64,000 nt of DNA from Candidatus Nitrosopelagicus sp. (lineage in GTDB: Archaea; Thermoproteota; Nitrososphaeria; Nitrososphaerales; Nitrosopumilaceae), in assembly GCA_028343435.1 (NCBI GenBank), contig JAOLYM010000002.1, positions 30,674-94,673 on the forward strand, read 5' to 3'. Made by a program: the position numbers and the translations under genes. Under the pieces are notes generated by a model. It saw only the letters and a list, made by a program, of their open reading frames with translations, ran no database searches and was not told where the DNA came from. Positions 1 to 64,000 of the stretch are shown here, piece after piece; the stretch's first letter is position 1, and every line of letters begins with the position of its first letter.

Positions 1-346
1 ACATGTGATAAAATGCACTACTTTCTACTAGAGTTACTGTAATTCCTAATTGAATTGCCATACCAATTGCGCTAACTATGATGAATTTGACATACATTAC
101 TGAATTTCTTTTGTCCTTTACAAAACTACCAAATGTCCAATATCTATTGAAAAAGAAATTTGTGGTAATTGAAACTGAGATTGCTATAATTTGTGATGCG
201 ACGTACCAAAATCCTCCAATATCTGTTAGAAGGTATAAGATTCCTAAATTTACTAAAACGCCGGTTGCGCCAACAATGTAAAACTGAACTGCATGTTTTG
301 CAAATAACGATAATCCCCCTTTCTTTTTTTCGTCCTCTATTGTCAT
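1..346 (-). CDS. GtrA-like membrane protein, 3' end cut by window edge (MTIEDEKKKGGLSLFAKHAVQFYIVGATGVLVNLGILYLL...TNFFFNRYWTFGSF...)
   Basis: Manual reverse-strand translation from ATG at 346; 'F..NRYWTFG' and multi-TM pattern typical of GtrA family; not in the ORF track because no stop lies in the window. Confidence 0.85.
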   Translation of the reverse strand, partial: MTIEDEKKKGGLSLFAKHAVQFYIVGATGVLVNLGILYLLTDIGGFWYVASQIIAISVSITTNFFFNRYWTFGSFVKDKRNSVMYVKFIIVSAIGMAIQLGITVTLVESSAFYHM

Positions 347-471
347 GTCCCTGATTATTTGACCTACTATAATTAACAATAGATTGAATCAATTATAATT
401 TTCAAAAAACACTAGTTTTTTTTGTAATAATTTGTCAAATCTCTTAAATATGATAATAACATATGGTAATT

Positions 472-602
472 AATGCGGAAGGATGTAAATCCTATCGATT
501 AGACTTGCGTGGTCCTGCAGAGCAGAAAATAGAGTTAATGCACATTGATGCTGACAAGTGAGGGAATCTCACATTGCTTTGCCGAAGGGCCACGCCCCCA
601 TT
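472..602 (+). ncRNA. candidate structured small RNA
   Basis: Nested stems 507-515/587-595 (GCGTGGTCC/GGGCCACGC) and 517-522/577-582, hairpin 558-572 (GTGAG-GGAAT-CTCAC), 5' hairpin 480-493 (AGGAT-GTAA-ATCCT); TATA-like CTTAAATA at ~443-450. Confidence 0.5.
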
Positions 603-610
603 TATTCATC

Positions 611-1132
611 CTAGATGCTTCTATCTACCTTAGTTAATGAGATGCTGACAGAACCTTCTAGATTACCAGACCTGTTGATTGTAATTTCATATATTGCTTC
701 ATCTGAACTTGGAATCTCTCCTTCTAATTCTGGAATTTGAACATATTTCTGACCGATGTATTCCCATGTGTAGTATTTTGAAATTCCAGTATCAACCAAA
801 CTTTTTTCCAAAACAAATTCTTCTGAGAATATCTGCCTCCAACTAGGCTCCAACCTATAACTCTCAGTCCACTTTCCCTTTATCGTAAGTTTAATTTTAG
901 CAGGAGAATCCCCCATCGGCACAAATCCAATTTTGTAAGTTCCTCCTTCTATTACTCCTAAACCAGATGTGATGGTTTGGATATCATTAAACTCCTCACC
1001 TGATATTCGGAAATTCCAAATCTCTCCACCCGAGCGTTGCTCATTCCCACCTGGGTTCATTGATGCACCATATGCCATAGAAACTATGATTGCAACAGCT
1101 ACTATTCCTCCAGCAATCACCATTTTGTTCAT
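611..1132 (-). CDS. exported/membrane-anchored hypothetical protein
   Basis: 173-aa ORF with N-terminal hydrophobic segment. Confidence 0.75.
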   Translation of the reverse strand: MNKMVIAGGIVAVAIIVSMAYGASMNPGGNEQRSGGEIWNFRISGEEFNDIQTITSGLGVIEGGTYKIGFVPMGDSPAKIKLTIKGKWTESYRLEPSWRQIFSEEFVLEKSLVDTGISKYYTWEYIGQKYVQIPELEGEIPSSDEAIYEITINRSGNLEGSVSISLTKVDRSI

Positions 1133-1251
1133 AATTTAGGCATGAATTTCCCAGATTATAGTCATTTTGTTGAATTCTAGTCATACAATTTCTATAATTT
1201 GTGAACCATTATTCACACCGGAAATTAATAACATATTTCAAAACAGTACGC

Positions 1252-1911
1252 ATGGCAAGTTTCCAAGACAAATGGGCAGCTCCTCAGAAGCAAAGCTTCA
1301 TGGACAAACTCGGTGATACTCTCAAACCAAAAGGATCACTAAAACCAAGAGTCGAAATGGCTGTAAAACGATTACAGGCTCAAATCGGAAAACTTGATGG
1401 CATGTGCCAAAAACTCCAAGAAAGAGATCAGAAAATTTTCCAAAAAATTGTCGCTGCTCAACAAGCACACGACACCTATTCAAGTAAAGTATTATCAAAT
1501 GAACTAGTAGAAGTTCGTAAAGTTAACAAAATAATGTCTAATGCCAAAATGGGATTAGAAAGAATTGAATTAAGATTAACAACCTTCCACGACTTGGGCG
1601 ATACAGTCACCACATTGATGCCAACAATCGGTCTCATGAATGGACTCAAATCATCACTTGTCAAATTCATGCCAGGTGCAGATCAAGAGATTGGTAGAAT
1701 GACTGAGATGTTAGGTGGACTAATGACTGAAACCTTCAGCAGCAGCGGATCATCCTTCGGAGTTGAAGAATCAACAAACGCCGAATCTGATAGCATCCTT
1801 GCAGAAGCAGCAGCAGTCGCAGAATCACAATCAGGAGAACAGTTCCCTTCAGTACCATCAACTGGATTAGAGCAATTTAACGTTCCAACTTCTGAATCAA
1901 AATTTATGTAA
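1252..1911 (+). CDS. ESCRT-III/CdvB (Snf7-like) paralog
   Basis: Start at MASFQDKW; coiled-coil with LKP(R) repeats, 'VLSNELVEVRKVNKIM...LRLTTFHDLGD'; paralogous to 24114-24776. Confidence 0.85.
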   Translation: MASFQDKWAAPQKQSFMDKLGDTLKPKGSLKPRVEMAVKRLQAQIGKLDGMCQKLQERDQKIFQKIVAAQQAHDTYSSKVLSNELVEVRKVNKIMSNAKMGLERIELRLTTFHDLGDTVTTLMPTIGLMNGLKSSLVKFMPGADQEIGRMTEMLGGLMTETFSSSGSSFGVEESTNAESDSILAEAAAVAESQSGEQFPSVPSTGLEQFNVPTSESKFM

Positions 1912-1917
1912 AATTTT

Positions 1918-2397
1918 CTAAAAACTAGAAGATTTATCTCGTGACTCTTTGAAACTAGTAATCCTTTTTCCTTCGTCATCAATGATTTTGTCTATTCCAG
2001 ATAATTTCTCTCTCATTGATGAGATTAGAGTCCCAACTTCATCTGCCTCATTTTCAACCGTATTCCTTTTCTGAGTCAGATGTTCTATTCCCCGTGTTTC
2101 TTCATCGATATAATCACTAACTTTCATTAATTTTTCTTTCAAATTTTTAATGTCTACTGATTCTTCTTCAATCTCTTTTTCAAGATTAGTTCTTTTCTCT
2201 TTGAGGTTTGCAATCAAGCCTCCAACATAATCGATAGCCTCTTCTAACTTTGCCCGCTTGTTCATCAATGATGAAATTCCAATATCTGAGTCTGATTGAC
2301 CCATTTCTTGAGGTGGTTCAGGCATAGATTCAGCTGGTTTTTCTTCCATCATTTCTCCACCTTCATCTTCTTTGGAAGAACCTAATAATCCAGTCAC
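1918..2397 (-). CDS. coiled-coil hypothetical protein
   Basis: 159-aa ORF, heptad-rich Lys/Glu composition. Confidence 0.7.
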   Translation of the reverse strand: MTGLLGSSKEDEGGEMMEEKPAESMPEPPQEMGQSDSDIGISSLMNKRAKLEEAIDYVGGLIANLKEKRTNLEKEIEEESVDIKNLKEKLMKVSDYIDEETRGIEHLTQKRNTVENEADEVGTLISSMREKLSGIDKIIDDEGKRITSFKESRDKSSSF

Positions 2398-2603
2398 GAA
2401 TTAACTTCATTTTCCTCAAATAAAAAGATGAAAGAATGAATTTTACACACATTTTACACACATGAAAAAATACAATTTTCCGCCCCTGCTACCAAAATTG
2501 CCATTTTTAGTTGATTTTTAGCCGTTTCAAACCTGTTCCGCTATGCGTTCCGCTATGAGATTTCAGAATGTTCCTCATAAAGCTCTTGATCCTAAACTAG
2601 ACC

Positions 2604-2891
2604 ATGTCAAAACAACAATACAGATCCGAAATGGGAATAATGGGAGACATCTTAGATGTTACCATGAATGGAGGTCAGCAGGGCGTTATTGTGTCTGCAA
2701 TCTCCAGAAGAGCAAACCTATCTCACTATGCCGTTCTTGATAAATGTGAAAAATTGATCAATGCAGGTCTAGTCGAAACAAGACGTGATGATAGAAACCG
2801 CAAATTCATGATAACTGAAAAAGGTCTAAAATTTTTTGATGAATTCAAAAACTTCCAAAACCTCCTAAATTCGATGAATCTGAGGTATTAG
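2604..2891 (+). CDS. winged-helix transcriptional regulator (SSo10a/ArnR-like)
   Basis: 95 aa: 'MGDILDVTMNGGQQGVIVSAISRRANLSHYAVLDKCEKLINAGLVE...YMITEKGLKFFDEF'-type pattern. Confidence 0.8.
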   Translation: MSKQQYRSEMGIMGDILDVTMNGGQQGVIVSAISRRANLSHYAVLDKCEKLINAGLVETRRDDRNRKFMITEKGLKFFDEFKNFQNLLNSMNLRY

Positions 2892-2980
2892 AATTGAACC
2901 AAGAGTCAGCTTGCTGTGGTTGGTTGGAAGATTCCAAGAATGATGGAATGCTTTTAAGCCCAACCGAAGCCCTGATTTTG

Positions 2981-3919
2981 ATGGCTCGCGTACCCCTAGC
3001 AGTTTTTGTCCTAATTCTGCTTGCTATGTCGGTACCGCTACAGCACTCTTTTGGCTCAACTCGAACCCTCGATTTCTTCCTTTTTCCTGATGGTTCAACA
3101 CATGTTACTTATTCTTTAGAATCTGATCCATTACTTCCTGATACTGAAGTTTCACTTTATGGTGATTCAGTAGAAAATCTTGTGGCAGAAGATGAAAATG
3201 GATTTCCTTTAACTACACAATTTGAAAAAAATATCTTACAAGTTGAGACGCTGGGGTCTTCAAATATTCTGATTAATTATGATACGTACTCGCTAATTTC
3301 AAAAGATGGAAAAATTTGGTCATTTGAGATAAATTCGCCAGTCGAATTCAATGTGGTGATGCCAGAAAATTCTGTCATTGTGGGAATGTCAACATTTCCT
3401 ATTGACATGAATGTTGATTCTGACAGAACAAAAATTCTTCTTCCTAGTGGAATGGCTGAAATTACATATTTCTTAGCAGTAGCAGAATCGTCCCAGGTAT
3501 TACCAACCGAAGAAACTCCTGTAAAAGAAGGCGATGATAATTCTATGATGTATGTTGCAGGTGGAGTTGCTGTAGCAATTGCAACAATAGCAGCGATTGC
3601 AGTAAAGATGAAAAATAAACCAAAACGAATTGTTTCAACTTCTCAAACCGCGGTTTTAGAAAAGAATGAGCCTTTCAATATTGAAAAAGTTCTAGAAATG
3701 CCAGATCTCAGAGAAGACGATAAAGAGATAATCAAATTTATTCATGAAAATGGTGGTAGTGCATTAGAAAGTGATCTTAGAAAAAAATTCCTCTTACCTA
3801 GAACAACAATGTGGAGAGCAGTAAAAAGATTAGAAAGAAATGAATTAATTGAAATCACTAAAAAAGACCAGCAAAATCTTATAAAATTAACAAATGTGGA
3901 GGATGACAAAAATGAATAA
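2981..3919 (+). CDS. signal-peptide/TM protein with C-terminal winged helix (membrane-bound regulator)
   Basis: Start MARVPLAVFVLILLAMS with TATA-like CTTTTAAG about 30 bp upstream; TM near residue 220 of the ORF; C-terminal wHTH 'DLRKKFLLPRTTMWRAVKRLERNELIEI'. Confidence 0.75.
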   Translation: MARVPLAVFVLILLAMSVPLQHSFGSTRTLDFFLFPDGSTHVTYSLESDPLLPDTEVSLYGDSVENLVAEDENGFPLTTQFEKNILQVETLGSSNILINYDTYSLISKDGKIWSFEINSPVEFNVVMPENSVIVGMSTFPIDMNVDSDRTKILLPSGMAEITYFLAVAESSQVLPTEETPVKEGDDNSMMYVAGGVAVAIATIAAIAVKMKNKPKRIVSTSQTAVLEKNEPFNIEKVLEMPDLREDDKEIIKFIHENGGSALESDLRKKFLLPRTTMWRAVKRLERNELIEITKKDQQNLIKLTNVEDDKNE

Positions 3920-4994
3920 AATTTATGGTATAATTGCAATCTTTGCCTTTGCTGGTCTTTTGTTACCTACATCAGCTATCCAAATTGAAGCCGCATCAGA
4001 TTTAGATTACATGTTGAATATTGCTGAAAAGGCAAAGCGTTACATTAAACATAATATTGATGAGATGGAAAATTCAAACACTCAAGACTGGAAAAACAGA
4101 CAAGCTGTACTAGAGATTTACAACAAAAGTACCTATGAAATTGATCAATTATCAACTGCAATAAAAGATGGAGATGTAAAATCTGCAAGAGAACATTTCA
4201 TATCATCTATGAGTAAAATCAAACAAATCAGCCAAATGCTAAACCAAATTGCTCAAAACAAAGCACAAGATGCAGCATTACCAGATCATTCTCAGATTAT
4301 CAAAAGATATGAGATGAACTATGAAAGACTTCAACAAATATCTGATAAAATTGGAGCGGATGTTGACTTTTCAGAAATGAAGAGTCTCATATCTCTTGCA
4401 AAACAAAATAATCAACAAGGCGAAAGTGACAAAGCAAAACAAGCAATTGATCAGATTGCTTTGAAAGGGCTTGAAATCTATAAATCACTTCAATCAATTA
4501 ATGAGAAAAATAAAATAATTCGTGCACAAGCATTGGCAGAAAAATATGTTGATAGAATTAATACACTAATTGTTCAAGCTAAAACTTCTGGGTTACTAGA
4601 TTATGTTAACATGTTAGAGAACTCAAAAATTCAATTAATTTCATCAAATTCCACATCTCAAATTACAAAGCAAATTAGAATAGTCATAACAATTCACAAC
4701 GATATCGAAGAAATCAAAAAGAATAATTTGCAACAAATTGATGTTGATCAAATACAATTATCTCAAAAACAAAAAATTACATCTGAACTTTCACAATTTG
4801 AGACAAGAGCAAAACTGCTTCATTCTGATGTAAAAGGAAGTAACGCCGCATTATACTATGTAGAAAAGGCGATTTCCGTTATTGATAATATACGAAATAA
4901 TCTAGATGATTCTGAACGAAAAATTAACTCAAAATTGCAGTTAATAGATCAACTCCTAACAAAAGCAGAGAAACTTGTACAAGAGTCAACATAA
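3912..4994 (+). CDS. secreted coiled-coil hypothetical protein
   Basis: Start MNKIYGIIAIFAFAGLLLPTSA signal peptide; overlaps upstream stop, probable operon. Confidence 0.7.
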   Translation: MNKIYGIIAIFAFAGLLLPTSAIQIEAASDLDYMLNIAEKAKRYIKHNIDEMENSNTQDWKNRQAVLEIYNKSTYEIDQLSTAIKDGDVKSAREHFISSMSKIKQISQMLNQIAQNKAQDAALPDHSQIIKRYEMNYERLQQISDKIGADVDFSEMKSLISLAKQNNQQGESDKAKQAIDQIALKGLEIYKSLQSINEKNKIIRAQALAEKYVDRINTLIVQAKTSGLLDYVNMLENSKIQLISSNSTSQITKQIRIVITIHNDIEEIKKNNLQQIDVDQIQLSQKQKITSELSQFETRAKLLHSDVKGSNAALYYVEKAISVIDNIRNNLDDSERKINSKLQLIDQLLTKAEKLVQEST

Positions 4995-5026
4995 ACTTCA
5001 TATAGATTTCAATCCCGTTTTTCATT

Positions 5027-5224
5027 ATGACTTCAAAAGCAATCATTTTTGGTGTCGGACTCCCAATGGTAATTTTTGGGGCATTCATAGCATTAGCTAT
5101 AGCACCACTTGCTGAAGGAGTCGTATCAACAATTGAATTTGTTGGATCTTTGATTGGAATATTGGGTGTTGTCTTTATGATATCTGGTATGTTCTACAAA
5201 AAGGAAATAATTATTCAAGAATAA
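5027..5224 (+). CDS. small two-TM membrane protein
   Basis: 65-aa hydrophobic ORF. Confidence 0.6.
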   Translation: MTSKAIIFGVGLPMVIFGAFIALAIAPLAEGVVSTIEFVGSLIGILGVVFMISGMFYKKEIIIQE

Positions 5225-5278
5225 TTGTGCCTAAGGAATTCACATCCTTTAAAATAACCTTTCAAACCAGTTGATCAC

Positions 5279-5815
5279 ATGGATAAAGAGCGTGTCAAAA
5301 AACTAGTACGTGAACTTATTATTGAAATCGGCGAAGATCCTACTAGAGAGGGTCTAAAGGATACTCCTAGAAGAATTGCTGATGCATATAGTGAAATATT
5401 TGGTGGCTATGATTCTGATTCTGAATTGTCTGTGCAATTTTCTGAAGATTCTGAAACAGTAGTTGCAAAAAACATTCAATTTTATTCAATGTGTGAACAT
5501 CACATGTTACCATTTTACGGAACTATTCAAATTGCATACGTACCAAATGGTCGTGTCTTTGGAATCTCTAAACTAGTTAGAGTTGTTGAAAAATTCTCAA
5601 AGAGACTTCAAATTCAAGAAAGAATTACTAAAAATATTGCAGATGAACTTTATGCTCAAGGTGTAAAAGGTGTTGCAGTTGTTGCAGATGCTGAACATCT
5701 ATGTATGAAGATGAGAGGCGTCAAAAATGATGCAAAAGTCACAACATCGGCATTTAGAGGCACATTTGAGGATCAAAAGACCAAAGAAGAGCTCCTAAAA
5801 GCTATGAGCCACTAG
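5279..5815 (+). CDS. folE: GTP cyclohydrolase I
   Basis: 'DPTREGLKDTPRRIADAYSEIFGGY', 'FYSMCEHHMLPFYG', 'HLCMKMRGVK'. Confidence 0.95.
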   Translation: MDKERVKKLVRELIIEIGEDPTREGLKDTPRRIADAYSEIFGGYDSDSELSVQFSEDSETVVAKNIQFYSMCEHHMLPFYGTIQIAYVPNGRVFGISKLVRVVEKFSKRLQIQERITKNIADELYAQGVKGVAVVADAEHLCMKMRGVKNDAKVTTSAFRGTFEDQKTKEELLKAMSH

Positions 5816-5861
5816 TAATCTACTATCAAAAATTAAATAATCCCCTAATTAGAAATTCATC

Positions 5862-6176
5862 ATGCCTGCAAGAAATAACATACATGTTCCAAGCGAATCA
5901 TGGCCATTTTTCTCATGGTCGATTATTGAATTTGCAATAGTAATTGCAATTGCAATAGTTATTTCATGGCAAGTCAACCCATTCTTTGAAGATTCTGTGA
6001 TGTCTTATGGATGGGAATGTGAACAAACATCACAAATAACCGACTGTAGTATGGCAGAAGAAGAAACTGTTAATCAAGGCTCACTTAATTGGATATTTTG
6101 GGGAATAGTAGGTGCAATCTTTGCTGGATGGTATATGGGCGCTCGTAGATTTGTTTTAAAAAGAAAAATACTATAA
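5862..6176 (+). CDS. two-TM hypothetical protein
   Basis: 104-aa ORF with two hydrophobic segments. Confidence 0.65.
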   Translation: MPARNNIHVPSESWPFFSWSIIEFAIVIAIAIVISWQVNPFFEDSVMSYGWECEQTSQITDCSMAEEETVNQGSLNWIFWGIVGAIFAGWYMGARRFVLKRKIL

Positions 6177-6178
6177 TT

Positions 6179-6853
6179 TTATTTCAAATATTTCGTCTTA
6201 TCTGTAATCTTTGCTTTTGCAAATGCAATTTTCCTATTATTGCAGGATTCACATTTTCCACATTGCATTTTGCCGCTTAGATAACAGCTCCATGTTTTGA
6301 AAATTTCATTTCCTAAAACCTTGTAACCTTTTTTTATTAAATCACTTTTTGAAATGTTTTCTGAATATGGAGACCAGATTTTAATTTCTTTTCTAATTTT
6401 ATTTTTAATTCCATCAAATTCACCTTGATTCAATGCAGATTGTATTTTTCTAGTAAATTCTGGTCTACAATCTGGATATTGTGTATCTCCTTTTTGTGCT
6501 CCATATGCTACCAGTTCTGCGTTTAAAGTAAATGCCCATGCTGTGGCAATTGAGAGAAATATTGCATTTCTGATGGGAACTACAATTGAATATTCAAACG
6601 TACTAGGCATCTTTTTCTTCGTATTTGTTAAAACATTACTATCTCCATACAACTCCTTCATGAAGCCAATATCGAGAATTTTATGCTCCTTTAGTTTTAG
6701 TAATTTTCCAATACGTTTTGCAGCCTTTATCTCCTCAGATGCTCTTTGACCATACGCAAATGTAATTCCATACAACTGGTATCCTTTTTTTAAATATGAC
6801 ATCATACATGCTGAATCTAAACCTCCACTTAGAATGATAACTGCTCTTTTCAT
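6179..6853 (-). CDS. queC: 7-cyano-7-deazaguanine synthase
   Basis: PP-loop 'ILSGGLDSACMM', Zn site 'CGKCESCNNRKIAF'. Confidence 0.93.
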   Translation of the reverse strand: MKRAVIILSGGLDSACMMSYLKKGYQLYGITFAYGQRASEEIKAAKRIGKLLKLKEHKILDIGFMKELYGDSNVLTNTKKKMPSTFEYSIVVPIRNAIFLSIATAWAFTLNAELVAYGAQKGDTQYPDCRPEFTRKIQSALNQGEFDGIKNKIRKEIKIWSPYSENISKSDLIKKGYKVLGNEIFKTWSCYLSGKMQCGKCESCNNRKIAFAKAKITDKTKYLK

Positions 6854-7845
6854 TTTCTTCTTATGATTTTAGGACCTTTACTTGGTTTACAAATTACAAT
6901 GTCACAATCTACCTTTGCAGATTTGAAACCTTTCTTCATGGCTTCTCCAATTCTCTTTGTGTTCACTGGTTCTCTATCTGAACCATTTGGGTGCTCATCA
7001 AGAAATGCAATTACTGAAGGACCTGCACCACTAATCGTACAAGCATCTGCACCTGCATCCAATGCATTCTTTTTTACTTTATCAAATCCAGGAATCAATT
7101 TTTTCCTAGCTGGCTCTACAATCACATCTAGAATATTTGCTCCAAATCTTAATCCGTTTGCCTCTTTTCTTTGACTAAGTTCAGCAATCATCTGTGTAGC
7201 ACATGCTAAATTTTGTACTACATCAGAAAACTTTACATTTTTTGGAATTACGCTTCTTGATGCCTTTGTCTTCTGTTTTGGAACACTAATCTTGGGAATT
7301 GCTACAACCATTCTTAATGAATTTGGAACTGGAAAAGAACGAACCGTTATACCGTTTGGATTGTGGTAGAGATGGACATATGGATTAACTACTACAAATC
7401 CTCCAAAAAGAGAAGCTGCAACATTGTCGTAATGAGCTGTTCCTGCACTTGCTTTTTCTCCATAACCTGCATGATATAGCATTCCTTCTTCTTCAAAATG
7501 TTTTGTATATTGAAACAATTCTGCAATTCCTATTGCACATGCAGCAGCTGATGCTGCACTACTTCCCATTCCATACCCTGCTGGAACATTTTTTTTAATT
7601 GAAATCTCTACACCATCAGAAATTCCTTGTTCTTTCATCATGCTTTCTGCAACTAATCCTGCAGTATTTTTTTTTGGATCTAGTGGAATGTCATCAGAGC
7701 TTACAATTTTAATTCCAAATGATTTTGGTTTTTTCGTTACCGTTACCTCATCATAAAATGCATCTAATGCCATACCAAATACATCAAATCCTGGACCCAA
7801 GTTTGCAGTAGAACAAGGAGCGCGTACCGTTACTGATTTTACCAT
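6850..7845 (-). CDS. thrB: homoserine kinase (GHMP family)
   Basis: 'APCSTANLGPGFDVFGMALD', 'VPAGYGMGSSAASAAA', 'ISGAGPSVIA'. Confidence 0.93.
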   Translation of the reverse strand: MVKSVTVRAPCSTANLGPGFDVFGMALDAFYDEVTVTKKPKSFGIKIVSSDDIPLDPKKNTAGLVAESMMKEQGISDGVEISIKKNVPAGYGMGSSAASAAACAIGIAELFQYTKHFEEEGMLYHAGYGEKASAGTAHYDNVAASLFGGFVVVNPYVHLYHNPNGITVRSFPVPNSLRMVVAIPKISVPKQKTKASRSVIPKNVKFSDVVQNLACATQMIAELSQRKEANGLRFGANILDVIVEPARKKLIPGFDKVKKNALDAGADACTISGAGPSVIAFLDEHPNGSDREPVNTKRIGEAMKKGFKSAKVDCDIVICKPSKGPKIIRRK

Positions 7846-8603
7846 TAATCTTCTATTTCTTCGCCCAAGTTAATAGTTCTGCTTAATGCACTTTGTAGAT
7901 TTACCATTCCATCTCCTGTTGCATTAGAAACTGGAATCAAATCCTGTTGAAAATCATGTCTGTTCAAACTTGTTAACATGTCTGATATTAGAGAAAATGT
8001 GTCTCCATTCACTTCTCCTGCTAAATCTGCCTCTAACTGTGAGTCTGTTCCAGACCAGCTTAACACTTTTTCTAATTTTTCTTGTATCAAGTCTGTTTTG
8101 GTAATTACATTAACTGTCGGTAATCCTAGTCGTAATCTTATTGATGTTGACAATAATGTTAGTGATACAAAATTATTTGGAGTTGAAACCATTGTTCCAT
8201 CAAACAAAAACAAGTTCATTTTTTCTTCTGCGATAAACTCATTTACAAAAAATGGACCACTCTGTCTGTATGCAAATAATTCAATTTGTCCTGGTGTATC
8301 CACTATAAGGTAATCTGGATTAATTGTATCTGCTTCTTTTTGTATATCATCAATTTTTGTAGCAATCAAATCATTTGCCATTATCAAAGAGCCATTTGAT
8401 CCTAACTCGTATTGTTCCATCAATGAATTAAGATCAATGTAGTCTCTGACATCAATATCTGGTGAATATGGTAGACTTGCTACTCCCGGATCTAAATTCA
8501 GTGTAATTGGAAATGTGGCATTTTTTGCATAATATTCCTTGAGTTTTGAAGTCAGTAACGACTTTCCTGCCCCTGCTGTGCCTGTAACAAAAATAACTTT
8601 CAA
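7845..8603 (-). CDS. GPN-loop GTPase
   Basis: 'VTGTAGAGKS', 'IVDTPGQIELF', GPN-type architecture. Confidence 0.9.
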   Translation of the reverse strand: MKVIFVTGTAGAGKSLLTSKLKEYYAKNATFPITLNLDPGVASLPYSPDIDVRDYIDLNSLMEQYELGSNGSLIMANDLIATKIDDIQKEADTINPDYLIVDTPGQIELFAYRQSGPFFVNEFIAEEKMNLFLFDGTMVSTPNNFVSLTLLSTSIRLRLGLPTVNVITKTDLIQEKLEKVLSWSGTDSQLEADLAGEVNGDTFSLISDMLTSLNRHDFQQDLIPVSNATGDGMVNLQSALSRTINLGEEIED

Positions 8604-8661
8604 TGGTTCGACAAAAATTCTTTTTTATTCGCTTATATTTGAATCTCTTAAAAATTGAGCA

Positions 8662-9678
8662 ATGAACTGGAGACTAGCAGTAATTCCTGTTACCCTCATA
8701 CCTATCATCATAATTGCTGTTCAATTTGACATTGAAGCAGAAGATATCTTTGCAATAGGGGCTATACCTTTTGCATTAGCCGTTTTAGCAATAATGACAA
8801 AATTAGGATTGCAAGGATTAAAGCTTGCATATATTGCACGAACTTTTCTTGGTCCATTTGATTCAATAAAACGTCTAACCGCAATGCGTGTTGGTAGTGA
8901 GTTTATCAAATTTACAACTCCAATGTTTGTTGGAGCAGAGTTTGCAGTCATTTATTACATGACAAAAAAAGGAATTTCAACATCAAAAGCATCATGGGTT
9001 GCATTATTAGATATTGTAACTGAAGTATTTGCTGCCGGCGTTCTTTCTATTATTGCTGGAATTTTAGCATTAATGTATGGTGCATATGTTGTTGGTGCAG
9101 TAGTTTTAGGAACAAGTATTCCAATAACTGGTTTATGGATTGTTTTATTCTTCATGTCATCAAAACGTACATTCACACTTCCTAGAGTAATTTCATACAT
9201 TGCTACTACACTAGGAAAAGAACGTGGAGAAAAATACGTCAAACAAACCAATGGTTGGATTGAAGATGTTTGTGTGATGAGTAGAGAAAATCTTCATTCT
9301 AGCAAATCAAAAAAAGTATTCATTGTAGGATTTTTTGTATCAATTGTATCTTGGATATGTTATGGAGTTTCATTTCTAATAATTGCAGATGGTGTAGGTT
9401 TTGCAGTAGAGTTCTTTGATTCAATTATGGCAGTAATGGGTGCAAATGCAATTGCCAATCTTCCAATTACAGTTGGTGGTTCAGGATTAGCTGAATTTGG
9501 AATAATTGCTTATCTAAATAATCTTGATCCATTTAATCTATCAGCTGATGTTGATCCACTTCAATGGAATGCTGTAATTGGATGGAGAATCGCTACATAC
9601 TACGTACCAATTGCTGTCACATGGATCTTATTGGTAAAATTAGCATTAAGTAAAATCAGTAAACCAAATTCTGCATGA
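8662..9678 (+). CDS. lysylphosphatidylglycerol synthase TM-region/UPF0104-like membrane protein (flippase-like)
   Basis: Polytopic; 'ANAIANLPITVGGSGLAEFGIIAYL'. Confidence 0.85.
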   Translation: MNWRLAVIPVTLIPIIIIAVQFDIEAEDIFAIGAIPFALAVLAIMTKLGLQGLKLAYIARTFLGPFDSIKRLTAMRVGSEFIKFTTPMFVGAEFAVIYYMTKKGISTSKASWVALLDIVTEVFAAGVLSIIAGILALMYGAYVVGAVVLGTSIPITGLWIVLFFMSSKRTFTLPRVISYIATTLGKERGEKYVKQTNGWIEDVCVMSRENLHSSKSKKVFIVGFFVSIVSWICYGVSFLIIADGVGFAVEFFDSIMAVMGANAIANLPITVGGSGLAEFGIIAYLNNLDPFNLSADVDPLQWNAVIGWRIATYYVPIAVTWILLVKLALSKISKPNSA

Positions 9679-9681
9679 GTG

Positions 9682-10482
9682 ATGAATTTCAAAAATAAAG
9701 TTGTGGTAATTACTGGCGCATCTAGTGGAATTGGTGAAGCAACAGCTGAACAATTTGCTAAAAAAGGAGCAAATATCGTGCTTGTTGCAAGAAGAAAAGA
9801 AAAGCTAGAGCAAGTTGAGAAAAAACTTTCCAAATATCCTACAAAAATTCTAGTACAGGTCTGTGATGTATCTGATAAAGAACAAGTAAAGCAAATGTCT
9901 GAAAAAGTAATTGAAATATTTTCTAAAATTGATGTACTAGTAAATAATGCAGGATTCGTAATTTATGGCAAAGTGGAGGAATTATCTATTGAAGACATTG
10001 AATCACAAATGCAAACCAACTATTTCGGTATGATAAATTGTACCAAATATTTTCTTCCATATTTTCTGAAACAAAATTCTGGTCATATGGTAAATGTAGC
10101 ATCAGTTGGAGGAAGCTTTGGGGTACCTGGTATTGTATCATATTGTGCAACAAAATTTGCAATGCTAGGATTTTCTGAAGGGCTGAACCACGAACTTCAT
10201 GAAACTAATGTTGGAGTAACTGTTGTAAGTCCAATAATGGTTAGAACTAGCTTATTTGATCATCCATCATTCAAAAATTTTACAAAATTTGCAACTGGAA
10301 TTTCCTTAAGTTCTGAAACTGTTGCAAAAGCAATCATCAAGGCATCAGATTCATCTAAATTAGAAATTGTCGTTCCATCATTCGTACGAATTGGAATCTG
10401 GTTTAAACAAACATTTCCATTTTTAATTAATCCAATAATTGGAAATAGATTTAGAAAACAGCTTGATAAAAGAGATTCTTAG
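9682..10482 (+). CDS. short-chain dehydrogenase/reductase
   Basis: 'VVITGASSGIGEATAEQFAKKGA', 'NNAGF', 'YCATKFAM'. Confidence 0.92.
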   Translation: MNFKNKVVVITGASSGIGEATAEQFAKKGANIVLVARRKEKLEQVEKKLSKYPTKILVQVCDVSDKEQVKQMSEKVIEIFSKIDVLVNNAGFVIYGKVEELSIEDIESQMQTNYFGMINCTKYFLPYFLKQNSGHMVNVASVGGSFGVPGIVSYCATKFAMLGFSEGLNHELHETNVGVTVVSPIMVRTSLFDHPSFKNFTKFATGISLSSETVAKAIIKASDSSKLEIVVPSFVRIGIWFKQTFPFLINPIIGNRFRKQLDKRDS

Positions 10483-10844
10483 GCATTTTCATCTGTAATT
10501 TTTATTTCAGCTAATTCGTATTGAATTATTTCAGTAAGATTGATTCCTTGTTCTGCAAGATAATCCACTGTTTTTTTACTTAGTTTAGCTTTCATTTCAT
10601 TTAGTTTGAATTCACACACAACACCTTTTTCTAAATCATTTAATTTTACATCCTTTGAAAGATTTAGCCCTTCAATGATAGATGTTCCTTGTACTGATTC
10701 ATACAATTGTAGATCAACTTTTTTATCTTTTTCATTGATATCTAGAACATAACCGCTATTTGTTAGTGATTTTGGTTTTCCAAATTTTGGTGATTCTAAT
10801 TCTTTATTGATATCTTCTGGAACTTCGTCCTTTTTTTTAGCCAT
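10479..10844 (-). CDS. hypothetical protein
   Basis: 121-aa ORF in compact gene context. Confidence 0.65.
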   Translation of the reverse strand: MAKKKDEVPEDINKELESPKFGKPKSLTNSGYVLDINEKDKKVDLQLYESVQGTSIIEGLNLSKDVKLNDLEKGVVCEFKLNEMKAKLSKKTVDYLAEQGINLTEIIQYELAEIKITDENA

Positions 10845-10857
10845 TTTTCATCAAAAA

Positions 10858-11199
10858 CTATGATTCATCTTTGTCTTTTTTGCTTTTTTGCCACCAATCT
10901 AGATAATCATATTGTTTATCTGATTTTGTGCTTTCTTTACGAGATAACTTGTATCTGATATCACTAACTTGTTCCCTTGTTGCATAGAGACCACATCTTT
11001 TACAAATGAAGTGTTTTGTTGCGGGATCTAACTTCATTATTAGACCTAATCCTTCAAAATCAATTTCATCTTCCATTTCTCTATATGGTGGTGCTCTAAA
11101 TTCAAAACCCTCTTCTTGTTCTTCAGCCTTAAAATCTGCCTCTAGCTGTTTTCTTTTCTTAGATACTTCTCTACTTACACATTCAGGGCAGTTTACCAA
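10858..11199 (-). CDS. zinc-ribbon hypothetical protein
   Basis: CPEC and CKRC pairs in 113-aa ORF. Confidence 0.75.
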   Translation of the reverse strand: MVNCPECVSREVSKKRKQLEADFKAEEQEEGFEFRAPPYREMEDEIDFEGLGLIMKLDPATKHFICKRCGLYATREQVSDIRYKLSRKESTKSDKQYDYLDWWQKSKKDKDES

Positions 11200-11254
11200 T
11201 ATCGATTTCCTTCTATTTTTACATAAGAGTGTTGCCTCATTTTTTAGATCTAAA

Positions 11255-11340
11255 AAATGACTGATGCGCGGATTAACTCTTCATCCCTTGCGGTCAGTTC
11301 GCCCATCGACAACCGCGCACCAGTACATCTCTGTTAGTTT
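11255..11340. ncRNA. candidate structured RNA with long basal stem (strand unresolved)
   Basis: 11260-11271 ACTGATGCGCGG pairs with 11313-11324 CCGCGCACCAGT (11-12 bp); on + strand ACA follows the stem at 11325. Confidence 0.4.
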
Positions 11341-11350
11341 TTGAAAGCTA

Positions 11351-12580
11351 TTATTTTTTGTCTTCTAAAATTTCTGACACAATTTTTGTTGTATTACTGA
11401 CGCCATTCCCATTGAAATTTCTTGAAAATTCTTTAACCGAATCTGTAATTTCCTCATAATTTTCGTACATTTTTCTTATAGCTTCTGCTATTTGCACTCT
11501 ATTTCGAGCGAATAATCCTAATTTTTTTTCTTTCACCCATTCGATCTGATTAGTATGTTCATCATAAATTGGAATTCCAATTATCGGTTTTGCGTGACTA
11601 CCTAGAATTTCTCCCATTACTGTATGAGAACCATTTACCACTGCATATTTGCACAAATTCAAAACTGTTTCTTTTTCCTGTTCAGAAAGAAATCCTTTAT
11701 CGATTTGAATCCAATCAATTTTCTTTTCATATGCCTCTGATATTGAATATTCTTTCCCATCTTTATCTAACACTCTATCAATACTTGAATTATTTTTTGC
11801 ATGAGAAATTATTCTTTTTTCTTTTTTCATCTCTGATTGGTGAAATGCTTCTTCGTACCTTTCACCTGTTCCATCGTTAGTTGATTTGTTTCCAGTTCTC
11901 ATCCAATAACCATAATTTGAATCTGAAACTAATTTTTCTAAATCGCTTTTTTTACTTTTCTCAATTATTTTTTCATTCGTAAAATGTCCCACATAGACTA
12001 CTTTTTCTTCAACCTCCTTTGTAAAATTTAGATTGTATTCACACATTGTATATGGCGGTTCAGAGTCTGCCACAAGAATTTTAGATGCTTTGGAAATTTG
12101 TTTTGCAACAAACTCTAACGCTGGTTTGAAATATATTCTAGATTTCCATAATTTTGGTTTGAACTGATTGGTTACAAACAAACTTGTAATATTTCGTCTT
12201 TGTGCTAATACATTTGAACCCATATCTCCGTCATTAATCACTAAATCAAATCCAATTTTGTTATACAGTTTTGCCTCATCCTTAAGATAACTTGAGATTT
12301 GTGTTACTAACGGTTTATTCTCTTCAACTGGTAGTAGAAAATTTAGCATAGATTTTGTTAAACTGGGTCCAAATTTACCATCAATCGGTGTAGGCATCAA
12401 AACTTCATGGATATTTTCTTTCTCATTAGGAAATTTTTCTAGTAATTTTTCATAAATATCGCCTTTACTAAAATAATGAAATTCATTATCTCCAATCGCT
12501 TTTAATTTTTCATTTAATCTTATCATTCTGGAGTAATGTCCATTTCCCCATGGATAGATGAATTGTCCTATCTTTGCCAT
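11351..12580 (-). CDS. glycosyltransferase (GT1/GT28-like)
   Basis: 'YPWGNGHYSRMIRLNEKL', C-terminal 'GSHTVMGEILGSHAKPIIGIPIYDEHTNQ'. Confidence 0.8.
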   Translation of the reverse strand: MAKIGQFIYPWGNGHYSRMIRLNEKLKAIGDNEFHYFSKGDIYEKLLEKFPNEKENIHEVLMPTPIDGKFGPSLTKSMLNFLLPVEENKPLVTQISSYLKDEAKLYNKIGFDLVINDGDMGSNVLAQRRNITSLFVTNQFKPKLWKSRIYFKPALEFVAKQISKASKILVADSEPPYTMCEYNLNFTKEVEEKVVYVGHFTNEKIIEKSKKSDLEKLVSDSNYGYWMRTGNKSTNDGTGERYEEAFHQSEMKKEKRIISHAKNNSSIDRVLDKDGKEYSISEAYEKKIDWIQIDKGFLSEQEKETVLNLCKYAVVNGSHTVMGEILGSHAKPIIGIPIYDEHTNQIEWVKEKKLGLFARNRVQIAEAIRKMYENYEEITDSVKEFSRNFNGNGVSNTTKIVSEILEDKK

Positions 12581-12611
12581 GTCTCTTTACTCAAAATTCC
12601 CGCTTAAATTT

Positions 12612-13730
12612 TCAGTGTTCAATTTCTAAGGAGTCTAATATGGTATGAACATTATTTGGTCCCAACTTAATCTTGATAGTTTTCTTTGTTATCTTTTCAT
12701 TTTTGATTGGTTTTGTTTTAGATTTTGTAAAGTTAATTTTGAGAAATTTTTCAATTTTTGAAATGTATTTTTCCATTCCAATCTCTTTTGCATTTTTCAT
12801 GATTTCTGAATCAATTCCAGACAATGGAATGTGTGGTATTATGCCTGCACTAAAAATTCTCTTTTGTAATGTTTCAACATATTTTGATGGATAGATTAAC
12901 GGTGAAGTTGCAAGTGATATGTGAGAAATTCTCTTTTCTTTTGCAGATTTAATTAGAATATTTGTGATGAGGGTATTTTTTGATAATACACCTTCGGAAT
13001 TTTTACCAAATTTTGATATTTTATGAAATTCCAGTTCTATTTCTGTTCTTAACATTCTAGGAAGTATTTTATCTATGATTTTCACTAAATGTATTACATC
13101 TTCACGTGTTTCATAACAAATCAAAAGTTTTACTTCAAATCCTTGTTTGATTGTCTCAAGACAATTGACTGCTGAAAATTCATCTGTTACACAACAAATT
13201 GATTTCTGCAATTGAGAATTATTTACAGTTCCACCTAATCCTTCATCTACAAAAATACAAACATACGCATTTGATTTTGTAACATAAATTTGTAATAATT
13301 TATCATGTTTTAATTCTGTACCAGGTTTAGCAGAAATTTTTTGATTTTTTTCTATTAATGTTGATGTTGCAGCTAACTCTAAATCTTTTATAACAAATCC
13401 TTTTGCATATCCATCTGCTTTAACATAAAATTTTTCACCTTTCAAAAGAAGATTAGAGCCAATTTCACCAACTTGTGATACAATTACTTTAAAATCATTC
13501 TTAATTTTTTTTGCAATTACAATTTGTTTCACACCAAATAATAATCCAATTGCACTTGATACGAAGACTGGGTCATCTGCCTGAACACAAATTAAAAAAT
13601 CATCTTTTACAATTTTTCCAAATTTTAAATTTTTTATCTTTAAAATTATTTTAATATTTTCTATAAGTTGATTAATTTTGTTTTCAGCAAATAATGATGG
13701 ATAAACAACCACTAGAGTATCTTCTGTCAT
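12612..13730 (-). CDS. THUMP-domain ThiI-like protein with degenerate PP-loop
   Basis: THUMP-like N-terminus and ThiI-like organisation, but PP-loop position reads 'CCVTDEFSAVNCLETI'. Confidence 0.65.
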   Translation of the reverse strand: MTEDTLVVVYPSLFAENKINQLIENIKIILKIKNLKFGKIVKDDFLICVQADDPVFVSSAIGLLFGVKQIVIAKKIKNDFKVIVSQVGEIGSNLLLKGEKFYVKADGYAKGFVIKDLELAATSTLIEKNQKISAKPGTELKHDKLLQIYVTKSNAYVCIFVDEGLGGTVNNSQLQKSICCVTDEFSAVNCLETIKQGFEVKLLICYETREDVIHLVKIIDKILPRMLRTEIELEFHKISKFGKNSEGVLSKNTLITNILIKSAKEKRISHISLATSPLIYPSKYVETLQKRIFSAGIIPHIPLSGIDSEIMKNAKEIGMEKYISKIEKFLKINFTKSKTKPIKNEKITKKTIKIKLGPNNVHTILDSLEIEH

Positions 13731-13826
13731 CTAATTTGTTATTTCTAAGGAGTTTATATTTTACAATATCTCTTAACTTGAGCTAATTTTGATATAATTA
13801 TAATAGTTGATTATGTAATCAAACCT

Positions 13827-14546
13827 ATGGGAAAATTTAGTCAACAGGAATTAGATGATGTAAACAATACTTTGTCTACACCTGAGGATTGTTTGAAATG
13901 GGCATTTGACAATCTACATCCAAAATTAGCAAAAGCATCTAGTTTTGGTGCAGAAGATGCAGCAATTGTTGATATGATGTTCAAAATTAATTCGAATTCT
14001 AGATTGTTTACACTTGAAACAGGAAGATTACCTCAAGAAACTTTTGATGTAATGGATGCGGTCGAAAAACAGTATAACACAAAAATTGAAAAATTATATC
14101 CTGATCAAAACGAAGTTGAAAAAATGGTAAAAGAAAAGGGTCTAAACTGTTTCTATGACAGTATTGATAATAGAAAACTCTGTTGTGGCATAAGAAAAGT
14201 TCATCCTATGAATAAAATGCTTGCAACACTTGATGGTTGGATTACTGGTCTTAGAAATGATCAAAACCAAAATCGTTCTGATGCTAAAATGCTTGAAATT
14301 GATAAAATGCATGGAGATATTGTAAAAGTTAATCCACTTGTTAACTGGACTTATGATCAAACATGGGATTATGTAAAATCAAATAATTGTCCTTACAACA
14401 AATTACTTGATCAAGGTTATCCTAGTATTGGTTGTGAGCCATGTACTAGACCAATTAAGATCGGTGAAGACATAAGGGCTGGTCGTTGGTGGTGGGAAAA
14501 CGACACAAACAAAGAATGTGGCCTTCACATGAATCACGACAATTAA
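13827..14546 (+). CDS. cysH: phosphoadenylyl/adenylyl-sulfate reductase
   Basis: 'SSFGAEDAAIVDMM', 'TLETGRLPQETFD', 'LCCGIRKV', 'YPSIGCEPCTRP'. Confidence 0.92.
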   Translation: MGKFSQQELDDVNNTLSTPEDCLKWAFDNLHPKLAKASSFGAEDAAIVDMMFKINSNSRLFTLETGRLPQETFDVMDAVEKQYNTKIEKLYPDQNEVEKMVKEKGLNCFYDSIDNRKLCCGIRKVHPMNKMLATLDGWITGLRNDQNQNRSDAKMLEIDKMHGDIVKVNPLVNWTYDQTWDYVKSNNCPYNKLLDQGYPSIGCEPCTRPIKIGEDIRAGRWWWENDTNKECGLHMNHDN

Positions 14547-14571
14547 ATTAATCATACAAAACTGATTCATA

Positions 14572-15699
14572 TTGATTAATGCACACGGTGGAAAATTAGT
14601 AAATCGAGTTAAAGATGTTGATCCATCTGGACTTATTTCAATTGATATCTCTGCAGATTTAGCCAATGATGTAGAAAATATCGCAGATGGAATATTTTCA
14701 CCACTGGAAGGATTTCTTAATCAACAAGATTTTGAATCTGTTATTTCAAAAGGAAGATTAGCAAATGGTATGGCATGGACTATGCCAACTGTTTTGGATG
14801 TTGATGATGACACTGGTAAAAAAATGAAAGATGCAGGTGATGTATTACTTAAAAATCCAGACGGAATAGGAATTGCAATTTTACATGTAGAAGATGTATA
14901 CTCTTATGATAAACAAGCTACTATGAATGGAGTTTATGGAACAAACGATGAATCTCATCCAGGTGTTGCAAAAACTAATTCAATGAAAGATTTTCTTGTG
15001 GGTGGAAAAATTGATTATATTCAAAGACAAAATAAAACTGAAATTCGAAAACATAGAATGACTCCAACACAAACAAGAGAGTTATTTGAAAAAATAGGAT
15101 GGAAAACAATAGTCGCATTTCAAACTCGAAATCCTCCACATGTTGCACATGAAATGTTACAAAAAACCGCAATAACAACACGTGATGGTGTTTTTGTAAA
15201 TCCACTCATTGGAAAGAAAAAATCTGGTGATTTTAAAGATGAAATTATTGTAAAAGCATATGAAACAATGATTGAAAAATACTATCCAGAAAACAAATGT
15301 CAATTAGCAACGCTACATACAGAAATGAAATATGCAGGTCCTAGAGAAGCAATTCACCATGCAATCATGCGTCAAAATTATGGATGTACACACATCATTA
15401 TAGGACGAGATCATGCTGGAGTTGGAAAATTCTACGATCCATTTGCAGCACACAAAATATTTGATGATTATCCTGAACTTGAGATAGAACCAATCTTTTT
15501 CCCAGCATTCTTTTACTGTAAAAAATGTCTTACATTTACAAATCCAAATGTTTGTCCATGTGCTCCAGAATATAGAGAACAAATTTCTGGTACGAAAATG
15601 AGAGAGATGATTAACAATGGTGAATCTCCATCAGAATTCATCTTAAGACCTGAAGTTGCTAAAGTAATCATTGATTATGATAAACCATTTGTTGAGTAG
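14572..15699 (+). CDS. sat: sulfate adenylyltransferase (TTG start)
   Basis: '[18 protein letters not shown]', '[24 protein letters not shown]', 'ISGTKMREM'. Confidence 0.95.
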
Positions 15700-15729
15700 C
15701 TTTTTATCAAGATCTGGAAAATTTAGAAT

Positions 15730-16401
15730 ATGAAATATAAAATTTCTATAATCTTTTTTGCATCTTTAATGGTCTTTCCTGCATTTGGACAATGGGAAAC
15801 ACCAAATGAATCACTTTCTGTTGCAAAATTTGATATTAATTGGGATGAGTTCAATTTGCCTGCACGAGATGCAGAAATAATTCCACTTGATGAACTTCAT
15901 CATACAACGTGGCAAGTAAATTTACAAAATGAATTACTCTATGGTAATCCTGATGGTGTTGCAGTAGTAAGATTGTATGATGCAAATATTGAAGATAAAT
16001 TCATAGAAATAGGAATGGGTGCAATTCCTGATAGACCATTTTGGGTTGCAATTAAACTTCCTGAGGAAGGATATGTGGTTGTTCATGATAAACTTGACAG
16101 AGGTTGGCCTGGAACTGGAAAGGTTATCTTAGCATATGCTGATACCGCTGGATTGACAATCAACAATGGAGAGCGAATTGTAATTACAAATCTAGATGTG
16201 GAGGGATTTGCAATAAACTCATACTCTGTTTGGGGCCTTAAAGGTTCACAGGATCCACCTGCTACTGTTGCAGGATTTCTAAATTTTGAAGTTCTTTCTG
16301 GTGATCCAAAAGAAGGCCCATTACACATGTTTCCGTTTTATGTAGTTGGGTGTCTAGGTATTATAGTAGCATTCTTACTCTTCACTAAGAAGCGGAATTA
16401 G
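15730..16401 (+). CDS. exported hypothetical protein with C-terminal TM
   Basis: N-terminal signal and C-terminal TM. Confidence 0.7.
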   Translation: MKYKISIIFFASLMVFPAFGQWETPNESLSVAKFDINWDEFNLPARDAEIIPLDELHHTTWQVNLQNELLYGNPDGVAVVRLYDANIEDKFIEIGMGAIPDRPFWVAIKLPEEGYVVVHDKLDRGWPGTGKVILAYADTAGLTINNGERIVITNLDVEGFAINSYSVWGLKGSQDPPATVAGFLNFEVLSGDPKEGPLHMFPFYVVGCLGIIVAFLLFTKKRN

Positions 16402-17038
16402 TTTTATAATATTCACACCCATTTCTTATTTTACAAACTTCACACATTGGCGAAATTGGTTTGCAAATATTTTGACCATACATTACAAATGTATCATTTA
16501 CATCAAGCCAATATTTTTTTGGAACTTTTTCCATTAATGCAAACTCTGTTTCTTCAGGAGTTTTTGTTTTGACTAGTCCAATTCTATTTGAAATTCTATG
16601 AACATGAATGTCTACTGGGATTGCAGGAATTTCATATGCATAAACTAGTACACAGTTTGCTGTTTTTCTTCCTACTCCTGGTAATTCAACTAGTTTTTCT
16701 AAATTATCCGGAACTTTTCCTTTGTATTTTGAATCAATAATTTTTGCAACCTCGATAATACGTTCTGCCTTTACATGATAGAACCCTATTGATTTAATAA
16801 TTTTCTCTACATCCTTTAGTTTAGCTTTTGATAATTGTCTTGCATTTTTGTATACTTTGAATAAATCTTTGACAATTCTTGTAGTTGATTCATCTTTTGT
16901 TCTTGCAGATAAGATTGTTCCAATCAAAATACTAAATGGACCATGATCTTCAGCATCATGTAGATCTCTTAATGCAGTAATTCTTGGAGTTTTTACTGAA
17001 TTCATTGTTTTGTGCATTCCATTAAGAATTTTTTTCAT
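16385..17038 (-). CDS. nth: endonuclease III
   Basis: 'LVELPGVGRKTANCVLVYA', 'VDIHVHRISNRIGLV', FeS loop 'CKPISPMCEVCKIRNGC'. Confidence 0.95.
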   Translation of the reverse strand: MKKILNGMHKTMNSVKTPRITALRDLHDAEDHGPFSILIGTILSARTKDESTTRIVKDLFKVYKNARQLSKAKLKDVEKIIKSIGFYHVKAERIIEVAKIIDSKYKGKVPDNLEKLVELPGVGRKTANCVLVYAYEIPAIPVDIHVHRISNRIGLVKTKTPEETEFALMEKVPKKYWLDVNDTFVMYGQNICKPISPMCEVCKIRNGCEYYKTNSAS

Positions 17039-17089
17039 ACGTGGTTGTTACAATACAAGTCTTATATCTGTAAAACCTTTGTAATGATT

Positions 17090-18253
17090 ATGGAGTTAAC
17101 CTCTGAAGAAAAAGCTACATTAAATGGTGAACATGGTGATACATTACAAACTGCATATCGAATTCTAGTTGCTACAGGTGAGGCAACCAATGCAGAAAAA
17201 CTCATTCCTATAACATGGGCACATCTTTCAGGTGTTAATTATAATACAATTGGTGATGCTGGCGAACAATTTCTTCGAGAATTAAGTAAAGATGCTCGTG
17301 TCAAGGTAAAAGCAACTGTGAATCCAATGGGAATTGATTTTGATCACATCTCTGAATTTAATCACATTGATGATGAATTTATCAAAAAACAGGCAAGCAT
17401 TCGTGATTCTTACATTAGGATGGGTGTAGAACCGACATTTTCATGTACGCCATATGATATTTTTGATTTACCGGAAAAAAACACTCAGGTTTCATTTGCT
17501 GAAAGTAATGCTGCAATCTTTGCAAACTCACTTGGTGGTCTAAAAACAAACAAAGAAAGTGCATTTAGTGCATTAGCAAGCGCAATTACTGGAAAATCTC
17601 CATATTCTGATTTACGAAAAGACGACATATCAACTCCAATGACGATACGAATGAAAATGGATAATCCAAGTGAACTAGATTTCGGAATGCTTGGATTTTT
17701 TGCAGGAAAAGTTGGTGATACATCTGTTAACATATCAGGAGTCTCACAACCAAACCGACGTAGTTGTAAAGCCTTGTGTGGAGGAATGGGAACTTCAGGT
17801 ACATGCGCTAAATTCCAATTTGTTGATACTGAAGATACAACATCTGAGAAGGTTGATTTTGGAAAAGAAGAGATGAATGAAGTCTTTGATGAATTAAACA
17901 CTGCAGAAAAAGGTGATATTATCACTCTTGGAAGTCCTCAACTAGGATTAGAAGAGTTATCTGATTTATCAAAAATGCTAAAAGGAAAATCATTTGAAAA
18001 GCGTTGCATGATATTTTGTTCAAGAGCTGTCCAAGAACAAGCACGTGCTCTTGATTACATTAATGAAATTGAAAGAGCAGGTGGAGAAATTTTATCTGAT
18101 TGTTGTACATGTCTTACACCATTAATTGATACTAATGAAACTGATGCAATTACTACTAATTCTATTAAAGGTGCGTACTATTTGAAAAATTCTACAGGTG
18201 TAGATGTAAACCTAAAATCACTTGCAAAAATTATTGAGGATGAAACAAAATGA
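17090..18253 (+). CDS. aconitase X catalytic (large) subunit; probable phosphomevalonate dehydratase large subunit
   Basis: DUF521-type: 'LTSEEKATLNGEHG', 'CTPYDIFDLP', 'SQPNRRSCKALCGGMGTSGTCAKFQ', 'SDCCTCLTPL'. Confidence 0.9.
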   Translation: MELTSEEKATLNGEHGDTLQTAYRILVATGEATNAEKLIPITWAHLSGVNYNTIGDAGEQFLRELSKDARVKVKATVNPMGIDFDHISEFNHIDDEFIKKQASIRDSYIRMGVEPTFSCTPYDIFDLPEKNTQVSFAESNAAIFANSLGGLKTNKESAFSALASAITGKSPYSDLRKDDISTPMTIRMKMDNPSELDFGMLGFFAGKVGDTSVNISGVSQPNRRSCKALCGGMGTSGTCAKFQFVDTEDTTSEKVDFGKEEMNEVFDELNTAEKGDIITLGSPQLGLEELSDLSKMLKGKSFEKRCMIFCSRAVQEQARALDYINEIERAGGEILSDCCTCLTPLIDTNETDAITTNSIKGAYYLKNSTGVDVNLKSLAKIIEDETK

Positions 18254-18633
18254 GTAAAATAATTGTTCAAGGAACGGCACAGGGAACAGTTCTAAAAACT
18301 AGTAGTCCAATTAATTTTCTTGGTGCTGTTGATAAAAAAACAGGTACAATTCGTGATCAAAAATATGATATTTTTGAAAAATCAATCAAAGATACCATAC
18401 TAGTATTTCCACATGGTATTGGAAGTAGTGTAGGCGCATACACCATTTATTCATTAAAATCTAACAATTCTGCACCTGTTGCAATGATATGTACAAAAGC
18501 AGATCTAACTGTTGCATCAGGTTGTGCACTTGCAAACATTCCAATGATTGTAGTATCTAATGACGAATTTAATTCTATACAAGATGGTAATAAAATTACG
18601 GTTGACACAAAATCTGCAAATGTTTTTAATTAA
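18250..18633 (+). CDS. aconitase X swivel (small) subunit, DUF126
   Basis: 'GTAQGTVLKTSSPINFLGAVDKKTGTI', 'FPHGIGSSVGAYTIY'; overlaps large subunit. Confidence 0.9.
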   Translation: MSKIIVQGTAQGTVLKTSSPINFLGAVDKKTGTIRDQKYDIFEKSIKDTILVFPHGIGSSVGAYTIYSLKSNNSAPVAMICTKADLTVASGCALANIPMIVVSNDEFNSIQDGNKITVDTKSANVFN

Positions 18634-20558
18634 TTAGTTTCTGTAACTTTACTTGAACCAGTTTCTGTAACTTTACTTGAACCAGTTGGTAGTGCTCTAA
18701 CATAATCATCAATTAAAAATATTTTTTTAAATCCTTCATCTGTTTTATCAAATTCTGCTCTAATCTTTTTTGAAACATCTGACATTGTTGAGCCACCAGG
18801 TTCGATTACTGCATAACACAAACATTTTTTCTTAATTGGTTCTGGTGGTCCGCAAACCAGCAAATAATCTTCATCTTCTTTAAAAATTCCAACTGCAAGT
18901 TTTAGTGATGAAACTTTGATAAAATTTCTTGTACCATTAATCATGAATGAGCCTTTAGCCATTGATTGTCCTGTCGGTGCACCTTTTTTCACTTGATCTG
19001 GATTAACCCAAAAACTACTCATTCCATATGCAGATATTTGCCATGCACGACTAAAACAAACTGTTGCATGTGCAACTTCTTCCAAACTTAATGGTAGTAA
19101 TTCCTCATCTTCTGCTTTTAGCAAAAAGAACGGTGAACCATGAACTTCTGCATGAAAGACCTTATCGTTTTTTTCTAAATATTTTCTAATTATTGCACTA
19201 TTTGATGAGCTGTCTCTTCCTCCAACTGCTAAAACTCCGTCTGATGTGAAAAACCATCTGTATCTCTCATACCAACTTTTCTTTCTTATTTCTTTGAATC
19301 CAACAGAACCTTTTGCAATCTCTCCTTTTTCAATTGTTTTTTCTAATTTCTCTTCTGTTTTCTTCATTAATTTTTCAATTGATTTGACCGCACCTTTTTG
19401 TTTCTTTGACTCGTCAAATAATTTTGAAGCAATTGTTGGAAGAGATGAGTCAGGGTCCACTCTTATTTTTGATTCATTAATTTTCATGTATGAAATTCCT
19501 TTCTCACGAATTATTTCTGCATTTTTTTCTTTTAGTGAACTGGTGATACTTTCATCTCTAACGTTATGTTGACCTTGAGATGTCATTGTAAAAAGTAAAT
19601 TTGCTACATCTGCTATTGCTTTCGATTTTTCTATTACTACATTAATTGCATTTTTTTGTTCAGCTAATGTTGTTTCTAATGATTCTATTTTTTTGTCAGA
19701 AGGACTACTGAATAATGATTTTCCTTTTTCTAAAATTTCTTCAGTGAATACTATGTCTAATCCTTCATTGAAACTATTTACTTTCTTTGCATTCAAGTTA
19801 TCATCTGAAAATCTTATTGGATATGCATCATGTACATTATCTTCAATTATTACAGATGGATCATGTGGACCTTTTGTTACTTTAGAAAGAGTTGACGTAA
19901 TAATTTCAAACAGTGCTTCAAATTCTTCATCTGTTATTTCATTACTTGGTTTTTTAGAATCAATTCCTGATAATCTAATTATTTCTTCAACATATTTTTT
20001 TGGTAAACCTAATCCTCTACCTATAGTTTTTCCAATTCCACTAGAAGAAAATAACTCTCTAAATGATTCTTTTGTTAAATTTAAAATATCTAATCCATCT
20101 TCTGGAGGTGGAATGTAATCCAATCCTACACGAAGTTGTCTATGTCTTACGTCAATTGAATGTAAAAGTGCTAGAATTTTTTTATCACCATTGCATAAAA
20201 TAATATTTCCATCTCCAAAAAATTCTACAATTAGAATAAACTCCTTTTCAAAATTTGTAAATGTAAAGTAAGCAATTCTTTCAGTACCAATTTGTTCAAT
20301 TTTTGTTAGTTTTGCTCGTAAAAGATCGCTACGTAATCGCCTTAACATTTTATTTGGTTCAATTGTATCAATCTTCTTATCTGTAATCCACATTCCTATA
20401 CTAGAAACCATTAACATGATGTCAGGTTTTGTTGTATGATGTAATTTGAATAAAAGACTATTTCGATTTATTCCCCAAATATTACTTGCATAGTATCCAC
20501 TAGTCTTTTCTCCAATGTCATCTACCAGATATACTAATTCAATTCCCGCAAGAGTCAT
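18630..20558 (-). CDS. NFACT family protein (RqcH/Tae2/NEMF-like)
   Basis: 'RKKSWYERYRWFFTSDGVLAVGGRDSSSNSAIIRKYL', 'DKVFHAEVHGSPFFLL'. Confidence 0.92.
   Translation of the reverse strand: MTLAGIELVYLVDDIGEKTSGYYASNIWGINRNSLLFKLHHTTKPDIMLMVSSIGMWITDKKIDTIEPNKMLRRLRSDLLRAKLTKIEQIGTERIAYFTFTNFEKEFILIVEFFGDGNIILCNGDKKILALLHSIDVRHRQLRVGLDYIPPPEDGLDILNLTKESFRELFSSSGIGKTIGRGLGLPKKYVEEIIRLSGIDSKKPSNEITDEEFEALFEIITSTLSKVTKGPHDPSVIIEDNVHDAYPIRFSDDNLNAKKVNSFNEGLDIVFTEEILEKGKSLFSSPSDKKIESLETTLAEQKNAINVVIEKSKAIADVANLLFTMTSQGQHNVRDESITSSLKEKNAEIIREKGISYMKINESKIRVDPDSSLPTIASKLFDESKKQKGAVKSIEKLMKKTEEKLEKTIEKGEIAKGSVGFKEIRKKSWYERYRWFFTSDGVLAVGGRDSSSNSAIIRKYLEKNDKVFHAEVHGSPFFLLKAEDEELLPLSLEEVAHATVCFSRAWQISAYGMSSFWVNPDQVKKGAPTGQSMAKGSFMINGTRNFIKVSSLKLAVGIFKEDEDYLLVCGPPEPIKKKCLCYAVIEPGGSTMSDVSKKIRAEFDKTDEGFKKIFLIDDYVRALPTGSSKVTETGSSKVTETN
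18636..18683. repeat. 24-bp perfect tandem duplication (AGTTTCTGTAACTTTACTTGAACC x2)
   Basis: Direct sequence repeat; encodes GSSKVTET twice at the NFACT C-terminus. Confidence 0.95.
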
Positions 20559-20656
20559 GGTATTGCAAATTTTTCTGGAAATTATACTCTTACTATTGCC
20601 TAGTGACTGCCAAAGATTTTAAACGAGGCATTTCTGAGTCAACTCAAGAAATTCAA

Positions 20657-21169
20657 ATGGCAAAGTTCAAAAAAAAGAAATTTTCAGCAGATAAACCAGA
20701 TCCTAAGGATGAAAATGACGATCTTCCTGAAATTGAAGCAACAGAAGATGAGAAAAAAGCAATTGCCGAAGCAACAGGATCTACTGATGAAATTGAATCT
20801 GAATCTAAACTTGATCCTAAACCTGATCCTACCGAAGACCCAATGGATAAATCTGCAACAAAAAAACTTACAGATAGATTATTTTGGTTAAGAATTGCTG
20901 TTGCAATTGCTGGTGGTATTATAGCAACATTTGCATTTGAAGATATTGCCGATGTTGAAGAAAAACGTTGGACATCAATTGTTTTTATGATTATGTTATT
21001 TATCGCAACTGCAATAATTGCCAAGTCTTGGAAAATTAGAATTGCAAATAGGAAAAAATATGTTACAACTGGAATAGGTAGTTTTGTATTCATGTACCTA
21101 TTCATTTGGATATTTACTTACACAGTAGTTAATGCTACCACCAGTCAATCAACGATTCCTGGTCTATAA
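20657..21169 (+). CDS. hypothetical protein, acidic N-terminus, three TM-like segments
   Basis: Start MAKFKKKKFSADKPD. Confidence 0.7.
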   Translation: MAKFKKKKFSADKPDPKDENDDLPEIEATEDEKKAIAEATGSTDEIESESKLDPKPDPTEDPMDKSATKKLTDRLFWLRIAVAIAGGIIATFAFEDIADVEEKRWTSIVFMIMLFIATAIIAKSWKIRIANRKKYVTTGIGSFVFMYLFIWIFTYTVVNATTSQSTIPGL

Positions 21170-21176
21170 TTACAAA

Positions 21177-21767
21177 ATGTGGAAATCAAAAACGCCTGGA
21201 ATTCCAGATGAAGAATTTGAAAGAACAGAGTCTGTACCAATTACTAAAGAAGAGATTCGTGCTATACAAATTAGTAAAGGTAGACTTTCTGTAGGACAAA
21301 CTGTTTTAGATATTGGATGTGGTAGTGGCTCTGTAACAGTAGAAGCTGCAATTCAAGTTGAAGAATCAGGTAAAGTAATTGGTGTTGACATTGATCCTAA
21401 TGCAATTGAATTAACAGAAAAAAATTTAAAAAAATTTGGAATCCTAAATTATACATTAATTGAAGGAAACGCTAAAGAAAAAATTTCAGAACTTCCTCAA
21501 GCAGATACTGTATTTATTGGTGGAACAGGTGGTGATACAAAAGATATAGTAGAATTATGTCAAAATAAAATCAAATCTGGTGGAAGAATTGTGATTGGTG
21601 TTATTCTAATTGAAACACTTTATGCTGTATTGAAAACAATTGAAAAATTAGACTTTGAATCAATTGATATCACACAAATTACAATTGGAAAGAGTCGAAA
21701 GACCAAAACAGGCACAATGATGCTTGCACGAAACCCAGTTAATGTTATCTCTGCTACAAAAAAATAA
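21177..21767 (+). CDS. cbiT: cobalt-precorrin-6B C15-methyltransferase
   Basis: 'GIPDEEFERTESVPITKEEIRAI', 'VLDIGCGSGSVTVEAA'; next to cbiL and cbiF. Confidence 0.9.
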   Translation: MWKSKTPGIPDEEFERTESVPITKEEIRAIQISKGRLSVGQTVLDIGCGSGSVTVEAAIQVEESGKVIGVDIDPNAIELTEKNLKKFGILNYTLIEGNAKEKISELPQADTVFIGGTGGDTKDIVELCQNKIKSGGRIVIGVILIETLYAVLKTIEKLDFESIDITQITIGKSRKTKTGTMMLARNPVNVISATKK

Positions 21768-21803
21768 TCTAGCTTTTTAATTGGGAACAAAATCATCTTT
21801 CTT

Positions 21804-22526
21804 ATGTCTCAATTAACTGGAATTGGAGTCGGTCCTGGCGATCCAGATTTACTTACTGTAAAAGCAGTAAAAGCAATTCAAGATGCTGATATGATAATGT
21901 GTCCTGCATCAGCAGAAGATAGACCTAGTATTGCTCTGTCAGTTGTTGACACTTTAATTGATAAATCAAAAAACCAAGAAATTGTAAAACTAATTTTTCC
22001 AATGACCAAGGATAAAGCTATTCTTGAAGCACACTGGAAAGAAAATTCAAAAATTATGGCAGAAAAAGTTTTGTCAGGAAAAAATGTTGTTTATCTAACT
22101 GTCGGTGATCCATATCTTTACAGCACATGGATCTACATGCACCGAGAAATTAGTAAAAAACATCCTGAAATGAAGATTACAGTAATACCTGGAATTGTTT
22201 CAATGTTCACCTTTGCATCTAAAGTTGGAATAAGTATAGCTGAAGGAGCAGAAAAAGTTTCAATTATTCCGTCTTGTTATGATTTAAGTTCAGTTAAAGA
22301 AATTGCAAAGAATTCTGAGGTATTGGTATTTCTTAAAGACGGTAGATATTTTGATCAGGTGATTGAATTAGTTAGAGAGTCTGGATTCCCAGAAGATTCT
22401 ATATTTGCAATTGGTCAAGATTTAGGTACAGACAAAGAAATTATTAGAAAATTAAGACTAGGTGACGTAAATGATGACACACTTACAACAAAGTACTTTT
22501 CAATTTTGGTGATAAAGCGTGTCTAA
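21804..22526 (+). CDS. cbiL: precorrin-2 C20-methyltransferase
   Basis: 'GIGVGPGDPDLLTVKAVKAIQDADMI', 'VVYLTVGDPYLYSTW'. Confidence 0.88.
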   Translation: MSQLTGIGVGPGDPDLLTVKAVKAIQDADMIMCPASAEDRPSIALSVVDTLIDKSKNQEIVKLIFPMTKDKAILEAHWKENSKIMAEKVLSGKNVVYLTVGDPYLYSTWIYMHREISKKHPEMKITVIPGIVSMFTFASKVGISIAEGAEKVSIIPSCYDLSSVKEIAKNSEVLVFLKDGRYFDQVIELVRESGFPEDSIFAIGQDLGTDKEIIRKLRLGDVNDDTLTTKYFSILVIKRV

Positions 22527-23295
22527 GGTATACTTTGTTGGTTGCGGTCCTGGCGACCCTGATTTAATTACTATAAAGGCAAAAAAATTGGTTCAAAAGG
22601 CTGATGTAATCGTTTACTCAGGTTCATTGATTCCTCCTGAGATTCTAAAATTTAATAAAAAAGGCAAAAAACACGATGCAGCAAAACTTGTTCGTGAAGA
22701 AATATTTGATTTACTTTTAAAAAATTCAAAAAAAGGAAAAACCGTAGTTAGATTACATGATGGCGACCCTGCAATTTATGGCGCAATTAGAGAACAGATT
22801 GATAATCTAGAAAAAAAAGATGTAGAATCAATTGTTATACCTGGTGTTACGTCATTTTTGGCATCTGCAGCCGCACTTGGAACACAATTAACTTTACCTG
22901 GAATTACACAAACAATGATTGTTACACGTGCAGAATCAAGAACTAAAGTTCCTAAACGTGAAAAAATTTCTGAACTTGCAAAACATCAGGCAACTTTAAT
23001 TTTTTATCTTAGTGTTCATTTACTAAATAAAATATCAAAAGAAGCAATTGAAGGTGGATACAAAAAAACTACTCCAGTTGCTGTAGTTTACAAAGCAAGT
23101 AGAAAAGATCAAAAAATAATTCTTGGTACACTTACAGATATCGCAAAAAAAGTAAGAGATGAAAAAATCAAAATGACTGCAATTGTAATAATTGGTGATG
23201 TAATAAAACCAAAATCTTATGAATATTCTAAATTATATGATAAAACTTTCTCACATGGTTTCAGAAAAGCAAAGAAAACTAAGAAAAAAGATTAA
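22519..23295 (+). CDS. cbiF: precorrin-4 C11-methyltransferase (GTG start)
   Basis: 'VYFVGCGPGDPDLITIKAKKLVQKADVIVYSGSLI', 'RLHDGDPAIYGAIREQ'. Confidence 0.92.
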   Translation: MSKVYFVGCGPGDPDLITIKAKKLVQKADVIVYSGSLIPPEILKFNKKGKKHDAAKLVREEIFDLLLKNSKKGKTVVRLHDGDPAIYGAIREQIDNLEKKDVESIVIPGVTSFLASAAALGTQLTLPGITQTMIVTRAESRTKVPKREKISELAKHQATLIFYLSVHLLNKISKEAIEGGYKKTTPVAVVYKASRKDQKIILGTLTDIAKKVRDEKIKMTAIVIIGDVIKPKSYEYSKLYDKTFSHGFRKAKKTKKKD

Positions 23296-24028
23296 CTTTA
23301 TTGGAAATTCCCATACTTTTGAGGTTTCTTTGTAATGCTTTTGGACTTTTTGTTGTATAAATTGATAAAGAATTTCTTGTAGATCTTGGTCCTTTTAGTT
23401 TAGAAATTTTTATTGCTACATCTTCAGCTGGATCCAAAAATTCAACTTTTTTAAAATATTTCTTCATAAATGGTAAAAGAAATGGAAGATGTGTACTTGA
23501 AAGTGTTGCAAATTTTATTTTATTTTCTTTAAATTCATCTTTTAGTACCTTTAGTATAGTTTTAACACAATTTTTTTCATCGGTAAAAAATTTTCCACTC
23601 TCTACTAATTCAACTAATTCTGAGCAATTTATTTTCCATACATCTTTCAAATCATTAAATTCTGATATGTAATTATCCAATTCTTTACTTTTTGCAACAA
23701 TCTCTGTTGCAAGTATTGCAATGTTACCTGGTTTCTGAATTTTTTGAAGTGGGGGTAAAACTGTAATTATATTTTTTGGTAATTTTTCTCTAAAAAGTAA
23801 TGATGGTGTATTTGATGCAAGAACTATTACATCCGGATCAAATCTTTCTGAAATTTTTTTAATTGTATCCGAAACTATCTTATACAATTGTGATTTTGTT
23901 TTTTTTCCATATGGAAAGTTCTTTTTATCTGCCAGATAGATGATATCTGATTTCGTCTTTTTTTGAATTGCCTTAATTATCGATAAAGAACCTAATCCTG
24001 AGTCAAAAACAACAATTTTCATCTTCAT
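23279..24028 (-). CDS. glutamate racemase-like (MurI/Asp-Glu racemase superfamily) protein with both catalytic Cys positions Ser
   Basis: 'VFDSGLGSLSI'; 'VLASNTPSLL' (canonical ACNTAS) and 'ATLSSTHLPFL' (canonical GCTHYP). Confidence 0.8.
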   Translation of the reverse strand: MKMKIVVFDSGLGSLSIIKAIQKKTKSDIIYLADKKNFPYGKKTKSQLYKIVSDTIKKISERFDPDVIVLASNTPSLLFREKLPKNIITVLPPLQKIQKPGNIAILATEIVAKSKELDNYISEFNDLKDVWKINCSELVELVESGKFFTDEKNCVKTILKVLKDEFKENKIKFATLSSTHLPFLLPFMKKYFKKVEFLDPAEDVAIKISKLKGPRSTRNSLSIYTTKSPKALQRNLKSMGISNKVNLFS

Positions 24029-24113
24029 TCATGTATGATTGGTTAGCTAAATTTAGTCTAGTGTTGATCTTATTCCACACTTCTAATTAAGAGCATTTTT
24101 TTCGAGACTACAC

Positions 24114-24776
24114 ATGCCATCATTCCATAAAGCATGGGCACGTCAAGAAACAGCAGGTATGACTGACAAGTTTCGTGATACCTTGAAACCTCAAGGAGCA
24201 TTGAAACCAAGAATTCAGAATGCTGTTAACAAATTACAGACACAAACTTCTAAGATGGACACTATGTTGGGAAAACTCGAACAACGAGATCAACAATTAT
24301 TCCAACGTGTCGTCACAGCAGTTCAAAATCATGATAAAAGTGCAAGTACTGTTTTATCAAACGAACTAGCAGAAGTTAGAAAAGTAAAAAAAATGCTTGG
24401 CGGTGCAAGAATGTCCTTGGAACAAGTTCAATTAAGACTTTCAACAATTCATGACCTCGGTGATGCAATGGTTGCAATTGGACCTGCAATGGGTACAATG
24501 AAGAGCCTACAATCATCATTAGGTAAATTCATGCCAGAAGCAGATTCAGAATTGAACGCAATGACCCAGACATTAAACGGACTTATGGTCGACTCGATCT
24601 CCGGTGATTCATTTAACATGGAATCAGATGCATCTAGTGAAGAAACAAATAAAATTCTTCAAGAGGCATCCGCAGTTGCAGAGCAACAAATCGGTGACAA
24701 GTTTCCATCAGTACCTTCAATGGAGCTTCCAACTCAAGAATACAAACAAACAACATCAACTTCAAGTTTTGAGTAG
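24114..24776 (+). CDS. ESCRT-III/CdvB (Snf7-like) paralog
   Basis: 'DKFRDTLKPQGALKPRIQNAVNKLQTQ...VLSNELAEVRKVKKML...LRLSTIHDLGDAM'. Confidence 0.88.
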   Translation: MPSFHKAWARQETAGMTDKFRDTLKPQGALKPRIQNAVNKLQTQTSKMDTMLGKLEQRDQQLFQRVVTAVQNHDKSASTVLSNELAEVRKVKKMLGGARMSLEQVQLRLSTIHDLGDAMVAIGPAMGTMKSLQSSLGKFMPEADSELNAMTQTLNGLMVDSISGDSFNMESDASSEETNKILQEASAVAEQQIGDKFPSVPSMELPTQEYKQTTSTSSFE

Positions 24777-24790
24777 TTAGCCTTCTTCTT

Positions 24791-25504
24791 TTATTTTCTA
24801 CCTATGTAACTAATGCACATTGTGATAAATTGCATCATCTCACTACTTCCCATCTTTGAGCTACCCTCTGTTCTGTTTACAAAAACTGTTGGAACTTCTA
24901 ATCCTTTCATTCCTAGTTGTTTTAGCTGATATAAAACCTCAATTTGAAATGCAAAACCATCTGAACGAATTTTATTAAAATCAACTTTTTCAAGTGTTTT
25001 TTTCTTAAACATCCTAAATCCACTAGTTGAATCCTTGATCTCTATTTTTGCACAAATCCTGGCAATTGCACCTGCAATAGAATGTGTTGCTTTTCTTCCA
25101 ATTCCCCATCCTATGACATCTGAACCTTCCACATGTCTACTTGCAATTAAAAAATCAAAATTCTTTATTTTTTCAAGCATATTTGGAATTTCACTAGGTT
25201 GGTGTGAATGATCTGCATCCATCTGAAGAATCAATTCTGAATCAAGTTTTTCCAAAACATGACTAAATCCTTCTTTGTATGCTGCTCCTAGTCCCATCTT
25301 TTTTGGTCTCTGAATTACTGTAATTTTTTCATATTTTGCACCTAATTCTCTTGCAATATCTGCAGTTCCATCCGGGGAAGAATCATCTATAATTAAAATA
25401 TCTAATTTTTCAACTAACTGCTTTATTTTTTCAAATAATTCTTTGATTAAACTTGGAATAGTCTCTGCTTCATTATACGTTGGAATTACAATTGCTAATT
25501 TCAT
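24791..25504 (-). CDS. polyprenyl-phosphate mannosyltransferase-like GT2
   Basis: 'VIPTYNEAETIPSLI', 'IIDDSSPDGTADIA', 'QMDADHSHQPSEIPNM', 'TSGFRMF'. Confidence 0.92.
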   Translation of the reverse strand: MKLAIVIPTYNEAETIPSLIKELFEKIKQLVEKLDILIIDDSSPDGTADIARELGAKYEKITVIQRPKKMGLGAAYKEGFSHVLEKLDSELILQMDADHSHQPSEIPNMLEKIKNFDFLIASRHVEGSDVIGWGIGRKATHSIAGAIARICAKIEIKDSTSGFRMFKKKTLEKVDFNKIRSDGFAFQIEVLYQLKQLGMKGLEVPTVFVNRTEGSSKMGSSEMMQFITMCISYIGRK

Positions 25505-25535
25505 AAAATTTCACCATTACCTTAGAAGAAATATC

Positions 25536-26993
25536 TTATGGATATGCTGTCTCTTTTGCAAGAATTGACTCTAATTCTGAAATATTAACACGATTTTGAG
25601 CCATATCGTCTCTTCTACGAATGGTTACTGTATTATCTTCTTTTGTTTGATGGTCTACTGTTATTGCAAATGGTGCACCAATCTCATCCAATCTTCTATA
25701 TCTTCGTCCAATTGCACCTGAATGATCTAAAAAGGAATCAAATTTTGTTCTAATAAGACGATAAATCTCATCTGTTTTTTCTAAGAGCCCATCTTTTTTC
25801 ACTAATGATAAAACTCCCACATGTGTTGGTGCTAAATATGGTTTAATTGATAACACCATTCTTTCATTTTCTTTATCTTCTCTTAGTGAATGTTCTAAAA
25901 TTGTGTAAAGACTTCTATCAATACCCATTGAAATTTCAAATACATGTGGTAAAACTTTCTCGTCATTATCCATAACCTCAAACTTTTCTTTACTTTTCTT
26001 TGCGTGACTTGATAAATCATAATCTGATCTGTAGTTACATGCTACCAGCTCTAACCATCCAATTGTTGTATTCACTTCAAAGTCAAATGCAACATCTGCG
26101 TAGAATGCTTTTTCTTTTTCTCCAAGCTTCCTGAATCTACTTTTTTCCATATCAATCCCAGTCTTTTCATAAAATTCTGTTAATAATCCAAGATAGTATG
26201 CAACAAACTTGTTTGGGATTACTCCTTTGTCTACGGCTTCTTTAGATGTCATTACCTGAATGTCATCTGAAATTTGAATTCGTAATGTAGTATTTTCAAT
26301 TTCTGAGAATTTTTCCAAATCATTTAGTTTACCTGGATTACAAAAAACCTCAATTTCTGCTTGATAAAACTCTCTTAATCTCAAAAGACTTTGTCTTGGA
26401 GCGATCTCATTTCTGAAACTTTTTCCTACTTGAGCTATTCCTAATGGAAGTTTTCCACGCATTGTTTTGAATAATCTTGGAAAATCAACAAATATTGATT
26501 GACATGTTTCAGGTCTAAGATACGCTTCTACATCTTCAGGACCAATTCCAACTCTAAACATCATGTTGAATTTTTTTGCAGAGTCGAATTCACCTTTACA
26601 TTTTGTACAAACAATATTTTTTTCTTGAATCATTTTATCAAAATCTTCTAAATCCGCACTTTCAGGAATCTCAACATTAGCAATTTCTGAAATTAATTTA
26701 TCAGCTCTAAATGTCAATCCACATTTTTTACATTTTATTATTGGGTCTGCAAAATTACCGAGATGACCTGATGCCTCAAAAACTGATTTTGACATTATCT
26801 GTGAGCCATCAATTTCAAGCATTCTATCTCTTCTTACTAGTTCTCTTCTCCATAATTCCAGAAATTTATTTTTTACACTAACGCCTGTTGGTCCATATTC
26901 CCAAAAACCTGCTTGAGCATCTCCATAAACCTCGCAACTTGGAAAATAAAATGCTCTTTCAAGTGCAAGTTTCATCACGCTTTCGTAATTCAT
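25536..26993 (-). CDS. glyS: glycyl-tRNA synthetase
   Basis: 'RAFYFPSCEVYGDAQAGFWEYGPTGVSVKNKF', 'LRPETCQSIFVDF', 'VGKSFRNEIAPRQ'. Confidence 0.95.
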   Translation of the reverse strand: MNYESVMKLALERAFYFPSCEVYGDAQAGFWEYGPTGVSVKNKFLELWRRELVRRDRMLEIDGSQIMSKSVFEASGHLGNFADPIIKCKKCGLTFRADKLISEIANVEIPESADLEDFDKMIQEKNIVCTKCKGEFDSAKKFNMMFRVGIGPEDVEAYLRPETCQSIFVDFPRLFKTMRGKLPLGIAQVGKSFRNEIAPRQSLLRLREFYQAEIEVFCNPGKLNDLEKFSEIENTTLRIQISDDIQVMTSKEAVDKGVIPNKFVAYYLGLLTEFYEKTGIDMEKSRFRKLGEKEKAFYADVAFDFEVNTTIGWLELVACNYRSDYDLSSHAKKSKEKFEVMDNDEKVLPHVFEISMGIDRSLYTILEHSLREDKENERMVLSIKPYLAPTHVGVLSLVKKDGLLEKTDEIYRLIRTKFDSFLDHSGAIGRRYRRLDEIGAPFAITVDHQTKEDNTVTIRRRDDMAQNRVNISELESILAKETAYP

Positions 26994-27034
26994 ACTAAAA
27001 CTCTAAAACAATCATGGAATAAATGCGTAATTAC

Positions 27035-27874
27035 TCATGCAAGTGACTTTGCCTTTCTAATATTCTCAAACTCATCTCTCGTATCATCAATTGGTGTTTC
27101 TAGAACGATTGGAATTTTATTTTTATTCATAATTTTAACTACCTCTCCTAATCCTTCGTTTCCAATTTCTCCCAATCCAATATGATTATGCCTATCCAAA
27201 TTCGAATTTAATTCTCCTTTTGAATCATTTAGATGTAAAATTTTCAAGTTTTTTAATCCAACCGTATCATCAAACTCTTTCAATGTTTTTTTGACGGCAG
27301 CTTTAGTTCTCAAATCATATCCTGCAACAAATGCATGACATGTATCTAAACAAACTCCAAATTTTTTTGCTGGTTTACACTTTTCAAAAATTTCAGCAAG
27401 CTGTTTAAAATCAGAACCAACAGAATTTTTTTGTCCAGCAGTATTTTCAAGTAAAATCATAACATCTGCCTTTGTTTTTGCAACCTCGTTTAATGCATTA
27501 GTGAGTCTCTTAATTCCATTTTCTTCTCCTGAACCTTTGTGACTTCCTAGATGTGTAACAAGATATGGGATTCCTAACTTGTCACATCTTTTGACTTCTT
27601 CAATCATTGATTTTATTGACTTTTCATACCCTTCATCTTCAGGTGTAGAAAGATTTGGTAAATATGGCATATGTGCACATGTTGCCATTCTGTCAATATC
27701 TGAAGCTTCGAGTTTTTGTTTATACTTCTCCGCTTCTTCTATATCCAAATCTTTTGCAAACCAGCTTCTTGGACTTCTAGTAAAAACTTGAAATGCTGAG
27801 CATTCTCTTTCAATTGCATTATCTACCCAACTCTCTAGAGAACCAGATTTGGATATATGCGCACCAATCTGCAT
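27035..27874 (-). CDS. nfo: deoxyribonuclease IV (endonuclease IV)
   Basis: 'GAHISKSGSLESWVDNAIE', 'FTRSPRSW', 'GVCLDTCHAFVAGYDL', 'HLNDSKGELNSNLDRHNHIGLGEIG'. Confidence 0.95.
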   Translation of the reverse strand: MQIGAHISKSGSLESWVDNAIERECSAFQVFTRSPRSWFAKDLDIEEAEKYKQKLEASDIDRMATCAHMPYLPNLSTPEDEGYEKSIKSMIEEVKRCDKLGIPYLVTHLGSHKGSGEENGIKRLTNALNEVAKTKADVMILLENTAGQKNSVGSDFKQLAEIFEKCKPAKKFGVCLDTCHAFVAGYDLRTKAAVKKTLKEFDDTVGLKNLKILHLNDSKGELNSNLDRHNHIGLGEIGNEGLGEVVKIMNKNKIPIVLETPIDDTRDEFENIRKAKSLA

Positions 27875-27970
27875 ACATTTTCTAAAATTTATTACAATTT
27901 AAACTAGGGATCTAATGAAAATAGCAATTTTATGATTGCAATTTTTAAACTAAGTTGGTACACTATTGTT

Positions 27971-28981
27971 ATGGTTAATCTTGGAAACGATGAAATTGTA
28001 AAGTATCCTTTTCTAACCGAAGCTGGAAAATATCTAAATGATCTGGGATTCTCATTAGAGCAATTTGGAACCGATCCCGATCTAAAAAAAATTGTTGATA
28101 ATGCTTTTGAAAGAATTATCACTTCGTCAGAAGGAAGAATCTTCAAATCTGATCCATCGTCTAATAATTCTGCATTGCCTTTAGAGATATTCTCATTCTT
28201 GATTGCTGTAATTTTACTAAAGCTATCTGGAATGAATACCTTGATCAGAAGATTTTCACTAGCAGAAGCTCGTCGTGCAGAAAAATTTCTTGAAAAAGAT
28301 TTAATGAATCATCAAGATATTACAAAAGCAAAACTTTCACTTCAAATACTTCAAGAATTATTTTCTGTAACTGTAGAAAAAATAGATGAAGAATTTACAA
28401 TTTTAGTGAGTGATTATCTAAAACACTCTATTAATTTTCATGAGCGTGAATGGAAATTAATTAATCGTAAGGTCACAAATGGAAAGGTTCACCTCACACC
28501 ACATGAAACCGTAAGATTAGTTAGAAAAGAACTTGACAGACATATCTACACAAAAATCAATTCATCATCAACTCCTGAAATGATAATTGGATTTGAGACA
28601 TATGTTGATAAACTAAAACAACTTGCAAAAAAATTCGAAGTAAAAACAGTAGAGTCAAAGGAATTTCCTCCATGCATAAAGCATGCAATAGAAGTTTTAG
28701 AAAAAGGAGAAAACTTACCACACTCCGGAAGATTCCTACTTGCAACTTTTCTCTTAAACAAAGGGCAGACTGTTGAACAAATTGCACCTTTATTCAAAAA
28801 TGCACCAGACTATAATCCAAAAGTTACAATTTATCAACTGAATCAACTTTCTGGTATATCTGGTACTACCGAATACAAATCTCCGTCATGTGAAAAAGTA
28901 AAAAGCCAAAATCTTTGTTTTCCTGTTCCTGCATGTGATACAATAATCAATCCTCTTCAATTCGGGAGAAAAAGAGTATGA
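27971..28981 (+). CDS. priL: DNA primase large subunit
   Basis: 'LTEAGKYLNDLG', 'FPPCIKHAIEVLEKGENLPHSGRFLLATFLLNKG'; precedes priS. Confidence 0.92.
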   Translation: MVNLGNDEIVKYPFLTEAGKYLNDLGFSLEQFGTDPDLKKIVDNAFERIITSSEGRIFKSDPSSNNSALPLEIFSFLIAVILLKLSGMNTLIRRFSLAEARRAEKFLEKDLMNHQDITKAKLSLQILQELFSVTVEKIDEEFTILVSDYLKHSINFHEREWKLINRKVTNGKVHLTPHETVRLVRKELDRHIYTKINSSSTPEMIIGFETYVDKLKQLAKKFEVKTVESKEFPPCIKHAIEVLEKGENLPHSGRFLLATFLLNKGQTVEQIAPLFKNAPDYNPKVTIYQLNQLSGISGTTEYKSPSCEKVKSQNLCFPVPACDTIINPLQFGRKRV

Positions 28982-30099
28982 ATGGAAAAGATGTTACATT
29001 TTTAGAAGATACATTCAAAAAATTTTATTTTGAACATTTTGATCTTTTACACGTACCTGATGATCCTAATCAAAGAGAATTTGGTTACCAAAGATTTAAC
29101 GGAGGAATGAATAGACACATTTCATTAAAATCAGATAAAGAACTCCACTTACTTTTAATGCAAAACAAACCTTCTGATGTTTATTGTTCTAATGCACGAT
29201 ACATGTTCCCAAATTTACCAATGTCTGAAAAAGATTGGCAAAATGCAGAGCTAATTTTTGATATTGACGCAAAAGATCTAAGAAAAGAACATCCCAAAAA
29301 TAACACACTAATCAAATGCTCTGAGTGTAATGAAATTTCTGAACTTGGTGAATCATGTCCTAAATGTAATTCGACAAAACTTTTGTTTACCACACTAACA
29401 TGTGACGACTGTATAAAATCAACAAAAGATGAGGTTTTAAAACTAAATAAAATTCTCATAGATGATTTAGGAATTAATGAAGAAAATATCAAGATCTTTT
29501 TTTCTGGAAACGAGGGATTTCATATCTATGTTCATAAATCTGAATACGAGAATGTTGGTTCTAGAGAACGAGCAGAACTTTCTGACTACATAATGTTTCG
29601 TGGTGGTATTCCTGAAACGTTTGGATTCAGAAAATTTAACACAAACAAATCATCTCTTCCAAAATTTGATGATGTTGGATGGAATGGAAGACTTGCAAAG
29701 CATTTGTTTCAAACAAAATCAAACCGCTCAAAAATTTCCCAACAAATACTCTCTGGTGGCTATGCGTTGTTTCAAAAAAAGTTAGAAGACTTTAGAGATT
29801 CAATTGGAATAAAAATTGATCCAAATGTCACACAAGATATTCATAGAATTTTTAGATTACCTGGTTCCATTAACAGCAAGAGTGGTCTTACGAAAATTTT
29901 CGTAGAGGATCTGAAAAAATTTGATCCATATACTGATGCATGCTTTATTGATGATGAAGAAATAGAAGTTGCAGCAAATTGTCCGATCGAGTTTTCATTA
30001 AAGAAGAAAAAATTTGGACCATTTAAGAATGAACAAGTATCTGTACCAAAGTTTGCAGCAGTCTATATGATGTGTAAAGGCATAGCATCAAGCGTATAA
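28978..30099 (+). CDS. priS: DNA primase small subunit
   Basis: 'ELIFDIDAKDL', 'FFSGNEGFHIYV', 'DIHRIFRLPGSINSKSGL'. Confidence 0.95.
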   Translation: MNGKDVTFLEDTFKKFYFEHFDLLHVPDDPNQREFGYQRFNGGMNRHISLKSDKELHLLLMQNKPSDVYCSNARYMFPNLPMSEKDWQNAELIFDIDAKDLRKEHPKNNTLIKCSECNEISELGESCPKCNSTKLLFTTLTCDDCIKSTKDEVLKLNKILIDDLGINEENIKIFFSGNEGFHIYVHKSEYENVGSRERAELSDYIMFRGGIPETFGFRKFNTNKSSLPKFDDVGWNGRLAKHLFQTKSNRSKISQQILSGGYALFQKKLEDFRDSIGIKIDPNVTQDIHRIFRLPGSINSKSGLTKIFVEDLKKFDPYTDACFIDDEEIEVAANCPIEFSLKKKKFGPFKNEQVSVPKFAAVYMMCKGIASSV

Positions 30100-30162
30100 T
30101 CTAAGATTTTTTGTAATTCTACCAATAAGGTATTAATTTAATGAAAATCGAGTTTATTCAAC

Positions 30163-33015
30163 TTGTACAGCGCCAAAAATGAAGACAGTAGTCAACCACC
30201 ACCAGATGCTGGCAAATTTATCAAAATTGGTATTATTGCATTAATCGGAATTATAATTTTTGCATTGGCTGGAAATCAAGCTGTAGTTTTGTCAATGAAT
30301 GTGACAGAATTTGCTGATGTATTTACAAAACCACTAATGTTTGCATTGATAGGTGGAGTTACTCTTGCAAGTATAGCATTACTTCGAGTTAACGTAGTTG
30401 GTAGATCATCAATTTTCTGGTTTGCCATAACTAGCGTAATCAACATGATGAACCGTGGTCCACAAGATCAAGTTCAACAAACTGTACCAAACTTTTCTGA
30501 ATTCAAATTATCTGGTGTACAATTTGCAATATGGCAAGTTACAAAAATTCTTCTCTTTGGTGCATTCTTTGCAAATCTCATGTTTGGATTTGGTTTACTC
30601 TACATGGTAGAAGGAAATGATTTAGGCGTTGAAAATATTACAACACTATTCTCACTTCCATTTGTAACTCCACCAAATGATCCAATGTTTGCAATGGATA
30701 ATGTGACACCAATGATTCCTTCGCTTCTAATTATAATTCCACCAATCATTGGAGCGATTGGACTTCGTTTAATCCTCTTTGTAGGAATTCATTACATAAT
30801 CAAAGTTGTTACACTCTACCTACATGATACGAAAGAAGGAAAACCAAGATATCTTAACTACATGGCCACAATTGAGGCTGTAATTGGAATAGGAATAATC
30901 TGGGCTGCCTTTAACATGTTCTTTACAGATACTATTGATTATAACACTAGATATGCAATAGGTGGAACTTTTGTTGTAGGATTTGCATTAATTGCATTTT
31001 CAATCTTTGATAGAATGCGTGCACGTGTTTTAACACACATGTTCAAACGTGATGTATACATTCGTGTTGCAGCAATCATTGCCATTGCTCTCATCGTAGG
31101 AATTGCAATGGGTGTAAACAACAGTGTTGCAGATGCAAAAAAGATTGAATATCTTGGACCATACACTGCACAACAAATTGGTGTTAATCGTCATCTTGCA
31201 GAACTTGATTTGATTAATGAAAATACTCACGAAGTACAAATTACATCTGTTAATCCAAACGTAATTGATTCTTACATTGACGCTAATGAAGATGTACTAA
31301 GTAAGATTCGTGTATGGGACTGGAACGCCGCATTTGCAAAATTAAAACCAGAGATTGGTCTTATTCCTTATGTAGACTTTGAAGATAATGATATTTTGAG
31401 ATTTGACGATAAACTTTACTGGACTGCATCAATGAAACCAATACTTCCTTCATCTGTAAGCCTTGAAAATCAATGGTATAACGAACATTTAGTATACACA
31501 CACGTGCCTGATGGATTTCTTACACTAGAAGCAACAGAAGGAAAAATTGTTGATAGTTCTGAATTATTCCAACAAAGATCAATTTACTATGGTGAAGGTG
31601 GATTGTTAGATGAAACCTGGTCTGGTTACCCCGTAAATCGTGAAACAAGTGCAGAGCTTAATGGTGCAAAATATGATGGAATGGGAGGAGTTGACGTACC
31701 ACCACCACTCTCATGGATCTTCGAACCAAACTTTATCCTATCTTACCCTGGAGAATCACTTCACATTATGAGATACAAAGATGTCAACGATAGAATGCAA
31801 ACACTTTATCCTTATTTCTTGTATAACATGTTTGGAAAAGAACTAGATTCCTATCCTGTAACTGATGGTACTAACACATATTGGCTTGTTCCATTAATTG
31901 TTGGATTTGATACACGTGATGTTCCATATTCTGCTGGAAATCCATATCTTAGATTAGCAGGATTTGCACTTGTTGATACATACAATGGTAACATTGATCT
32001 GATAAAAAATGGTGATGACTTTTTCTCAAACATGCTGATGGCACAATATGATGATCAAATAATTGATACACCTGCATGGCTAGAAGAACAAATTCGTTAT
32101 CCAGAGGAATTATTCAACTGGAAAACAGAAATGTACAACATTTACCATGTAACTGATGTTGAAACATTCATTCAAGCAAACGAGTTTTATGAAATTCCTA
32201 GAGGACTTGATACATATTACATTCAAGCAAAACCACCTGGATTTGAAGAAACTGAATTCATCGGACTCTTATCATTAGAACTTCGTGGTTCACAAGGACG
32301 TAACTTGGCAGGATACATGATTGTAGAAAATGATATGGATAAACTTGGTAAGATGACCTTCTATGAAGTTCCATTAGATTCTGAAACAAAACTTTTGGGA
32401 CCAACTTCAGTAAGAGAAGCACTTGACCGTGATCCTGACTTTGCACAACTCAAAACCTTGTTGAGAAACCCAAGAATTGGTGATAATATTTTGTATCGTG
32501 TAGGAGATCAAGATACTTACTTTATTCCGGTATACACTGCAGGAGCCGGTGGTTCTGTAGCACAATTAGGTACTATCGCTGCAGTAGGTGCTGGATTTAC
32601 AGGAGAGTATTATGTTGGTTTAGGCGATACACAAGAAGATGCATTTGAAGCATATCTACAAAAGCTATCTGGCGTTGTCTCTACTAGTAAAACTGGTGAA
32701 ACTATAATACAATTAGACAAAGATGAAAGATTTGAAAAAATCATGGAAATGATAAGCAATAGTGGTTTAACAATTACAAAGCCAACTGCAATTCAAATTC
32801 CATTATCATTTGAAGAAGGTGAAATTGTATTCTTTAATGAATCTGATAAAGCCGCAACTGAGGAAATGATTAATGAGTTCATGAGCAAATACGCTACAGG
32901 AACATCTAGAGTATTGATGTGGGAAGAAGATACTTCTCTATACTTTGGAGTAATTAACACTGTAGATGGAATTGCTGAAATTCACTACATCAAGATTCAG
33001 ATTGGAAAAGACTAA
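30163..33015 (+). CDS. UPF0182 family membrane protein (TTG start)
   Basis: 950 aa; N-terminal TM bundle and large extracellular domain ('YYGEGG...VLSYPGESLHIMRYKDVNDRMQTLYPYF'). Confidence 0.9.
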   Translation: MYSAKNEDSSQPPPDAGKFIKIGIIALIGIIIFALAGNQAVVLSMNVTEFADVFTKPLMFALIGGVTLASIALLRVNVVGRSSIFWFAITSVINMMNRGPQDQVQQTVPNFSEFKLSGVQFAIWQVTKILLFGAFFANLMFGFGLLYMVEGNDLGVENITTLFSLPFVTPPNDPMFAMDNVTPMIPSLLIIIPPIIGAIGLRLILFVGIHYIIKVVTLYLHDTKEGKPRYLNYMATIEAVIGIGIIWAAFNMFFTDTIDYNTRYAIGGTFVVGFALIAFSIFDRMRARVLTHMFKRDVYIRVAAIIAIALIVGIAMGVNNSVADAKKIEYLGPYTAQQIGVNRHLAELDLINENTHEVQITSVNPNVIDSYIDANEDVLSKIRVWDWNAAFAKLKPEIGLIPYVDFEDNDILRFDDKLYWTASMKPILPSSVSLENQWYNEHLVYTHVPDGFLTLEATEGKIVDSSELFQQRSIYYGEGGLLDETWSGYPVNRETSAELNGAKYDGMGGVDVPPPLSWIFEPNFILSYPGESLHIMRYKDVNDRMQTLYPYFLYNMFGKELDSYPVTDGTNTYWLVPLIVGFDTRDVPYSAGNPYLRLAGFALVDTYNGNIDLIKNGDDFFSNMLMAQYDDQIIDTPAWLEEQIRYPEELFNWKTEMYNIYHVTDVETFIQANEFYEIPRGLDTYYIQAKPPGFEETEFIGLLSLELRGSQGRNLAGYMIVENDMDKLGKMTFYEVPLDSETKLLGPTSVREALDRDPDFAQLKTLLRNPRIGDNILYRVGDQDTYFIPVYTAGAGGSVAQLGTIAAVGAGFTGEYYVGLGDTQEDAFEAYLQKLSGVVSTSKTGETIIQLDKDERFEKIMEMISNSGLTITKPTAIQIPLSFEEGEIVFFNESDKAATEEMINEFMSKYATGTSRVLMWEEDTSLYFGVINTVDGIAEIHYIKIQIGKD

Positions 33016-33017
33016 CC

Positions 33018-33554
33018 GTGCTACTTTTAGTAGATAACGGCTCTGTCTTTACAAAAGATATTTCAAGCACACTTTCAAAATCTGATGTAAAATTTGAGCA
33101 AAAATCATTTGATGAGATTAGTTTAGATGAAATAAGAAATTATGACTCATTTATTTTATCTGGTCGGCGTCAGAACGATCCACAAATGAATGCAAAAAAC
33201 TCGAAGATTATCTTACATGCGGTAAATGAAAAAAAGAAACTCTTGGGAATTTGTTATGGTGCTGAAATTCTAGCTCTTGCATTAGGTGGAACCATACGTA
33301 AATCTTCTGTGATACAAGGTGAACAAGAAATTGTTTCAAATGAAAATGATTTGAGCGATGGAAAAGAAACAGTCTTTGAAAGTCATTCGTATGAAATTTC
33401 TAAACTTGGTAACTCACTTGATTCTATAGCAAAGTCTGAAAATTGTAAAAATGAGATTGTAAAACATAAAGAACTGTCAATTTATGGCACACAGTTTCAT
33501 CCAGAAATGACTAAAGATGGTCAAACAATGATTACCAAATTTACAAAACTTTGA
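33018..33554 (+). CDS. class I glutamine amidotransferase (GTG start)
   Basis: 'LLGICYGAEILALALGG', 'YGTQFHPEM'. Confidence 0.88.
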   Translation: MLLLVDNGSVFTKDISSTLSKSDVKFEQKSFDEISLDEIRNYDSFILSGRRQNDPQMNAKNSKIILHAVNEKKKLLGICYGAEILALALGGTIRKSSVIQGEQEIVSNENDLSDGKETVFESHSYEISKLGNSLDSIAKSENCKNEIVKHKELSIYGTQFHPEMTKDGQTMITKFTKL

Positions 33555-33586
33555 TGATATTAATATGATAAAATTATCGTATCAAC

Positions 33587-34555
33587 ATGAGTGACGATTC
33601 TGGACATGAACTAGTCTTACCACCAATTTCTGATGATGACAATATTTGCTTACCACTTTCAGTAAATGCAGTAGCCAAGTACTGGAATATTGATCTTCCA
33701 ATCACAGAAGCAAACGAAATTGCATCAAAATATGTAGGAATGAACGGCAGTATCTTAATTGAAGGTATTAATCTTGCAGAACGACATGGACTTTCTAGTT
33801 TAATTTTACACTCTAGTATTACAGAATTAAAACAGGTAATTGATATGGGAATTCCCCCAATTGTAATTTTACCTGGATTGCATGATGTGGTACAACATGC
33901 ATCAGTAATTTCTGGCTATGATGATAATGAAAAAACAATTTTTCATTATGTTCCAGAACAAAAACCATCTGAAGAAGGAATTCAGGTAGGTGTTATACCA
34001 GAAAAAAGATTTGAAAAACTCTGGTCTGAAGATGGATGTTTAATGGTTCTGTTAGGTCCAACTGATATCATATCTACACTCAAGTCTGATCAAAATAAAA
34101 CGAAATCAAATAGACTGTGCTTTGAATCTGAAAAACTTAGTTTACAAAAACAAACAAAGGAAACAATTGACTCATTAGAGAAAGCCATTGAAATTAATCC
34201 AGATAATTCTACAGCATTATGCCTTTTAGGAGGAGTACTAAACGAGCAGAATAATCCAGAATGTGTCTCATACTATGAAAAAAGTCTTGAAAAAAATGAA
34301 AATTGCTATTTGGCTTACCGAGGTCTTGGAAATTTCTATTTAAAAAATCAACAGTTTGATAAATCTGAAGAAAATTATACCAATGCAATTAAAATTAACG
34401 ATAACAGATTTGGTCCTATATACAAAAATCGTGGTTATGTAAGACAACAACAAAATAAAATGGAACAAGCTAAAGAAGACTATCAAAATTATATCAAATT
34501 CACACCAAATGCAAAAGATCGTGGAATGATAGAACGTGCATTAAATGAAATGTAA
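33587..34555 (+). CDS. peptidase C39-like domain fused to TPR repeats
   Basis: N-terminal 'DDNICLPLSVNAVAKYW...VVQHASVISGYDD', C-terminal TPRs. Confidence 0.75.
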   Translation: MSDDSGHELVLPPISDDDNICLPLSVNAVAKYWNIDLPITEANEIASKYVGMNGSILIEGINLAERHGLSSLILHSSITELKQVIDMGIPPIVILPGLHDVVQHASVISGYDDNEKTIFHYVPEQKPSEEGIQVGVIPEKRFEKLWSEDGCLMVLLGPTDIISTLKSDQNKTKSNRLCFESEKLSLQKQTKETIDSLEKAIEINPDNSTALCLLGGVLNEQNNPECVSYYEKSLEKNENCYLAYRGLGNFYLKNQQFDKSEENYTNAIKINDNRFGPIYKNRGYVRQQQNKMEQAKEDYQNYIKFTPNAKDRGMIERALNEM

Positions 34556-34564
34556 TTAAAATTA

Positions 34565-34741
34565 TTACTGAACTAATTTTTTCTTTTTTACAGGTTTATT
34601 CTGATGTTGAACCAGTATAATTTCTTCTTCTTCTTGCATCTGAATCATTGCTTGCTCAAATAATTCAATTAGATGTTGGCAATTTTTTGATTTTACTTTA
34701 GAATATTCCGAAAAAGTTTCTGCAATTTCATTATAACTCAT
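34565..34741 (-). CDS. small hypothetical protein (58 aa)
   Basis: Manual translation MSYNEIAETFSEYSKVKSKNCQHLIELFEQAMIQMQEEEEIILVQHQNKPVKKKKLVQ. Confidence 0.5.
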   Translation of the reverse strand: MSYNEIAETFSEYSKVKSKNCQHLIELFEQAMIQMQEEEEIILVQHQNKPVKKKKLVQ

Positions 34742-34826
34742 GAAACTACTCTTACTTTATTTTATATAAAATCTTACAATCATATCACTCGATCAGAATT
34801 ATATACTTTGGATTGTTATCAGAGAC

Positions 34827-35003
34827 ATGCTTGATGCAAGATGTCCTGAATGTGAAAATGTCGCAAAAGTAAACGATGAAATTACAAAAGTCACTTGTCC
34901 TCATTGTAAATTTGAGGCATCATATGAAAAATATCTCGAAATTATGAAAGATCAAGCACTTAACATGGCTACTGATTATATTCCTGATAGACCTGGTTTT
35001 TAA
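34827..35003 (+). CDS. small zinc-ribbon protein (58 aa)
   Basis: Manual translation MLDARCPECENVAKVNDEITKVTCPHCKFEASYEKYLEIMKDQALNMATDYIPDRPGF. Confidence 0.7.
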   Translation: MLDARCPECENVAKVNDEITKVTCPHCKFEASYEKYLEIMKDQALNMATDYIPDRPGF

Positions 35004-35126
35004 TTACCAAACTGATCCTTTATCTGAACAATCCATATGCGATCCACATCTAGGACAGATAAGATGACATGCCTGCACGTCGAGCATTATTTCATTACAT
35101 CTTGGACACTCGACTTTTTCTTTCAT
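35004..35126 (-). CDS. small zinc-ribbon protein (40 aa)
   Basis: MKEKVECPRCNEIMLDVQACHLICPRCGSHMDCSDKGSVW; C-terminal part of the longer track ORF. Confidence 0.65.
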   Translation of the reverse strand: MKEKVECPRCNEIMLDVQACHLICPRCGSHMDCSDKGSVW

Positions 35127-35217
35127 ACTTTGTGTACGAGAAAATTGAATTAAAGATTTTTTGCAAATTAAAATTGTCCAAAGGTTAATTAGTAGTTCAC
35201 AAATTTTTGAGATCGCA

Positions 35218-35631
35218 ATGGCTAATTTCAAACTGACAATTTCGGATGTTAAAGGCAAATCTATCACCAAAGAACTCAAAGAAGGAGATGCAAATCCACT
35301 CATGGGTTTAATAGTTGGTGCAGAAACTGATGCTGCAATTGTAGGATTAGCCGGTAAATTGAAAATTACCGGTGGTAGTGACAAGTCAGGCGTTCCAATG
35401 AGAGGAGACCTTCATGGAATGGCAAGAAAACGAGTTTTACTATCAAAAGGAGTTGGACTACAAGATACTGAAAAAGGATTGAGAAAAAGAAAACTTGTCA
35501 GAGGAAATACCGTTTCTGACGAAATTTTCCAAGTAAATTGCAAATATGATGGAGAAATCAAAGATGAAGCACCTCCAGCAGAAACTGAAGCTACAGCAGA
35601 AGACGCACCTAAAGAAGAAACTAAAAAATAA
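35218..35631 (+). CDS. rps6e: 30S ribosomal protein S6e
   Basis: Start MANFKLTISDVKGKS; 'GGSDKSGVPMRGDLHG', 'RKRKLVRGNTVSDEI'. Confidence 0.95.
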   Translation: MANFKLTISDVKGKSITKELKEGDANPLMGLIVGAETDAAIVGLAGKLKITGGSDKSGVPMRGDLHGMARKRVLLSKGVGLQDTEKGLRKRKLVRGNTVSDEIFQVNCKYDGEIKDEAPPAETEATAEDAPKEETKK

Positions 35632-35672
35632 TCATATCAAGGGTTTTAATTTCTAAATACACACTATCATTA

Positions 35673-37031
35673 TTGAAATACAAAAAGTCACTTTTTGTCT
35701 TTAGACGTGATTATCGTTTAGATGATAACACTGGTTTAATTCAAGCTTGTGAAAATTCTGAAGAAGTTATACCTTGTTTTTTATTTGAAAAAAGTTTGAT
35801 AAATGAAAATAATCCAGTTTTTGCAAAAATGCGTATTAGATTTATGATTGATTCACTAAAAGATTTGTTTGAACAAGCAAAAAATTGTAATATCTTAGTT
35901 AAACAGGATTCTATTTCTTCACTAATCTCATCATCTGTAAAACAAGACAAAATTAATGCTATCTTTATGAACCGAGATAATTCGCCATATGGTAGATTCC
36001 GTGATAATCACTTCAAACTTGTATGTGAAAAAAATAATATTGATTTTGAGGCTTATGGTGATCTTTTATTACGTGATGCAGGTTCTGTTTTAAAACAAGA
36101 TGATACACCTTATCTTGTATTTACTCCATTTTATCGGGCAGCATCTCAGTATAAAGTGAGATCACCACGAAAATTTACTCACAAAAACTTGATCAGTTCA
36201 ACTCAAGACTCTGATAACACAATTTCTAAACTTGAAAAAATAATTCCAGATACTACCGTAATTAAAGGAGGAAGAAAAAATGGTCTTAAAATTTTAGAAA
36301 ATTTTGATGATATTGCAGATTATAATGTACAACGAAACATTCCTTCAAAACCTACATCACAACTTTCTACGCATAATCGTTTTGGAACTGTTTCAATAAG
36401 AGAGGTTTATCAAGCAGCTTCTAAATTTTTTGGAACTGATCATTCATTCATATCTGAATTATACTGGCGAGATTTTTTTTCACATCTAATGTTTCATTTT
36501 CCACACTCACAGAAAAAAGAATTTCAAGAAAAATATCAAGATCTAAAATGGTCTCACAATAAAAAGAAGTTTGAAAAATGGACTGATGGGATTACAGGAT
36601 TTCCTATAGTGGATGCTGGCATGCGTGAACTAAAACAAACGGGCTTCATGCATAATCGATGTAGAATGATTGTTGCATCATTTCTTACAAAGGATCTTCA
36701 ATGTGATTGGAGACTTGGCGAAAGACATTTTGCAAAATATCTGATTGATTATGATCCATGTGTTAATGCAGGTAGCTGGCAATGGTCTGCATCTACTGGT
36801 TGTGATGCTCAACCATATTTCCGAGTCTTTAATCCATGGCTACAACAAAAAAGGTTTGATCCTGAATGTGTATACATAAAAAAATGGGTTCCAGAATTAA
36901 TTGATGTTTCCACAAAAGAGATTCATGAAATTGAAACTAAACCATTGGATACATCAATAAATTATCCTAAACCAATGGTAGTCCACAAAGAGGAATCAGC
37001 TCGTTCAAAAATAATGTTTAAGGTTGTTTAA
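35673..37031 (+). CDS. phrB: deoxyribodipyrimidine photolyase, class I-like
   Basis: 'FRRDYRLDDNTGL', 'WRDFFSHLMFHFP', 'DAGMRELKQTGFMHNRCRMIVASFLTKDL', 'DYDPCVNAGSWQW'. Confidence 0.95.
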   Translation: MKYKKSLFVFRRDYRLDDNTGLIQACENSEEVIPCFLFEKSLINENNPVFAKMRIRFMIDSLKDLFEQAKNCNILVKQDSISSLISSSVKQDKINAIFMNRDNSPYGRFRDNHFKLVCEKNNIDFEAYGDLLLRDAGSVLKQDDTPYLVFTPFYRAASQYKVRSPRKFTHKNLISSTQDSDNTISKLEKIIPDTTVIKGGRKNGLKILENFDDIADYNVQRNIPSKPTSQLSTHNRFGTVSIREVYQAASKFFGTDHSFISELYWRDFFSHLMFHFPHSQKKEFQEKYQDLKWSHNKKKFEKWTDGITGFPIVDAGMRELKQTGFMHNRCRMIVASFLTKDLQCDWRLGERHFAKYLIDYDPCVNAGSWQWSASTGCDAQPYFRVFNPWLQQKRFDPECVYIKKWVPELIDVSTKEIHEIETKPLDTSINYPKPMVVHKEESARSKIMFKVV

Positions 37032-37069
37032 TTGCCAAGTCTCAAATATTCTTCCTTGTAATTTTTTAC

Positions 37070-37630
37070 ATGAATCGACTAATTTTTGCCTCAATAGCTA
37101 TAATGGCGGTATATTTTCTAGTTATGGGCATTGTATTTCCAGATACAATGTCATTAACAGAAAAAAAAATAACATCACCATTTTTTGTTACGTCATTAGA
37201 TAACCAATCAATCTCTAGCGGAGAGTCAATTGATCTAATCATTGATTCAGGAGTAACTGGTGGAGATTCTGATATGTTAATACTAATCATTGGTTTTCCT
37301 GACGCAAAATCTTTTGATGAAATAAAAATCAAATCAAGTGAGTTTACACAATCAGCAAAATTTTTTGAGATTGGTGATGAAGTAAAAACATACTATCCTA
37401 GTGATTTTAAAATTGCAGATTACCCTTTATTGCATATTTTTAATATGCCAAATCCAATTAACAAAAAACCAATTTTACAATTAGAAATTTTCCCAGAAAA
37501 TTTAGGTGAATTTAGAATTTTTACTAAAGCAAAATCTGCTCCATTTACTGTAGATTCAATCTTTCCAAAAGGTGGATCAGTAGATGAAGATAATGAATTT
37601 GTAGAAAAAAAGGTGATTATAGTTGAGTGA
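37070..37630 (+). CDS. exported hypothetical protein
   Basis: N-terminal hydrophobic segment; overlaps downstream membrane gene. Confidence 0.7.
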   Translation: MNRLIFASIAIMAVYFLVMGIVFPDTMSLTEKKITSPFFVTSLDNQSISSGESIDLIIDSGVTGGDSDMLILIIGFPDAKSFDEIKIKSSEFTQSAKFFEIGDEVKTYYPSDFKIADYPLLHIFNMPNPINKKPILQLEIFPENLGEFRIFTKAKSAPFTVDSIFPKGGSVDEDNEFVEKKVIIVE

Positions 37631-38678
37631 TCAGATATCTGAAATAAAAGAGAATATTCCTTTTTGGAAAATTGTCATACCCTACATTGTTTTAGGAATG
37701 GGTGTTGTTCTTGTTACTGGTGCTGGTTCTTGGGACATTACTAATCATATATTGAATAAACCTGAATCTTTCTTTGCAGAACCTCATATCATTTTGTATG
37801 CTGGTGTAATTGTTTCAATTAGTGGCTTTGTTGGATTATTTTTACCTATAAAAAACAAAAATATTTTCAACCTAAAATTTCCAAAACTTTTTTCTGGACT
37901 TGGAATATTTTTATTGATAATTGCAGGACCGTTAGATTTTTGGTGGCACGATACATATGGTCTTGATGGCCTATTGAGTCCTACACATTTAGTATTGATG
38001 ACGGGAATGTTATTTACCAGTATTGCATCAGTGGTAGGAATTATTCGAATTGAAAATAAATTAAAAAGAAAAACTGGTGTAATTTTACAAGGATTAATCT
38101 TTACTGGTGTGTGGTTTTCACTTACCGGCTTTGCACATTCATTTTCTCTTCCTTTTTCAAAAACTGATTATTTTGATTTCAATCCAGAACCGACATTTGC
38201 AGCCGTATTTGCAACAATTGTTTATCCAATTGTAATGGCATTCATTTTGATTAGTTCATCAAAAGTAAATCCTGGACGATTTGGTTATCTAAGTACAACT
38301 GGAGCATTTTACATTTTAATTATGATCTTGTCTGCTTTGTTGCCAAATCCTGTCTTAGTAGATGCTATACCATTTTATCTACTCAATCTGGTTCCATTTG
38401 TTTTAGCAGATGTAATAATAAATAAATCAAAAATAAAAAAATCTTATTACATTGCAGGTGCAATGATCGGTTCTAGTTTCATTTTTTCATATTTTCCTTT
38501 AATCACGTATACATACAATGAAATTATGTTTCATCGACTTGTATGGCCTAGTATGATACCTTTAATTTATTCAGAATTCATAGTTGTAATTTTTCCTTTG
38601 TTAATAGCATGTGGTGCAGTATCAAGTGTTATTGGAACTATAATTGCGGTTAAAGTATCACGTAGAATTATCCTTTGA
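37623..38678 (+). CDS. polytopic His-motif membrane protein
   Basis: 'WDITNHI', 'EPHIILYAGV', 'WWHDTYGLDGLLSPTH'; homologous to 40347-40946. Confidence 0.75.
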   Translation: MSDQISEIKENIPFWKIVIPYIVLGMGVVLVTGAGSWDITNHILNKPESFFAEPHIILYAGVIVSISGFVGLFLPIKNKNIFNLKFPKLFSGLGIFLLIIAGPLDFWWHDTYGLDGLLSPTHLVLMTGMLFTSIASVVGIIRIENKLKRKTGVILQGLIFTGVWFSLTGFAHSFSLPFSKTDYFDFNPEPTFAAVFATIVYPIVMAFILISSSKVNPGRFGYLSTTGAFYILIMILSALLPNPVLVDAIPFYLLNLVPFVLADVIINKSKIKKSYYIAGAMIGSSFIFSYFPLITYTYNEIMFHRLVWPSMIPLIYSEFIVVIFPLLIACGAVSSVIGTIIAVKVSRRIIL

Positions 38679-38951
38679 CATTGTCTGTCGTAGACGATGT
38701 TGACCCATTCCAATTTTTTTGTGTCCTTGTTTGATTAATTCCATAGCACATTTGATAGATTCTTCGTATGTATGGTCAGAAAGTTTTCTTTCACATAAAT
38801 TACAAATCGGATCTGTCATATCCTGTTATACACATTATAAGAAAAAAGGGTTACTAATCGCCCAATTATCATTGTAAAATGTCTAATATGCAAATTATAC
38901 TATGAACAAATTCTAGGATCCTTTTTTATAGCAATTATCAAATGATTTGAT

Positions 38952-39662
38952 ATGACAAAACTTGTTGGAAAATTAGCAGCTTTAATGTTGATTAGTGTAT
39001 TAGTTACATCCGTTGGTGCAACTCCTGCGTTTGCTGATTGGGATAAAACAAGTTATCCTGCAATTCAAGGAACAATTCCTATTGCAGATGGTCAAGATTT
39101 TGCTGAGTTAAGCAACATTACATTAGTTGATGCAATGTCTACAGCTGAAGATGCTGTACCTGATAGTAAAGCAATTTATGGAAAACTTTCTGTGATTAAC
39201 GGTTTTCTTGTATACAAAGTTGTAATGATGGATGATAACAGAGGTCATAACAAAGTTCTAGTTGATGCTGGAACTGGAGAACAACTTTACGTATCCGATG
39301 TTGTATCAAAAGATTCTTACAAAAACAAACGTTACTCTGATAAAAAATATGATAAAAAATATGATAAAAAATATGATAAAAAAATGAAAGACTACTACAA
39401 AGACATGACTCCTGAGCAGATTGCTGAAAAGAAAAAGCAGTTTAAAGAAATGGGCGATGCATGGAAGTCTATTTCACTTCAAGATAGAGCTGCTATGATT
39501 ATTCATTTTATGCAGATGAAAATGCAATGGGATACAATGTCTGATGAAGCTAAAGAGCTAAAGAAACAAGAAATGAAAGAACAATGGAAAGAATTCCTGC
39601 CATTATCTCCTGAAGAAAAGAAACAAAAACTTGAAGATTATGTGAAATCTTTGAAAAACTAA
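38952..39662 (+). CDS. exported PepSY-like protein with Lys/Asp/Tyr repeat
   Basis: Signal peptide, 'AMSTAEDAVPDSKAIYGKLSVINGFLVYKVVMMDD..NKVLVDAGTGEQL', DKKYDKKYDKKYDKK. Confidence 0.75.
   Translation: MTKLVGKLAALMLISVLVTSVGATPAFADWDKTSYPAIQGTIPIADGQDFAELSNITLVDAMSTAEDAVPDSKAIYGKLSVINGFLVYKVVMMDDNRGHNKVLVDAGTGEQLYVSDVVSKDSYKNKRYSDKKYDKKYDKKYDKKMKDYYKDMTPEQIAEKKKQFKEMGDAWKSISLQDRAAMIIHFMQMKMQWDTMSDEAKELKKQEMKEQWKEFLPLSPEEKKQKLEDYVKSLKN
39339..39386. repeat. 12-bp tandem repeat GATAAAAAATAT (3 exact + 1 degenerate unit)
   Basis: Direct sequence; encodes YDKK repeats. Confidence 0.95.
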
Positions 39663-40120
39663 TCTGAATACTGTTTTATTTTTACAAGCGCGTTTTTAAT
39701 TGGTTCTGAATCTTTTTGTGCCTCTTGTAAATCTCCCAATAACTTCATAAAATATTCTCTACCTGTATCTTGTGCCTTTGCAATATCTGATTGATGACAT
39801 TCTAACGCTTTTTCTAAAGTGTCCAGATCCTCTTCTAATGATTGAGCAGATATTGTGCCTTGTAACATCTGTTCAATTTTTTTCATTGCTCCTATAACCA
39901 TTGGATATCTTTTTTGTGCTTGCGATTGTAAAATAGGTGCAAACATAGCTGCTGCTTCTTTTAATTCTGGACTCTCACCTATTGATCGTAATCGTTTCTT
40001 GTAATGGGCAAGTGATTTCAAAACGATCTCATATCCGCCTTCATCTTTTAGAAATATTCCACCCAGCCAGACTGACATACAACCAAGTTTTTTCCTTTCA
40101 TTAAATCTCTTTGTAGGCAT
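39659..40120 (-). CDS. hypothetical protein
   Basis: 153-aa helical ORF. Confidence 0.65.
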   Translation of the reverse strand: MPTKRFNERKKLGCMSVWLGGIFLKDEGGYEIVLKSLAHYKKRLRSIGESPELKEAAAMFAPILQSQAQKRYPMVIGAMKKIEQMLQGTISAQSLEEDLDTLEKALECHQSDIAKAQDTGREYFMKLLGDLQEAQKDSEPIKNALVKIKQYSD

Positions 40121-40346
40121 AAATTCTAAAAATTTGATCTCAAGTTATGATCTTAACGCCAATAATGAAATACTTGTTTTAATTGTCTTTTTTTTAAAAG
40201 AGCTAATAGAGAGGTTGTCATCAGTTACTAACGTGTGTAGCAGATGAACACACAGTTACTGGTCTTAAACTTCTCATTTTTTTAACTAATTCCATTATAT
40301 GATTTTATGAGATTGGTTTTTTAATATAAAAAAACGGCATTAAATT

Positions 40347-40946
40347 ATGCTTACCACTCTACTTGAAAAAGTCTCTAATCGTCTTTGTTTAAAGTCTAAT
40401 TCACAATTATCTATAATTTCAATTCTAGCAGTTACTGGACCTCTAATAATTCTTGTAGCAGGTATATGGGATGCAATTAATCATATTCAAAACTCACCGG
40501 AATTTTTCTGGTCAGACCCACATATTGTAGTATATGCTGGTGTTACACTTGTTGCTGTTGCATCTCTATTTTCTATTAATTTATTGATAAAAAATACAAT
40601 TAATGGAATTTTGAAACGTGGATTGCAACTTGTAATAGTTGGTTCTATAATGCAAATTGTCTCAGGTTTTGGAGATTCCATATCTCATGATATGTTTGGA
40701 ATTGATGGTTTGTTATCATTGACACATCAACCACTTGAGATTGGAATTGTTTTATCTGCATTAGGTGGATTTCTAATAATAAAATCTCGTCAAAATACTA
40801 ATCTTAATGCATTTTTACCATTTTCAATTGTAACTTTTCTACTTATGACAACATGGCTTGCGTTTAATTTTGCATTATACTTTGGCCATTATATTCAATG
40901 TATGCCAATTCATCTGATATTTTCATCAGGTTGTTCTGTTCTATAA
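40347..40946 (+). CDS. membrane protein, shorter paralog of 37623-38678 (possibly truncated)
   Basis: 'WDAINHI', 'DPHIVVYAGV', 'SHDMFGIDGLLSLTH'; no equivalent of the paralog's C-terminal half. Confidence 0.65.
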   Translation: MLTTLLEKVSNRLCLKSNSQLSIISILAVTGPLIILVAGIWDAINHIQNSPEFFWSDPHIVVYAGVTLVAVASLFSINLLIKNTINGILKRGLQLVIVGSIMQIVSGFGDSISHDMFGIDGLLSLTHQPLEIGIVLSALGGFLIIKSRQNTNLNAFLPFSIVTFLLMTTWLAFNFALYFGHYIQCMPIHLIFSSGCSVL

Positions 40947-41440
40947 TTTTTCAACTTCATAAAAGATGTGAATAATAGTAATAATCCTCCTACAAACATA
41001 ATTCCTGCTGGAATAATGATTTTATTGGCATCTGTGCTCCCAATTTCTATTTCATACTTCATACTCTCTTGAGAAAGATTTGTCACAATCATTGTATGCA
41101 CGCCTGATTCTTTTACATCAAAGTATCTAATTGACATCTTTGTTTCAGATATTCCCTTTGATATGGTATTTTGGTCCTCATCCACAATTCTATAAAATAC
41201 TCCTTGACCCTCAAATTCTGGAATTGTTATCTTGTAATATGCTATATCTTCTGCCTCAAAAAATAAGCTTACTTCATTAAATTCTGTCTGTTTTAATGTC
41301 ATTACTTGTTGTATCTTATCTGATTCTGAAAATATGATTCCAGTACCAGATGCTCCAATTATTATCAGTAAAATGCTTATTTTGAATAGTGAAAGTCGCA
41401 TATAATTTTTGCATATTTTTTTCAATAAATAATTTACCAA
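40910..41440 (-). CDS. hypothetical protein with N- and C-terminal TM
   Basis: 176-aa ORF, hydrophobic ends. Confidence 0.65.
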   Translation of the reverse strand: MVNYLLKKICKNYMRLSLFKISILLIIIGASGTGIIFSESDKIQQVMTLKQTEFNEVSLFFEAEDIAYYKITIPEFEGQGVFYRIVDEDQNTISKGISETKMSIRYFDVKESGVHTMIVTNLSQESMKYEIEIGSTDANKIIIPAGIMFVGGLLLLFTSFMKLKNYRTEQPDENIR

Positions 41441-41499
41441 AATTTTTTAGAAAAAAACTTCTCTACATGCTTTTATTCTACAACTGTGTATACTAACCC

Positions 41500-41595
41500 A
41501 TGATATACGAAGGTAAATGTCCTTTCTTCAAAGTAATTGATGAATTTATCTCACGATATATTCCAGATGAAGAAACAAAAAAACACAAAAAATGA
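41500..41595 (+). CDS. micro-protein candidate (31 aa)
   Basis: MIYEGKCPFFKVIDEFISRYIPDEETKKHKK, manual translation. Confidence 0.35.
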   Translation: MIYEGKCPFFKVIDEFISRYIPDEETKKHKK

Positions 41596-41702
41596 TTATG
41601 ATTAAACATTCTGAGAAGTCAGCATCTTCCGTAGTGGCTTCTCTCAACTTCACTTAATGGAAATAGATCAATTTTATTTATGACCAACGCATAAACTATG
41701 CC

Positions 41703-41954
41703 ATGATGTGGGAGAATGTTACTCCATTTCAAGTGGATAAATTATGGTCCCAAGTTGTCCATTATTACATTGACAAAAAAAAATTATCTAAAGAAGAGGC
41801 AAATAAAATTGCAGCATCTATTGTAAAAAAACAAATTGAAAAAAATACTTGTCAAAATATAGCTTGCCGACACTTGAAATCAAAACATCTTGGAGATAAA
41901 CGGCAATGTATGGTAGTAACCTGTCCGTGCTCTGAATTTATGAAAAAAACATAA
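41703..41954 (+). CDS. Cys-rich hypothetical protein
   Basis: 83 aa, 'CQNIACRHLKSKHLGDKRQCMVVTCPCSEF'. Confidence 0.65.
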   Translation: MMWENVTPFQVDKLWSQVVHYYIDKKKLSKEEANKIAASIVKKQIEKNTCQNIACRHLKSKHLGDKRQCMVVTCPCSEFMKKT

Positions 41955-41955
41955 C

Positions 41956-43479
41956 CTATGTTTTAGTGATTTGAATTAGAAAATTTTTAGAGTCATTTTG
42001 AATTTGTTTCTTTTTTTCTTTTGACATTTTCTTGATATTTGAAAATACGGTCCAAAGTCTTGGATTATTTTCTAGTTTCTTTTTGTTTGTTAAAAAAAAG
42101 TTCCAGTAAAGATAGTTAAATGGACATGCATCTTCTCCTTCTTTCTTTTTTACATCGTATTTACAATCTTTACAATAATCTGACATTTTGTTGATATAAT
42201 TTCCACTTGCAGCATAAGGCTTTGTTCCAACAATACCTCCATCTGCATAAAGAGTCATTCCATGCGTGTTTGGAAGTTCAACCCATTCAAACGCATCTGC
42301 ATAAACTGATAGATACCAATCACAAACTTGTTTAGGATTAATTCCTGCAATTAATGAAAAATTTCCTGTAATCATTAATCGTTGTATGTGATGAGCATAG
42401 GCATCTTGTATTGTCTGATTCAAACAATTTTTCATGCAATTCATATCTGTTTTTCCTGTCCAATAAAATTCTGGAAGATTATTTTTTGCATTAAAGTAAT
42501 TTGTTTCTGAATATTTTGGCATTGTTAGCCAGTAAATTCCTCTAATGTATTCTCTCCAGCCTAAAATTTGTCTTATAAAACCTTCTACAGACTCTACTGG
42601 AATATTCTTTTTTTGTAAAACTTTGTCAATTACCTGTTTTGGTTCTAACAATCCTATGTTGAGATATATCGATAAAACTGAATGATATAGAAATTTTTCA
42701 TCTTGTACCATAGCATCTTCGTATGGACCGAATAATTCTAATCTATTTTCTATAAATTCATTCAAGCTTTTTGTTGCATCTTGATGAGTTGTTCCAAACC
42801 AAAATAATTCTAAATTACCAAAATGTTTTGGAAATTTTTTTTTTACATCTTCAATTACCTGCTTTGTAATGTTATCTGGTTTATGTTCTAAGGGTTTTGG
42901 AATATTTGGATAATTTTTTGGTAATCGCTTTCTATTCTTTATATCATAATTCCATTTTCCTCCTTGGGGTTTTCCATTTTCATCAATCAATATGTTGTAT
43001 TTTTTTCGCATCATTTGGTAAAATGTCTCCATCTTTAGTTCTTTTTTACTCGCAGCCCATTTCTCAAACTCATTAATATTACAAAAAAATCTCTCATCCT
43101 CAACTATTGATACTGGAATTTTTACAATTTTTTTCCATTTTTTTATTTCTTGTAGGACTCGATATTCACCAGGATGTGTTATCACAATTTTTTTTGGTTT
43201 TGTATTTTTACATTGCTTGACTAATTCTTCAGTAAATGTATTTGATGAATTATTAATTTTTGAATAAATGACTGTATATCCTTGTTTTTTCAAGTCTTCT
43301 GCAAAATGTCTCATTGCACTGAAAATCAAAATTAGTTTTTTTTTGTGATGATTTACGTATGTTGCTTCATTTACAACCTCCATCATCAAAATTTTATCGT
43401 CTTCTTTTCTAAGATTTTTTAAAGATGTAATATTTTGTGATAGTTGATCTCCAAGAACAATACAAAGATTTCTCGTCAT
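41956..43479 (-). CDS. FeS-type cryptochrome/(6-4) photolyase-related protein
   Basis: 'CIVLGDQLSQNITSLKNL', 'QILGWREYIRGIYW', 'NTHGMTLYADGGIVGTKPYAASGNYINKMSDYCKDCKY'. Confidence 0.9.
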   Translation of the reverse strand: MTRNLCIVLGDQLSQNITSLKNLRKEDDKILMMEVVNEATYVNHHKKKLILIFSAMRHFAEDLKKQGYTVIYSKINNSSNTFTEELVKQCKNTKPKKIVITHPGEYRVLQEIKKWKKIVKIPVSIVEDERFFCNINEFEKWAASKKELKMETFYQMMRKKYNILIDENGKPQGGKWNYDIKNRKRLPKNYPNIPKPLEHKPDNITKQVIEDVKKKFPKHFGNLELFWFGTTHQDATKSLNEFIENRLELFGPYEDAMVQDEKFLYHSVLSIYLNIGLLEPKQVIDKVLQKKNIPVESVEGFIRQILGWREYIRGIYWLTMPKYSETNYFNAKNNLPEFYWTGKTDMNCMKNCLNQTIQDAYAHHIQRLMITGNFSLIAGINPKQVCDWYLSVYADAFEWVELPNTHGMTLYADGGIVGTKPYAASGNYINKMSDYCKDCKYDVKKKEGEDACPFNYLYWNFFLTNKKKLENNPRLWTVFSNIKKMSKEKKKQIQNDSKNFLIQITKT

Positions 43480-43898
43480 TTTACTATTAGAACTGGAACT
43501 TTACTCTTGTCCAAAACATATTTTGAAACACTTCCTAGAAGTGTTCCTTTAACTGAGCCTCTTCCTCTAGAACCAATTATCACCATATCTACATTCATTT
43601 GGTCATCATTTGCCATTTTTTCAATAGTAGTTTTTACATCTCCGGTTCTTATCTCGGTTCTAAATTCAACATTATTCTTTTCACATTTTTCTCTTAAACT
43701 TTGAAATGATTTTTTTGCAATTTCATCTTGATGTCCTGAAAACACATCTCCATATCTAAGAGAATCTACTGAATGAGGTTTTACAAACAAACCTAAAATT
43801 TCTTTTTTAGTCTCTTTTACAAGACTAATTGCTATATCTAGTCCTTTTTCAGAATGTTCTGAACCATCCACTGCAACTAAAATTTTTTTTATTTCCAT
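43476..43898 (-). CDS. universal stress protein
   Basis: 'KILVAVDGSEHSEKGLDIAI', 'MVIIGSRGRGSVKGTLLGSVSKYVL'. Confidence 0.93.
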   Translation of the reverse strand: MEIKKILVAVDGSEHSEKGLDIAISLVKETKKEILGLFVKPHSVDSLRYGDVFSGHQDEIAKKSFQSLREKCEKNNVEFRTEIRTGDVKTTIEKMANDDQMNVDMVIIGSRGRGSVKGTLLGSVSKYVLDKSKVPVLIVK

Positions 43899-43986
43899 AC
43901 TGTAATAGATATTCTAGAAAATAAAAATGACAACTAATTTTTCATTATTTGGTCACTAGATTAATCCAAAACTGGTAAGCTAGTTA

Positions 43987-44850
43987 TTGGCTTTTTTCAT
44001 ATTTGAGATATTGTCACAAAAATCCACATTTTCTAAAATAAAACAGATGAAAATTTTATTATTTATCGTAGGAATTGCAGCAATTCTTGCTCTATTAGAT
44101 ATAGTAGAATTTTACATGCCAATGGAGTTTGAAGATATGTCTGTTAACAGACACTCATTGTACGTACATTTAGATCCTGTTTGGAATAGTTATCCATCTA
44201 ACATTGTATTTGATGTTACATCAACATGGAACAAATCAAATGCTGTATTGGATGATTCACAAAAATACGTTCCATTTGATGAAACTCTTTCGGATAATTA
44301 TGGTACAAATGAACTAGATTCAATGCATGAAAAGTCATTTGTTCGTTTATCACATCAAAACAATCAGTGTCAGTACAACTTTCAACCACATCATTATCGT
44401 TCTACGGTTGATGTGATAAGACAAAACATCGAGGTTGCTATGGGTCTACAATTAACAAATGATCCTTACAATATTCAATTTCCAAATGTAAAAAATACTT
44501 TATATTCTGATTCTCAACAGGAATCAAAATTACCTACTGCATTCGCACATTTTATTCCAATTTGCATGATAAGTGATATATCAAATTTTGATTATAGTAT
44601 TAGAATTGATGATAAAACAATAGGTGCAAATTTGTACTTTGTTCCATCTATTTCTGAATATGAAAGCTATAAGGAAACTGGAACCTTCTTTTATTATACC
44701 GAACCTGGGTGTTTTGCTAAAAACTTAATCAGTCACTCAGGAACATGTTCTAATGTAACACAAGATAGTGGAATAATGATTATTCTACCTGATGATGTTA
44801 GTCGTTCTCTTGTAAAAGCAACTCTAAACATTTACGAGCAAAAAAATTAA
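43987..44850 (+). CDS. membrane-anchored hypothetical protein
   Basis: 287-aa ORF, N-terminal TM. Confidence 0.7.
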   Translation: MAFFIFEILSQKSTFSKIKQMKILLFIVGIAAILALLDIVEFYMPMEFEDMSVNRHSLYVHLDPVWNSYPSNIVFDVTSTWNKSNAVLDDSQKYVPFDETLSDNYGTNELDSMHEKSFVRLSHQNNQCQYNFQPHHYRSTVDVIRQNIEVAMGLQLTNDPYNIQFPNVKNTLYSDSQQESKLPTAFAHFIPICMISDISNFDYSIRIDDKTIGANLYFVPSISEYESYKETGTFFYYTEPGCFAKNLISHSGTCSNVTQDSGIMIILPDDVSRSLVKATLNIYEQKN

Positions 44851-45371
44851 CTATATTTTTCTTGTAATTTTTTCCATTCATTGTTCGCCCATGAAAGTTC
44901 TGCAAGTTTCCCTGGTTTTACGCTCGAAACATAACTCCAATATTTAGATTTTTTAACAAATTGTTGTTTCTCCCATTGTGTATTTCTTCCAGCATTTGGT
45001 GCATCATTCACATTTGCTAAAATATCTGCAATTTTTACAATTTTTGCTTTTGTACTTGAAGATTTCAAATCTTTTGCATATTTTATTTCTCTTTGTTTTT
45101 TTGGTAAGCGGTTGTCTTTAGTCACTGATACTACAATATCTGCAACACTTTTCCCAAACCTATTTTTTATTGAATCAAAATCAGTATCAGTATCCTCAAT
45201 TGTATCGTGTAACCATGCAGCACAAATAGTATCTTTGTTTACAACCTTCATTTTTTTTAAATTTTTTACTACATCTTTTAAATGAGAAAATGTTGTTGTT
45301 TTACCATTTTTTCTTAATTGACCCGCATGTTTCTTTTTAGCAAAATTTCTTGCATCTGCAACATTTGACAT
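44847..45371 (-). CDS. HD-domain SpoT/MESH1-like hydrolase
   Basis: 'ARNFAKKKHAGQLRKNG', 'HLKDVVKNL', 'AAWLHDTIEDTDTDFDSIKNRFGKSVADIVVSVTKD'. Confidence 0.8.
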   Translation of the reverse strand: MSNVADARNFAKKKHAGQLRKNGKTTTFSHLKDVVKNLKKMKVVNKDTICAAWLHDTIEDTDTDFDSIKNRFGKSVADIVVSVTKDNRLPKKQREIKYAKDLKSSSTKAKIVKIADILANVNDAPNAGRNTQWEKQQFVKKSKYWSYVSSVKPGKLAELSWANNEWKKLQEKYS

Positions 45372-45432
45372 ACTATCATCTAATTAATTGAGTTAAAAAA
45401 TCATCTATATTGTATTGATAAATATCTAATTC

Positions 45433-45912
45433 ATGGGTAATATCTTAAAGGCAATCTCGATGATGCTTATTTCTATAATTGGTATTGGAATTGTTGCATA
45501 TTCTATTTCTACTACGCCACCCGACACCTCAATTAATTGCGATGATCAAATTTGTACAACAGGTGTAATTGCTCAGGTAGTTGATGGTGATACCGTAAAA
45601 TTTCTTTCAGATAGTGGTGAAGAGATTAGAATTAGACTTGCACTTGTAAATGCACCAGAACGTACAGAATCTGGCGGTGATGAATCAAAAGCATTTGCAG
45701 TATCACAGTGTTCTGCAGGAAGTGAATCTGTATTCATTTTAGATAGAGGCCAAAAACCATCATTTGATAGAGAAATTGGCCTTGTATTTTGTAGTGAAAC
45801 ATCACTTAATGAATTACTTTTAGAAAATGATCATGCTGAACTTGATCCAAGATTTTGTGGAAGAAGTGAGTTTGGTGGATTAGATTGGGCACTAAAATAC
45901 GGTTGCGATTAA
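45433..45912 (+). CDS. membrane-anchored staphylococcal-nuclease-like (SNase) protein
   Basis: 'VVDGDTVKFLSDSGEEIRIRLALVNAPE'. Confidence 0.8.
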   Translation: MGNILKAISMMLISIIGIGIVAYSISTTPPDTSINCDDQICTTGVIAQVVDGDTVKFLSDSGEEIRIRLALVNAPERTESGGDESKAFAVSQCSAGSESVFILDRGQKPSFDREIGLVFCSETSLNELLLENDHAELDPRFCGRSEFGGLDWALKYGCD

Positions 45913-47609
45913 TTATCTCCTAAAAATTCCTTGAAGGAACTTGGAAAAATTATATCATGATAGGCATGTGGTACCATTTTTCTATTCATTAAAAGTAATT
46001 CATGTGCTGCAGAATCAAGAACATATGTGTCAGCCCAGTCACCATAATCTCTAATTGATCTACCAAATCCTTGTAGTAATTTCATAATTGCTTGTGCTTT
46101 ATACCATAGCGGATATTTTTGCATCTTTATTTTAGTTCTAGTCTCTGATAGCATTGGATAAGGTGCTTTTGCAACAATTTGAAATCTTGATAGGTCTTCT
46201 TTTAGATCAACTCCTTCCCATAATGAAGATGAAAGCAAAACTCCATTTTCACTTTCTGCATGTTCTTGTACAACTTGATCTTGGGTTTTACCATCTGGAT
46301 TAAAGCTGTGACAAATTCTAATCCGTTTTTTATTTACTTCTGAAAGATTTTGTAAAATTTCAAAGCATCTTGATTTTGATGATGTCAAAACTAATCCCTT
46401 CTTATCAGAATACTTAGTCATTATCTCATCAATTTTCTTTATTACTAGTAATTCGTCATCTCGTGTTGAATTGTAACTTAATCTTTTAACATCTGTAAAC
46501 TCTACTTTTCTATTTTCAATTGGAAATGGTGAGACTTGTGTATCAACAATTTCTACAATGCCTGGATCAAATCCTGTATTTTCACAAAAACTTTCTTTGT
46601 CTATTGTAGCAGACATAAAAATTTGAACCGGATGTTCAAAAAACGTGCTAACATATTTTGATATATCAAGTGGTTTTACAGATAGTGATCTAAATTTTCC
46701 ACCTTCATCAAAATATGGTTTGTTTAAGATAAAATTTTGTTTATTTGAATAAATTTCAGAACGTGCCTCGGCATATTTTTTATATTTATTTTCTAATGTT
46801 TGGACAACTTCATAATCTGGATTTTGGGCAAAAGCACTACTGTCTTCTAAATTACTAATTTGTCTTGCATAAGATTCAGATAAACCATCTGATAATTTCA
46901 TTACATCCTCGATATTTTCTAAATCATAACTTTCTACATCAATTTTACATTCGTTCAAATTTCTTTCATAAATATCGATTCCAACAAATTGAATTATTTG
47001 ATCTTCAATTCTATGTGCTTCGTCAAATATTGCAACTTTTTTATTTAGATATTGAGCGTATTTTTCTTTTTGATACTTCATCATTTGAAAGTAAGAGGCA
47101 TAATTCCATATGGAATGTGAAGAAATCAAACTTTGGTATTTTTGTAAATAGTATAAACAGTCATCTGGTTTTCTTTTCCCTTCTGCAACTTCAGTAAGTT
47201 TTGGTTTGTATTTACATTCTTTTTTTGTTTTTTTATCAAAACACGTACCCATGTCACAGGTCCATTTGTTTTGTATAGCAAAATCTGTCTCTGTCAAATC
47301 TATTCCATGTTTTTCCATCATTTTATGACATGCAAAATTTGGCATTCCCTTGTTTGGTTTAAACCACGGCATATCCTTGGTATATTGATCCTGCAAATGC
47401 TTTGATGCTGTTACAACAAATGAACTGCCAAAATATCCTGCAACACTTGCAGCAATGAGTGATTTACCAATTCCTGTTGGGGCTGAAAGTAAGACAACTC
47501 GAACACCTGAATCTATTTTTTCTTGAATTTCTTCTATTAATTTTTCTTGAAGTGGTCTTGGAGAAAACTCCTTTGGGAATGATTTGAGAATTGTACTTTG
47601 TGAAGACAT
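45909..47609 (-). CDS. XPD/DinG-like superfamily 2 helicase
   Basis: 'LLSAPTGIGKSLIAASVAG', Cys-rich FeS-like insertion, 'IFDEAHRIEDQI', 'QGFGRSIRDYGDW'. Confidence 0.9.
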   Translation of the reverse strand: MSSQSTILKSFPKEFSPRPLQEKLIEEIQEKIDSGVRVVLLSAPTGIGKSLIAASVAGYFGSSFVVTASKHLQDQYTKDMPWFKPNKGMPNFACHKMMEKHGIDLTETDFAIQNKWTCDMGTCFDKKTKKECKYKPKLTEVAEGKRKPDDCLYYLQKYQSLISSHSIWNYASYFQMMKYQKEKYAQYLNKKVAIFDEAHRIEDQIIQFVGIDIYERNLNECKIDVESYDLENIEDVMKLSDGLSESYARQISNLEDSSAFAQNPDYEVVQTLENKYKKYAEARSEIYSNKQNFILNKPYFDEGGKFRSLSVKPLDISKYVSTFFEHPVQIFMSATIDKESFCENTGFDPGIVEIVDTQVSPFPIENRKVEFTDVKRLSYNSTRDDELLVIKKIDEIMTKYSDKKGLVLTSSKSRCFEILQNLSEVNKKRIRICHSFNPDGKTQDQVVQEHAESENGVLLSSSLWEGVDLKEDLSRFQIVAKAPYPMLSETRTKIKMQKYPLWYKAQAIMKLLQGFGRSIRDYGDWADTYVLDSAAHELLLMNRKMVPHAYHDIIFPSSFKEFLGDN

Positions 47610-47689
47610 CTTATAAAAAAAATTTCTAAACTACTAAAGTTAAATCTATTTCAGCTATCTTGATTAACCGTTTGTAAATAATACTGACT

Positions 47690-47989
47690 GTGATTACAGA
47701 TACATCAATCCTAAAATCATTAAATGACTATATTTCAAGAAGAATTCAAGAAATACCTTTAGAAATCAAAGAAACATTTCTAGAAACAAAAAAAGTTTGG
47801 AAATGTGAAAATGAACTTGATTTTCTTTATGGATACTATGTGGGAAAAATTGAGGAGGCCACATTACATTATTTGTTAAAAGCTACTAGAGCATCAGCTG
47901 GTGGTTATGTAGATACATTTGAGATTCGAGGTATAATTGAAGAGCATCGAGATGCGTTACAAAATGCAATAAAGAAAGCATTGAATTAA
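47690..47989 (+). CDS. hypothetical protein
   Basis: 99-aa ORF. Confidence 0.6.
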   Translation: MITDTSILKSLNDYISRRIQEIPLEIKETFLETKKVWKCENELDFLYGYYVGKIEEATLHYLLKATRASAGGYVDTFEIRGIIEEHRDALQNAIKKALN

Positions 47990-48003
47990 GTTAAAATAAT
48001 AAT

Positions 48004-48165
48004 TTAATCATATTTTCCACTGCCAAGTCTTTTCTTTACTTTTTGTGGTTTTGAATGTGCTTTAATCATATGTCTCATTGTTCTTTCAGGATTAGAAAAT
48101 TCCATCTTACATATTTTACATACTAAATCGGTCGTAGTTTTAGATTTTTTTTTGAATAAATCCAA
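48004..48165 (-). CDS. small C2H2-type zinc-finger protein (TTG start)
   Basis: Manual translation MDLFKKKSKTTTDLVCKICKMEFSNPERTMRHMIKAHSKPQKVKKRLGSGKYD. Confidence 0.6.
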   Translation of the reverse strand: MDLFKKKSKTTTDLVCKICKMEFSNPERTMRHMIKAHSKPQKVKKRLGSGKYD

Positions 48166-48272
48166 TTAATGAAGATAGAATTGAAGTGTATATAATGTTT
48201 AGAAATTGATATCAGTTTATTTTTTTGAATCAAGCGATTATGCTAAATTATCATACATTTCTAGATTAGTTA

Positions 48273-49283
48273 TTGTCTGAAATAGAAACCATTCAACTTA
48301 CACCTGATTTTTCAATTTGTAGAATCCTAAATGGAATGTGGCAAGTAGCTGGTGGACATGGCCAAATTAATCATGATTCAGCTATATCACAAATGTTAGA
48401 GTATAATGAAAATGGATTCAATACTTGGGACATGGCAGATATCTATGGACCTGCTGAATCATTTTATGGTGATTTTAGAAATGAATTAGAAAAAAAGAAA
48501 GGAAAAAATGAACTAGAAAAAGTTCAAGGCTTTACAAAATTTGTTCCTAACCCTGGACCAATGACAGGATCTATTGTAGAACATTACATAGATCAATCTA
48601 TGAAAAAGATGAATGTAGATGTAATTGATGTGATTCAGTTTCATTGGTGGGATTATAATGATGCAAGTTACATTGATGCATTACACCAATTGACAAAACT
48701 TCGTGATGATGGTAAAATATCTCATCTTGCATTGACTAATTTTGATACAGAACGAATGCAAATAATGAATGATAATGGAATAGAATTAATCTCAAATCAA
48801 GTTCAATATTCAATAATTGATCAACGTCCAGATGTAAAAATGGCATCATTTTGTAAAAATCATAATATAAAATTATTAGCATATGGAACTTTACTAGGTG
48901 GATTACTCACCGAAAAATACCTTGCTACATCAGAACCAACACAATCAGATCTTGACACATTTAGCCTTCAAAAATATATGAATATGATTAATGCATGGGG
49001 TGGTTGGAAATTATTTCAAGAATTACTTGTTGTATTAGACGAGATTGCAAAAAAGTATAATGTAAAAATTGCAAATGTTGCAACACGTTTTGTTTTAGAT
49101 AGACCTGTAGTCGCTGGCACCATAATTGGTTCAAGATTAGGCTTATCTGATCATATTGGACAAAACACCAAAACATTTTCACTACAATTACAAAATGATG
49201 ACTATGAAAAGATAAAATCTGTTACATCAAAGGCAAATGATCTTTTTACATCAATTGGTGATTGTGGTGGAGAATATAGATAA
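48273..49283 (+). CDS. aldo/keto reductase family protein
   Basis: 'NTWDMADIYGPAESFYG', 'FTKFVP', 'VIQFHWWDYND', 'HLALTNFDTERM'. Confidence 0.88.
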   Translation: MSEIETIQLTPDFSICRILNGMWQVAGGHGQINHDSAISQMLEYNENGFNTWDMADIYGPAESFYGDFRNELEKKKGKNELEKVQGFTKFVPNPGPMTGSIVEHYIDQSMKKMNVDVIDVIQFHWWDYNDASYIDALHQLTKLRDDGKISHLALTNFDTERMQIMNDNGIELISNQVQYSIIDQRPDVKMASFCKNHNIKLLAYGTLLGGLLTEKYLATSEPTQSDLDTFSLQKYMNMINAWGGWKLFQELLVVLDEIAKKYNVKIANVATRFVLDRPVVAGTIIGSRLGLSDHIGQNTKTFSLQLQNDDYEKIKSVTSKANDLFTSIGDCGGEYR

Positions 49284-49285
49284 TG

Positions 49286-49438
49286 TTATTCTTTATTGGC
49301 AATTCTATATCTTAGATATTTATCATCTGGAGAAAATTTTGCAGGATGAACGCTTTTAGTAGTTTGATCACATTTTTTACATATTTCTTTTAGCGTATAT
49401 TCTCCACATTCAGCACATTTTCTTAATTGAAAACGCAT
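49286..49438 (-). CDS. nop10: H/ACA RNP protein Nop10
   Basis: Manual translation MRFQLRKCAECGEYTLKEICKKCDQTTKSVHPAKFSPDDKYLRYRIANKE matches the Nop10 pattern; too short for the ORF track. Confidence 0.93.
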   Translation of the reverse strand: MRFQLRKCAECGEYTLKEICKKCDQTTKSVHPAKFSPDDKYLRYRIANKE

Positions 49439-50238
49439 TATCCTTCACCAATTTTTATCGATTCTTCTCGTGTAAAAATATAAACTCCGTTTTGCTTTTT
49501 CACACTTTTCTCAATTTTTTCTAAAATCGGCTTTAATGATTTTTCAGCAGTTTTAAAATCTTGAGAAACTAAACTTAATCTGTATTTTGGTGCGCCCAAA
49601 TATGTTATCTCTATTTTTGCATCTTCAACATTTTCTGCATCTTTTAATGTTTTTTTGATTAGTTCAACTCCGTTAGATTGATTATTTGAAATTTCTAAAA
49701 TTCCTCTTAACTCTACTGATGGAAGTTTCATTTTTGAACAAATATCTTCAATAGTTGTCACTACTTTCTTCTGCAGTTTCAAATCTTCTATCTCGGCACT
49801 ACCTTTGATTGCAATATTCAACATTGCATCGTAAACTGAATCATATTTTGATACAAATTTATCTTCTAAATCTTCAATTTGTTTTGTAGTTAATTCTGAT
49901 TTCTCTTGAATATTTTTTAAAATTCCCTGTTCTTTTTCAAATCTTTTAACATCAAGAAGTTTCTTTTTTCTTTGATCTTTTGAAATCTGTTTTAATGATA
50001 GATCAATTTCTTTTCTACCACTTTCGACTTTTTTTACTAGTAATACTTTCTTTTCTCCTTCTCTCACATACTTGTTTACTTTACGTACCCACCCTGGAGC
50101 AATTTCTGAAACATGTAAAAATCCTTGAATTTTGTTATATTCATCTAATGTGACGTAAGCACCATGGTCACTAATTTTTGTTACCGTTGCAATTACAATC
50201 TCACCAGTTTCTGGTAATTCTTGTGTATCTGATACCAT
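49438..50238 (-). CDS. translation initiation factor aIF2 alpha subunit
   Basis: S1 domain 'GEIVIATVTKISDHGAYVTLDEYNKIQGFLHVSEIAPGWVRKVNKYVREGEKKVLLV'. Confidence 0.95.
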   Translation of the reverse strand: MVSDTQELPETGEIVIATVTKISDHGAYVTLDEYNKIQGFLHVSEIAPGWVRKVNKYVREGEKKVLLVKKVESGRKEIDLSLKQISKDQRKKKLLDVKRFEKEQGILKNIQEKSELTTKQIEDLEDKFVSKYDSVYDAMLNIAIKGSAEIEDLKLQKKVVTTIEDICSKMKLPSVELRGILEISNNQSNGVELIKKTLKDAENVEDAKIEITYLGAPKYRLSLVSQDFKTAEKSLKPILEKIEKSVKKQNGVYIFTREESIKIGEG

Positions 50239-50264
50239 TTCTAATTTTTCTCTATCTGCTAAGG

Positions 50265-50798
50265 TTAAAAATCAATTCCTTTCTTTGCCTTTATTCCAGA
50301 TTTGAATGGATGTTTGATCTCTTTCATCTCTGTAACTAAATCTGCTAATTCTACAATCTCTTCTTTTACATCTCTTCCTGTTAAAACAAGATCCAAATTG
50401 GAAGGTTTTTCTTTAATTAATTTTATAATTTCTTGAACATCTATCAAACCTAAATTGATTGCATAGTTTACTTCGTCAAGTATAACTACATTATAATTTC
50501 CTGAATTAATTTTCTCTCTACAAATTCTCAATGCTTCTGCAGCGTATTTTTCATGCTCTTCTCTAGGGCTATTGTCGTCTAGTATTCCAACAAATCCTTT
50601 TCCTATTGCAATTAATTCGAAATTTGGTTCTAATTTCTTTGAAGAATCCATTTCTCCATAATGCCATGATCCTTTGATGAATTGTAACATACACACTTTG
50701 TGGTCATAACCAACTGCCCTTATTGCCAGACCTAATGCCGCGGTGGTTTTACCTTTTCCATTTCCTGTATAAACAATAACTAATCCATCTTTACTCAT
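50265..50798 (-). CDS. cobO: cob(I)alamin adenosyltransferase (CobA/CobO type)
   Basis: 'VYTGNGKGKTTAALGLAIRAVG', 'QFIKGSWHYGE', 'VILDEVNYAINLGLID'. Confidence 0.93.
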   Translation of the reverse strand: MSKDGLVIVYTGNGKGKTTAALGLAIRAVGYDHKVCMLQFIKGSWHYGEMDSSKKLEPNFELIAIGKGFVGILDDNSPREEHEKYAAEALRICREKINSGNYNVVILDEVNYAINLGLIDVQEIIKLIKEKPSNLDLVLTGRDVKEEIVELADLVTEMKEIKHPFKSGIKAKKGIDF

Positions 50799-50883
50799 AT
50801 CTACACAAGAAAATCATCTAGTAAAAACATTGTAAATATTCAATTAAATCCATTTAAATAAAAAACAACATTAACAAAAGAAA

Positions 50884-52227
50884 TTGAGAGTTCCAAGATT
50901 AGTAATTGCAGGTTCCACTAGTGGCGTTGGAAAAACATCCATCACTAGTGCAATAATTTACGGTTTAAAAAAAAGAGGTTTTTCAGTACAACCATTCAAA
51001 GTTGGACCTGATTACATTGATCCAAGTTACCTGAGTTCTATTTCAAAAAATGAAACTAAAAATCTAGATGTTTGGTTAATGGGGAAACAAGAATTAATTG
51101 AAAGTTTTACAAGAAATTCAAAATCAGATATCTCGATTATTGAAGGTGTAATGGGTTATTATGACGGTTTTGGCGGGAAATCAAATCTTGCAAGTACACA
51201 TCATGTTGCAACATTGCTTGAATCACCTGTAATTTTAATTCTTGATGCAAGTAAAACTTCTCGTTCAATTGCTGCAACTGCATTAGGATTTACAAAATTT
51301 CATAAAAATTCAAGAATATCGGGAATTATCTTAAATAAAATTGGAAGTAAAAAACATGAAGATCTTTGCCGGGCTGCATTATTAAATTTAAAAATTCCAA
51401 TAATCGGTGTCATTCCAAAAAACCCCTCATCTAATTTAGAATCAAGACATTTAGGATTAATTCCTGTACGTGAACAAAAAGATCTTCATAATAAAATTAG
51501 ACAAATCTCAAAAGAGATTTCAGATTATCTTGATTTTAATTTAATTGAAAAAATTTGTAAAACAGCATCCTCTTTAAATAAAATTAAACCTGTAAAAACC
51601 ACAAAATCAAAAATCTCAGTTGCTATTGCTCTTGATAATTCATTTAATTTCTATTATCATGATAATATTGAAGCATTAAGACGTGAAGGTGCAAAAATAA
51701 AATTTTTTAGTCCAATTAATGACAAAAAAGTACCAAATTGTGATTTAATTTATCTTGGTGGTGGTTTTCCTGAAATTTTGGCTTCATCACTAGCAAAAAA
51801 CTCGTCAATGAAGAAATCTATAAAGAGTAATGCTGAAAACGGAACATCAATTTATGCTGAATGTGGCGGACTCATGTATCTTACGAACTCAATTACTTAT
51901 GGAAAGAAAAAATCAAAAATGGTTGGTCTATTTGATGTAGATACTATAATGACAAAAAAAATGACATTAAATTATACTGAGGGAAAAATTAATTCAAATT
52001 GTATTTTATCCAAACCACGTAATTTTCGTGCACATGAATTTCACTATTCAAAAATAATTAATGTACCAAAAGATTCAAAATTTCTTTATGATTTAAAAAT
52101 TGGTGAAGGAATTTTATCACATAAAGATGCAATAACTGAATATAACACAATAGCATCATACTGTCATCTTTATTTTGATAGTGCAAAATTTGCTTCAAAT
52201 TTAATTAAAAATACTTTAAAAATTTAG
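50884..52227 (+). CDS. cbiA: cobyrinate a,c-diamide synthase
   Basis: 'VIAGSTSGVGKTSITSAIIYGLKKRG', 'KVGPDYIDPSYLS', 'AECGGLMYLTNSI'; TTG start. Confidence 0.93.
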   Translation: MRVPRLVIAGSTSGVGKTSITSAIIYGLKKRGFSVQPFKVGPDYIDPSYLSSISKNETKNLDVWLMGKQELIESFTRNSKSDISIIEGVMGYYDGFGGKSNLASTHHVATLLESPVILILDASKTSRSIAATALGFTKFHKNSRISGIILNKIGSKKHEDLCRAALLNLKIPIIGVIPKNPSSNLESRHLGLIPVREQKDLHNKIRQISKEISDYLDFNLIEKICKTASSLNKIKPVKTTKSKISVAIALDNSFNFYYHDNIEALRREGAKIKFFSPINDKKVPNCDLIYLGGGFPEILASSLAKNSSMKKSIKSNAENGTSIYAECGGLMYLTNSITYGKKKSKMVGLFDVDTIMTKKMTLNYTEGKINSNCILSKPRNFRAHEFHYSKIINVPKDSKFLYDLKIGEGILSHKDAITEYNTIASYCHLYFDSAKFASNLIKNTLKI

Positions 52228-52258
52228 AAATCCTTATCTAAAATTACGATAATTAATC

Positions 52259-52687
52259 TTGATGGGATTAACCAAAGCAGACGCAAAAGCTCTAGTAAAT
52301 GAAGGAGTTCTCTCAGCAGATTACGATGAACATAAAGAGGCTATAGAATTTTATGACAAGGCTCTAAAAATTATAGAAACTTCTGAAACTTATCTAAACA
52401 AAGGAATTTCACTAGTAGAGTTAGAAAAGTATGAAGATGCTGTAACATGTTATGATAAGGCAGCAACCATTGATGGTAATGATTCTCTTATCTGGTATAA
52501 CCGAGGTGTTGCATTAACACAATTAGAAAAATATGATGATGCCATTTCTAGTTATGAAAAGGCAATTGAGGTATCACCTGGTTATGCAGATGCATGGTAT
52601 AACAAGGCAGAACTTCTAAAGCACAAGGGTCAAGATGCAGAATCTGAAACTTGCTTCACAAAAGTCAAAGAACTAGAAGGAGAATAA
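52259..52687 (+). CDS. TPR repeat protein
   Basis: TPR motifs 'ALIWYNRGVALTQLEKYDDAISSYEKAIEV'-type. Confidence 0.85.
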   Translation: MMGLTKADAKALVNEGVLSADYDEHKEAIEFYDKALKIIETSETYLNKGISLVELEKYEDAVTCYDKAATIDGNDSLIWYNRGVALTQLEKYDDAISSYEKAIEVSPGYADAWYNKAELLKHKGQDAESETCFTKVKELEGE

Positions 52688-53875
52688 TCATCTTCTTCGT
52701 TTTATTACAATAGCAGCAATTATTCCTACAATAACAATTCCAACTATCGCATACATTACAGTTAGATTATCTCCTGATTCATTAGACGTAAATTTTGTAA
52801 CCTCTTCTAGCGGTGCTTCAGAGATGCGAATTATCTTATCATTGTCTCCATTTGCTGTTAGCAAATACAAAACTCCATCAGGACTAATCTGTGCGGTACG
52901 AATTCTACCAAAATCACCTTCAAACATTTTTTCTGTGCTGATTAATGAACCATCATCTGCAACATCAACTACCATCAAATGCTCTCCTCTTAACGCTCCA
53001 ACCAAAAATTTTCCTTCTAAACTAGAAATTTTATCTGAACTGTAATACACCATTCCGCTTGGTGCCCATGTTTGTTCACCGCTGTGAATGATTGGATTTA
53101 CATAACTTTCGTCAGATGAATCACCTACAACTTTTGGCCAACCATAATTTTTGCCCTTTACAATTACGTTAATCTCATCATGTCCATATCCCATTTCTCC
53201 AGATGGTCCATGTTCTGATGATACAAGTAAACCATCATCATTCCATGCAATTCCTTGTGGATTACGATGACCATAAGAAAAAATTGCACTTGAATCAAAT
53301 GGATTATCATCTGGAATTGTACCATCAGAATTAATTCTTAAAATTTTTCCTGCAAGAGATGTTAGATCTTGTGACCATCCAGGATTAACTGCATCACCTG
53401 TTGTTATGTATAATTTTTCATCAGGACCAAACGCAATTCTTCCACCGTCATGCCATGGTGCACCAGGTATGTCATCTATCACTGTCTGCACATCTATTAG
53501 TTCATCTCCTTCAACTGTAAAGCTAAAAACTTTGTTTTGAAAAAATTCCAGTTCTAAATTTGTTTGATAAATGTAAATTTTCTTATTTTCTTCAAAATTT
53601 GGATGTAAGGCAAGACCAAGCGTTCCTCCCTCATATGATCCACTCTTTGGGAATGTTTGGACTACTTTGGCCTCTCCAAAATTTTGAATTTTCCATACAC
53701 GTCCGTCTCTTTCTGAAAAGTAAATGTCTCCGTTTGGTGCAAAAACCATTTCCCATGGGTTGTTCAACCCGTCAACTACAACATCTATGTTCATCTCAGC
53801 AAATGCTGGGGTAATCAAAGAAACAAAAACAATGGCAATCAATGGCCCAAAAAGTTTCATGATTGAAATATGCAT
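52688..53875 (-). CDS. secreted PQQ-dependent sugar dehydrogenase-like beta-propeller with C-terminal TM anchor
   Basis: 'GLNNPWEMVFAPNGDIYFSERDGRVW', 'GGRIAFGPDEKLYITTGD', 'SYGHRNPQGIAW'. Confidence 0.9.
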   Translation of the reverse strand: MHISIMKLFGPLIAIVFVSLITPAFAEMNIDVVVDGLNNPWEMVFAPNGDIYFSERDGRVWKIQNFGEAKVVQTFPKSGSYEGGTLGLALHPNFEENKKIYIYQTNLELEFFQNKVFSFTVEGDELIDVQTVIDDIPGAPWHDGGRIAFGPDEKLYITTGDAVNPGWSQDLTSLAGKILRINSDGTIPDDNPFDSSAIFSYGHRNPQGIAWNDDGLLVSSEHGPSGEMGYGHDEINVIVKGKNYGWPKVVGDSSDESYVNPIIHSGEQTWAPSGMVYYSSDKISSLEGKFLVGALRGEHLMVVDVADDGSLISTEKMFEGDFGRIRTAQISPDGVLYLLTANGDNDKIIRISEAPLEEVTKFTSNESGDNLTVMYAIVGIVIVGIIAAIVIKRRR

Positions 53876-54063
53876 TTTTTGCTTAAAATGCTATGCAAAT
53901 TCACCCTCAAAAATTTTTCGTGCTTCATAATTCGGCGTTCAAATGAACTTTATCTCATCACTGTTTGAGGAAGTCAGAGAGAACCTCGTCTAATCTATAA
54001 TCATCAGCAAATAATACAACACACATTGCCTATTTAGAATCATTCATTTGAAATAGAAGAAAT

Positions 54064-54120
54064 CCTGAAAAGACAACGTTTGTCGTCTCTTCAGGCAGAG
54101 AAATTAATCTCCTGTTGGCG
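54064..54120. ncRNA. candidate two-hairpin RNA
   Basis: 32-nt hairpin 54064-54095 (12 of 14 bp paired) followed by GAGA-AATTAA-TCTC. Confidence 0.4.
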
Positions 54121-54208
54121 TGCAAACCAATAGAAGTTATCAATTTTGATTCAAACTAAAACCTTTCTAACGGATAACAATGAAATACTCTTTTGACTAA
54201 CCATAATC

Positions 54209-54502
54209 ATGGTATATGCTTGGATAATTCCAATCTCAATAGTCGCAATTTTGGGCATATCTGGTTATCTGGTATACAGATATGTGATTTTTGATATCCT
54301 GGCAAATGGTTCAATCAATAGAACCTTGAGAAGGTATAACATCAAAAAAACACAGTTTGAGATAATCAAAGAGTTTAACGAAAACAAAGGTGAAACATTA
54401 TCTGATGCAGAGATTAATCGCTTAGCTAAACATTATCGTAGAAACGAACCTGACCAATTTTTATCAATGTACGATAACTTGAGAGATAAACCTAAGAACT
54501 AA
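54209..54502 (+). CDS. small TM hypothetical protein
   Basis: 97-aa ORF. Confidence 0.65.
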   Translation: MVYAWIIPISIVAILGISGYLVYRYVIFDILANGSINRTLRRYNIKKTQFEIIKEFNENKGETLSDAEINRLAKHYRRNEPDQFLSMYDNLRDKPKN

Positions 54503-55374
54503 GGTCTTTGGTTATTTGTTGGAATTTCAATAAATGGAGTTGCTCCATCACCGCCAGTAACTAGCGGTAGTATTCCATCCCATTTCTGAATCTTGAGCCA
54601 TTCTAGATAGTATGGGTTGTTTGCAAGTGCTTGGTTGATAATGTTAATTGCTTCTGCTTCACCTCTTGCTTCTGCAATATTTGCTTCTGCAATACCAAAT
54701 GATTGTGCTTCAAACTGTCTTGCTTCTACCTCAATTCTCACCAAATCATTTTCTGCTTTTAGTGCGCGTTGTTCTGCCTCTACTTTAGATTCAATTGCTT
54801 GTGCAAATAATACTGAGAACTGGAAATCTGTAATTGATACAATTTCAGTTGTAATGTTAAAGTCAGCAAGACGTTCAGAAATCTCATTTTGAATGTCTTG
54901 TTTTACTAGCGGTCTTTTTGTGATTAACTCTTCAGCGTTATAGTTGGCTGTTACCTGTTTTACAACCTCCTCTACAGTTGGTTGAATGATACGATTCTCA
55001 TAGTCTAAACCAACTTCTTTGTACAGATAGTTAACACGAGTTGGGTCTGGATGATAGTTTACTGTAATCTCAGTTGACACTGTCTGCAAGTCCTGTGATG
55101 CCGACGTTGTTGCTTTTGTATACTTTAGGGTACGAACCTCAAGTGGAACAACTGAATCTTGGAATGGAACTATAAAATGCAGTCCTTCCTCTAGTGGTGG
55201 GTCAACTAAATCTACGGCGTTCCAGTGAAGTAGTACGCCTCTAAATCCTGCATCTACAATTGATACTGCAGAACCGACCATAACTCCAATTATAATTAAA
55301 ACAATTAATCCTAAAACTACTCCTTTAGCCTTTCCGAAGTTTACGTTAATTGGCTGATTTTGGTATTTAGACAA
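54499..55374 (-). CDS. SPFH/prohibitin domain protein
   Basis: 'VVGSAVSIVDAGFRGVLLHWNAVDLVDPPLEEGLHFIVPFQDSVVPLEVRTLKY'. Confidence 0.93.
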   Translation of the reverse strand: MSKYQNQPINVNFGKAKGVVLGLIVLIIIGVMVGSAVSIVDAGFRGVLLHWNAVDLVDPPLEEGLHFIVPFQDSVVPLEVRTLKYTKATTSASQDLQTVSTEITVNYHPDPTRVNYLYKEVGLDYENRIIQPTVEEVVKQVTANYNAEELITKRPLVKQDIQNEISERLADFNITTEIVSITDFQFSVLFAQAIESKVEAEQRALKAENDLVRIEVEARQFEAQSFGIAEANIAEARGEAEAINIINQALANNPYYLEWLKIQKWDGILPLVTGGDGATPFIEIPTNNQRP

Positions 55375-55457
55375 TGTATTCGATCCGCATTTACTCTAAA
55401 TATAGTATGCGAAAAAAATAGGCACATTCTCGAAATTCTTAATTTAAGTATGGAATA

Positions 55458-55682
55458 ATGTATGGTATGTTCTGTCAAAAATGTGGCATAAAAATAGCCG
55501 AACATGGTGATTATTGCTCATCGTGTAATACACCATCAAAAAAGACTCTTTCCTGGTGGAATAAGATATCATTACCAAAAAAAATTGTACTGTGTTTTGG
55601 TATAGGATTTGTCGCATTTCAGGCACTAAATTTTGTCATTGCATATTTTATGGAATTGACAGACAGCATTAGTGGCGCCTGA
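55458..55682 (+). CDS. zinc-ribbon + TM protein
   Basis: 'MFCQKCGIKIAEHGDYCSSCN' followed by a TM segment. Confidence 0.8.
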   Translation: MYGMFCQKCGIKIAEHGDYCSSCNTPSKKTLSWWNKISLPKKIVLCFGIGFVAFQALNFVIAYFMELTDSISGA

Positions 55683-55704
55683 TTTAAAACTAAAATATGG
55701 TAAT

Positions 55705-55812
55705 TGACCTATTCTGATCACTGTCTTCGTCAGTCAGCGGTCTAGATTAGGCCGTTGTGGTTACGGAGATGGTGAGTAGCTTTGAAAAAGGTGAAAGCCG
55801 TTTCCATCTTTA
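55705..55812 (+). ncRNA. candidate structured small RNA
   Basis: TATA-like TTTAAAAC at ~55683; stems 55736-55742/55750-55756, 55766-55772/55804-55810 and 55779-55783/55794-55798. Confidence 0.45.
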
Positions 55813-55838
55813 AATTATTTAGTTTACCAGAGTAAATT

Positions 55839-56378
55839 ATGATGAAGATCTTTTTCTTATTCATAATTGCGACAATTACGATAGTTGGAGCTCAAGATGC
55901 GTATTCAACTCACATTTCGCAGCCAATCTTAACAATTGATGAAAATTTTGTTTATTCAGTTGGTGATGATTTAGCAATAACCGGCTGGGTTGAGTATGAT
56001 GATGCAGCAACTTCAGATGTTTTACTAAGTGTAAAGATCTCAAGTCCAAATGGAACGGTCATTTCTGATTTCTTTCTTACCAGTGATTCAGATGGAATGT
56101 TTGAGTTTCCATTTGAGTTGTCTAACAATGATTCTTCTGGTGATTATCTAGTAAACATAATGAGTATGTGCAGAGAGATACATCGAGATATTTGCACACA
56201 CAAAACTGCAGAAACTACCATCAGTGTAATAGGCGAAGAAAGTAAGATTCCTGACTGGGTTAGAAACATCTTTGTTTGGTATGCCGAAGATAGCATTTCA
56301 GAAAAGGAGCTGTTACAGGCGTTACAATATCTGATAAAGGAAAAGATTATCCTAGTTGATGACGTATCTAACACATGA
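55839..56378 (+). CDS. exported hypothetical protein
   Basis: Signal peptide; Ig-like beta composition. Confidence 0.7.
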   Translation: MMKIFFLFIIATITIVGAQDAYSTHISQPILTIDENFVYSVGDDLAITGWVEYDDAATSDVLLSVKISSPNGTVISDFFLTSDSDGMFEFPFELSNNDSSGDYLVNIMSMCREIHRDICTHKTAETTISVIGEESKIPDWVRNIFVWYAEDSISEKELLQALQYLIKEKIILVDDVSNT

Positions 56379-56491
56379 GCAAATACATGAAGATGGAGTG
56401 TCCAAAATGTGGACGCAAACTAAAAGATCATTCTAGAAGTGAATTAGCAAAATGCTCATTGAAAAACTGGACCTCGGGCTGGAAAAAATAA
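56375..56491 (+). CDS. small zinc-finger-like protein (38 aa)
   Basis: MSKYMKMECPKCGRKLKDHSRSELAKCSLKNWTSGWKK; overlaps upstream stop. Confidence 0.5.
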   Translation: MSKYMKMECPKCGRKLKDHSRSELAKCSLKNWTSGWKK

Positions 56492-56592
56492 TGTCTGAAG
56501 ATGAAGAAAACAAAATTGTTAATCTTCGTGGAATTGCAATAATCTCAATGTTTGTTACCATTTGCGTAATTTTGTACATTCAAACTAGTTAG
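56491..56592 (+). CDS. small TM protein (33 aa)
   Basis: MSEDEENKIVNLRGIAIISMFVTICVILYIQTS; TAATG overlap with upstream ORF. Confidence 0.5.
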   Translation: MSEDEENKIVNLRGIAIISMFVTICVILYIQTS

Positions 56593-56604
56593 TAAAATAA
56601 TAGT

Positions 56605-56656
56605 GTGGAAGAGAAACTGAAAATTTCTCTCCCACCCATGAACTGCGTGTTCATGG
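56605..56656. ncRNA. two abutting hairpins (sRNA or terminator)
   Basis: 56605-56635 (11 bp + 1 mismatch) directly followed by 56636-56656 (8-bp perfect stem, 5-nt loop). Confidence 0.45.
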
Positions 56657-56722
56657 AATCAACGATTGTGCTAGTATGGCCAGTGATAAAAACCTAAATC
56701 TCACGATGACCTATACGATCCC

Positions 56723-57115
56723 ATGAAATATGATGCAACCATGAAACGAATAATGGACTCTGATCCAAACATAAGAAACTGCATTGTGGCTGATACGGAA
56801 GGAGAAATCAAGGCAGTAATGCATAGAGCTGGAATCCGTAACTATCTTAGTGATGAAGAAACATCTGAATCACTAAAACGTGCAGCAACTTCATGGAAGG
56901 CACGAAAACAACTATCCCCAAAAATTGGTCAAGGACAATATGCTGTTGCAGCATTTGAAAAACTAACAAGAATGACTTTTCCTGCAGGAAAAAATCATTT
57001 GGTATTTGTCAGCATGGCCTCAAATCCGGTAAGGGATGACTACCATCAAGGTGGAAGAGAAGATGTTGTTGAACATGTCTTGAATATCCTTAGCGGTGAT
57101 CCTACAAAAAACTAA
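56723..57115 (+). CDS. hypothetical protein, possibly roadblock/longin-like
   Basis: 130 aa; 'NIRNCIVADTEGEIKAVMHRAG...GKNHLVFVSM'; domain call tentative. Confidence 0.65.
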   Translation: MKYDATMKRIMDSDPNIRNCIVADTEGEIKAVMHRAGIRNYLSDEETSESLKRAATSWKARKQLSPKIGQGQYAVAAFEKLTRMTFPAGKNHLVFVSMASNPVRDDYHQGGREDVVEHVLNILSGDPTKN

Positions 57116-57155
57116 ACATCAGAGATTACAACACTGGATATTTCTCTAGAATTCT

Positions 57156-57341
57156 CTATGCCCATTTTTCCAAGTTACTATCAAAGATAGTTGTCTTGTG
57201 AACTTTACGTAAATTCATCTTTGTTTTGTTTTTTAGAATACAGGATGCACAAATTTTGTGTGGCTTTAGACAATGGTTGCAATGAAAGGATTTTGATGCA
57301 TGTTTCTTTTTACAAAACTCACAAATTGACGAATCAATCAT
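57156..57341 (-). CDS. Cys-rich zinc-binding small protein
   Basis: 'CEFCKKKHASKSFHCNHCLKPHKICASC'. Confidence 0.55.
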   Translation of the reverse strand: MIDSSICEFCKKKHASKSFHCNHCLKPHKICASCILKNKTKMNLRKVHKTTIFDSNLEKWA

Positions 57342-57559
57342 TTGCTATTTTACATTTAGATTTTATTAAAAAACAGATGATGATTATTCAAACTTATTCT
57401 ATATATGAAAAATATGGAAAAAGGCAGGATATTTCCTTGAAATGAATGACTTTTGGATGCTCATATATAACAAAACTTGAGAATTGTCAAAAAATTAAAG
57501 CTCTAAGATAACTTTCTCTCATAATTTTATTTCAAATACTCTGGATGGTGTGGTATATC

Positions 57560-57730
57560 ATGGTAGAAGCATATGATGTGAAGGCCAGAAAGAAAGTAGA
57601 GATCAAGGATCCTAAAGTCGTTCAACTAAAGAACGGACGTTATGCGATTAAAGGAACATCTCCTGATACAGGTATCACAGTTATGAGAATATGTGGTTCA
57701 GATAAAGCTAAAGCAGAAGCCCTAATCTAG
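57560..57730 (+). CDS. DUF5679-like small protein
   Basis: MVEAYDVKARKKVEIKDPKVVQLKNGRYAIKGTSPDTG. Confidence 0.7.
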   Translation: MVEAYDVKARKKVEIKDPKVVQLKNGRYAIKGTSPDTGITVMRICGSDKAKAEALI

Positions 57731-57937
57731 AACCTTTAACAAAAATGCGGCCCCTTTTGTTTTTCTAAATTTTTAACAAGCGTTTGCTATAAACTATTTT
57801 TGAAAAATGTGAGCAGAGACAGTAGTTTCAGTTCTTTTACAAGAAAATTACTAAAGCTCTTCCATCATTGTATGTGTATGGTTTGGTTATAGGTATTTCA
57901 AATGAAGATTATTTAGCTAGGAGTGAAATGTACATTC

Positions 57938-58144
57938 ATGCAAGAAGATTCTGCTAATGACTTGAAGGTTTTACAGGAATGGTTTGAGACTAATCGTGTA
58001 CGGGAGACTGGAATAGTTGAGAATGTACAAAAACAGCCAGCCTCGCCTGAGAGAGACGAGATGTTGGAAATCTGTAAGGGAAACATTGAGGAGTTTTCTA
58101 TGATGATTCAGTTAGTCGCAAGTATTATTGAAAGAGAAAAGTAA
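57938..58144 (+). CDS. small helical hypothetical protein
   Basis: MQEDSANDLKVLQEWFETNRVR... Confidence 0.5.
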   Translation: MQEDSANDLKVLQEWFETNRVRETGIVENVQKQPASPERDEMLEICKGNIEEFSMMIQLVASIIEREK

Positions 58145-58153
58145 AAGACTCAG

Positions 58154-58345
58154 TTAAGCATAGTATAATCTTGAATCAGGATCTCTGTGTATAAAATTTA
58201 ATCTCACTCCTAGTTTCATCAAATTAACAAACTCTCTAGAACTATCCCTTCCATAGCCAGCTTTAGTTTTCAAATCAGAATATGACAATGGAGTTTTCTT
58301 GAGAATTGTTAGAATATTTTCCACTTCTTCATTCATTTTCTTCAT
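58154..58345 (-). CDS. winged-helix small protein
   Basis: 'MKKMNEEVENILTILKKTPLSYSDLKTKAGYGRDSSREFVNLMKLGVRLNFIHRD'; overlaps upstream ORF. Confidence 0.65.
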   Translation of the reverse strand: MKKMNEEVENILTILKKTPLSYSDLKTKAGYGRDSSREFVNLMKLGVRLNFIHRDPDSRLYYA

Positions 58346-58553
58346 CCTCTCTATTTCCAAAAAGAAATCCACAATCATTACATGAAAATGCAGGATCATC
58401 ATTTGAGATGCAACATCCACCTAACTGATATTTTCCTTTATTCTCATCTTTTTTCAATTCATCTAAAAATTTTGAACTAGGATAGCCATACATTATTTCA
58501 GCAATGTTTGTTCTCTTGCAGTCAGGACATGTTTCTTTCATTGCATCACTCAT
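58329..58553 (-). CDS. zinc-finger small protein
   Basis: 'CPDCKRTN...CCISNDDPAFSCNDCGFLFG'. Confidence 0.65.
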   Translation of the reverse strand: MSDAMKETCPDCKRTNIAEIMYGYPSSKFLDELKKDENKGKYQLGGCCISNDDPAFSCNDCGFLFGNREDEENE

Positions 58554-59169
58554 GCAAATTCACCAATTCCTTCTTTCTCTGCCTTAAAATTAGCTCTGTA
58601 ATGTCTGCCGCATCTGCTATCTCGCGCTGTGTCTTTGAAACCTTATGTAATTTACATGCGGTATAGACTGCCGCAGCTGCCAATCCGTTGGGATTTTTTC
58701 CGCTCACCACATTTGCTTTTTTGGCCGCATCTAGAATTTTTCTTGCCGTTCTCATCACCAATTCTGTCTTGATAGGAGAAAGGCCCAAAGAATTTCCAAT
58801 CTTTCCAATCTTTTGCTTTGGATCCGGCAATCCCGGCTCTAAATCCAATTCTTTGTGTATCTTTCTATAAGATGTTTGAATGGATTTTTTCTTAAAATTA
58901 GATACTCTCTCTAAATCCAATAGCGTTCTTGAAGCGTTAGGGGAATGTCTTATTGCAGCATAAACGCATGCTACTATCATTATTCTGGTTGTCCTGCCGC
59001 TGATCTTTTTCTTGTGAATTTTCTTGTAAATCCTCATGGCATCCTCCTGGATAACTCGTGGTAGGTTCAACTTTTTTGTCAAATCTTCAGAAATAGCAAA
59101 TGCGGCTGGAAAATATCTATCACTCAAACCTTTGACTACTCTATCGATTTTCTTGAGTTTCTTCTTCAT
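58546..59169 (-). CDS. TFB (TFIIB) paralog consisting of cyclin repeats only
   Basis: Two cyclin folds ('RTTRIMIVACVYAAIRHS', 'NPNGLAAAAVYTACKLHKVSKTQREIADAADITELILRQRKKEL'); no zinc ribbon at N-terminus. Confidence 0.88.
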   Translation of the reverse strand: MKKKLKKIDRVVKGLSDRYFPAAFAISEDLTKKLNLPRVIQEDAMRIYKKIHKKKISGRTTRIMIVACVYAAIRHSPNASRTLLDLERVSNFKKKSIQTSYRKIHKELDLEPGLPDPKQKIGKIGNSLGLSPIKTELVMRTARKILDAAKKANVVSGKNPNGLAAAAVYTACKLHKVSKTQREIADAADITELILRQRKKELVNLHE

Positions 59170-59208
59170 TTCTATACTCCTCTAAGCCCATTATGGTTGA
59201 CGAGTCTT

Positions 59209-59307
59209 TTAATCATTAATCTCTCTCCTGCAAAATCCGCATATTTGAATTAATTTTGATGATGTACTGGGATATCGAACTATCTTCTCACACTGTTTAC
59301 ATCTCAT
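59209..59307 (-). CDS. 32-aa zinc-ribbon micro-ORF
   Basis: MRCKQCEKIVRYPSTSSKLIQICGFCRREIND; CxxC-x16-CxxC. Confidence 0.5.
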   Translation of the reverse strand: MRCKQCEKIVRYPSTSSKLIQICGFCRREIND

Positions 59308-59360
59308 GTACGCCAGGTCTCCATTTCTGAAAAAATAAAAAAAGAAAGGGGCATTTCCAG

Positions 59361-59627
59361 TCACACAGCTCCGTTTTTGTAAAGTCCCAATGCGATTACG
59401 ACTCCTGCCCCAGTAGGATAGTCTCTAATCATCTTGTACCCGTGGTCTAATGCGTCATTTAGTTGGCCTTCTCCGTAAGAGTAGGAATCTGGGTCGAAGG
59501 TTATCCCCACGAATCTCATCCTCACCAACCTTTTGTCGGTTTTTTCATTTTCGTATGTTAGTTCCTGTGTTATTTTGGTAAGACTGGCTTCCACATTGTT
59601 GAATCTTTTTCTGTCGGACTTGTTCAT
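59361..59627 (-). CDS. hypothetical protein
   Basis: 88 aa; start overlaps upstream stop. Confidence 0.6.
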   Translation of the reverse strand: MNKSDRKRFNNVEASLTKITQELTYENEKTDKRLVRMRFVGITFDPDSYSYGEGQLNDALDHGYKMIRDYPTGAGVVIALGLYKNGAV

Positions 59628-60091
59628 TTATTGTCACCTTTGTTGAACTTTCCACCATTTACTGCCCACCATGGAACGCTATGCCACGTATATTCCTGGT
59701 CTGTCTGCTCACAGAAGCATTTGAAACAGAGTCCATCAAGAACATCTGCCACGTCAATCTCTTTTGCAGCCATCTTATCTCTGCAACCAGTACAATGCAT
59801 GTTGATTGGAATAAACTCCATATGGTATGGAGAATCTTTTCCGTTTACTCTGACGGTATTCCATTTGTGAACCCTGGCAACAGTTGTTGGGCCAAATCCA
59901 ATTGTCACTGGTCTTAGCTTTTCACCTTGTGAACCAAGTGCCAAAACTGTTTGATGCATCTCCCAAAGCTTTTCACCGTGTTTACCACTGTCTTTGTTAC
60001 AGAGCAAACATGGTTTTACTTCCTGGTGTAGTCTCCAAAGATTCTTGCTGTGTTTTTTACTGTCTTTGAAACATCTTTTACATTCGCTCAT
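59624..60091 (-). CDS. multi-zinc-finger protein
   Basis: Start MSECKRCFKDSKKHSKNLWRLHQ; second copy CLLCNKDSGKHGEKLWEMHQ; distal CTGC and CFKC. Confidence 0.65.
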   Translation of the reverse strand: MSECKRCFKDSKKHSKNLWRLHQEVKPCLLCNKDSGKHGEKLWEMHQTVLALGSQGEKLRPVTIGFGPTTVARVHKWNTVRVNGKDSPYHMEFIPINMHCTGCRDKMAAKEIDVADVLDGLCFKCFCEQTDQEYTWHSVPWWAVNGGKFNKGDNK

Positions 60092-60134
60092 TGAAAGGTA
60101 ATTAGTGAATAACCCTATTATCATTCACGTCAAC

Positions 60135-60154
60135 AGTATGCATACTATACATAC
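60135..60154. promoter_or_regulatory. operator-like element copy 1 (AGTATGCATACTATACATAC)
   Basis: 44 bp upstream of the 60091 start; shared with copies at 62556 and 63664. Confidence 0.8.
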
Positions 60155-60164
60155 AATACTATAT

Positions 60165-61097
60165 CTAAGCCTTACTAGTCGCATTAACCTCTACTGATTC
60201 TTTGATTTTTTCATAGGCTGCCGCAATTTCTTTAAACTTTCTTTCTGCCTCTTTTTTATCCTGGCATCTGTCCGGATGATGTTTCAATGCTAGTTCTCTA
60301 TAGCGTTTCTTTACTTGGGAGAATTCTGCATCCTCTGGAAGGCCCAAAATCTCATAACACTCATCTAGGTCAACTGTATCTCCTAACAGATCCTTGAATG
60401 CATCTTCCCATGCTTTCTCCCAATCATCTTTATGCCAGTCTCTTCCTGTGGATCTTTTGTATTCTTGTTTTGCTTTTTCATAATTTTCTCTTGCTCGTTT
60501 TTCTTTTTCACTTGGTTCATACCAGTCATAATCCCAAACATGCTCCCACAGTGTATCCTGTTCGTCATCAAACTCCTCTTCAATATCATCAATCTTTTCT
60601 TGAATCTTTTCCTGTAGGGAATCATTACTTGTTGCCCAGTATCTATCCCAAAGCTTTTTTGTAGCATGATCTTTTCGCTCATCAATATCTTCTTGAATTT
60701 TCCAAAACTCCTCTTCGGTAAAATCCCATTTCCTCGCATCTTTCCAATTCTTTTTCCAATCATTTCGTTTGTTCCGAAAATCTTCTTCTTGTTTACGTTT
60801 TTGTTGTTCTCGTTCCCACTCCTCATCTCGTCGTTTACGTTCTGCTTTCCTCCATTCTGCCTTTCTTTTCTTTTCTTCCTCGATACGGTATTGATATGTG
60901 TCACATGACTCCATATGGTCTGCTAGGCCTCCCTTTCTTCGATATTTTTTGTCACACCCAGGACATGCAATCTGAGGTTTGCTTGTCCACCACCAGGAGA
61001 CTGCAATCAGTGTTATTACTGGAATAGTAATGTACCAAAAGTATACCAGCACCGCAATTATTCCAAATATCAATAACCCTATTATCAAAAGAATCAT
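60165..61097 (-). CDS. membrane-anchored zinc-finger / coiled-coil / C-terminal J-domain protein
   Basis: N-terminal TMs, '[21 protein letters not shown]', C-terminal '[51 protein letters not shown]'. Confidence 0.85.
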
Positions 61098-61103
61098 CGT
61101 TCA

Positions 61104-61466
61104 TTACAACCCCTTTATCCACTCTGCGTAGACATTTCTCATTTTTTCATCCAAACTTGGGTCATGCTCTATCATGTGTTGATACAGGACGGCCAAACTG
61201 TATCCAAGATGAAGCAAAGAATCTATCTGATATTCATATGGAATTTCTAAAATTCTATCAATTGCCCATCTTGCGTCTTTTGGGTTGTTAAACAAACTAG
61301 CATAGAATAATTTTGTAGCACTAATACTGGCCTTTTCAGACAAATGCCATTGTCGTTCAAAACAAAAATTGGTTAAATGTTTAGTACCTTCTGTACCATA
61401 CTTTACTAATTCTTCCACAACCCGGTATTCGTACTCTGTTAGAACATCATGTTCTGTGTGATGCAT
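61104..61466 (-). CDS. helical hypothetical protein
   Basis: 120-aa ORF, start overlaps upstream stop. Confidence 0.6.
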   Translation of the reverse strand: MHHTEHDVLTEYEYRVVEELVKYGTEGTKHLTNFCFERQWHLSEKASISATKLFYASLFNNPKDARWAIDRILEIPYEYQIDSLLHLGYSLAVLYQHMIEHDPSLDEKMRNVYAEWIKGL

Positions 61467-61735
61467 TATCTCATATCCTCCCTGGTATCTTTTGACATGT
61501 GATCAATTGGAGTATCAAAGTCATCATCACCAGAATGATCCTTGTCATCAGAATGGACGTTCAGATTGTTAACATTGTATGTATTGTTGTATGTGTTGTC
61601 GTTATACTGGGAAAATCTGAAATGTTTTCTAATATCCTCGTAAAAATAAATTACTAAAATTATGATTCCTGCAGGAGTTCCAATTCCTGAACAGATTAAA
61701 AATACTCCAATGAATAACCACCATCTACTTGCCAA
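61466..61735 (-). CDS. small membrane protein (TTG start)
   Basis: MASRWWLFIGVFLICSGIGTPAGIIILVIYFYEDI...; TTG start overlaps upstream stop. Confidence 0.55.
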   Translation of the reverse strand: MASRWWLFIGVFLICSGIGTPAGIIILVIYFYEDIRKHFRFSQYNDNTYNNTYNVNNLNVHSDDKDHSGDDDFDTPIDHMSKDTREDMR

Positions 61736-61820
61736 AGATTGCCTCCATGATTCTTTTTGGTTTTACTAAACCGGAGCAAACCAAAAAAACAAATGCATAC
61801 AGTCCCCAGTTACTTGCCAA
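61725..61820 (-). CDS. 31-aa membrane micro-protein (TTG start)
   Basis: MASNWGLYAFVFLVCSGLVKPKRIMEAIFGK; too short for ORF track; parallels the N-terminus of 61466-61735. Confidence 0.45.
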   Translation of the reverse strand: MASNWGLYAFVFLVCSGLVKPKRIMEAIFGK

Positions 61821-62514
61821 AGATAATCTCCAAAATTCTTTCCAGCGTCTCAAGAAGTGATAATCTTAATTCTAAAATGTCTACTCCTGCATACTCTCTT
61901 ACACCTTTTTCAGTTACCTGTTGGGAAAATTTACCGATAGACTTTCCATCGTATGAAACAATGACGTCATGTGTGCCAACTTCATCTAAATTTAGTGTAG
62001 TTTCAAAATCTCCATTGTTTGAAGTCTTTACTACAATATTTTGCGCCTGGTATGTTGGAGAAATTGTTGTCACTGCAACCGGAATATCTTTTATTTTACT
62101 TCCAACATTTCCTTCTAACTGATTTCCTGAAATTGTAACTGTTGCATCTTGTATGATAATTTGTGGTTTTATGACAATTGTACCTGTTGAGTTTGTGTTG
62201 ACCCATTCGTATGTTCCTGCTTCGTACGGCATGTTACCAGTCCAGGTACCATTTGTGTATAATTCTCCGGAGGAAAACAATCCGCCGGTATGACGAAGAT
62301 TAATTGTAGAATTTGTTAAATTCTTTAGAAAAATAACATCTCCTTGTTCAATTTCCAGATAATTTGGTAGAGTGTTAACAAACTCGTGTTGTTCTGCAAA
62401 TGCTGCAGGGACTAGAGTGATTAGGACTATTGCTCCGAGCAAAAATGTAATTCTTTTAATTGGAACCGGCTCCGTGCAGTTTTCTGCCAAAATATACGGA
62501 GCCAGTTTTTCCAT
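61810..62514 (-). CDS. secreted cupredoxin-like/beta-sandwich protein
   Basis: Signal segment, 'NYLEIEQGDVIFLKNLTNSTINLRHTGGLFSSGE...YEAGTYEWVNTNSTGTIVIKP'. Confidence 0.65.
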   Translation of the reverse strand: MEKLAPYILAENCTEPVPIKRITFLLGAIVLITLVPAAFAEQHEFVNTLPNYLEIEQGDVIFLKNLTNSTINLRHTGGLFSSGELYTNGTWTGNMPYEAGTYEWVNTNSTGTIVIKPQIIIQDATVTISGNQLEGNVGSKIKDIPVAVTTISPTYQAQNIVVKTSNNGDFETTLNLDEVGTHDVIVSYDGKSIGKFSQQVTEKGVREYAGVDILELRLSLLETLERILEIIFGK

Positions 62515-62555
62515 ATAGTAGATTTAACAGAAAACCTATTATTCAACACGGCATT

Positions 62556-62575
62556 AGTATGCATACTGTACATAC
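62556..62575. promoter_or_regulatory. operator-like element copy 2 (AGTATGCATACTGTACATAC)
   Basis: In the divergent promoter region; 42 bp upstream of 62514 start and 1 bp upstream of ATG at 62577. Confidence 0.85.
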
Positions 62576-62576
62576 T

Positions 62577-63341
62577 ATGTCAAGTAATCTAAAACTTCGA
62601 GTTCACATAGCTCCCGTAGGCTTTGAGATAGACAGGATTGTCATTCCTGCAAAGAAGATGCGCGCAGACAAGATCTGGCTTATTGGACATGACCAGCGTT
62701 CATCTGACAAGGCTCGTCCTTTTTTGGAAAAAGTCAGAAAAATTCTTGAAAAGAACAACATCGAGGTAAAAGAGGCAAATGCGGACAGATACAAGCTGTT
62801 TGACATTGTTCGTGTCGTAAAGCAAATAATCTTACAAGACCGGGAACACGACATCTATCTGAATGTAGCAAGCGGATCAAAGATTCATGCAGTCGGAGTG
62901 ATGATGGCAACAATGATCTTTAATGACAGAACAAACCTTCATCCATTTTATGCACAGGCAAAAGATTACCATCATACAAAGATCTCCGAGCCACAAACAA
63001 CCGGCATTGAAACAATTTCTGACCTGCCGACATACCAAATCCAGACGCCACCACAAAAGCAGATAGCTGCATTAAAAATAATAAAAGAGCACGAGGAAAA
63101 TGGAAAAAGAGTTTCCAAGATAAAGAAAAAGGATTTAGCTGAAAAGGTAATAGAAGCTAAAATTATTGAGGTCAATGCTAGAATTGGAAATCAATCCCAG
63201 GCAACATTTGCAAGTCTTGACAAAAACATAATCTCTCCGTTAGAAAACGTATGGGGTTATGTCAGAACTGAAAAGGTTGGCCGCAACAGATGGATTCATC
63301 TCACCGACGAGGGAAGATGGGCATCAGAATTTTTAATCTAA
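62577..63341 (+). CDS. CARF-domain winged-helix regulator (HFX_2341/DUF6293-like)
   Basis: 'RVHIAPVGFEIDRI', 'LFDIVRVVKQIILQDREHDIYLNVASGSKIHAVGVMMATM', 'TGIETISDLPTYQIQTP', C-terminal wHTH. Confidence 0.85.
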   Translation: MSSNLKLRVHIAPVGFEIDRIVIPAKKMRADKIWLIGHDQRSSDKARPFLEKVRKILEKNNIEVKEANADRYKLFDIVRVVKQIILQDREHDIYLNVASGSKIHAVGVMMATMIFNDRTNLHPFYAQAKDYHHTKISEPQTTGIETISDLPTYQIQTPPQKQIAALKIIKEHEENGKRVSKIKKKDLAEKVIEAKIIEVNARIGNQSQATFASLDKNIISPLENVWGYVRTEKVGRNRWIHLTDEGRWASEFLI

Positions 63342-63622
63342 AACTGCATCTTTGAAAACCATCTTCTTATGGTATACTTTCTGACAAATGCCACCATCGT
63401 AAAGACCACAGTTATTTGTAAAAATCCTACTATCTCTTGGTTTGCAATTTGGTCTGAAAACATCGGAAGCACGAAAAAATTTATCGGAAGATACATCAAA
63501 AAGCCGACTACGATGTCCGTGATACTTTCAATGATTGATTTTTTTCTAGAATCCTGACCAAAATTTTCAAATTCACTCTCGGTTTGCGAAAATTCTTCTT
63601 TTCTTATCGAATCTCTATTCAT
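63338..63622 (-). CDS. small two-TM protein
   Basis: Start MNRDSIRKEEF; two hydrophobic segments. Confidence 0.6.
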   Translation of the reverse strand: MNRDSIRKEEFSQTESEFENFGQDSRKKSIIESITDIVVGFLMYLPINFFVLPMFSDQIANQEIVGFLQITVVFTMVAFVRKYTIRRWFSKMQF

Positions 63623-63663
63623 GCTAATTATGACCAAAATTTGATGATAAATCTCTCCAAAAG

Positions 63664-63683
63664 AGTATGCATACTGTGCATAC
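63664..63683. promoter_or_regulatory. operator-like element copy 3 (AGTATGCATACTGTGCATAC)
   Basis: 42 bp upstream of 63622 start; same orientation as copies 1 and 2. Confidence 0.8.
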
Positions 63684-63713
63684 CATTTGCCAAAAAAACT
63701 ACTTTAGTCAGGG

Positions 63714-64000
63714 ATGTATTTCTCTGACATGTCTCCAGTAGACAAATCACCTACTGCACCTCGCAAAACAGGCGTATGGCTAAAACAAACATCATATGAA
63801 AATCAAATTGGTACTGCTTCTCTAACTTGGGTATTAATCCGAATGAAATACAAGGGCACATGCATTCATTGTGAGGAAACAATTCCTGAAAATTCTCTTG
63901 CTGAATGGCACAAAGGAGTAGGAGTTAGGCACGAAAAATGCGCAAAACAGTATGAAAAGAGTGAAAAATATAGGAGATTCGTATATGATGCGGCATTAAT
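63714..64000 (+). CDS. zinc-finger hypothetical protein, 3' end cut by window
   Basis: MYFSDMSPVDKSPTAPRKTGVWLKQTSYENQ...KYKGTCIHCEETIPENSLAEWHKGVGVRHEKC; alternative start 63729. Confidence 0.65.
   Translation, partial: MYFSDMSPVDKSPTAPRKTGVWLKQTSYENQIGTASLTWVLIRMKYKGTCIHCEETIPENSLAEWHKGVGVRHEKCAKQYEKSEKYRRFVYDAAL

Follow-up and report, generated by a model that had tools for sequence, protein, structure and literature searches.

The window, by which we mean the whole 64,000-nucleotide stretch of Candidatus Nitrosopelagicus DNA analysed here, encodes a TFB paralogue that consists of the cyclin-repeat core alone. Judged from sequence comparison, this core-only architecture is genuine, and it is rare, with two members known. 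We think it somewhat probable that the protein is cargo of a hypervariable, defence-associated hotspot where it would serve as a promoter competitor or repressor that does not recruit RNA polymerase (RNAP), and that the 32-aa zinc-binding-type protein encoded next to it acts independently.

Profile searches found two TFIIB cyclin repeats in the 207-aa protein (Pfam PF00382 twice, E 7e-32), and the NCBIfam model NF001658 matched at its positions 116–304 of 312. As the match begins only at position 116, the protein lacks the zinc ribbon, the B-reader and the greater part of the B-linker; in an alignment with TFBs of the genus, its first residues fall in the last stretch of the B-linker. Neither a PF08271 zinc ribbon nor a B-reader/B-linker was found in the protein, and no reading frame contains a ribbon fused to the core. 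With cyclin repeats present and this N-terminal part missing, we class it as a TFB-core paralogue and not as a full TFB, in agreement with the original prediction of a TFB that starts at its cyclin repeats and has no ribbon or B-finger. Residues 22–204 align with the archaeal TFB core crystallised in 1d3u and 1ais (PDB 1d3u_B, E 1e-30). A single-sequence AlphaFold model was of low confidence (pLDDT 49) and was not used. A GAGGAG Shine-Dalgarno-like box lies 7 nt 5' of the ATG. The same assembly encodes two other TFBs, of 300 and about 340 aa, both of which have N-terminal regions before the core. The assembly is 66% complete; TBP did not turn up in it and is probably encoded in the missing part.

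The match to full-length human TFIIB ends at residue 198 of our protein, corresponding to TFIIB 288, and hence places R196 at TFIIB R286 and L193 at V283. These two TFIIB residues are the BRE-reading pair. The equivalent of V283 is thus a leucine, and the promoter preference of the core-only TFB may therefore differ.

Table 1. Features of the hotspot region in the window (positions are those of the window).
Feature	Position	Strand	Description and evidence
Left hotspot flank, conserved	56723..58144	+	130-aa, DUF5679 61-aa and 73-aa proteins; same order in relatives
About 60-aa winged-helix-like protein (MNEEVENIL...)	58154..58336	-	ATG overlaps stop of 74-aa gene; relative in G013; start is our own reading inside an 88-aa ORF
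74-aa zinc protein	58329..58553	-	Start codon overlaps TFB stop (ATGAGTGATG)
Core-only TFB paralogue	58546..59169	-	207 aa, two cyclin (TFIIB) repeats, without zinc ribbon/B-reader; PF00382, NF001658, 1d3u_B
32-aa CxxC-x16-CxxC zinc-binding-type micro-protein	59209..59307	-	MRCKQCEKIVRYPSTSSKLIQICGFCRREIND; homologues in 11/31 genus genomes; dN/dS; no PF08271
88-aa conserved module protein, cluster c12	59361..59627	-	Homologues at loci of 7 relatives
166-aa Cys/His-rich protein, cluster c0, module marker	59624..60124	-	In 13/31 genus genomes
310-aa membrane protein, C-terminal DnaJ domain, weak C2H2 finger	60165..61097	-	PF00226 E 9e-19
120-aa module protein, cluster c15	61104..61466	-	Locus comparison with relatives
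89-aa small membrane protein, cluster c3	61466..61735	-	Locus comparison with relatives
234-aa module protein, apparent secretion signal	61810..62514	-	G014 homologue, 76% identical
CARF-type/HFX_2341-like winged-helix regulator	62460..63341	+	PF19810 E 1e-33; PF22665 E 8e-22; PADLOC CARF E 7e-72
99-aa membrane protein, cluster c9	63338..63637	-	phrog_4276 E 4e-16

The closest relative of the core-only TFB is a protein of 201 aa with 57% identity, encoded in G020 (isolate AH-558-C08, Candidatus Nitrosopelagicus), which belongs to a species different from that of the window's genome. It starts at the same point, just 3' of a tRNA-Lys gene. The 75 bp between the two genes leave no room for a ribbon, and no ribbon ORF was found at this locus. 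The search for fused orthologs led to a single close relative that also begins at the core, and the idea of a core-only TFB was strengthened by this second, independently placed member. The two proteins form a clade (support 96/96), are identical over TELILRQRK and share a 4-residue insert around SPIKTEL in the second repeat. They are the only such members among 251 family genomes. Across 400 class genomes, a fall in hit score from 401 to 140 bits separates these two from the next best hit, a TFB of about 315 aa. When TFIIB repeats were surveyed in 71 class genomes, all frames among the best matches listed had at least 300 aa. A related-locus search with the single TFB sequence found no relatives, and with a two-row alignment it recovered the G020 record alone.

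The two core-only genes differ at 71, 51 and 106 first, second and third codon positions, respectively, and the NG86 method gave dN 0.37, dS 1.77 and a dN/dS of about 0.2, with dS near saturation. This pattern points to selection on the protein and thus to a functional product. One might regard the gene as the remnant of a TFB whose N-terminus is already gone and which is now decaying out of the genome, as the absence of that part and the location in a high-turnover hotspot could suggest. Yet the ORF is intact and preceded by the Shine-Dalgarno-like box, a copy in another species is truncated at the same point, and the comparison of the two shows the selection signature, which makes artefact or fresh decay unlikely; we consider a dying gene quite improbable.

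The separate 32-aa ORF predicted just upstream of the TFB gene is present on the same strand; 39 bp separate its stop codon from the ATG of the TFB gene. At the DNA level, the window contains two occurrences of the CxxC-x16-CxxC motif, where 0.18 would be expected. The micro-ORF was conserved, with a family in 11 of the 31 Nitrosopelagicus genomes and the consensus MRCKQCEKVVRHPS..SK..QMCGxCR. Compared with its G014 homologue, dN/dS was about 0.05–0.10 (NG86/YN00); this ratio marks the micro-ORF as a real coding sequence under strong purifying selection. The ten aligned family members have MRC at the ATG, and the G015 member has TTG at the start position. A longer reading, a 51-aa ORF with GTG start (59209–59364), was rejected because the family alignment sets the start at the ATG. 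The micro-ORF also matched phrog_23358 (E 1.3e-4), and a tblastn follow-up of this family gave only hits of E 4–7 in Pseudomonas and Variovorax phages; we hence discarded a phage kinship, since the match is probably a convergence of short CxxC proteins.

Conserved as it is, the micro-ORF was not conserved as a TFB partner. According to the original prediction, the two ORFs might form a split TFB, in which the 32-aa protein would be the detached zinc ribbon and would recruit RNAP jointly with the core, in trans. The genes are adjacent, on the same strand and probably co-transcribed, and the cysteine spacing is compatible with a ribbon. However, PF08271 did not match any of the five family members tested at E<=1, whereas control ribbon fragments of 37–40 aa, cut from TFBs of this genome, G006 and G021, matched it at 2e-9, 6e-11 and 4e-4, respectively, the last of them from a divergent island TFB. 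Furthermore, at none of the family's other loci, in ten other genomes, does a core-only TFB stand beside the micro-ORF. The micro-ORF is found in 11 genomes and the core-only TFB in 2; G020 has both, but on different contigs, with its core-only TFB lacking a ribbon ORF, and the G006 micro-ORF has two TFBs in its vicinity, each of which carries a ribbon itself. In relatives the micro-ORF adjoins a different zinc protein: in G014 and G021 a homologue of the 74-aa protein follows directly 3', and in G029 a related protein is encoded nearby. In the window, the TFB gene lies between the micro-ORF and the 74-aa gene. A ribbon in trans would also leave the B-reader and B-linker missing. Beyond adjacency and cysteine spacing nothing positive speaks for it; such a role is thus not supported, and we judge it very improbable. 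The 32-aa protein is, from these comparisons, an independent conserved gene of the module.

The shared reading frame of micro-ORF and core could also hint at a normal TFB broken by an assembly error or frameshift. Three in-frame stops (TAA, TAA, TAG) separate the two, however, and the gap encodes no B-linker in any frame, so that a single frameshift or readthrough event would not join them. The available length is insufficient as well, and the G020 protein is an independent core-only homologue. An artefact thus has a negligible probability, and splitting by frameshift or readthrough was rejected on the same grounds.

The TFB gene is part of a chain of minus-strand ORFs running from 62514 to 58154. 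The ORFs lie on the same strand and overlap or are separated by short gaps (mostly <80 bp), and we hence regard the arrangement as operon-like. The chain comprises, in order, the genes of the 234-aa, 89-aa membrane, 120-aa, 310-aa DnaJ, 166-aa Cys/His-rich and 88-aa proteins, the micro-ORF, the TFB, the 74-aa zinc protein and the winged-helix-like protein; the CARF-type regulator is encoded on the opposite strand. The 166-aa family had no match in Pfam, NCBIfam, PADLOC or PHROG and marks an apparently undescribed Nitrosopelagicus module. The DnaJ protein is a membrane protein that combines a C2H2-like finger (zf-C2H2, E 0.0015, below the cut-off), a long charged region and the C-terminal DnaJ domain. 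At nine loci, a regulator of the CARF-type, HFX_2341-like family is encoded together with the small zinc-protein module.

Homologues of many genes of the chain are grouped in further Nitrosopelagicus genomes, either at this site or at a different one. The site is a chromosomal hotspot (in relatives, loci L073–L077 and L082), with constant flanks between which about 5–15 kb of cargo are swapped among genomes of the genus. The left flank is the one given in Table 1, and the right flank was seen in G001, G013, G016 and G018. Known defence genes were found in the variable part of the relatives' copies: cargo in G014, G020 and G021 includes McrBC, a UvrD/GajB-like helicase, DprA and a DNA methyltransferase. 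From the window's own copy, only the CARF regulator matched the defence library; the 94.7-kb contig ends about 5 kb past the TFB gene, and the island is visible in part only. We rejected a viral origin of the module, as viral contigs, scanned with patterns for the TFB (in two ways), the micro-ORF and the 166-aa protein, yielded no relatives. The plasmid hits listed for the TFB were haloarchaeal and Thermococcus TFBs of at most 41% identity, so that among these results close relatives were found in neither viral nor plasmid records.

TFBs in the islands of relatives vary at their N-termini. The hotspot TFB of G014 (L062:4123-4899) carries a C-x2-C-x12-H-x4-C finger in place of the zinc ribbon, has no PF08271 match, shows a shortened B-reader region with the B-linker kept, and groups with an ordinary TFB (support 98/98). 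In the module TFB of G026 the first knuckle is degenerate and PF08271 does not match, and the island TFB of locus L064 is without a recognisable ribbon; the 304-aa TFB of G006 and the G021 TFB have retained theirs. Two divergent TFBs, of 379 and 304 aa, share a 6-kb stretch of the G006 island (L068:3232-4371, 8266-9180). From this variety, TFBs of such islands seem to have lost or exchanged their ribbons on more than one occasion. We may speculate that the RNAP-recruiting N-terminus is removed or replaced time and again in hotspot modules, giving core-only proteins as here or C2HC forms as in G014, and that this creates TBP-dependent, promoter-specific repressors or regulators of accessory or defence genes with small zinc proteins as partners; as a general rule, we find this doubtful.

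In TFBs, the core contacts TBP and the BRE, and the ribbon and B-reader/linker contact RNAP. It follows that the core alone should form a non-recruiting complex that excludes full-length TFB. To bind TBP on TATA/BRE DNA, the core-only protein would use its cyclin repeats and the recognition helix that it has kept. Without zinc ribbon, B-reader and B-linker, the core itself would not bring in RNAP, and full-length TFB would have to compete with the TBP–core–DNA complex. Transcription would then decrease at promoters preferred by the core, which may belong to its own module or to the host, and repression at these promoters is its most likely outcome. As far as sequence allows, the dominant-negative or specialised-factor role named in the original prediction remains the most reasonable guess. 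Alternatively, the core-only TFB might be a specialised co-factor or activator that works at certain promoters together with a full-length TFB or some other recruiter. The neighbouring accessory zinc proteins and the CARF-type regulator could supply recruitment, and thaumarchaea, with 8–11 TFBs, possibly use them in combinations (PMC4084955). As a lone core is expected to fill the single TFB site, we hold such a role to be rather unlikely.

A natural TFB with only the promoter-binding half offers a direct test of basal-factor competition as a mode of archaeal gene control, and of whether defence-associated islands bring their own basal factors. It also bears on why thaumarchaea keep many TFBs. 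Furthermore, our analysis corrects a tempting misreading, in that the micro-ORF next to the ribbonless TFB resembles a zinc ribbon but is not the missing one.

TFIIB homologues have been described on thaumarchaeal integrative-conjugative elements and set a precedent for mobile TFBs; in the part of that report considered here, they stand mostly beside ParB and conjugation genes, none of which were seen at the window locus, and no ribbonless form is described among them (PMC6563490). For N. brevis CN25, Krupovic et al. report that no mobile element is integrated (PMC6563490). The viral TFB of Acidianus rod-shaped virus 3 is likewise an accessory TFB, but it has 281 aa and 27% identity. With archaeal TFB/TFIIB (NF001658, PF00382; 1d3u, 1ais), the core-only proteins share both cyclin repeats, an alignment over the full core and the recognition-helix arginine; unlike these, they lack zinc ribbon, B-reader and B-linker and carry the insert in the second repeat. 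No natural core-only TFB was described in the open-access literature searched, which is weak evidence of absence. The nearest described natural truncated TFB that we found is the Sulfolobus paralogue TFB3 (sso0280), but it represents the other half: its truncation is opposite, as TFB3 retains the ribbon but has neither a B-finger nor a BRE-binding HTH (PMC2246294).
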